From a virus, in the IMG/VR virus record IMGVR_UViG_3300046733_000644, positions 1-30,242 of that record: DNA of 30,242 bases, one strand, 5' to 3'. Position numbers and translations under genes: made by a program. The first letter of the stretch is position 1. Each line of letters opens with the position of its first letter. This document shows positions 1 to 30,242 of this stretch, piece by piece. The notes below the pieces were generated by a model. The model ran no database searches. It worked only from the letters and a program-made list of their open reading frames with translations, and was not told where the DNA came from.

Positions 1-567
1 TCAGAAATTAATTATAAACAGGCTTTCTCATATACAAAGAAAGTAGAGTTGAGAGATGAACATGATAAAGTTCCAACCGCAAATGCTGCGCACGAAAATG
101 ATTGGGAATTTCCGCCAATCGATGAGGTTGTTGCACCTGTATATCCTGCCAATCATGTTTTATCTTATGAGAAGAAAGATGATGCAGATGAAGCATCCCA
201 CATCATTGAAGTTGATTGCACACCAGGTCAAGAAAGAATCTCAACGATTCATAGAACAGGTACGTATAGAGAAATCACACCAGTTGGCGATGAAACAAGT
301 GTAATTGTCGGAAATGATTTTCAGGTTGTTGTCAAAAATAGAAATGTGAATGTTATAGGAAACTGTAATCTCACCGTTGATGCTAATTGTTCAACATACA
401 TTAAAGGTAATTGGAATATTCAGGTTGATGGAAATGTGATCACAAATGTTGGTGGTTATTATGAAGAAAACATAGGCAAGACTTTGAAACAGACTACTGG
501 TGGTACTGTAACCGAATCTTACGGTGGTAATCAGACAACAACTGCACCGAATATCTTCCTTAATTAG
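1..567 (+). CDS. 5: Baseplate hub / tail spike gp5, C-terminal part (5' truncated)
   Basis: The reading frame is open from base 1, so the start lies outside the window; about 188 residues are visible. After a linker rich in charged residues, the last ~90 residues are dominated by short beta-strand repeats with V/I and G/N at near-octad spacing (for example VVVKNRNVNVIG, then YIKGNWNIQVDGNVITNVGG). This is the pattern of the triple-stranded beta-helix of T4 gp5, the cell-puncturing needle at the tip of the tail tube. The lysozyme domain found in T4 gp5 would lie upstream and cannot be judged. Placement directly before gp25 and gp6 supports the call. A different spike of the same fold is the main alternative. 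Confidence 0.72.
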   Translation, partial: SEINYKQAFSYTKKVELRDEHDKVPTANAAHENDWEFPPIDEVVAPVYPANHVLSYEKKDDADEASHIIEVDCTPGQERISTIHRTGTYREITPVGDETSVIVGNDFQVVVKNRNVNVIGNCNLTVDANCSTYIKGNWNIQVDGNVITNVGGYYEENIGKTLKQTTGGTVTESYGGNQTTTAPNIFLN

Positions 568-589
568 AATATCATTCATACATAAAATA

Positions 590-597
590 TATAAATA
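590..597 (+). promoter_or_regulatory. T4-type late promoter (TATAAATA) for gp25
   Basis: This is a perfect match to the T4 late promoter octamer recognised by the gp55 sigma factor, which is itself encoded in this window. It ends 7 nt before the gp25 ATG, so transcription would start about 2 nt before the start codon. No SD sequence lies in between. Confidence 0.75.
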
Positions 598-604
598 ATA
601 CATA

Positions 605-1033
605 ATGCTTAATAACTTTTCAGATAATGTCAGTAATTCCAGAGCTGGAAGAAAAAGAATTTATTCAGACATACCATTGAATCTTACCATACACCCAAAT
701 ACAAAGGATTTGACTGTGGTTAAAGATATTGATGCTGTAAAGATTTCTGTTAAGAATTTGGTGATGACTAATTTTATGGAAAGACCTTTCCAACCTACTC
801 TTGGAAGTGGTGTGACAGGGCTTTTATTTGAGAATAATGATGCCTTCACTAAGGAATCAATAAAGGATGAAATATATAGAGTCCTTAAAGAACATGAAAG
901 CAGAGCAAACGGTGTACAAGTTGAAGTTTTAGATAACTCTGAGAGGAATGAATATTTAATAAATATAAAATTCAATGTTATCTTTTCTCAAATAAGACAA
1001 GAAATAGAATTCTACCTAGAAAGAATAAGATAA
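605..1033 (+). CDS. 25: Baseplate wedge subunit gp25
   Basis: The protein has 142 residues, close to T4 gp25 (about 132). It contains the family's conserved core: an ERPFQPTLGSGV stretch around residues 60-71, followed by an LFEN motif and an acidic helix. The C-terminal part alternates beta strands (VQVEVLDNS, YLINIKFNVIF). Known role: gp25 forms the inner wedge core with gp6 and gp53 and resembles the type VI secretion sheath-initiating protein TssE. The start is the first ATG after a late promoter. The stop codon directly abuts the gp6 ATG, so the two are translated from one message. Confidence 0.93.
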   Translation: MLNNFSDNVSNSRAGRKRIYSDIPLNLTIHPNTKDLTVVKDIDAVKISVKNLVMTNFMERPFQPTLGSGVTGLLFENNDAFTKESIKDEIYRVLKEHESRANGVQVEVLDNSERNEYLINIKFNVIFSQIRQEIEFYLERIR

Positions 1034-2875
1034 ATGGCAACACAATTTAATGTAACAGAACTGGATTTTGATAAGATCAAAGAAAATTTGATCACACATT
1101 TTAAGTCCTTACCCGATTCAAAATATAAAGATTATGACTTTGAAGGGTCAGGTCTCAACACATTGATGGATATACTGGCGTATAATACGCACTACAATGC
1201 TATCCATGCTCATACTGCGATCAATGAATCATTTCTTGATTCGGCACAGTTGAGACAGAACGTTGTCTCAAGAGCAAAACTGCTTTCTTATATTCCAAAA
1301 AGTATTCTATCTCCTTATTGTACATTGGATATTGTCATTCCTGGTTCCATTAATGATAATGCAGCTACCTATACACTTCCTTCACTATCAAAGGTTACAT
1401 CAAAGATCGATGGTATAACATACTCCTTTATAACCTTGGATGATCACGAAGCAACTTTAGATGGTAATAATGAATATGTATTTACTGCGGTTAAATTCTT
1501 CGAAGGTATTCTAAAATCACAAAGATTTATTGTTAGAGATTTTCTGAACAGTAATCAACAGTATATTCTCAAGGATGATACTGCTGATATTTCTACACTA
1601 AAGGTTAAATTATTTGATAATGATAATACAAATAATTTTACGGTCTATTCAAGGTTTACAACATTTAGTTCAATCGAATCGGATAGTGCAATCTATTTCA
1701 TAAGCGAGACTTCAGATGGAAATCATCAGATTGAATTTGGTAACAATATCTATGGAAAAGAACCACTTGGACAGAATATAATTGAACTTGAGTATATCAG
1801 CACATCAGGTGAGGCTGCGAATAACGCAACCACATTTACTTGGGCAACAAGTGGTATCACACCTAAATCAATTACTCTGAATACAAAATCAACTGGTGGA
1901 GCTCAGCGAGAATCCATTGATTCTGTTCGTTTCAATGCACCACTTACTTTCATATCACAAGAGAGAGGTGTAACAGTTGATGATTACATGGCACTCATTC
2001 ATAGAGATTATGAGCCCGCTGAAATTATTTCTGTTTGGGGTGGAGAAGACAATGTTCCACCTAGATACGGTGATGTATTTGTTGCGGTAAAGCCACATAA
2101 TGCTGAGACACTTACTTCTTCTCAAAAATTAGAACTTAGTGAATTATTAAAATCTAAAAATGTTGCATCCACATCAACAAGTATTGTAGACCCAGAATAT
2201 ACTTACATCTATTTTGAGATTATCTTTAAATATAATTCTAATCAGACTACTTTAAACAAATCTGAGATTCAGACCCAAGTGAAGGATACACTGCGAACAT
2301 TTAATGAAGATGAATTAAAGAAATTTAATGTTGTATTCCGACACTCAAATCTATTAACAAAAATTGATCTTACGGATATATCTATCATAAGTTCTTTGGC
2401 TAGAGTTTATGTTTATAAGAACCTTGATCTTGATGCAGTTAAAAATGTATCCTCAACTTTTGCTTTTAATCTACAACTTGATGGAGATATTGATCAGTCC
2501 GATTCAATGTTATCAAGCGATGTTTTCAAACAGAGTGGTTTCAATGTTAGATTAGCTGATGAAAAACTTAATTCTAGTGAAAGAAGAATTTACACATATA
2601 GACTTGATGCACAAAGAAATGAAGTCAAGGTTGATAGTAATATTGGAACTCTAAATCCATTGACAGGTGAGATTAATTTCTCTCCTATCTTTTCTGATGA
2701 TCGACCTAAAATAAAATTATATGCTTCTCCTGCTTCGAGTGACATTGTTGCTAAGAGAAATACATTATTACAATTGGATGCGGATAAAACAATAGTTGTA
2801 GCTGATAAAGATACCGTATCTATCTCAGGCGCGGCTGGAGCATCAGATTACATAACCTTTAATAGACAAGATTAA
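1034..2875 (+). CDS. 6: Baseplate wedge subunit gp6
   Basis: The protein has 613 residues (T4 gp6 has 660). It follows gp25 without a gap, the usual order. The N-terminus (DFDKIKENLITHFKS, then ILAYNTHYNAIHA and SFLDSAQLRQNVVSRAKLL around residues 45-85) is the hallmark of the gp6/J-like baseplate wedge family. The central GAQRESIDSVRFNAP and RGVTVDDYMALIHRDYEPAEI segment (about residues 288-330) is also typical. Known role: gp6 dimers make the iris-like inner ring that holds the six wedges and transmits the trigger for sheath contraction. The C-terminal 100 residues contain predicted strands. Only one base separates the stop from the next ATG. Confidence 0.93.
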   Translation: MATQFNVTELDFDKIKENLITHFKSLPDSKYKDYDFEGSGLNTLMDILAYNTHYNAIHAHTAINESFLDSAQLRQNVVSRAKLLSYIPKSILSPYCTLDIVIPGSINDNAATYTLPSLSKVTSKIDGITYSFITLDDHEATLDGNNEYVFTAVKFFEGILKSQRFIVRDFLNSNQQYILKDDTADISTLKVKLFDNDNTNNFTVYSRFTTFSSIESDSAIYFISETSDGNHQIEFGNNIYGKEPLGQNIIELEYISTSGEAANNATTFTWATSGITPKSITLNTKSTGGAQRESIDSVRFNAPLTFISQERGVTVDDYMALIHRDYEPAEIISVWGGEDNVPPRYGDVFVAVKPHNAETLTSSQKLELSELLKSKNVASTSTSIVDPEYTYIYFEIIFKYNSNQTTLNKSEIQTQVKDTLRTFNEDELKKFNVVFRHSNLLTKIDLTDISIISSLARVYVYKNLDLDAVKNVSSTFAFNLQLDGDIDQSDSMLSSDVFKQSGFNVRLADEKLNSSERRIYTYRLDAQRNEVKVDSNIGTLNPLTGEINFSPIFSDDRPKIKLYASPASSDIVAKRNTLLQLDADKTIVVADKDTVSISGAAGASDYITFNRQD

Positions 2876-2876
2876 T

Positions 2877-5800
2877 ATGGATGTACCTATAGCACAAGCC
2901 CGTGCGGCGACCACGGAGCCGAATACTGTGAACAGTTTAATACCTATTCACCTTAGAGAAGGCGCACAAAATTTCATTGATCTTCTAGAAGATTATTATA
3001 CATATTTAAATACTGATGGTCTTCCATCACAAGAAATAAATAATATTCTTGTAGAACAAGACATTGATAAAACTTCTCTTCAATATTTGGATTCTATTCA
3101 AAAAGAAGTTGCTATGAATGTGCCTGATGCGGTGGCATTTGATAGAGTATCTTTATATAAGAAAATTGTAAAGTATTATTTGACCAAAGGTTCAAGGGAT
3201 AGTATTTTAACATTCTTCAAGATTTTTTATGATGAGGCAGTGGTAGTTAGTTATCCAAAGGAATTTCTCTTTGCGCCATCACAGGGTAATTATGATACAA
3301 ATATCAATAGGTATTTAGATGATAAGGGTTTCCCATCTAGTAGAGATAAAATTCAAGATAGTTACTTTTGGCAGAATTTCTCTTATGTTATAGAATCTGC
3401 TCTACCTGTTGAAAACTGGAAAAGTAATTTCCTTAATCTTGTACACCCTGCAGGTTTTAAATTCTTTGGAATCATTGCCATCTTGATGGTGAGAACTAAT
3501 AAATGGATTGGTAGACATATCAGATTTGATGAAACTACCAGAAAATATGTTTTGACCGATGACTTTGATCCAAAAATATATAACTATCCATATCAAGTAA
3601 TAGACAGGGATGATTTAGACTGGATGAGGGGTTTGGTGCCACCTGCACTTCTCACAACAGTAGATAGATATTCTTTCAATGAAGGATATCACTCTCCCAC
3701 TTTCCAATTTGGTTTGGTACCACTTGATGTGCTTCTCAATATACTTATTATTAAAAACCTCGATGAAGATAGATTTAATCTATTCATAGAAGTGGTTCTT
3801 AATTATATTATTACTGATGGTGGTAATCATCTTTTAAGAGGTCGGGATACTTATTTACAGGATACAAAATTCCTAGATTCTGATGGTTTTAGCGAATTCA
3901 AAAATAGGGTGATTGGAGATTCTTTAGACGATAATCTTTTAATGTCTCAAAGGATTCTTCATAATGTTTCTGCTTTTGTTGACACGGAAATCACATTAGT
4001 ACAAGATACAGGAAGAAATATATTGAAAAGAGTTGCAGGACTTACATCAAGTGATACAACCAAAGATTTATATACTCAAGAATCCTATAATGCCGAGCTG
4101 TCATTTGTTAGAAATGAAGAATGTTGGGCGAAAGATATTAAAGGCATAACAGCCATATCACCATGGAATAGCAGATCTGGCAATCGGAGAGCCGGTGTCG
4201 CTATCACGCCAAGACATATTCTTTTTGTTGAACATGCAGATTATCATCTTAATGTGGGTGATACCATATATTTTGTAACACGAAATAACACTACAATATC
4301 TAGACAGATTATACAGCAGAAAGACCATCCAGTTCCGGGTTACACCTACGGAGATTTTAATGTAGCTTTATTGGATTCTGCGTTGCCCGATGATATTGAA
4401 ATTATGAAGGTTCTACCTGAATATTCATATAATTATTTTCCAATCGATTCTTATGGTGAGCCGAATGATTTCAATTTTGGCGCCAATTATACTGGCATTG
4501 ATGTACCATATGTATTCCACACTGATCAAGAAGAAAAAGCCTTGGTGAAAAAAATAAATCAGTTGCGATGGTTTCCTGTTACTGGAACTGATAATAATAG
4601 TCCCGAAACAGGATACGGCATGGCTTACTATGGAAATCTTCCATCTGGGATTACTTCAACCTCTGAATGGGGCGAAACAATAATATCGGGGGATTCTGGC
4701 AACCCCATAATGATGGTTCTAAAAGGTGAGGCTGTTCTTATTTCTTTGTTTACATTCTCCACGGCAGGACCTTTCCTTGGACAAGAAAGAAACATCAATG
4801 ATATCAATAAATTGATAGAAGATGTTGATAAACTTGGATCAATTGATAATTCTGAAGATATCACTAGTTTTGTTTATAATTCTAGAACCTTCACAAAAAC
4901 TGATTTTTTATTACAGGACAGACCCGTTTATAGGGGTGAAGGTTCTTTAGATTCTATTAGTTGGGATGGTAATGAATGGATCGAATATAGAGGAGGAGCA
5001 TTCAATACTCTGACAAATAGTAGTGAAGATACACCATATCCTTGGCTAAGGTTGGGATTATCAGAAGCTGCTGAAGGGTTTGAAGAGTTCACACCAAATC
5101 TTGTTTTTGGAACAGGATATAAATTAACACAATTCGATTTAACATCTGAAGATGAAGTTGAAATTTTTACACCTACTAAAGTTATAGAAGGTATCGATAC
5201 ATCATTTACATCTGCTGAAGGATATTCAACCAGCCCAGATAATCTTACTTCTAGTCACCCAGATTGGGAGGGTAGAGAAATCAGTTTTGATGAGAGCCCA
5301 GATACTGGTGATCAATGGACTAATGATCCTGCAAATGGTAAGATTTTTTGCACAGGTTTGTTTAAAAATATTAGAACAGCAAAACCTATTAATGCAAGAG
5401 TTGGTGACATTATTAAGGCTTCGGTAGATTTTGATTTTGGTACAACGCCTAATCAGGTTGATGATGAGAGAACATTCATGTTATCTTTATCTGATATAGG
5501 TCCATATCCAAACATTGATGAATCGGTACTGAATCATAGTGATCTTTCATTCTTTATTATATTCGCAGAAGCTCAAGCAAAACTTCTACAGAGAATTGAG
5601 GGTGGCGCAGACCAATTTGTCGGTGCACTTGGTCTTAATTCCATTCAAGGCGATGTTCTCAGACTAGAACTTGAAATTGATGTTAAGTCGACCGCCGCTG
5701 AAACAACTGTTACAGTTTCATACGAAAATATCTCAGATTCACCTAATTCATCTATGGCTAACAATCCCAAAATCATAACGGGAATTGATTCGGGCTTCTA

Positions 5801-7241
5801 TGATTCTTTACTTAATCGTGATCCAAGCATAAGTATGACACTTCAGGCAGGAGAATTGTCCGATACACTTATAGGTACAATCAATGTTTATAATGCATCT
5901 TTCAAGAATTTAGTGAGTTTTAATACCGAGCAGCCTGCAACAATTACTCCAACTTTATCATCTAATATATCTAATGAGAATGTTTTAGGTTTTGTTTATC
6001 GTAGTGGTACTTATACAAAAGGTAGGGAGTTAATTAATGATAGACCTTACTATTCTTTTGCGGATGAAGAAAATGAGATAAATTTTCAAATTCAATATAA
6101 TGCCAGTGTTGGCGACGGTGTTGAGATTGGTTGGGTAAGAACTACTGGTCAATCGTATCCGCTTCAGATTAATGTTGGAGACATTGAATATCCATGGCTA
6201 GAACTTGATGGTACTATATCTTCTGATTTTTCCGATATTCTTGGCCTCGGTGATTATATGGAAGTAACCAAAAAATCCTTTGAGTCAGATTTATCAAAAA
6301 CATTACTAACTCTTGGAACAGGCAGTGGTAATTATATTGTAGGAGAAGAAATCACACAAACAAACGCGGCGACAGGTGTTACTGTTACTTCTGAGGTATT
6401 CGCAATAAATCAAGGGAACATTGAAATATTGGATCAGACTGCAAGTGATGGAAGTGATACATTATTTTCCATTACAGAAACGCCACCAGATTACTTATAT
6501 ACTGCCAAACAAATTGATGCGGTAGATGAATCTCATTTTGATGTAATTGTTACAGATGATAGAAATTTTCAGATTATTAGTGACCTAGCAAATGATGGAT
6601 TGCTCTGGCGCCGGAAGGTCATATTTCTTAAAAAATCGGATGATGCGACTGATCCATTGAGATTTGGTAGCCATCGTGTTACATTTAATTGTACACTAAA
6701 TAATTCACCTGCTATCCTAAGAAATAATCATCTTCGTCTACGATATAGAGCTGATGCTAGCGGACAGCCATGGTTTGATTTTAATGTTGTATCCGGTGAA
6801 AACAGTTTTACATTCGATGTTTTTGATGGTAATCCTGCTCAAATTCTTTTTCTATCAACCTCAGCATCTGCATTCGATGTTTCAATCAGCAATCTGAAAA
6901 TTGAACAGATTGAAACACCGGTATCACCTGGAAACATCGTTGGAACTGATTCCAATGCTTCATATACTATGACTGGATCATCTCAATTAGTAAAACAAAA
7001 AAGAGATTCCTTTGATACCTCGGCAACACATATAGAAATTGAAGATACTAATTTAAATGGAAGATACGAATTAATATATAAATCATCTGACAAGTTAATG
7101 ATCAATAGACCTAGTTCTATTACTGAATCAGATTCTTTCACATCTAGAGTTAAATTGGGCATATTAGATACATATATGGCGCCTTCTAAATACAAAAAGT
7201 ATACAGAAAATATTCAACAGGTTAAAGATAAATTTTCTTAA
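2877..7241 (+). CDS. Giant baseplate/virion structural protein with trypsin-like protease domain
   Basis: The protein has 1454 residues. Residues ~1-210 (IPIHLREGAQNFIDLLEDYY; later YYLTKGSRDSILTFFKIFYDEA) resemble the N-terminus of large structural proteins that follow gp6 in marine T4-like phages; this is where I expect baseplate attachment. Residues ~415-655 look like a chymotrypsin-fold protease: ITPRH...VEHADY with His453, GDFNVALLD with Asp493, and SGDSGNPIMM with Ser607, then GEAVLISLFTF, in the order His-Asp-Ser. From ~665 on the protein is beta-rich. A module with FVYxSxTxTK, DRPxY and YPWL starts at residue 665 and again at 1039. Segments between and after may be sugar-binding beta sandwiches, which is only inference. 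No signal peptide is visible. The role in adsorption or surface digestion is inferred from position. T4 gp7 occupies a comparable place, but I see no clear gp7 signature. Confidence 0.8.
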   Translation: MDVPIAQARAATTEPNTVNSLIPIHLREGAQNFIDLLEDYYTYLNTDGLPSQEINNILVEQDIDKTSLQYLDSIQKEVAMNVPDAVAFDRVSLYKKIVKYYLTKGSRDSILTFFKIFYDEAVVVSYPKEFLFAPSQGNYDTNINRYLDDKGFPSSRDKIQDSYFWQNFSYVIESALPVENWKSNFLNLVHPAGFKFFGIIAILMVRTNKWIGRHIRFDETTRKYVLTDDFDPKIYNYPYQVIDRDDLDWMRGLVPPALLTTVDRYSFNEGYHSPTFQFGLVPLDVLLNILIIKNLDEDRFNLFIEVVLNYIITDGGNHLLRGRDTYLQDTKFLDSDGFSEFKNRVIGDSLDDNLLMSQRILHNVSAFVDTEITLVQDTGRNILKRVAGLTSSDTTKDLYTQESYNAELSFVRNEECWAKDIKGITAISPWNSRSGNRRAGVAITPRHILFVEHADYHLNVGDTIYFVTRNNTTISRQIIQQKDHPVPGYTYGDFNVALLDSALPDDIEIMKVLPEYSYNYFPIDSYGEPNDFNFGANYTGIDVPYVFHTDQEEKALVKKINQLRWFPVTGTDNNSPETGYGMAYYGNLPSGITSTSEWGETIISGDSGNPIMMVLKGEAVLISLFTFSTAGPFLGQERNINDINKLIEDVDKLGSIDNSEDITSFVYNSRTFTKTDFLLQDRPVYRGEGSLDSISWDGNEWIEYRGGAFNTLTNSSEDTPYPWLRLGLSEAAEGFEEFTPNLVFGTGYKLTQFDLTSEDEVEIFTPTKVIEGIDTSFTSAEGYSTSPDNLTSSHPDWEGREISFDESPDTGDQWTNDPANGKIFCTGLFKNIRTAKPINARVGDIIKASVDFDFGTTPNQVDDERTFMLSLSDIGPYPNIDESVLNHSDLSFFIIFAEAQAKLLQRIEGGADQFVGALGLNSIQGDVLRLELEIDVKSTAAETTVTVSYENISDSPNSSMANNPKIITGIDSGFYDSLLNRDPSISMTLQAGELSDTLIGTINVYNASFKNLVSFNTEQPATITPTLSSNISNENVLGFVYRSGTYTKGRELINDRPYYSFADEENEINFQIQYNASVGDGVEIGWVRTTGQSYPLQINVGDIEYPWLELDGTISSDFSDILGLGDYMEVTKKSFESDLSKTLLTLGTGSGNYIVGEEITQTNAATGVTVTSEVFAINQGNIEILDQTASDGSDTLFSITETPPDYLYTAKQIDAVDESHFDVIVTDDRNFQIISDLANDGLLWRRKVIFLKKSDDATDPLRFGSHRVTFNCTLNNSPAILRNNHLRLRYRADASGQPWFDFNVVSGENSFTFDVFDGNPAQILFLSTSASAFDVSISNLKIEQIETPVSPGNIVGTDSNASYTMTGSSQLVKQKRDSFDTSATHIEIEDTNLNGRYELIYKSSDKLMINRPSSITESDSFTSRVKLGILDTYMAPSKYKKYTENIQQVKDKFS
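4869..6219 (+). repeat. Duplicated coding module inside the giant structural protein
   Basis: Two copies of a ~65-75 residue module begin at 4869 (residue 665) and 5991 (residue 1039), 374 residues apart. Shared features, in order, are FVYxSxTxTK, a short spacer, DRPxY, a polar strand region containing I, and YPWLxL. The match is seen at protein level; the DNA copies have diverged, so the duplication is old. Confidence 0.6.
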
Positions 7242-7246
7242 TAATA

Positions 7247-7444
7247 ATGACACATATGAATTTTAAAGATGAAGCTCGGCTCGACCGAATTGAAGAAAAG
7301 ATTGATAAACTCACAAATGCTATCCATGCTTTGACCCATGGAGATGGTATACCCAGTCGTGAAAGACCTCTTGCCGCCTATGATGGGGGCGAAGGATGGA
7401 TCAAAGAAATAGGTATAGGATTAAATAATTTGGATTTTAAATAA
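7247..7444 (+). CDS. Small hypothetical protein, helical N-terminus
   Basis: The protein has 65 residues and I do not recognise it. Residues 5-30 (FKDEARLDRIEEKIDKLTNA) form an amphipathic, coiled-coil-like helix, followed by a Gly/Pro-containing tail. It starts 5 nt after the giant structural gene. Its stop overlaps the next start (TAATG), so it sits in a tightly packed operon, which supports it being real. An ATG at 7256 is an alternative start giving 62 residues; neither has a good SD. It may be a small structural or chaperone protein for its neighbour, but this is only positional inference. Confidence 0.6.
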   Translation: MTHMNFKDEARLDRIEEKIDKLTNAIHALTHGDGIPSRERPLAAYDGGEGWIKEIGIGLNNLDFK

Positions 7445-8286
7445 TGATAAAAAAAGCTATATATTCAAATTGGTCTAAACCAAACGATAGTAACTTTGCT
7501 GGCTTTAATAATGATGAGGCTTTCGCTGACAGTTTGCATTTATCTGTTTTATGTGCTAAGAAGTGGTTTGAGGAAGTAGAATTAATAACAGATACAAAAG
7601 GAAAAAAGTTAATTGATAAATATAAGATACCATTTGATAATGTAGTAGTCTGCTTGGATGATTATAATCACATAAGAGCTGAACATTGGTCTATTGGAAA
7701 GATGGTCGCTTGTTGTATGCAAAAATCTCCATTTATGCACATAGATAATGATGTGTTTTGGTTTAAGAAGCCGCAAGAAAGATTATTACGAGCAGATTGT
7801 AGTTTTCAGAATTATGAAAATGCAGATTATTTTGGATATAAATACCAAAGACCTCCTGCCATAGAGACATGTCCAATTAAAGAAATAGACTACACAGAGA
7901 CGAAAGCTTTAAATTGTGGTATCATAGGATTTAATAAATTGGATGTGTTACCAGAATGGATGGAATTAGCATTAAGATATATAGAGTGGTTTGATAATAA
8001 CACTAAATTACGAGATTGGTGCAAGCTGGCTCCCATAATGTTTGAGCAATATCATATATACCAGTTAGTAAAGAAAAACAATTATGATATTTCTGTTATT
8101 TCTTATGATTATGCTACATCAGTTATAGATACTCGTAAAAAGATGATAAATGATTCATTAGCAGAAGAATATGGATATACTCATTTAATTTCTGGAATTA
8201 AAAGAGAAAAGCACGTTGAGGAAAAAGTAAAAGCCAGATTAATAAGAGAAATACAAAACGCAAAAGAACGCAAAGAGTTTTCTTAA
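7444..8286 (+). CDS. Glycosyltransferase-like protein (DUF6734-like)
   Basis: The protein has 280 residues. The layout matches small GT-A-like proteins: an N-terminal KKAIYSNWSKP strand, AKKWFEEVELITD, and a central HIDNDVFWFK stretch in which D101-N102-D103 could be the metal/nucleotide-sugar DxD motif. ETKALNCGIIGFN follows around residues 151-163, as in family acceptor-site regions. From memory this resembles the DUF6734 family, whose substrate is unknown. It is translationally coupled to the small gene upstream (TAATG overlap). It sits between baseplate and terminase genes, not a T4 core position, and its codons are rich in ATA/TTA/AAA compared with gp18 or gp23, so it looks acquired. It could modify host surface sugar or a virion protein. 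Confidence 0.7.
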   Translation: MIKKAIYSNWSKPNDSNFAGFNNDEAFADSLHLSVLCAKKWFEEVELITDTKGKKLIDKYKIPFDNVVVCLDDYNHIRAEHWSIGKMVACCMQKSPFMHIDNDVFWFKKPQERLLRADCSFQNYENADYFGYKYQRPPAIETCPIKEIDYTETKALNCGIIGFNKLDVLPEWMELALRYIEWFDNNTKLRDWCKLAPIMFEQYHIYQLVKKNNYDISVISYDYATSVIDTRKKMINDSLAEEYGYTHLISGIKREKHVEEKVKARLIREIQNAKERKEFS

Positions 8287-8301
8287 TAACATTTATTCAT
8301 T

Positions 8302-8715
8302 ATGAAAAAAGATAAAACCGAAATGATGGCTGCATTGCAGTCACATCTTCCAGCTAAATTGGAAGAGATAAAGATGGAAGTTGCTCAACACGAGATTGTA
8401 GCCGATACTGAAGAGGATTATATTTACACAAGGGATAAGATCAAAGAACTAATTGCAAAGTCTGAAGAAGCAATTGATACCATGATGGCTTTATCACAAG
8501 AGACTGAACACCCAAGAGCCTTCGAAGTTCTTTCGGGTATGTTTAAGACTACTACTGATATGATGGATCAACTTATAACTTTACAAAAGAAAAGAAAAGA
8601 ATTAACACAATCAGAAGAACAAAAGGCTTCGGCTTCTGGTAATACTACAAATAATGCAATCTTTGTTGGTTCTACAACTGAACTACAAAAGTTTTTGAGT
8701 AAACAGAATGACTGA
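8302..8715 (+). CDS. 16: Terminase small subunit gp16
   Basis: The protein has 137 residues, shorter than T4 gp16 (164) but similar to marine homologues. It is almost entirely helical, with a central coiled-coil hairpin (residues ~35-110). It ends with the conserved C-terminal segment FVGSTTELQKFL that is typical of T4-type small terminases. Known role: a ring-forming regulator that recognises DNA and stimulates the gp17 ATPase at packaging initiation. The stop lies 8 nt inside the gp17 gene, which implies coupled translation. No SD and no late promoter are visible before the ATG, so it probably depends on upstream transcription. Confidence 0.88.
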   Translation: MKKDKTEMMAALQSHLPAKLEEIKMEVAQHEIVADTEEDYIYTRDKIKELIAKSEEAIDTMMALSQETEHPRAFEVLSGMFKTTTDMMDQLITLQKKRKELTQSEEQKASASGNTTNNAIFVGSTTELQKFLSKQND

Positions 8716-10300
8716 TCAGAAGAATACTTATTTGGGTAATGCTCTAGTTAAAAGAGATGGTATCCAAGATAGCTTCACGCAAGAGGAAGTTTCTGAATAT
8801 ATAAAATGTATGAAAGATCCGATATACTTTGCACAAAAGTATATCAAAGTAATTTCTCTTGATGATGGTTTAGTTCCATTTAAGCCATATGATTATCAAG
8901 AAAAGATGTTCAAGCACTTCAATGAGAATAGATTCTCTATCGTTCTTGCATGTCGCCAATCTGGTAAATCTATAAGTACAGTCGTCTACATTCTTTGGTA
9001 TGCGATCTTTCACCCAGAAAAAACTATTGCTATTCTAGCCAATAAAGGTGCCACTGCTAGAGAGATGTTATCTCGTGTGACCCTTGCACTTGAGAATCTT
9101 CCATTCTTTCTTCAACCTGGTTGCAAAGCACTCAATAAAGGTAATATAACATTTGGAAATAATACAAAGATTATTGCCGCGGCAACATCTGGTTCATCTA
9201 TTCGTGGTCTGTCTGTCAATCTTCTTTTCCTTGATGAGTTTGCTTTCGTTGAGAATGCTGCTGAATTTTATACATCGACATATCCTGTTGTTTCGGCTGG
9301 TAAAGAAACAAAAGTTATTATAACATCAACCGCTAACGGTGTGGGAAATATATTTCATAGAATATATGAAGGTGCTGTTCAAAATAGAAATGAATTCAAA
9401 GACTTTAGAGTTGATTGGTGGGATGTTCCTGGTCGAGACGAGAAATGGAAAAAGCAGACCATAGCAAATACATCAGAGATTCAATTCGAACAAGAATTTG
9501 GAAATAACTTCCACGGTCGATCCAATACTCTTATATCTTCTGATATAATTCTCGGCTTAATTGCCGAAGACCCTCAAGAGTTCAAGAACAATATATCTTA
9601 CTATGAAAAGCCTCAAGAAGGACATACATATGTAATGGCTGTGGATGTTTCGAAAGGGCGAGGACAGGATTATTCTACATTCAGTGTTATAAAAGTAGAA
9701 AAAGAAAAATTCAAGCAAGTGTGTGTATTTCGTGATAATATGATTTCACCAATGATCTTTCCAGATATCATTGTAAGGGTCGCAAAATTATATAATGAAG
9801 CAATCGTTCTCATTGAAAATAATGATGTTGGACAGGTTGTTTGTAATGCAGTCTATCATGAATACGAATATGAAAATACATTTGTTCAATCAACTATTAA
9901 AGCCGGCGGTATAGGTGTCACAATGTCAAAGAGAGTCAAGAGAATTGGGTGTTCCAATATGAAAGATTTAATTGAACAACGTAAATTAGAGATAGTTGAT
10001 TTCGATACCATTTCAGAAATATCCACGTTTGAATCAAAGGGTGCTTCATATCAGGCATCTGGTGGTAATCATGATGATTTGGTTATGAATATAGTTCTAT
10101 TCTCATGGTTCATTTCATCTGATGCCTTTGCAAACATATTGGATATGGATTTAAAAGCATTACTTTATCAAGATAGAATCAAGGAAATAGAAGATGATCT
10201 ATTACCTTTTGGTTTCATCGATACTGGAAATAATAGTAATGGAGTTTCGGAATCATTCAATAAGGTTGTTGAGGAACAGAAGCGATGGATGGACTTCTGA
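8708..10300 (+). CDS. 17: Terminase large subunit gp17 (packaging ATPase-nuclease)
   Basis: The protein has 530 residues (T4 gp17 has 610). The ATPase domain has Walker A CRQSGKS at residues 82-88, Walker B LLFLDE at 172-177 and the coupling motif ITSTANG near 205-211. The nuclease domain has its acidic cluster in AVDVSKGRGQD (Asp313), LIENND (Glu370) and GGNHDDLVM (Asp456/457), the RNase H-fold set that cuts concatemeric DNA. It acts as a pentameric motor on the portal gp20, encoded two genes downstream. All catalytic residues look intact. It overlaps gp16 by 8 nt, and a 99-nt gap with a late promoter follows. Confidence 0.97.
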   Translation: MTDQKNTYLGNALVKRDGIQDSFTQEEVSEYIKCMKDPIYFAQKYIKVISLDDGLVPFKPYDYQEKMFKHFNENRFSIVLACRQSGKSISTVVYILWYAIFHPEKTIAILANKGATAREMLSRVTLALENLPFFLQPGCKALNKGNITFGNNTKIIAAATSGSSIRGLSVNLLFLDEFAFVENAAEFYTSTYPVVSAGKETKVIITSTANGVGNIFHRIYEGAVQNRNEFKDFRVDWWDVPGRDEKWKKQTIANTSEIQFEQEFGNNFHGRSNTLISSDIILGLIAEDPQEFKNNISYYEKPQEGHTYVMAVDVSKGRGQDYSTFSVIKVEKEKFKQVCVFRDNMISPMIFPDIIVRVAKLYNEAIVLIENNDVGQVVCNAVYHEYEYENTFVQSTIKAGGIGVTMSKRVKRIGCSNMKDLIEQRKLEIVDFDTISEISTFESKGASYQASGGNHDDLVMNIVLFSWFISSDAFANILDMDLKALLYQDRIKEIEDDLLPFGFIDTGNNSNGVSESFNKVVEEQKRWMDF

Positions 10301-10313
10301 AATAACCCATATT

Positions 10314-10321
10314 TATAAATA
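10314..10321 (+). promoter_or_regulatory. Late promoter (TATAAATA) for tail sheath gp18
   Basis: A perfect TATAAATA octamer lies 14 nt after the gp17 stop. Unlike other late promoters here it predicts a leader of about 70 nt before the gp18 ATG at 10400. The leader ends with AAAGG about 6-7 nt before the ATG, a plausible ribosome binding site. Confidence 0.75.
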
Positions 10322-10342
10322 TATTCGAGTGAGGTGACATTT

Positions 10343-10376
10343 TCTTATTATTTTTTCAACAATCTTATTATTCAAC
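10343..10376 (+). repeat. Direct repeat in the gp18 leader
   Basis: TCTTATTATT occurs at 10343-10352 and again at 10363-10372, 20 nt apart. Each copy is followed by TTCAAC (10355-10360 and 10371-10376). It lies wholly in the predicted 5' untranslated leader of the sheath gene. The function is unknown; it could keep the leader unstructured or bind a regulator. Confidence 0.5.
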
Positions 10377-10399
10377 TAAAACAAATCTGAAAGGCAATT

Positions 10400-12637
10400 A
10401 TGGGTTTTCAAGTATCACCTGGAGTCGAGGTTAAAGAAATCGACTTAACAAACGTCATACCCGCGGTATCTACCTCTATTGGTGGATTCTCTGGGTATTT
10501 TAAATGGGGGCCGATTAATGAAATCAGCCTCCTCGGTTCGGAAAAAGCACTTCTGCAAAAACATGGCACACCAGATAGTTCTGTACTATATGCTGATCCA
10601 TTTTTTCAAGCAGCATCATTCCTTGAGTATGGTGATGCACTAAAAGTAGTTCGTGCTGGTAATTCCACAGACTTTTCCAATGCTACCGATAATGGTGGTG
10701 CTGATAATTTTCTGGTATCAAGTATGGCAATCGGCGATTTAGTAGATGGCACATATATCAATAAGACAGTCGGTACAGCAAGTGATTTCGCTTTTACTGT
10801 TACTGGTGGAGTGGTTACAATCACCAACAATGTTTCGTTGGCTGATATCCCCACAGAAACTTCTTTGATAATCGATGATGCTGATAGTAAATCATTATCT
10901 ACCCTATCAATTAGTTCCACTTTACCCGAAGGTGTAAGTTATCGTGATGTTGGCGGTTTCGCCTTCACCAGAACGATTGGTGGCAAAGAGATAGAATTCA
11001 GTGTTTCCGATACAGGAGCAATCACAATTGTTGAGAATAATGTTACTGGAGTGACTCAAGCTGATACTCTGGCTTCATTTACTATCTCAGCGGCTACTAC
11101 GACACTGGTTGATGATCCATCATCTCCTGCTGATTCGCCTGTTGGTCAGATTGAAACTGATACCTTCACTACTGTTACAGTTGATGCTACCTATACACAA
11201 GATTCTTACACTCTTCAATTATCCTTTGATGGTGTGCTCGATAACGGTGTATATATCCCCAATGAGACTTACTTCGAAGATAACTTCAGTAATACAGATG
11301 GTGGTACATTCGCAGCTAAATATGCTGGAGCAGCTGGTAATGGCTTGAAAATCTATGCTCTCGGAGCAACTTCATGGAATACAGTTTCCGCAGCTGTCGC
11401 TGGCGAAACCGCAACTGGTGAAGAAACTTCGGTTTATAATTCTTTCGATCTTGCACCCGACAGTGATGAAATTCATGTCGCGATTGTTGATGTCGCTGGT
11501 AACTTCGGTGTTGCCGGCACGGTTGTTGAAAAATTCGCTGGACTTAGCATCAATAAGACTGCTAAGACAGAAGCTGGAGCAACAAATTATATCAAGAATG
11601 TAATCAATACAAGATCAAGATATATCTACCTTATTAAGGGTGATACAACTGATTATACTGAAGCAACATTCAACGGTACAAGTGATGGTGAATTCACTCT
11701 TAGTGGTGGACTTGAAGCCTCTACACTTGTTGAAGCCGATGTCAAGGCAGGTCTCGATCTTCTTGCTGATGTTGAAACAGTAGATGTAAATCTCATCTTC
11801 TCTCAAATCTCGGCTACTGGAGCAGGACTTCAGAACCATGCTCATAAGATTGCTTATGAAAGAAAAGATGCAGTTGCATTCTTATCTCCACCCAAAGCAG
11901 CCACAGTTGGTTCAACAACTCCATTGGACGATGTTCTCAACTTCAATGGAACTGATGAAAATGCTATCACCAAGCGCGATACAGATGGTTCATACGGTGT
12001 AATGGATTCTGGAGCAGTTTATATCTATGATAGATATAATGATGTATACAGATTCATTCCTGCAAATGGTCATGTTGCTGGTCTTTGTGCTAACACAGAT
12101 GATGTAGCAGAACCTTGGTTCTCGCCTGCAGGTTTCAATCGTGGTGGTTTAAGAAGTATTGTGAAATTGGCATTCAATCCTACAAAGATTCAAAGAGATG
12201 AACTTTACAAGGCTGGTATCAATCCAATCGCTTCGTTCCCCGGTCAAGGAACCGTTCTTTTCGGTGATAAGACTGCACAATCTAAACCCTCTGCATTCGA
12301 TAGAATCAACGTTCGTAGATTGTTCATTGTTCTTGAAAAGGCAATTGCAACCGCTGCTAAATTCCAGTTGTTCGAATTGAATGATGAATTCACTCGTGCA
12401 ACATTTAGAAATGCCGTTGAGCCATTCTTGAGAGATGTTCAAGGTAGACGTGGTATCACCGACTTCTTGGTTGTATGTGATGAAACTAATAATACAGGTG
12501 AAGTAATCGATACTAACCGTTTCGTTGCTGATATCTATATCAAGCCTGCTCGTTCAATCAACTTCATCACTCTGAACTTCATCGCGACGAGAACTGGAGT
12601 AGATTTCTCAGAAGTTGCTGGTTTATCCAATGCTTAA
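10400..12637 (+). CDS. 18: Tail sheath protein gp18
   Basis: The protein has 745 residues, longer than T4 gp18 (659). The N-terminus (QVSPGVEVKEIDLTNVIPAV, then GFSGYFKWGPINE) and the C-terminal domain (RLFIVLEKAIATAAKFQLFE, RNAVEPFLRDVQGRRGI, YIKPARSINFITLNF) are classic phage sheath signatures. The conserved C-terminal part forms the interlocking mesh that contracts. Residues ~105-290 are beta-rich and repetitive in feel (many T/S/V/D), fitting the variable surface-exposed protrusion domains and accounting for the extra length. It has its own late promoter and a recognisable SD (AAAGG), fitting its high copy number. The more GC-containing codons suggest tuning for high expression. Confidence 0.95.
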   Translation: MGFQVSPGVEVKEIDLTNVIPAVSTSIGGFSGYFKWGPINEISLLGSEKALLQKHGTPDSSVLYADPFFQAASFLEYGDALKVVRAGNSTDFSNATDNGGADNFLVSSMAIGDLVDGTYINKTVGTASDFAFTVTGGVVTITNNVSLADIPTETSLIIDDADSKSLSTLSISSTLPEGVSYRDVGGFAFTRTIGGKEIEFSVSDTGAITIVENNVTGVTQADTLASFTISAATTTLVDDPSSPADSPVGQIETDTFTTVTVDATYTQDSYTLQLSFDGVLDNGVYIPNETYFEDNFSNTDGGTFAAKYAGAAGNGLKIYALGATSWNTVSAAVAGETATGEETSVYNSFDLAPDSDEIHVAIVDVAGNFGVAGTVVEKFAGLSINKTAKTEAGATNYIKNVINTRSRYIYLIKGDTTDYTEATFNGTSDGEFTLSGGLEASTLVEADVKAGLDLLADVETVDVNLIFSQISATGAGLQNHAHKIAYERKDAVAFLSPPKAATVGSTTPLDDVLNFNGTDENAITKRDTDGSYGVMDSGAVYIYDRYNDVYRFIPANGHVAGLCANTDDVAEPWFSPAGFNRGGLRSIVKLAFNPTKIQRDELYKAGINPIASFPGQGTVLFGDKTAQSKPSAFDRINVRRLFIVLEKAIATAAKFQLFELNDEFTRATFRNAVEPFLRDVQGRRGITDFLVVCDETNNTGEVIDTNRFVADIYIKPARSINFITLNFIATRTGVDFSEVAGLSNA

Positions 12638-12639
12638 TA

Positions 12640-12647
12640 TATAAATA
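12640..12647 (+). promoter_or_regulatory. Late promoter (TATAAATA) for tail tube gp19
   Basis: The octamer starts 3 nt after the gp18 stop. Predicted initiation near 12653 leaves a ~16-nt leader containing AAGGAA (12653-12658), an SD about 10 nt before the gp19 ATG. It allows the tube protein to be made in excess of the sheath. Confidence 0.72.
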
Positions 12648-12668
12648 AAAGAAAGGAAATAAACAATT

Positions 12669-13196
12669 ATGGCAACATTTAAAGTAGACGATCTAAAATC
12701 TAGACTTCCTGGCGGAGGCGCTAGAGCAAATCTATTCAGAGCAACGGTTGAATTCCCTGGCTATGCCGGTGGAGATTCAAATCTTGTATCATTCCTATGT
12801 AAGGGCGCACAACTTCCAGCTTCCACAGTTGGTCAGATTGATGTACCTTTCAGAGGTCAAGTGCTAAAAGTCGCTGGTGATAGAACATTCGAGAACTGGA
12901 CAGTAACCATCATTAATGATGACTTATTTAAAGGACGCGATGCTTTCGAAACCTGGATGAATGGTATTAATAATCATAAGCAAAATCAAGGTTTCGTAAA
13001 TCCTCAGACTTACCAAACTGATATGATAGTTGAACAGCTTACCCGTGATAACATTGTTTCTAAAACATGCACGATCAGAGGCGCATTCCCTATCAACGTT
13101 TCTGCTATTGATCTCAGTTATGATACAACTGATGCAATTGAAGAATTCACTGTTGAATTTGCTTACCAATACTGGGAATCAAATACAACTTCGTAA
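12669..13196 (+). CDS. 19: Tail tube protein gp19
   Basis: The protein has 175 residues (T4 gp19 has 163). The N-terminal LPGGGARANLFRATVEFPG and FLCKGAQLPASTVGQIDVPFRG segments, followed by a VAGDRTFENWTVTIIND strand pair and an EFTVEFAYQYWE C-terminus, are the standard tube-protein fold signature. It forms the stacked hexameric tube through which DNA passes. The ATG is preceded by one of the clearer ribosome binding sites of the window (AAGGAA). A strong intrinsic terminator follows 15 nt after the stop, closing the gp18-gp19 unit. Confidence 0.95.
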   Translation: MATFKVDDLKSRLPGGGARANLFRATVEFPGYAGGDSNLVSFLCKGAQLPASTVGQIDVPFRGQVLKVAGDRTFENWTVTIINDDLFKGRDAFETWMNGINNHKQNQGFVNPQTYQTDMIVEQLTRDNIVSKTCTIRGAFPINVSAIDLSYDTTDAIEEFTVEFAYQYWESNTTS

Positions 13197-13211
13197 ATCT
13201 TAATTAAAATT

Positions 13212-13249
13212 ATGGGCACCTTCATCTCTGGGGGTGCCCATTTATTTTG
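13212..13249 (+). terminator. Rho-independent terminator after gp19
   Basis: A 9-bp perfect stem, ATGGGCACC at 13212-13220 paired with GGTGCCCAT at 13233-13241, has a 12-nt loop. It is followed by a T-rich tract. The late promoter for gp20 begins only 2 nt beyond, so termination and re-initiation are packed into about 50 bases. Confidence 0.88.
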
Positions 13250-13250
13250 T

Positions 13251-13258
13251 TATAAATA
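13251..13258 (+). promoter_or_regulatory. Late promoter (TATAAATA) for portal gp20, leaderless geometry
   Basis: The octamer ends exactly 5 nt before the gp20 ATG at 13264. With T4 geometry (octamer at about -13 to -6) the first transcribed base is the A of the start codon. No SD is present. Confidence 0.78.
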
Positions 13259-13263
13259 AAGAT

Positions 13264-14778
13264 ATGGAAATATTTGGTTACGAAATAAATAAAAAAGTAG
13301 CTTCGTTAGAGGCTAAAAAAGATAAAGAACTAAAATCATTTGTTCCGAAAAGAGATGATGAAGGTTCTTCCACAGTAGTCACTACTGGAGGATATTACGG
13401 TCAGTATATTGATATTGATGGTCTCTCAGCGAATAATGAAGCAGACCTAGTTATAAAATATAGAGAAGCGGCAGCACAACCTGAATGTGATCAGGCTATT
13501 AATGATATTATTGACGGTGCTATTTCATCGAGTGATGATAATGCGCCTGCAGAAATTAATATGAATAACTTGGATTTGCCAAGTAATATTAAGAAACAGA
13601 TTTCAGAAGAATTTGATAAAATATTAAGTCTTTATCAATTTAATCGTAGAGCACCAGAAATGTTTAAAGATTGGTACATTGATGGTCGCCTATACTTTCA
13701 TGTTATAACAGACGAAAAGAATTTTAATAAAGGAATCAGAGAATTACGCCAGATTAATCCATTATATCTGAAAAAGGTAAAAGAGGTTAAGAAGATTCTT
13801 GATGAAAAGACTGGGGTGAAACTTCCAAAAGTAATTTCAGAATACTATATCTATTCTGAAGGCATTTATGGTGGAGAAACAACAGGCGATTCATCATCTG
13901 GCATAAAGATAGCGAAAGAGGCAATCGTCTCATGTCCATCTGGGCTACTTGATGAAAAACAAGAAAGAGTCATTGGATATTTACACAAGTCGGTTAAGTT
14001 GGTGAATCAATTAAGAATGATGGAAGATGCTCTTGTCATGTACAGAGTATCTCGCGCACCAGAAAGAAGAATCTTTTATATCGATGTTGGTAATTTACCA
14101 AAAGGTAAAGCCGAGGAATATGTACAGACTGTCATGGCGAAGTATCGTAACAAACTTGTATATGATTCTTCAACTGGCGAGATCAAAGATGATCGCAAAC
14201 ATATGTCTATGTTGGAAGATTTCTATATGCCACGTAGAGAGGGTGGAAGAGGTACAGAAATTACCACACTTCCAGGTGGAGAAAACTTAGGACAGATCGA
14301 TGATGTTTTATTCTTCCAAAAGAAATTGTATCGTTCTCTCAATGTTCCTATCGCAAGACTTGAACAAGAGACTGGATATGCCTTTGGTCGACCATCTGAA
14401 GTATCTCGTGAAGAGGTTAAATTTCAAAAGTTTGTTGATAAACTCAGAAAGAAATTCTCATACATCTTACTTGATGCTCTTAGAATTCAACTTATTCTCA
14501 AGGGTGTTATTAAACAAGCAGAATGGAATTCAATTCAAGAAAGTATTGCGATTGATTTCATCGAAGACAATTATTTCTCTGAACTAAAAGAATCAGAAAT
14601 AATTAAAGAGCGAATTGAAACAGTAAACTTGATGGATGAGTTTGTTGGCAAATATTATTCTAAGGCTTGGATTCGCCGACATATCCTTCAACAAAATGAT
14701 GAAGAAATCGAGAAGATAGATCAAGAAATAAAAGATGAATCTGAAGAAGAAGGCGATGAAGTTGATTTAGACTTATAA
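13264..14778 (+). CDS. 20: Portal vertex protein gp20
   Basis: The protein has 504 residues (T4 gp20 has 524). The start is ATG 13264: an upstream in-frame GTG would read through the terminator stem and the late promoter. Portal signatures include YGQYIDIDG near the N-terminus, REAAAQPECDQAINDIIDGAI (roughly residues 60-80), DGRLYFHVI, LRQINPLYLKKVKEV, the VSRAPERRIFYIDVGNLPKGKAEEYV region and ARLEQETGYAFGRPSEVSREE. It forms the dodecameric ring at the unique head vertex and is the docking site for gp17 and the neck. The C-terminus is highly acidic (DESEEEGDEVDLDL). It is the first gene of the head transcription unit. Confidence 0.96.
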   Translation: MEIFGYEINKKVASLEAKKDKELKSFVPKRDDEGSSTVVTTGGYYGQYIDIDGLSANNEADLVIKYREAAAQPECDQAINDIIDGAISSSDDNAPAEINMNNLDLPSNIKKQISEEFDKILSLYQFNRRAPEMFKDWYIDGRLYFHVITDEKNFNKGIRELRQINPLYLKKVKEVKKILDEKTGVKLPKVISEYYIYSEGIYGGETTGDSSSGIKIAKEAIVSCPSGLLDEKQERVIGYLHKSVKLVNQLRMMEDALVMYRVSRAPERRIFYIDVGNLPKGKAEEYVQTVMAKYRNKLVYDSSTGEIKDDRKHMSMLEDFYMPRREGGRGTEITTLPGGENLGQIDDVLFFQKKLYRSLNVPIARLEQETGYAFGRPSEVSREEVKFQKFVDKLRKKFSYILLDALRIQLILKGVIKQAEWNSIQESIAIDFIEDNYFSELKESEIIKERIETVNLMDEFVGKYYSKAWIRRHILQQNDEEIEKIDQEIKDESEEEGDEVDLDL

Positions 14779-14832
14779 TCCTTTAAAAACTAAAAATACA
14801 TTTCGGAGAAGGCTAAAACTGGATGGCCCGGT

Positions 14833-14860
14833 GGCGAATTGAATTGCCTCTCTGATATTT
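14833..14860 (+). other. GC-rich patch with weak hairpin before the sulfatase gene
   Basis: GGCGA at 14833-14837 can pair with TTGCC at 14844-14848 around a 6-nt loop, followed by TCTCTGATATTTT. The surrounding 14820-14850 is markedly GC-richer than its flanks. It may be a weak terminator for gp20, a junction of the inserted gene, or a translation-control hairpin. The gap between gp20 and the sulfatase (14779-14865) shows no late promoter. Confidence 0.3.
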
Positions 14861-14865
14861 TAATT

Positions 14866-16269
14866 ATGAAAAAACCTAATCTTTTAGTAATTCACTGTGA
14901 TGAATTAAATTTTAGGACACTAGGATGTTATAGAGATACCTTATCTAAAGATCAAGGTTTTATGTGGGGTGAGGATGGTGTTTGTGATACTCAGTATATT
15001 GATTCTATTGCGAGAGAGGGTGTTCTTTTATCTAAATTCTATGCAGCGACACCTGTATGTTCTCCATCTCGTGCATCGTTTATGACTGGTAGATATCCAC
15101 AAAATACAAATGTGACTGGAAATCATACTCAGATGAAAAAAGATATCATCACATTTGGTCACACATTAAGTAATTGGGGATATAAAACTGGATATGCAGG
15201 AAAATGGCATTTAGAGGGTAAAGAATATGGTGTAAAAGACCAAGTTAAGAATTGGTCTGTAGGTAAAGATCGAGGGTTCGAAGATCACAAATATATGTTC
15301 AATGATGGTCATTTCAAGAGAATATTTGAAAAAGATGGAGAAACAAAATTTGATTATTGGTCAAGAAGGGCTGATGAAAAAACATATGTGACCGATTATC
15401 TAACTGATAGATCAATCGAATTCATTGATGAGAATAAGGATAAATCATTTGCTTACATGCTTTCTATACCCGATCCTCATACACCTCATGAGGTAAGAGC
15501 ACCTTATAGAGATATGTTTAAAAATAAAGATTTTAAAGATACTCGGACTAAAAATCGTTGGATTGATTCAGAACATCCTCAGTTAAATGATAACTATTCT
15601 GCCGCGGCGGATAATGATTTAAATATGCACAAATATCTTGGAATGTTAAAATGCATTGATGAGAATATTGGAAGGATACTTCGAAAATTGAAAGATAATA
15701 ATTTATATGATAAAACAATCATTGTTTTTACATCTGATCATGGTTCTATGTTAGGAGAACATTCGAGAAAAGGTAAGGCAACAATATATGAAGCTTCTGC
15801 AAAGGTGCCATTTATGATTCGATATCCAAAGGAGATAGCCGCTGGTACTCAGATTGACCATGCAATGAATACAGTAGATTTTATGCCCACAATATTTGGG
15901 TTGATGGGAATAAATCCAAAAGTAAGAGAATGGGAAGGTAGAGATATGTCGAGTGTGATTAAAGGCGAAATATTAAATCAAGAAGATGATGTAGTATTTT
16001 TAAGGGGATATGTCGATGATCCAACATCATCTTGGGGTTGGCTATCGGCTATCACACCTAGGTATAAATTACTTGTAGATGATCGGTGTTTTCTGATTGA
16101 TATGGAGAAAGACCCAGATGAAACACAAAACTTCATTGATGATCCGAAATATAAGAATGTTATAAGATTTTTATCCAGCAAGATTTTAGAGTATGGAATA
16201 AAATATAAAGACCCTAAAATACATAGGTCAGATATCAACAATCAGATTCATAAATTTATGAATTATTAA
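14866..16269 (+). CDS. Type I (formylglycine-dependent) sulfatase
   Basis: The protein has 467 residues from ATG 14866; an in-frame TTG nine codons earlier is less likely. The sulfatase/alkaline phosphatase superfamily fold is clear. Metal-binding CDELN holds Asp12. The formylglycine signature CSPSR is at residues 65-69, with Cys65 the residue converted to formylglycine, followed by the auxiliary TGRYP. GKWH has Lys113 and His115, DPHTPH has His205, TSDHG has Asp291/His292, and Lys304 lies before YEASAKVPF. These are the known catalytic and metal sites, all apparently intact. It should hydrolyse a sulfate ester; the substrate cannot be read from sequence. No signal peptide is visible. A sulfatase-modifying enzyme would have to come from host or phage genes outside this window. 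The gene sits between portal and prohead-core genes, is AT-rich in codon choice, and looks acquired. Confidence 0.93.
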   Translation: MKKPNLLVIHCDELNFRTLGCYRDTLSKDQGFMWGEDGVCDTQYIDSIAREGVLLSKFYAATPVCSPSRASFMTGRYPQNTNVTGNHTQMKKDIITFGHTLSNWGYKTGYAGKWHLEGKEYGVKDQVKNWSVGKDRGFEDHKYMFNDGHFKRIFEKDGETKFDYWSRRADEKTYVTDYLTDRSIEFIDENKDKSFAYMLSIPDPHTPHEVRAPYRDMFKNKDFKDTRTKNRWIDSEHPQLNDNYSAAADNDLNMHKYLGMLKCIDENIGRILRKLKDNNLYDKTIIVFTSDHGSMLGEHSRKGKATIYEASAKVPFMIRYPKEIAAGTQIDHAMNTVDFMPTIFGLMGINPKVREWEGRDMSSVIKGEILNQEDDVVFLRGYVDDPTSSWGWLSAITPRYKLLVDDRCFLIDMEKDPDETQNFIDDPKYKNVIRFLSSKILEYGIKYKDPKIHRSDINNQIHKFMNY

Positions 16270-16288
16270 CCCTGAAATTACAAATTAT

Positions 16289-16296
16289 TATAAATA
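16289..16296 (+). promoter_or_regulatory. Late promoter (TATAAATA), leaderless geometry
   Basis: The octamer ends 5 nt before ATG 16302, the same geometry as at gp20. It lies just after the sulfatase stop and restores transcription of the capsid-assembly genes downstream of the inserted gene. Confidence 0.78.
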
Positions 16297-16301
16297 TAAA
16301 C

Positions 16302-16775
16302 ATGAAAGAAGTAGAAGATATTTTCAATGCAATAGTAAAGAATGATGAAAGCAATATTCATTCAACAGTAGAAACAGCATTAAAGGCAAAATTTACTCAG
16401 GCAAAAGACATCAAAAGGGTATCAGTTGCCGCCGAAATTTTTAATCAGTCTGTAACTGAATCCACCGAGCTTGAGGAAGCTAAGTTAGAGAAGCCTAAAG
16501 GTAGCCGACTTGAGATTCAGAATCAATTAGGCACAATGATCGCAAAGGCGAAAACCATGAAAGGTATTTCAGATGATGAATATATGTCATGGTATAGTAA
16601 TTTAGATGATAAGACATATGATAGATGGGAGAAGATGGTAAAGTCCGACCCACAATATAAGAAAGCATATAAACTCGGAACACAAGGTGGTTCTGATAAA
16701 CCTCCATTCCCAAAGGGAACATTCGCGGCGGCTATTTGGTCAAATGAATACGCAGCTGGCTCAATGGACTCATAA
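16302..16775 (+). CDS. Probable prohead core / internal head protein (gp68-like N-terminus)
   Basis: The protein has 157 residues. The N-terminal ~50 residues (DIFNAIVKNDESNIHSTVET, AKDIKRVSVAAEIFNQ) look like the short helical segment of T4-type prohead core proteins (gp67/gp68). The gene occupies their position between portal and the gp21 protease. Leu57-Glu-Glu59 in STELEEAKLEK matches the (L/I)xE cleavage rule of T4 gp21, so the N-terminus could be a removable head-targeting peptide. The remaining ~98 residues (SDDEYMSWYSNLDDKTYDRW, GGSDKPPFPKGTFAAAIWSN) form a compact charged/aromatic domain that I do not recognise. Core scaffold is the leading guess; an internal protein packaged in the head is the alternative. 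Confidence 0.6.
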   Translation: MKEVEDIFNAIVKNDESNIHSTVETALKAKFTQAKDIKRVSVAAEIFNQSVTESTELEEAKLEKPKGSRLEIQNQLGTMIAKAKTMKGISDDEYMSWYSNLDDKTYDRWEKMVKSDPQYKKAYKLGTQGGSDKPPFPKGTFAAAIWSNEYAAGSMDS

Positions 16776-16780
16776 AATTT

Positions 16781-17428
16781 ATGAAGCTAATCACAGAACA
16801 TTTAGAATCAAACCTTGACTTTCTCGTTGAGAAAGATGAAAAAGGTAACAAGAATACTTTCATCGAAGGTATCTTTATGCAGGCGGAGCAACAAAACCGT
16901 AATAATAGAATTTATCCTAAAGCTGTTCTAGAAGCAGCAACTAACAAATATGTTAAGGAGCAGGTTGAAGCAGGTAGAGCCGTTGGTGAGTTGAATCACC
17001 CAGAAGGTCCTGCTATCAATCTTGATAAAGTTTCACACAGAATTACCGATCTCAAATGGGAAGGTAATAATGTTGTTGGAAAGGCACTCATACTGAATAC
17101 ACCAATGGGTAATATAGTGAAAGGACTTATGGAAGGTGGATGTAAGTTGGGTGTCTCAAGTCGTGGTATGGGAACAGTTGAAAGCAAGAATAATAAATCA
17201 TATGTGAAGAGCGATTTTATGCTCTCCACAGTTGATATCGTACAAGATCCAAGTGCACCAGAAGCATTCGTTAACGGAATTATGGAAGGTGTAGAATGGA
17301 TTTATGAAAACGGTATTCTGAAACCTCAGCAAATTGAAGAATATGAGACTGAAATTAAAAAAGCAACTAGCTCAGAGCTTGCAGAAGCTCAGAAGAGAGT
17401 CTTTAGTGATTTCCTCTCCAAACTCTAA
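16781..17428 (+). CDS. 21: Prohead maturation protease gp21
   Basis: The protein has 215 residues (T4 gp21 has 212). It has the herpesvirus-like protease fold of T4 gp21, with the catalytic His in GELNHPEGPAINL (about residues 69-81) and the catalytic Ser in LGVSSRGMG (about 123-131). STVDIVQDPSAPEAFV (around 149-164) is the conserved third block. It is synthesised inside the prohead and cuts scaffold and capsid proteins after (L/I)xE, then itself. It begins 5 nt after the preceding stop and lacks a clear SD. It lies in the invariant 21-22-23 order. Confidence 0.95.
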   Translation: MKLITEHLESNLDFLVEKDEKGNKNTFIEGIFMQAEQQNRNNRIYPKAVLEAATNKYVKEQVEAGRAVGELNHPEGPAINLDKVSHRITDLKWEGNNVVGKALILNTPMGNIVKGLMEGGCKLGVSSRGMGTVESKNNKSYVKSDFMLSTVDIVQDPSAPEAFVNGIMEGVEWIYENGILKPQQIEEYETEIKKATSSELAEAQKRVFSDFLSKL

Positions 17429-17447
17429 TCATTAATAAAATAAAGCT

Positions 17448-18617
17448 ATGTCAGAAGAAACACAAGAAGTAGAAGACATCATTGAAGATGTCACAGAAGA
17501 ACAGCTTATTACTAATGAAGAGCTTGAACAGGATACACCTGAAGAAGTCTCTGAAGAAGTAGAAGCCAAACCTTCCTTTGATGATTCTATCAAGTCTATT
17601 CTCCTTGGCGAAAAGAAAGCCGTTAAGAAGGAAGAAGAAGACGAAGTAGAAGAAATGGAAGACGAAGACGAGGAAGAAATGGAAGAATCCACAGAATCCG
17701 AAGAAGTCGTAGTCGAAGCTAAAGCCAAATCCAAAAAGGAGTCTGAAGATTCCGAGGACGAGGAAGAAGAAGACGAAGTAGAAGAGTCATACAAGTCTAA
17801 GAAGGATGAAGTAGAAGAAATGGAAGACGAAGAAGAAGAAGAGGAAGAAGAAGCCAAAGAAGCGAAAGCCAAAAAGGTTTCTGAAGCACTCGAAACACTT
17901 CTTCAGAATGAATCTTCCCTTACAGAAGACTTCAAGACTGAAGCCGCAACACTTTTTGAAGCAACTATTGCTGAAAGAAGTATTGAGATTCAAGAAAAAC
18001 TCGAAGAAAAGTATAACTCAGATCTGAATGAAGAAGTCGAAAACGTTCGTGAAAGCCTCATCGAAAGAATCGATGATTATCTTTCCTACGTTGTAGAAAG
18101 CTGGATTGAAGAAAATACTCAACAAGTTGAGAATACTCTTCGTACAGAAATCGCAGAAAGCTTCATGACATCACTTAAAGATGTATTCATTGAGAATTAC
18201 ATTGATGTTCCAGAAGAAAAGCAAGATCTTGTTGAAGAATTAACAACGGTTTCTGAAGAAACTGCTGAGAAACTTGAAACTGCTGAATCTGAAATCGCTT
18301 CTCTTCAAGAAAAGGTACAGGAGTTCGAAAGAGCAGCTGTCATCTCTGAACTTAGTGAAGACCTTTCTGAAACAGAATCACACAAACTAGAATCTATTCT
18401 AGAAGGTGTTGAATTTGGTTCTAGAGAATCTTTTGCTAGGAAAGCAACAGTCGTCAAGGATTCAATCTTTGAAGGTAAAACAGAAGAAACACAAGAAGAA
18501 GTATCAGAAGAATCGTCTTCTGAAGATACAGAAATAATCATCGAGGGCGAGGAAGAAACCAAGAAGGTTGTTCCTGCACATATGAGATCATATGTAGAAG
18601 CTCTTTCTAAACTATAA
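17448..18617 (+). CDS. 22: Major prohead scaffolding core protein gp22
   Basis: The protein has 389 residues, clearly longer than T4 gp22 (269). It is extremely acidic, with Glu/Asp runs over residues ~1-145. A helical, coiled-coil-rich part follows (for example LVEELTTVSEETAEKLETAE near residue 265). The C-terminus VPAHMRSYVEALSKL matches the conserved gp22 tail thought to contact the shell. It forms the internal core on which gp23 assembles and is destroyed by gp21; several LxE sites are visible. The extra length lies in the acidic N-terminus, where a DEVEEMEDE stretch is repeated. Confidence 0.9.
   Translation: MSEETQEVEDIIEDVTEEQLITNEELEQDTPEEVSEEVEAKPSFDDSIKSILLGEKKAVKKEEEDEVEEMEDEDEEEMEESTESEEVVVEAKAKSKKESEDSEDEEEEDEVEESYKSKKDEVEEMEDEEEEEEEEAKEAKAKKVSEALETLLQNESSLTEDFKTEAATLFEATIAERSIEIQEKLEEKYNSDLNEEVENVRESLIERIDDYLSYVVESWIEENTQQVENTLRTEIAESFMTSLKDVFIENYIDVPEEKQDLVEELTTVSEETAEKLETAESEIASLQEKVQEFERAAVISELSEDLSETESHKLESILEGVEFGSRESFARKATVVKDSIFEGKTEETQEEVSEESSSEDTEIIIEGEEETKKVVPAHMRSYVEALSKL
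17643..17833 (+). repeat. 26-bp direct repeat in the acidic part of gp22
   Basis: The same 26 bases occur at 17643-17668 and 17808-17833, 165 bp apart and in frame, encoding a repeated EVEEMEDE-type segment. A shorter piece of the same sequence begins near 17775. This suggests recent expansion of the acidic region by slippage or unequal recombination. Confidence 0.7.
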
Positions 18618-18652
18618 TCACAACTAAAACAACAACATAGGAAATAACTATT

Positions 18653-19897
18653 ATGTTTAATACAGAAGAACAAATGAAAAAGTGGGAGCCCGTTCTTGAA
18701 CACAAGGACGCACCTGCTTTCCAAGATAGCCACAGAAAGGCTGTCACCGCCAAGCTTCTCGAAAATACCGAGAAGGCTCTCCGCGAAGAAAGAGAACAAA
18801 GCTCTTTCCTCTCTGAAAATAATCAAACTGTAAGTGCTGTTTCTAATTACGATCCAGTTCTTATCTCTCTTGTACGTCGTGCAATGCCAAATCTCATCGC
18901 TTATGATGTAGCCGGTGTCCAGCCAATGTCTGGACCAACTGGTCTTATCTTCGCAATGAAGGCTCGCTACAATGATGCAACTGATAGCCCTGCTGCTAAA
19001 ATCTCCACTGGAGACCCTGAAGCACTTGGTCTTACCGAGCCCGCAACCGCATTCTCTGCTGGTGGTGCTTCTACTGCTGGTGGAACTGCCACAGGTCTTG
19101 CAGTTGGTGCTGGTGAAGGTGACTTCATGAATGACATGGGTTTCACCATCGAGAAGAGCAGTGTTGAAGCCAAGACTCGTGGTCTTAAGGCTGAATACAC
19201 AATGGAGCTTGCCCAAGACCTCAAGGCTGTTCACGGTCTTGATGCTGAAGGCGAACTTGCTAACATCCTATCGACTGAAATTCTTGCAGAAATCAATCGT
19301 GAAGTTATCAATACAATCAATGCTAAGGCAAAGGTTGGACTTGAGAATATCGCTGAATCACCTGCAGGCGATTACGATCTGAATGTACACGCAGATGGAC
19401 GCTGGTCTGTTGAGAAGTTCAAGGCTCTTATCTTCCAATTGGAAGTTGAAGCTAATGCGATCTCCGTTGAAACACGCCGTGGCAAAGGTAACTTTGCTAT
19501 CGTATCTCCTAATGTAGCTTCTGCCCTTGCAGCCGCTGGTCAACTTGACTACGGTGTTGCTGGACAAGGCCCATTGGCTGTAGATGCAACTGGTAATACA
19601 TTCGCCGGAACACTCAATGGTAGCCTTAAGATCTATGTTGATCCATATGCTACCGGAGCTGACTTCGCTACCGTAGGATATCGTGGAACTAATCCATATG
19701 ATGCCGGTCTCTTCTACTGCCCATACGTACCACTCACAATGGTTCGTGCAGTTGATGAAACTACATTCCAACCTAAGATTGGTTTCAAGACTCGCTACGG
19801 CATGGTCAAGAATCCATTTGTTGGAGGTGCTGCTGGACTTGGGGATGCTAATGATAATCCATACTTCCGCAGATTCACAATCAGCAACATTAGCTAA
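18653..19897 (+). CDS. 23: Major capsid protein gp23
   Basis: The protein has 414 residues, shorter than T4 gp23 (521). HK97-fold gp23 landmarks include SNYDPVLISLVRRAMPNLIAYDVAGVQPMSGPTGLIFAM (residues ~65-103), then TRGLKAEYTMELAQDLKAVHGLDAE, RRGKGNFAIVSP and GLFYCPYVPL. The N-terminal ~55 residues are a charged helical propeptide. Leu53-Ser-Glu55 fits the gp21 (L/I)xE rule, predicting a mature N-terminus at Asn56. The ATG is preceded by AGGA about 10 nt upstream, one of the few good SD sequences here, fitting the highest-demand product. GC-richer codons than its neighbours also point to high expression. No TATAAATA lies directly before it. Confidence 0.97.
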   Translation: MFNTEEQMKKWEPVLEHKDAPAFQDSHRKAVTAKLLENTEKALREEREQSSFLSENNQTVSAVSNYDPVLISLVRRAMPNLIAYDVAGVQPMSGPTGLIFAMKARYNDATDSPAAKISTGDPEALGLTEPATAFSAGGASTAGGTATGLAVGAGEGDFMNDMGFTIEKSSVEAKTRGLKAEYTMELAQDLKAVHGLDAEGELANILSTEILAEINREVINTINAKAKVGLENIAESPAGDYDLNVHADGRWSVEKFKALIFQLEVEANAISVETRRGKGNFAIVSPNVASALAAAGQLDYGVAGQGPLAVDATGNTFAGTLNGSLKIYVDPYATGADFATVGYRGTNPYDAGLFYCPYVPLTMVRAVDETTFQPKIGFKTRYGMVKNPFVGGAAGLGDANDNPYFRRFTISNIS

Positions 19898-19922
19898 GAT
19901 TTAATCTTACTATTATAAATTT

Positions 19923-19954
19923 GAAGGGGTCTCGAAAGGGGCCCCTTCTTTTTT
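19923..19954 (+). terminator. Strong rho-independent terminator after gp23
   Basis: GAAGGGG at 19923-19929 pairs with CCCCTTC at 19942-19948. The stem extends inward through C-G and G-T pairs to a GAAA tetraloop (19934-19937), giving about 11 bp, and is followed by a run of T. It insulates the capsid operon from the next late unit. Confidence 0.93.
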
Positions 19955-19955
19955 G

Positions 19956-19963
19956 TATAAATA
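19956..19963 (+). promoter_or_regulatory. Late promoter (TATAAATA), leaderless geometry
   Basis: The octamer begins two bases after the terminator T-run and ends 5 nt before ATG 19969, so the predicted first base is the A of the start codon. This is the third exact 5-nt case in the window. Confidence 0.78.
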
Positions 19964-19968
19964 ACCTT

Positions 19969-20433
19969 ATGTCAAGAAATCTAACAAGTAATTATAATTT
20001 CCTATCCCCAACAGGATTCAAGCTTATTATTAATAGGGAAAAACTCTCCAATCTTGAATTCTTTTGTGTTTCTGCTACCCTTCCAGATTTATCTCTAGGT
20101 GAGGTTGAAGGTAACGTAAAACAACATAAAGGATATTTCACGGGTGATGTTACATTTGGTGGATTATCACTTACAGTAGCTATCGATGAAGATTTAGAGG
20201 TATATCAAGAATTATTCAAATGGATCATTGCCAATAGAGATTCTGGTAAACCGACTGTATATGATGCCACATTGGTAATTCTTACTAATCATCAAAATAT
20301 AAACAAACAAATTCAATTTAAGAATCTATTCTGCACAAGTGTTGCTGCTCTAGAATTCTCCACACAATCAACCGATGTTGAATATCTACAAGCTACGGCT
20401 GAGTTCAGATATGATGAGTTTAAGTTCGTATAA
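19969..20433 (+). CDS. Tail-tube-like virion structural protein
   Basis: The protein has 154 residues from ATG 19969. An earlier in-frame TTG would start inside the terminator and is rejected. The sequence NYNFLSPTGFKLIINREKLS, FFCVSATLPDLSL, then LTVAIDEDLEVYQELFKWI, ending LEFSTQSTDVEYLQATAEFRYDEF, follows the strand order of gp19/gp54-like tube-fold proteins. Such proteins are often annotated only as structural in marine T4-like phages. Placement between gp23 and the recombination genes suggests a low-copy tail or baseplate component made late. It is not gp19 itself, which is at 12669. The exact role (tube initiator, tail completion) is uncertain. Confidence 0.65.
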   Translation: MSRNLTSNYNFLSPTGFKLIINREKLSNLEFFCVSATLPDLSLGEVEGNVKQHKGYFTGDVTFGGLSLTVAIDEDLEVYQELFKWIIANRDSGKPTVYDATLVILTNHQNINKQIQFKNLFCTSVAALEFSTQSTDVEYLQATAEFRYDEFKFV

Positions 20434-20436
20434 ATA
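20429..20436 (+). promoter_or_regulatory. Late promoter overlapping the upstream stop codon, for uvsY
   Basis: The TATAAATA octamer contains the TAA stop (20431-20433) of the preceding gene. It ends 7 nt before ATG 20444 and 10 nt before ATG 20447, giving a predicted leader of only 2-5 nt. Confidence 0.7.
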
Positions 20437-20443
20437 AACTTAT

Positions 20444-20893
20444 ATGATGAATTTAAATGATATTTTAGAATCTTGGAAAAAAGATTCGGTTATTGATGAT
20501 AGCGCACTTGATGAAGATACTGTAAAGACATCAAAGTTGCATGCCAAGTATCTCGAAATATATTCTCTTTCAAAACTACAACTGAAGAAGAAAGAGTTTG
20601 ATCTAGAGAAAGTAAAGAAGGATAAGTGGCTTTATTACACTGGTAAAATGACCAAATCCGATATGGATGAACGAGGATGGGCTTATGATCCATTCCAAGG
20701 TATGTCGAAGCCATTAAAATCAGAGATGAATATGTATTACGAAACTGATGAGGATTTGGTGAAAGTAAAAGCACAAATCGATTATCAAAAATCAATTATT
20801 GATACACTTGAAGAAATAATGAATAACATTAGGTGGAGACATTCCCACATCAAGAATATAATTGAATTTCGTAAGTTTACTTCTGGTATGTAA
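20444..20893 (+). CDS. uvsY: Recombination mediator UvsY
   Basis: The protein has 149 residues (T4 UvsY has 137). Family features: an N-terminal helix beginning LNDILESWKKDSVID, then KLHAKYLEIYSLSKLQLKKK, a WLYYTGKM segment, and a C-terminal helical half ending NIRWRHSHIKNIIEFRKFTSGM. The last part mirrors the T4 tail of the type IKHIQDMRAFEAGK. Known role: loads the UvsX recombinase on gp32-coated single-stranded DNA. Its stop overlaps the uvsW start (TAATG). Two adjacent ATGs (20444, 20447) could each start it; the choice changes one residue. Confidence 0.88.
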   Translation: MMNLNDILESWKKDSVIDDSALDEDTVKTSKLHAKYLEIYSLSKLQLKKKEFDLEKVKKDKWLYYTGKMTKSDMDERGWAYDPFQGMSKPLKSEMNMYYETDEDLVKVKAQIDYQKSIIDTLEEIMNNIRWRHSHIKNIIEFRKFTSGM

Positions 20894-22377
20894 TGAATGA
20901 AACTATATATCTATCGAAGAAGAGTGAATCTCTTTTAAATGTAACATCTGAAGATTCTGGGGTTCTTAGAGAACTTTCGGAATACTTCACCTTCTACGCG
21001 GATGGATATAAGTTTATGCCTGCCTATCGCAATAAATTATGGGACGGAAAAATTCGTCTTTATAATTTAATGAACAAGACAATACCTTACGGTCTTAAAG
21101 ATGAGATTCTTAGATTCGGTCAAGATAGAGGTTATAATGTAAGTCTTGGTTCTGATATAGATAATCGATATGCCTATGATGAAGAGTTCTTTGATAGTCT
21201 TTCATTGTGTTCTGGTGGTAAACCAATTAAAGCAAGAGACTATCAGAACAAGGCTGTTGAGTTTGCAACAGATAATGGTCGATCAATATTAGTTTCACCT
21301 ACTGGTTCGGGAAAATCTCTTATCATCTATATGTTGATGAGATACTATCTCTCAGAAGAAATGGATAAGAAAGTTATCATCATCGTGCCAACTACATCAT
21401 TGGTCGAGCAGATGTATAAAGACTTTGCAGACTATTCATCTGATGATCCAGAGTTTGATGTTGAAGAAGATGTACACAGAATCTATTCTGGTAAAGAAAA
21501 AGAATTTGAGCAGTCTGTTGTAATTACGACATGGCAGTCTGCTATTAAATTAAATCAGATATGGTTTCAACAGTTTGGTTGTGTAGTAGGAGATGAAGCT
21601 CATACATTTAAGGCTAAATCACTCACTACAATTATGAGTCGGTTATCCTTGGCTGATATGAGAGTTGGTACTACTGGAACACTAGATGGTGGACAGGTAA
21701 ATGAACTTACACTCATGGGTAATTTTGGACCAGTATATAAAGTAACATCTACACAAACACTTATTGATTCTAATACTCTTGCCGATCTGAAGATAGAAGC
21801 TCTTGTTCTTAAATATAGTGATGAGACAAGAAAGGCATTTGGTAAAAAGAAATATGCAGAAGAGATTGATTTCTTGGTATCACATGAAAAGAGAAATAGA
21901 TTTATAGCCAATCTTGCGCTCGATCAAAAGGGTAATTCACTTGTCCTTTATAATCTTGTTAAGAAACATGGAGAACCTCTTTTCAAACAGATAAGAGATC
22001 GCGCAAAAGACAGAAAGGTTTTCTTTGTATCTGGTTCTGTAAATGCAGAAGAAAGAGAAAAGATCAGAGAGATTACAGAGCAAGAAAAGAATGCGATCAT
22101 CGTTGCATCTGTTGGAACCTTCTCCACAGGCATTAATATAAAGTCACTAAATAATATTATATTCGCTTCACCCACAAAATCACAAATACGAGTTCTACAA
22201 TCAATAGGCAGAGGTTTAAGAAAAAGTAATAATGGACAAGGAACAGTGGTTTATGATATTGCGGATGATCTATCTTGGAAGTCTCGAAAGAACTACACAT
22301 TAAATCATGCAATTTCAAGAGTTAAGATTTATGATAAAGAGAGTTTCAAATACAAAATTCATTCCATAAATATATGA
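20893..22377 (+). CDS. uvsW: Recombination DNA-RNA helicase UvsW
   Basis: The protein has 494 residues (T4 UvsW is of similar size). Superfamily 2 helicase motifs in order: Q-like RDYQNKAVEFA (~115-125), Walker A SPTGSGKS (135-142), DEAH (234-237), TGTL (~257-260), and motif VI SIGRGLRKS in the C-terminal lobe. The N-terminal ~100 residues, including the KLWDGKIRLYN stretch, match the UvsW DNA-binding domain. It unwinds R-loops and branched DNA and drives fork regression, helping the switch from origin- to recombination-dependent replication. It overlaps uvsY by one base and the next gene by four (ATGA), so the three are translationally linked. Confidence 0.95.
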   Translation: MNETIYLSKKSESLLNVTSEDSGVLRELSEYFTFYADGYKFMPAYRNKLWDGKIRLYNLMNKTIPYGLKDEILRFGQDRGYNVSLGSDIDNRYAYDEEFFDSLSLCSGGKPIKARDYQNKAVEFATDNGRSILVSPTGSGKSLIIYMLMRYYLSEEMDKKVIIIVPTTSLVEQMYKDFADYSSDDPEFDVEEDVHRIYSGKEKEFEQSVVITTWQSAIKLNQIWFQQFGCVVGDEAHTFKAKSLTTIMSRLSLADMRVGTTGTLDGGQVNELTLMGNFGPVYKVTSTQTLIDSNTLADLKIEALVLKYSDETRKAFGKKKYAEEIDFLVSHEKRNRFIANLALDQKGNSLVLYNLVKKHGEPLFKQIRDRAKDRKVFFVSGSVNAEEREKIREITEQEKNAIIVASVGTFSTGINIKSLNNIIFASPTKSQIRVLQSIGRGLRKSNNGQGTVVYDIADDLSWKSRKNYTLNHAISRVKIYDKESFKYKIHSINI

Positions 22378-22799
22378 GTGATCCATTAGATATCTTTGAT
22401 AATATTGAAGAAACAGAAGTTTACACTTATCATCTTACCGATGGTTCTTATATTATTGCGGAAGAAATAGATTATGAAGAAGAATATGATATAACCTATA
22501 TCGTTCTACCTGCCAAATTAGAAAGAACTCATTACGGTTTCAAGTTTGGAATTTATACTATCGGAGATATGAATGATGTAACAGAATTAAATACAAAAGC
22601 CATAGTAACCCGAACAGAGGCACCCTTTGGATTGAAGTGCGATTATCTCAGATATATCATTGCCAACAAAGTAAGAAATGATATGATAGAAGAAGAAATA
22701 GAAAAAATGGAAGAAGATAATGAGTTATTTGATGCATTTGACCCTAATGTCGACAAGCCATATAAAAACAGATTAAATTGGAAACCGGAGAATAATTAG
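22374..22799 (+). CDS. Conserved small protein, Sm-like N-terminal fold suspected
   Basis: The protein has 141 residues. The N-terminal half (YTYHLTDGSYIIAEEIDYEE, then ITYIVLPAKLE) follows the strand-turn-strand pattern of Sm/Lsm-like small proteins that marine T4-like phages often carry beside uvsW and gp55. The C-terminal half is acidic and helical (EEEIEKMEEDNELFDAF). The start overlaps the end of uvsW by four bases. Function is unknown; RNA or nucleoprotein binding is only a fold-based guess. A CATAAATA just upstream lies too close to the ATG to serve as its promoter. Confidence 0.65.
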   Translation: MSDPLDIFDNIEETEVYTYHLTDGSYIIAEEIDYEEEYDITYIVLPAKLERTHYGFKFGIYTIGDMNDVTELNTKAIVTRTEAPFGLKCDYLRYIIANKVRNDMIEEEIEKMEEDNELFDAFDPNVDKPYKNRLNWKPENN

Positions 22800-22837
22800 T
22801 CTTTCTCTTTCTTTCGAACAAATCAATTATAATCATT

Positions 22838-22856
22838 TGTCAACCACCTGTCAAAC
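22838..22856 (+). promoter_or_regulatory. Tandem TGTCAA direct repeat upstream of gp55
   Basis: TTGTCAA and CTGTCAA (22838-22844 and 22849-22855) are separated by 4 nt, an 11-bp period. This layout resembles tandem half-sites bound by OmpR/PhoB-family regulators (Pho box type CTGTCAT-N4-CTGTCAT). A related TCAACCACTTATCAA occurs at 26891-26905 and a weaker one at 29209-29223. Confidence 0.4.
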
Positions 22857-22869
22857 CCAAAATAAGGTA

Positions 22870-22897
22870 TTGACATATTTCCCATATAATATATTAT
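22870..22897 (+). promoter_or_regulatory. Sigma70-like early promoter for gp55
   Basis: TTGACA at 22870-22875 and TATTAT at 22892-22897 are separated by 16 nt. Initiation is expected about 4 nt before ATG 22908. Several overlapping TATA-rich hexamers (TATAAT at 22885 and 22904) make the exact -10 uncertain. The 108-nt gap 22800-22907 holds no visible terminator. Confidence 0.6.
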
Positions 22898-22907
22898 ATA
22901 CCATATA

Positions 22908-23486
22908 ATGAAACGTGAACCACAACACTATGTAAACAATAAAGAATTTTCTCAAGCAGTAGTTGACTATGTAACTTCCGTAGTCGAAGCGAGAGAGAAT
23001 GAAAAAGATGAACCCAAGATTACTAATTATATTGGTAGTTGTTTTTTAAAGATAGCAGAAGGACTATCACACAAACCTAATTTCTTTTCATATACATATC
23101 GTGAAGAGATGGTCATGGATGCCGTAGAGAATTGTATCAAAGCAATTATGAATTACGATATCAAGAAGGCAACAAGAACAGGATTACCAAATGCTTTTTC
23201 TTATTTCACACAGATCAGTTACTATGCTTTCCTTAGAAGGATTGCAAAAGAAAAGAAGCAACAAGAGATCAAAGAAAGATACATTGATTATGCAGGAGCA
23301 GATGCCTTTGCAGACTTTGATGGTAATTGTGATTCAGAATTTATAGTAGATCACATCAGACAAAAATCACAAAAGATTCGTGAAAGAGATGATCTTGTTA
23401 AAGAATTCGGCAAGAAGCAAAAGAGGAAACAAAGAGCTAAGAAGAAAGTTATTGACTCTTTCGAAAAATTCTATATTATAGTATAA
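22908..23486 (+). CDS. 55: Late-transcription sigma factor gp55
   Basis: The protein has 192 residues (T4 gp55 has 185). The sequence EMVMDAVENCIKAIMNYDIK, then NAFSYFTQISYYAFLRRIAKEKKQQ (residues ~67-125), is the sigma region 2-like core typical of gp55. The C-terminus is basic and ends in the hydrophobic DSFEKFYIIV, consistent with the clamp-binding peptide of T4 gp55. With host RNA polymerase and gp33/gp45 it recognises TATAAATA, seven copies of which are in this window. It has a sigma70-like promoter of its own but also lies downstream of the late promoter at 20429, allowing self-reinforcement. Confidence 0.93.
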   Translation: MKREPQHYVNNKEFSQAVVDYVTSVVEARENEKDEPKITNYIGSCFLKIAEGLSHKPNFFSYTYREEMVMDAVENCIKAIMNYDIKKATRTGLPNAFSYFTQISYYAFLRRIAKEKKQQEIKERYIDYAGADAFADFDGNCDSEFIVDHIRQKSQKIRERDDLVKEFGKKQKRKQRAKKKVIDSFEKFYIIV

Positions 23487-23490
23487 CTAT

Positions 23491-24540
23491 ATGAAGATAG
23501 CACTGCTTAATGATACTCATGCAGGCATCAAGAATGGTTCGGATATATTTCTTGATTACGCGGAGAGTTTTTACACGAATACGTTCTTTCCTTATTTGAA
23601 AGAGCATGGTATAAAAAAGATATTACATCTTGGTGATTACTTTGATCACCGTAGATTTGTGAACTTTAAGGTTCTTAAAAGAAACTACGAACATTTTATT
23701 TCCAAGTTAAATGAGTATGATATTACAATGGATATCATACCAGGCAACCATGATGTGTATTATAAGAATACGAATGATCTTAATTCATTGAATGAAATTC
23801 TAGAGCAACATGATAGAATAACAATCTATAATGAGGCTACTGTTGTTTCTTATGATAAACTAGATATTCTTTTACTACCTTGGATATGTGAAGAGAACCA
23901 TGATCGCTCAATCGAAGCGATAAAGAAATCAAGGGCAACCATTCTAGCAGGTCACCTTGAACTCGGTGGCTTCGAAGTCATGAGAGGAATCAAGGCTATC
24001 GATGGTATGGATAGAAAAATCTTTGATAGATTCGATATGGTTTTATCTGGTCACTATCATGCCAAAAGTTCAAAGGATAACATTCACTATCTTGGCACAC
24101 AATTTCAATTTACTTTTGCTGATGCAAATGAAGATAAGTATTTCCATATATTAGATACTGATAAAAGAGAATTGACACCAGTTAGAAACCCTGATAGTAT
24201 GTTTCATAAACTAATATATGATGAAGATAAAGTACCAGAGATAAAAAAAGAATATAAAGATTCATACATAAAGATAGTCGTTCTGAATAAGAAAGATTTG
24301 TATTCTTATGATAAATGGCTAGATAAGGTTCATAAGGCTGAACCATTTGAAATTAAGATACTAGAATCATTTGATGAATATCTAGGTGAGAATGTAGAGG
24401 ATGAAGGAATCACGACCACAGATACATCAACACTTCTAAACAGTTATATCGATTCAACAGAAACAGACTTGAATAAAAATATACTCAAGAAATTAATGCA
24501 AGAACTCTTTCTTGAGGCACAGAACATCGACGAAATATAA
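23491..24540 (+). CDS. 47: Recombination endonuclease subunit gp47 (Mre11/SbcD-like)
   Basis: The protein has 349 residues (T4 gp47 has 339). Calcineurin-type phosphoesterase motifs: LNDTHAG (residues 5-11), HLGDYFDHRR (~46-55), PGNHD (~85-89), AGHLELGG (~154-161) and SGHYHAK (~190-196). These supply the two-metal active site. With gp46 it resects DNA ends to make the 3' tails used by UvsX/UvsY. It starts 4 nt after gp55 and overlaps the gp46 ATG by one base (TAATG). All metal-site motifs look intact. Confidence 0.96.
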   Translation: MKIALLNDTHAGIKNGSDIFLDYAESFYTNTFFPYLKEHGIKKILHLGDYFDHRRFVNFKVLKRNYEHFISKLNEYDITMDIIPGNHDVYYKNTNDLNSLNEILEQHDRITIYNEATVVSYDKLDILLLPWICEENHDRSIEAIKKSRATILAGHLELGGFEVMRGIKAIDGMDRKIFDRFDMVLSGHYHAKSSKDNIHYLGTQFQFTFADANEDKYFHILDTDKRELTPVRNPDSMFHKLIYDEDKVPEIKKEYKDSYIKIVVLNKKDLYSYDKWLDKVHKAEPFEIKILESFDEYLGENVEDEGITTTDTSTLLNSYIDSTETDLNKNILKKLMQELFLEAQNIDEI

Positions 24541-26249
24541 TGATAACCTTTGAGAGACTATCTTACAAAAATTTCCTATCAACTGGAGATAAGGAAACAG
24601 TAATCGATCTGAATAGATCGGCCGCAACTTTGGTTGTTGGAGCAAATGGAGCTGGTAAATCTACGATGCTAGATGCATTATCATTTGCTCTATTTGGAAA
24701 GCCACATCGTAATATCAATAAACCACAGTTGGTAAATTCAATCAATGGTAAAGGTTGTGAGGTTGAGGTAACATTCTCTGTAGGTAAAAATAAATATAGG
24801 GTGTATCGTGGAATCAAACCAGGAGGATTCAAGATATATCAGAATGATCAATTACTGAACCAAGAATCTCATAGCAGAGATTATCAAAAGGTTCTAGAGA
24901 GCAACATTCTTAAACTAAATCATAAGTCTTTTCACCAGGTTGTAGTTCTTGGTTCAAGCAGTTTCATTCCTTTTATGCAATTGCCTACAGCGCAAAGAAG
25001 AGGTGTTATTGAAGACCTACTAGATATTGGTATATTCACAAAGATGAATGTTTTGACAAAGGATCGCTATTCTAAACTCAAGAATGATCTAATCAATACT
25101 ACTAATGAGATCAATATACTTACAGAATCAATAAGATTAAAGAAGAAGCACATTGATGAATTGAAAGCAATTGATCTCAAGAATTCTGTTAAGAACACAA
25201 AGAAGATTAAATCTTTGAAAGATGAGAAAAAACTTCTTGAAGAGAGAAACACAGAATTGCAAAAAGATTTTGATGCAAAATGGCCAGAGCTTAGTTCTCT
25301 TATAGAAGAAGCGACAGAGGGCAGAAAAAATGTAGGTTACGAAAAGAACACCTGTAATCATGAATTAAAATCATTGATGAAACAATCCAAGTTCTTTGAG
25401 GATAATGATTGTTGTCCTACCTGTGATCAGACTATCTCTGATGAATTAAAAGCATCTAAGAAATCGGGTATAAAAGAATCCGCTGGTGTGATTCAAGGCA
25501 CCCTAAAATCTCTAGAAGATGACGATTTTTCACTTCGGCAAACCCTCGATTCTTTAGATATTAAGAAGAAGAATTTAGATAAACTTCGTACAGATATTCG
25601 TATGAATCAAGGCACTATTAACCATTGCCAGGAACAGGTAGATTCATTAGAATCTACCGATGCGGTTGATTCAGTAGATACAAGTTCTTCCGAAAAAGAA
25701 TTGCAGGATGACGAAGAATCTATTATAGATTTAAATAAGAAACAGCAATCACAAACTCATGTTAAGACATACATCGAGGCAATCTTTGAGTTATTAAAAG
25801 ACACAGGAATAAAGACGAAGATCATTCGTGAATATCTACCTGTAATGAATAAACTTATCAATCAATACTTACAGGTATTAGATTTCTTTGTTTCATTTAA
25901 TCTTGATGATTCTTTTAATGAGACTATCAAATCAAGACATAGAGATGATTTCTCTTATGATTCATTTTCAGAGGGTGAGAAACAAAGAATCGATCTGGCT
26001 CTTCTCTTTGCTTGGCGACAGATAGCCAAGATGAAGAATTCAGCCAACACCAATCTTTTGATATTGGATGAAACATTCGATTCAAGTATGGATGCAGATG
26101 GAGTTGATAATCTTCTTAAAATTCTTTTCACATTAAGAGATGATTCCAATGTCTTTGTGATATCGCACAAGCAAGATTTACTAGAAGGCAAATTTCCTGC
26201 CAAGATAGAATTTGAGAAGATCAGAAACTTCTCTGGTATAAAAAAGTAA
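24540..26249 (+). CDS. 46: Recombination endonuclease subunit gp46 (Rad50/SbcC-like ATPase)
   Basis: The protein has 569 residues (T4 gp46 has 560). Walker A GANGAGKS is at 34-41, long coiled-coil arms run about 170-280 and 305-390, the zinc hook CPTC is at 292-295, the ABC signature FSEGEKQR ends at residue 483, and Walker B LLILDE has Asp510/Glu511. This is the complete SMC-like architecture. It pairs with gp47; ATP-driven opening controls access of the nuclease to DNA ends. The gene is coupled to gp47, and the small gene at 26252 begins 2 nt after its stop. Confidence 0.96.
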   Translation: MITFERLSYKNFLSTGDKETVIDLNRSAATLVVGANGAGKSTMLDALSFALFGKPHRNINKPQLVNSINGKGCEVEVTFSVGKNKYRVYRGIKPGGFKIYQNDQLLNQESHSRDYQKVLESNILKLNHKSFHQVVVLGSSSFIPFMQLPTAQRRGVIEDLLDIGIFTKMNVLTKDRYSKLKNDLINTTNEINILTESIRLKKKHIDELKAIDLKNSVKNTKKIKSLKDEKKLLEERNTELQKDFDAKWPELSSLIEEATEGRKNVGYEKNTCNHELKSLMKQSKFFEDNDCCPTCDQTISDELKASKKSGIKESAGVIQGTLKSLEDDDFSLRQTLDSLDIKKKNLDKLRTDIRMNQGTINHCQEQVDSLESTDAVDSVDTSSSEKELQDDEESIIDLNKKQQSQTHVKTYIEAIFELLKDTGIKTKIIREYLPVMNKLINQYLQVLDFFVSFNLDDSFNETIKSRHRDDFSYDSFSEGEKQRIDLALLFAWRQIAKMKNSANTNLLILDETFDSSMDADGVDNLLKILFTLRDDSNVFVISHKQDLLEGKFPAKIEFEKIRNFSGIKK

Positions 26250-26251
26250 TT

Positions 26252-26476
26252 ATGAGGCATTTAGATACATATAATAATACCACATACATGGTTGAATCAA
26301 TGATGGGTAAAGAAGATAATCTACCCTCAAAAGAGCTATTCGAAACATATTTTAATGGAGTCCTCAAACGAGATTTCCTTAAAGACTACGGGATAGAACT
26401 CCAATATAATGAGAATTATTCTCAATTGCTTGAACAATTGAAAGGTATTCGTAAGTCATTGATAGTGAATAACTAG
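26252..26476 (+). CDS. Small hypothetical protein downstream of gp46
   Basis: The protein has 74 residues and I do not recognise it. It is predicted mostly helical, with charged segments (SKELFETYFNGVLKRDF, YSQLLEQLKGIRKSLIV). Only 2 nt separate it from the gp46 stop, so it belongs to the gp47-gp46 unit. No SD is visible. The near-contiguous packing and phage-like codon use support it being expressed. It may be a partner of the recombination complex, which is only inferred from position. Confidence 0.6.
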   Translation: MRHLDTYNNTTYMVESMMGKEDNLPSKELFETYFNGVLKRDFLKDYGIELQYNENYSQLLEQLKGIRKSLIVNN

Positions 26477-26508
26477 TAAACTTTTGGTTTCTTTTAAATT
26501 TTCTTTTG

Positions 26509-26568
26509 TAACTCATTGATATTCAATGGGTTAAAACCATTTACAAAATGGCATTTATGGTATATAAT
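26509..26568 (+). promoter_or_regulatory. Early promoter A with upstream dyad
   Basis: TTTACA (26540-26545), a 17-nt spacer and TATAAT (26563-26568) form a near-consensus sigma70 promoter. Upstream, TAACTCATTGAT (26509-26520) overlaps a perfect dyad CATTGA-N3-TCAATG (26514-26528) centred 19 nt before the -35 start. Initiation is expected about 2 nt before ATG 26577. The rest of the 100-nt gap 26477-26576 shows only T-rich sequence and no convincing terminator. Confidence 0.75.
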
Positions 26569-26576
26569 ATACCTAT

Positions 26577-26879
26577 ATGAGAAAGAAAAGAAAAGATAGA
26601 AACTACGTTCTTTACCGTGTGAGCGGTGGTGACGATGAATATATCGGACTTACGGTTTCTCAAGGTCGAGCATTTTGGAAATCTGTAAAGATTCGGGTTC
26701 AGAAACATATCTCCCGTGCCTTGAAGGAAAACAAGGACTGGACGATGTGCAAATTTATCCGTGAGACAAACGAGACCATCTACTATGAGGTTCTTGAAGT
26801 TGTCCGAGGTCGCAAAGCTGCTTACCAGCGCGAGAGAGAACTCATCGCAGAGTTAAATCCATCACTCAATGATTTTTAA
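26577..26879 (+). CDS. GIY-YIG-like small protein
   Basis: The protein has 100 residues, about the size of one GIY-YIG nuclease domain. YVLY at residues 10-13 and YIG at 22-24 correspond to the two motif halves. Arg40 and His44 (VKIRVQKH) sit where the catalytic Arg and following helix are expected. Glu86/Glu88 in QRERELIAELNPSLND matches the C-terminal Glu and Asn of the family. So a single-domain nuclease is likely, without a DNA-binding extension. It could be a host-DNA-degrading enzyme, a homing-type remnant, or an anti-competitor nuclease. It is monocistronic, with its own early promoter. Confidence 0.7.
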   Translation: MRKKRKDRNYVLYRVSGGDDEYIGLTVSQGRAFWKSVKIRVQKHISRALKENKDWTMCKFIRETNETIYYEVLEVVRGRKAAYQRERELIAELNPSLNDF

Positions 26880-26882
26880 TAT

Positions 26883-26905
26883 GTTGACTATCAACCACTT
26901 ATCAA
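26883..26905 (+). promoter_or_regulatory. Distal operator-like elements upstream of promoter B
   Basis: GTTGA-N3-TCAAC (26883-26895) is a perfect 13-bp dyad. It overlaps TCAACCACTTATCAA (26891-26905), which shares 13 of 15 positions with 22840-22854 upstream of gp55. It lies just after the preceding stop codon, some 60-80 nt from the -35 of promoter B. Confidence 0.45.
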
Positions 26906-26933
26906 TTTTGCGGATGATCAACTACACGAGTCA

Positions 26934-26992
26934 TAACTCATTGATGGTCAGAGACATAAAAGCCTTTACAAATTGTCAAAACCTGATATAAT
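26934..26992 (+). promoter_or_regulatory. Early promoter B with upstream dyad, for the CobT-like gene
   Basis: TAACTCATTGAT (26934-26945) is identical to the element of promoter A. The dyad CATTGA-N3-TCAGAG (26939-26953, imperfect) is again centred 19 nt before the -35. TTTACA (26965-26970), 16 nt, then TATAAT (26987-26992) preceded by TG (extended -10). Initiation is expected near 26999, about 12 nt before the ATG. Confidence 0.78.
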
Positions 26993-27006
26993 ATACATAT
27001 AAGATT
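26976..27006 (+). repeat. 31-bp promoter-leader repeat, copy 1
   Basis: These 31 bases, spanning the spacer, -10 and leader of promoter B, are identical to 29294-29324 in promoter C. After one mismatch the match continues to the ATG. Identity in a non-coding stretch this long, about 2.3 kb apart, points to recent duplication or strong constraint. Confidence 0.85.
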
Positions 27007-27010
27007 AATT

Positions 27011-29173
27011 ATGAATTACGAACTCCAATCCACCCTCGCGAGACTTCTCGCCAAAGAGAACATTGTCGTCACTCACGGCAACATGAAGACCGCAATGTTT
27101 GATGTTAAAAATCGTGTCCTTGGTTTGCCCATGTGGAAAAATAAAAGCAAGGATGTTTACGATATGTTGGTCGGACACGAAGTTGGTCATGCCCTTTACA
27201 CACCAGAAAAAGGAATTGAAGAATTTCGTTCCAAGTGCGGAGACATTCCATTTGATGTTTGTAACATCGTTGAAGATATTCGAATTGAACGAATGATTCA
27301 AGACACTTATCCTGGCTTGCCTCGAGTATTTCGAAAGGCTTACTCTGAGTTGGTTGAGGACGACTTTTTCGGAACCAAGGAAAAGAACATACCCGAATGT
27401 GGCTTTCTTGACCGCCTTAATTTGCGAGGCAAAGTTGGTTCTCTTTTAGATATTCCTTTGGACGCCGATGAAGAGGTGATCTATCAAAAGTGCCTCAAGG
27501 CTCAAACTTTCGACGATGTTCTAGACATTTGCCTAGAGATTAAAGATATGATTGAAAAAGAGCCAGAGTCACCACAAGACCAAAGCGAGAGCGAAGATTC
27601 TTCTGAAGAAGCCGAAGATGTTGACCCTTTACCTTCTGATCAAAACGAAGATGAGAATAACCAAACTGATGGTGATGACTCTAATGAATCAGAAACCGAC
27701 GATGGTTCTGAAGCCGAAGATGGCGAAGAAACAGATGATGGCGATGAAGGCATGCCTGATGCCGATGTATCCAGCTCCGATATTGGTTCTGAAACAGAAA
27801 ATGATGAGACCGAAACTTCTGCCTCAGATTCTAATAGTGGTGCAAGTGACGATATACCTAAAGAATTCGTTGCTGACACTATCAAAGATTTCGAAGACAA
27901 TCTAGGCGAAACCGTTGAGAGCATGACCGAGAGAAAATACACACCAGTCATGCTTCCTCGACCAAATTATATTTATGATTCAATTGTTGACTATGATATG
28001 TTGCGTAAAAATCGTGGCAGTTTTTTAGGATGGCTCGCAGGATGTGATTCAAATGTCTCACAAGATATAAACGATAAATTCATCAATTTCCGTAAGATTA
28101 CTAACAAGAAGGTTGGAACTCTGGTTCGTGAATTCGAACAACGCAAAGCGGCTTTCCAATACTCTCGTGCTACCGAAAGTCGTACCGGTAAATTGGATGT
28201 GAACAAGTTACACAATTACAAGTTGACCGATGAAATTTTCCTCTCGCAAACCAAACTTGCTGATTCGAAATCGCACGGAATGATTTTCCTATTGGATTAT
28301 TCTGGTTCAATGGCTAGAGTTCTTAAAGATGTCATTGACCAGACTCTCAACTTGGTTACCTTTTGTAAGAAGGTCGGAATTCCTTTTCGGGTTTATTCTT
28401 TTACTAACACATATGTAACGAATTCAAAATGCACCATTGATCCTACTTTCAATGAGGTCGATCTATCCAATGTGGTTCTGGTTGAACACATCACCAGCGA
28501 GATGAAAAAGACAACATATGAAGAGGCTTTCCAAGCCCTTTGGGCGACACGGAACACTCATTGGCAGGGCGGACAATATGATTCACTTGGAGGCACACCA
28601 TTAGATACCGTATTGACCATGATGCCAACCATCTTGACTGATTTTGTAAAGAAGACTGGAATTCAAAAAACCACTTTTGTTACCCTAACAGATGGTGACA
28701 GTGCAGGTATCTCTACGAATCACGGCTGGGACGAAATGCTTAGTGGAAGATTGAAAATCAAATCTGGCGGCAAGATTCATGACATTCCACGTTATAGATC
28801 AACTAATAGCTTGATGGAAATGATTAGTGATTTACCTGGCATATCTACTATCGGTTTCTTTCTTCCAAACCACAAGAAAGAACTCAACCGACTTCTAAAT
28901 CGTTTTCATCGCACCACCACCGATGTTAAAAAAGCCAGAAAATTACATGCCAAGAATGGCTTCTCAAGTGTGGAGAACCGCGGCTATGGTGCCTATTACA
29001 TCTTAGATTCAGATGTCGGAATTACCGATAATGATTTTGTAACAAGCATTCAAGAAGACGCAGCCAACTCTCGCAAGGCTCAGAACAGACTCGCTAAACA
29101 GTTCGGCGCCCATAACCAAAAGGCTCGCCAAACACGAATTCTCCTAACTAGTCTGGCTGAAAAGATTGCCTAA
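27011..29173 (+). CDS. HExxH and VWA-domain protein, CobT-like
   Basis: The protein has 720 residues. Residues 56-60 read HEVGH, a zincin motif, followed by VEDIRIERM (87-95), where the Glu could be the third zinc ligand. Residues ~183-275 form a highly acidic, low-complexity linker rich in E, D and S. The C-terminal ~300 residues are a von Willebrand A domain: MIDAS motif DYSGS at 429-433, a Gly/Thr loop GGTPLD, and TDGD beginning at Asp561. Acidic linker plus C-terminal VWA is the layout of the CobT subunit of aerobic cobaltochelatase, and the next gene encodes a CobS-like AAA+ ATPase. Marine T4-like phages carry such pairs. CobN is not in the window, so a chaperone-like MoxR-VWA role is at least as likely as cobalt insertion. 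Confidence 0.85.
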   Translation: MNYELQSTLARLLAKENIVVTHGNMKTAMFDVKNRVLGLPMWKNKSKDVYDMLVGHEVGHALYTPEKGIEEFRSKCGDIPFDVCNIVEDIRIERMIQDTYPGLPRVFRKAYSELVEDDFFGTKEKNIPECGFLDRLNLRGKVGSLLDIPLDADEEVIYQKCLKAQTFDDVLDICLEIKDMIEKEPESPQDQSESEDSSEEAEDVDPLPSDQNEDENNQTDGDDSNESETDDGSEAEDGEETDDGDEGMPDADVSSSDIGSETENDETETSASDSNSGASDDIPKEFVADTIKDFEDNLGETVESMTERKYTPVMLPRPNYIYDSIVDYDMLRKNRGSFLGWLAGCDSNVSQDINDKFINFRKITNKKVGTLVREFEQRKAAFQYSRATESRTGKLDVNKLHNYKLTDEIFLSQTKLADSKSHGMIFLLDYSGSMARVLKDVIDQTLNLVTFCKKVGIPFRVYSFTNTYVTNSKCTIDPTFNEVDLSNVVLVEHITSEMKKTTYEEAFQALWATRNTHWQGGQYDSLGGTPLDTVLTMMPTILTDFVKKTGIQKTTFVTLTDGDSAGISTNHGWDEMLSGRLKIKSGGKIHDIPRYRSTNSLMEMISDLPGISTIGFFLPNHKKELNRLLNRFHRTTTDVKKARKLHAKNGFSSVENRGYGAYYILDSDVGITDNDFVTSIQEDAANSRKAQNRLAKQFGAHNQKARQTRILLTSLAEKIA

Positions 29174-29194
29174 ACCCAAAGTGAACTGGATGAG

Positions 29195-29223
29195 TAACTC
29201 ATTGAATATTAACGACTTATCAA
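29195..29223 (+). promoter_or_regulatory. Distal operator-like elements upstream of promoter C
   Basis: TAACTCATTGAA (29195-29206) repeats the motif of promoters A and B but has no -35/-10 at the matching distance. The imperfect dyad CATTGA-N3-TTAACG (29200-29214) overlaps TTAACGACTTATCAA (29209-29223), related to the element at 26891. This could be a secondary site allowing cooperative binding. Confidence 0.4.
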
Positions 29224-29251
29224 CTTTTGTTAAAAGTTCGAAACAGTTTTG

Positions 29252-29310
29252 TAACTATTTGATGATCAAAGATTTAAAATCCTGTACAAATCCTCAAAAC
29301 CTGATATAAT
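29252..29310 (+). promoter_or_regulatory. Early promoter C with upstream dyad, for the CobS-like gene
   Basis: TAACTATTTGAT (29252-29263) and the dyad TTTGA-N3-TCAAA (29258-29270) are centred 19 nt before TGTACA (29283-29288). A 16-nt spacer leads to TATAAT (29305-29310) with an upstream TG. Initiation is expected about 12 nt before ATG 29329. The 155-nt gap 29174-29328 contains no clear terminator. Confidence 0.75.
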
Positions 29311-29324
29311 ATACATATAAGATT
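29294..29324 (+). repeat. 31-bp promoter-leader repeat, copy 2
   Basis: Identical to 26976-27006. Together the two copies give the CobT-like and CobS-like genes almost the same promoter and leader, predicting matched expression although the genes are separate transcription units. Confidence 0.85.
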
Positions 29325-29328
29325 GATT

Positions 29329-30242
29329 ATGAAAAATACACTAACAAACGAAAATATCGCCTCCATCCACCAAGCGATGGACCTTACTAAAGCCCCGGTT
29401 AAGAAAGCCGCAATCATTGATGTCGCCGAGAGCCTCGGTCTCGACCGTTCTCTCGTGCACAAGACCGTGCGCACGATGTTCTCCAAAGCCTCGAAACGAG
29501 GTTATTACACATTTCCTGTTTCGGAGGTAACTGGTGAATTCCTTACCGCCGACACCCCTGTTTCGACCCCCGCGGTTCGAACTCCTGCTGAGAATTTCAA
29601 ACTGGCGACCACAGTTGCCTCGGTTGTGGACGATGAAATTCACATTCCAACAGTTGATTCCACATATGTCAAGTGGGGTGAATTCAAAACCGTGGCTGAT
29701 ATTCTTGCCGCTGGCATTTTCTACCCATTATATATTGAGGGCATGTCTGGCAATGGTAAAACATTCATGGTCGAACAAGCCTGTGCGAAAGCCAAGCGAG
29801 AATATATCCGGGTTCAGATTTCGCCTGAGACTGACGAGGACGATCTTATCGGTGGCTTTCGACTCATTAATGGCGAGACAATCTACCAAAAGGGACCCGT
29901 AGTCAAGGCTATGGAACGTGGAGCAGTTCTACTGGTTGACGAGATTGACCGTTCAACCAATAAAATCATGTGCCTCCAAGGGGTTCTTGAGGGCAATCCT
30001 GTTCTCTTAAAAAAGACAGGAGAGGTCATTACTCCAGCCCGCGGCTTCACGGTTATTGCCACCGCAAATACTAAAGGTCGTGGTTCTGATGACGGTCGAT
30101 ATACCGCGGCTTCAATCATTGACGATGCCTTCCTAGAACGTTTCGTAGCCACAATCGAACAGGAATACCCTGCGGCTCGCATTGAGAAAAAGATTTTGGT
30201 CAAGCATGCCGAAAAATATGAGGTGAGCGATCTCGAATTCAT
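29329..30242 (+). CDS. MoxR/CobS-like AAA+ ATPase (3' truncated)
   Basis: 304 codons are visible and the frame is open to the end of the window. Residues ~20-63 (KAPVKKAAIIDVAESLGLDR, then VHKTVRTMF) look like a helix-turn-helix-type domain. A linker follows, then the AAA+ core: Walker A GMSGNGKT (138-145), a MoxR-type DEDDLIGGFRL segment, Walker B LLVDEID (201-207), sensor 1 TVIATANT, and DAFLERF with the likely arginine finger. This matches CobS/MoxR ATPases, including the genes annotated cobS in marine T4-like phages. Its partner should be the VWA protein just upstream. The start is the ATG placed relative to the promoter exactly as in the preceding gene. Codons are GC-richer than in the recombination genes. 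Confidence 0.88.
   Translation, partial: MKNTLTNENIASIHQAMDLTKAPVKKAAIIDVAESLGLDRSLVHKTVRTMFSKASKRGYYTFPVSEVTGEFLTADTPVSTPAVRTPAENFKLATTVASVVDDEIHIPTVDSTYVKWGEFKTVADILAAGIFYPLYIEGMSGNGKTFMVEQACAKAKREYIRVQISPETDEDDLIGGFRLINGETIYQKGPVVKAMERGAVLLVDEIDRSTNKIMCLQGVLEGNPVLLKKTGEVITPARGFTVIATANTKGRGSDDGRYTAASIIDDAFLERFVATIEQEYPAARIEKKILVKHAEKYEVSDLEF

Follow-up and report, generated by a model that had tools for sequence, protein, structure and literature searches.

The 1454-residue protein encoded directly 3' of the gp6 homologue in this marine, T4-like phage is, judged from its sequence, a gp7-like baseplate wedge protein, and residues 399–661 of it are a predicted chymotrypsin-fold serine protease domain (clan PA, S1-like) whose triad is invariant among divergent homologues. 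The same domain is attached in other contigs to gp15, a protein of the other tail end, suggesting that the particles of some phages are equipped with a protease. We lean towards the view that it is an active, virion-borne and mobile protease acting on extracellular proteins. The window is the whole 30,242-base IMG/VR virus fragment, and the features on which the argument draws are the following.

605..1033, plus strand: gp25 homologue, context (PF04965, 1e-10; PHROG 261)
1034..2875, plus strand: gp6 homologue, context (PF21379; PHROG 219, E 1e-145)
2877..7241, plus strand: gp7-like baseplate wedge protein with protease domain, 1454 aa (open reading frame; PF23786; PHROG; T4 profile)
2877..4070, plus strand: gp7 core, residues 1–398 (50–55% identity to protease-free gp7 proteins, L055–L066)
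4071..4860, plus strand: predicted chymotrypsin-fold serine protease domain, residues 399–661 (AlphaFold, Foldseek, triad conservation)
4233..4235, plus strand: predicted catalytic His453, His57 equivalent (invariant in 35/35; context RHILFVEHADY)
4353..4355, plus strand: predicted catalytic Asp493, Asp102 equivalent (invariant in 35/35; aligned to D102 of 1a5i; context YGDFNVALLD)
4692..4697, plus strand: Asp606-Ser607, Asp194-Ser195 equivalents, in GDSGNP (both invariant in 35/35)
4861..7241, plus strand: C-terminal modules of the gp7-like protein, residues 662–1454 (sequence)
8302..8715, plus strand: gp16 terminase small subunit, context (PF11053; PHROG 445)

Predicted fold and catalytic residues

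Scans of viral contigs yielded a wide family from which a 19-sequence alignment was built for modelling, and with it AlphaFold predicts a double beta-barrel of the chymotrypsin type for residues 399–661 (pLDDT 82.7, pTM 0.85). The best 50 Foldseek matches to this model in the PDB are all S1 proteases (probability 1.00, E ~1e-6, query TM 0.44–0.52), as the original prediction of a trypsin-like fold had anticipated; the refuting outcome named there for the fold, something other than a double beta-barrel, did not arise. The best BFVD match is a protein of an uncultured Caudovirales phage. An earlier model from three sequences had a pLDDT of 40.7 and Foldseek matches that were noise, and a single-sequence search of the PDB with the window domain returned nothing meaningful. 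Most matches from sequence profile searches of the PDB were S1 proteases, plasminogen activators among them, with marginal E-values (0.02 and above); the best one (plasminogen activator 1a5i) had the triad aligned. The window domain alone gives no match in Pfam or PHROGs and falls below the curated Trypsin and Trypsin_2 cut-offs; Trypsin_2 is matched by one of the 19 family members (E 0.0046), and the family has no model in Pfam, NCBIfam or PHROGs.

His453, Asp493 and Ser607 (codon 4695–4697; context SGDSGNPIMM) stand at the residue numbers first assigned to them when checked in the translation of the open reading frame 2877–7241. In an alignment of 35 divergent homologues, 20 from phage and other viral contigs and 15 from bacterial genomes, all three and D606 are kept in every member, down to ~26–30% identity. 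Among the 211 well-filled columns, just 8 show no variation (R412, N431, R446, H453, D493, L499, D606 and S607), and the probability that random placement would put all three triad residues among them is ~4e-5; the triad is thus not a chance occurrence. Doubt over activity had been raised on account of a supposed two-residue offset of the aspartate, which does not exist, as DFNVALL matches DIALLQL of the plasminogen activator position by position, with D493 at Asp102.

The motif around the serine is of the GDSGGP type, and the glycine of the oxyanion hole (residue 193, Gly605 in the window) is kept in 32 of the 35; L010, L012 and L030 have Tyr or Asn there, and these members may, on this substitution, be weak or inactive. 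Family members vary at position 189, and for this reason no cleavage specificity is claimed. One might guess that R412 or R446, both invariant, pairs with D606 in place of the zymogen N-terminus. Ratios of dN/dS in the protease domain between relatives are roughly 0.1–0.4, the mark of purifying selection, while dN is higher there than in the gp7 core, such that the domain evolves faster than its chassis.

The gp7 and gp15 chassis

The Pfam Baseplate_wedge model (PF23786) matches residues 87–197 of the 1454-aa protein above cut-off (E 5e-9), PHROG baseplate wedge families match it as well, and a profile of the N-terminal part finds T4 gp7 residues 650–898 (2e-8; hhalign 1.4e-6) and the gp7-like protein of phiM9 (1.6e-10). 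The same profile gave no significant match to T4 gp53 or gp8, and gp53, which had been considered as the chassis, was rejected on that comparison. Genes for gp5-like, gp25 and gp6 proteins lie upstream, and both the homology to the gp7 core and the position after gp25 and gp6 agree with the T4 gp7 family. The original prediction called this a baseplate protein neighbouring gp6, and the protein can be assigned as gp7-like from the T4 profile match.

The protease does lie inside a structural protein, though it is better described as a C-terminal addition than as an embedded insertion. The protease-free gp7 proteins of L055–L066 end at 430–450 aa, are 50–55% identical to the window protein over residues 1 to ~343–353, and are followed by a fibre-like gene and then gp8; past the shared residues, the window protein continues into the protease and then ~790 further residues. 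A repeated unit, SFVY..RPVY..W(D)G..W..PW, occurs within residues 662–1454, for which a search of the phages collection found no match. The search for the same architecture elsewhere that had been proposed was carried out on viral contigs and recovered the whole arrangement in L002, L003, L004, L006, L007 and L008, independent contigs from other metagenomes, with close relatives at 56–61% identity; gp7 fusions vary in length, with the whole open reading frame spanning 1116–1583 aa. C48C1, whose terminase is the most similar among phage records (65.6%), has a 316-aa gp7-like and a 258-aa gp15-like protein, both without the domain. Its gp7-like homologue, placed after gp6 (OQ984149.1, 125349–126299), is annotated 'head closure Hc2', which is probably a misannotation.

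The second chassis is gp15, the tail terminator or tail sheath stabiliser, which carries the domain at its C-terminus in L010, L011 and L012 (PHROG 227, 5.8e-69; T4 gp15, 1.6e-31). These domains are ~40–47% identical to that of the window, and identification of the chassis as gp3 was rejected in view of the T4 comparison. A scan for gp15 kept 80 loci, and the domain is present only in L010–L012 among all gp15 genes tallied. The gp15 proteins of L069–L074 are 88–92% identical to that of L010, and those of L069 and L072 end at ..TTTFGFDD, exactly where the L010 protein continues into a linker and the protease, so that the L010 protein reads as a clean terminal fusion between near relatives. In other marine T4-like phages (L132–L135), gp15 bears C-terminal module chains of ~500–700 aa with NG..P.Y..W.L units that resemble units in the C-terminal part of the window gp7; the ends of gp15 and gp7 seem to be general acceptors of modules.

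In T4 the gene order is 6-7-8-...-14-15-16-17. With P denoting the protease domain, the order is 6-7::P-16-17 in the window and L003, 14-15::P-16 in L011 and L012, and 14-15-8-10 in L010 and L069–L074, with P on gp15 in L010 only. In the window, gene 16 thus comes after gp7::P and a DUF6734 gene, whereas T4 has it after gp15. As read from these gene orders, the junctions 7-16 and 15-8 would be the two reciprocal products expected of one rearrangement relative to T4, and the protease copies may have mediated it. All fusion contigs are metagenomic fragments, among which no single genome with the two junctions together was seen. Some of L069–L074 stem from samples that also yielded contigs with the gp7 fusion, and the occurrence of both contig kinds in the same sample in two cases (3300024273 and 3300048548) is suggestive only that the two junctions belong together.

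Several other genes of the window merit mention. L003 otherwise matches the window here but lacks the DUF6734 gene (7444–8286; PF20508, E 2e-42) that separates gp7::P from gene 16. A sulfatase (14839–16269; PF00884, E 6e-52), whose CSPSR formylglycine motif at residue 74 is intact, sits between the portal and prohead genes, which is unusual for a T4-like structural block, and is possibly another host-surface enzyme. The major capsid gene is followed by a second tail-tube-like gene (19921–20433; PHROG 45, 9e-29; PF06841 weak), which is additional to gp19 at 12669–13196. The genes at 27011–29173 (PHROG 'peptidase' 459) and 29323–30240 (PHROG 'porphyrin biosynthesis' 249, an AAA ATPase) presumably resemble the CobT/CobS-like pair of cyanophages.

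Spread of the domain family

Among bacterial genome contigs, a scan with a narrow alignment found 0 loci and one with a broader alignment 15, in Planctomycetota, Verrucomicrobiota, Lentisphaerota, Kiritimatiellota, Bacteroidota (including Bacteroidales) and Peribacteraceae MAGs. Matches to fn3, cadherin and peptidoglycan-binding domains, and weak ones to the Por secretion tail, occur in several of these relatives. In an unrooted tree, the gp7-fused forms make one clade (100/99) and the gp15-fused forms another (99/97), and the bacterial and most other viral forms lie across a branch (91/100) from the tail fusions. Free-standing copies occur near a tail-fibre gene (L017), an internal virion protein gene (L030) and, in a bacterial contig that is probably a prophage (L038), a tape-measure gene. 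The only annotated phage genome with a relative in the phages collection is MW202510; its copy is part of a hypothetical protein of 411 aa, encoded two genes past one for a structural protein. The proteins of L024 (6279–8879) and L027 (7845–9137) combine the protease domain with repeat tracts (SAETSAE or PVGVGTT), and a C-terminal hydrophobic segment in L027 suggests a membrane anchor.

Function and known systems

There is reason to think that residues 399–661 would form a catalytically competent serine endopeptidase of chymotrypsin fold, belonging to a family uncatalogued in Pfam, NCBIfam and PHROGs and joined to a gp7-like wedge protein on its C-terminal side. T4 gp7 is present in six copies and T4 gp15 is a hexamer (PMC3004832), and by analogy with the former about six protease domains would be held at the periphery of the baseplate. 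There they could cut extracellular proteins of the host surface layer, outer membrane or matrix during approach and attachment, a role parallel to that of tail depolymerases acting on polysaccharides, and the domain itself would be a portable cassette attached to different tail proteins. We infer a place on the virion because the domain is fused to a conserved gp7 core and to gp15 and its free copies lie near tail and virion genes; the accessory domains and weak Por matches of the bacterial relatives point to an extracellular habit, and the invariance of H453, D493, S607 and D606 in 35 homologues, together with purifying selection, argues for activity. Of the three functions originally proposed (digestion of host surface protein, self-processing of tail fibre or baseplate, and repurposing for binding), extracellular proteolysis best fits these relatives as judged by sequence. 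Counting against it are the attachment to gp15 in three contigs, since the head-proximal tail end is no obvious site for attack on a host surface, the replacement of residue 193 in L010, L012 and L030, and the single annotated genome with a relative in the phages collection. That the domain also sits on gp15 speaks for a general function carried on the particle and against one confined to the contact face of the baseplate.

Viral chymotrypsin-fold proteases often process themselves, and the domain, which sits inside a long chain and has an extensive C-terminal part after it, might cut that chain or adjoining tail proteins in assembly and so free itself or the C-terminal 790 residues. Such self-processing is nonetheless unlikely, because in the gp15 fusions the domain ends the chain, leaving no further part to be freed, and relatives build both gp7 and gp15 without it; the secreted-looking bacterial relatives also suggest a substrate in trans. 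The fold might instead be retained for binding or spacing with catalysis dispensable, in keeping with the replaced residue 193 and with the other C-terminal modules that tail proteins gather (gp15 in L132–L135, for example), but this seems quite improbable given a triad that is conserved more strongly than almost any other column.

Given that the cassette is found in the window and L003 on a gp7 that precedes gene 16, and elsewhere on a gp15 followed by gene 16 (L011, L012) or by a gene 8-like gene (L010), with junctions reciprocal relative to T4, it could also be a passenger that spreads because late genes can exchange it at their 3' ends, proteolysis itself bringing little advantage. We regard this as very improbable, as purifying selection and an invariant triad require a function of the product. 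That there is no protease fold and the motifs resemble one by chance is barely credible: the window domain lacks a Pfam match and the three-sequence model was poor, but the 19-sequence model is confident with only S1 proteases among its best 50 listed matches, one member matches Trypsin_2, and S1 proteases dominate the PDB profile matches. Returning to the extracellular protease, a fuller picture, offered tentatively as plausible rather than probable, is of a new protease family that serves as a portable cassette of contractile tails, carried in six copies on gp7 or gp15 as the protein-cutting counterpart of the depolymerases, with the junctions 7-16 and 15-8 marking a large rearrangement of the tail block.

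Most known virion enzymes for breaching host surfaces act on polysaccharide or peptidoglycan, and a protease fused to T4-type tail core proteins would add a protein-degrading class. Routine annotation misses this family because Pfam, NCBIfam and PHROGs hold no model of it, yet it is spread across phages and PVC-group bacteria. The swap between gp7 and gp15 indicates that one predicted enzyme can be accommodated at either end of a conserved contractile tail and provides a concrete case for how tails gain functions. No report of this architecture was found in the open-access literature, which was searched for protease domains in phage baseplate and tail proteins.

The domain shares with S1 proteases of clan PA its predicted fold, the His-Asp-Ser order, the GDSGxP motif and the Asp194 equivalent, but differs from them in lacking a curated Trypsin or Trypsin_2 match in the window, in lying within a phage tail protein, and in having extra conserved motifs in its family (RN near the start, SPWNS and DQEEK). 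Sinorhizobium phage phiM9, of the T4 superfamily, likewise encodes a trypsin-like serine protease beside structural genes (Sm_phiM9_102, Trypsin_2; PMC10783043), but that protein is a stand-alone one of 230 aa, unfused, and phiM9 gp53 and gp15 are of ordinary size; kinship was rejected, the comparison showing no significant similarity to the window domain. T4 gp5, the tail lysozyme, is also an enzyme built into a baseplate protein, whereas it cuts peptidoglycan, belongs to the central hub, is present in three copies and has a different fold. T4 gp7 itself matches the N-terminal part of the window protein through its residues 650–898 and occupies the same position after gp6, but the window protein lacks the first ~640 residues of T4 gp7 and gains the protease and ~790 residues more.
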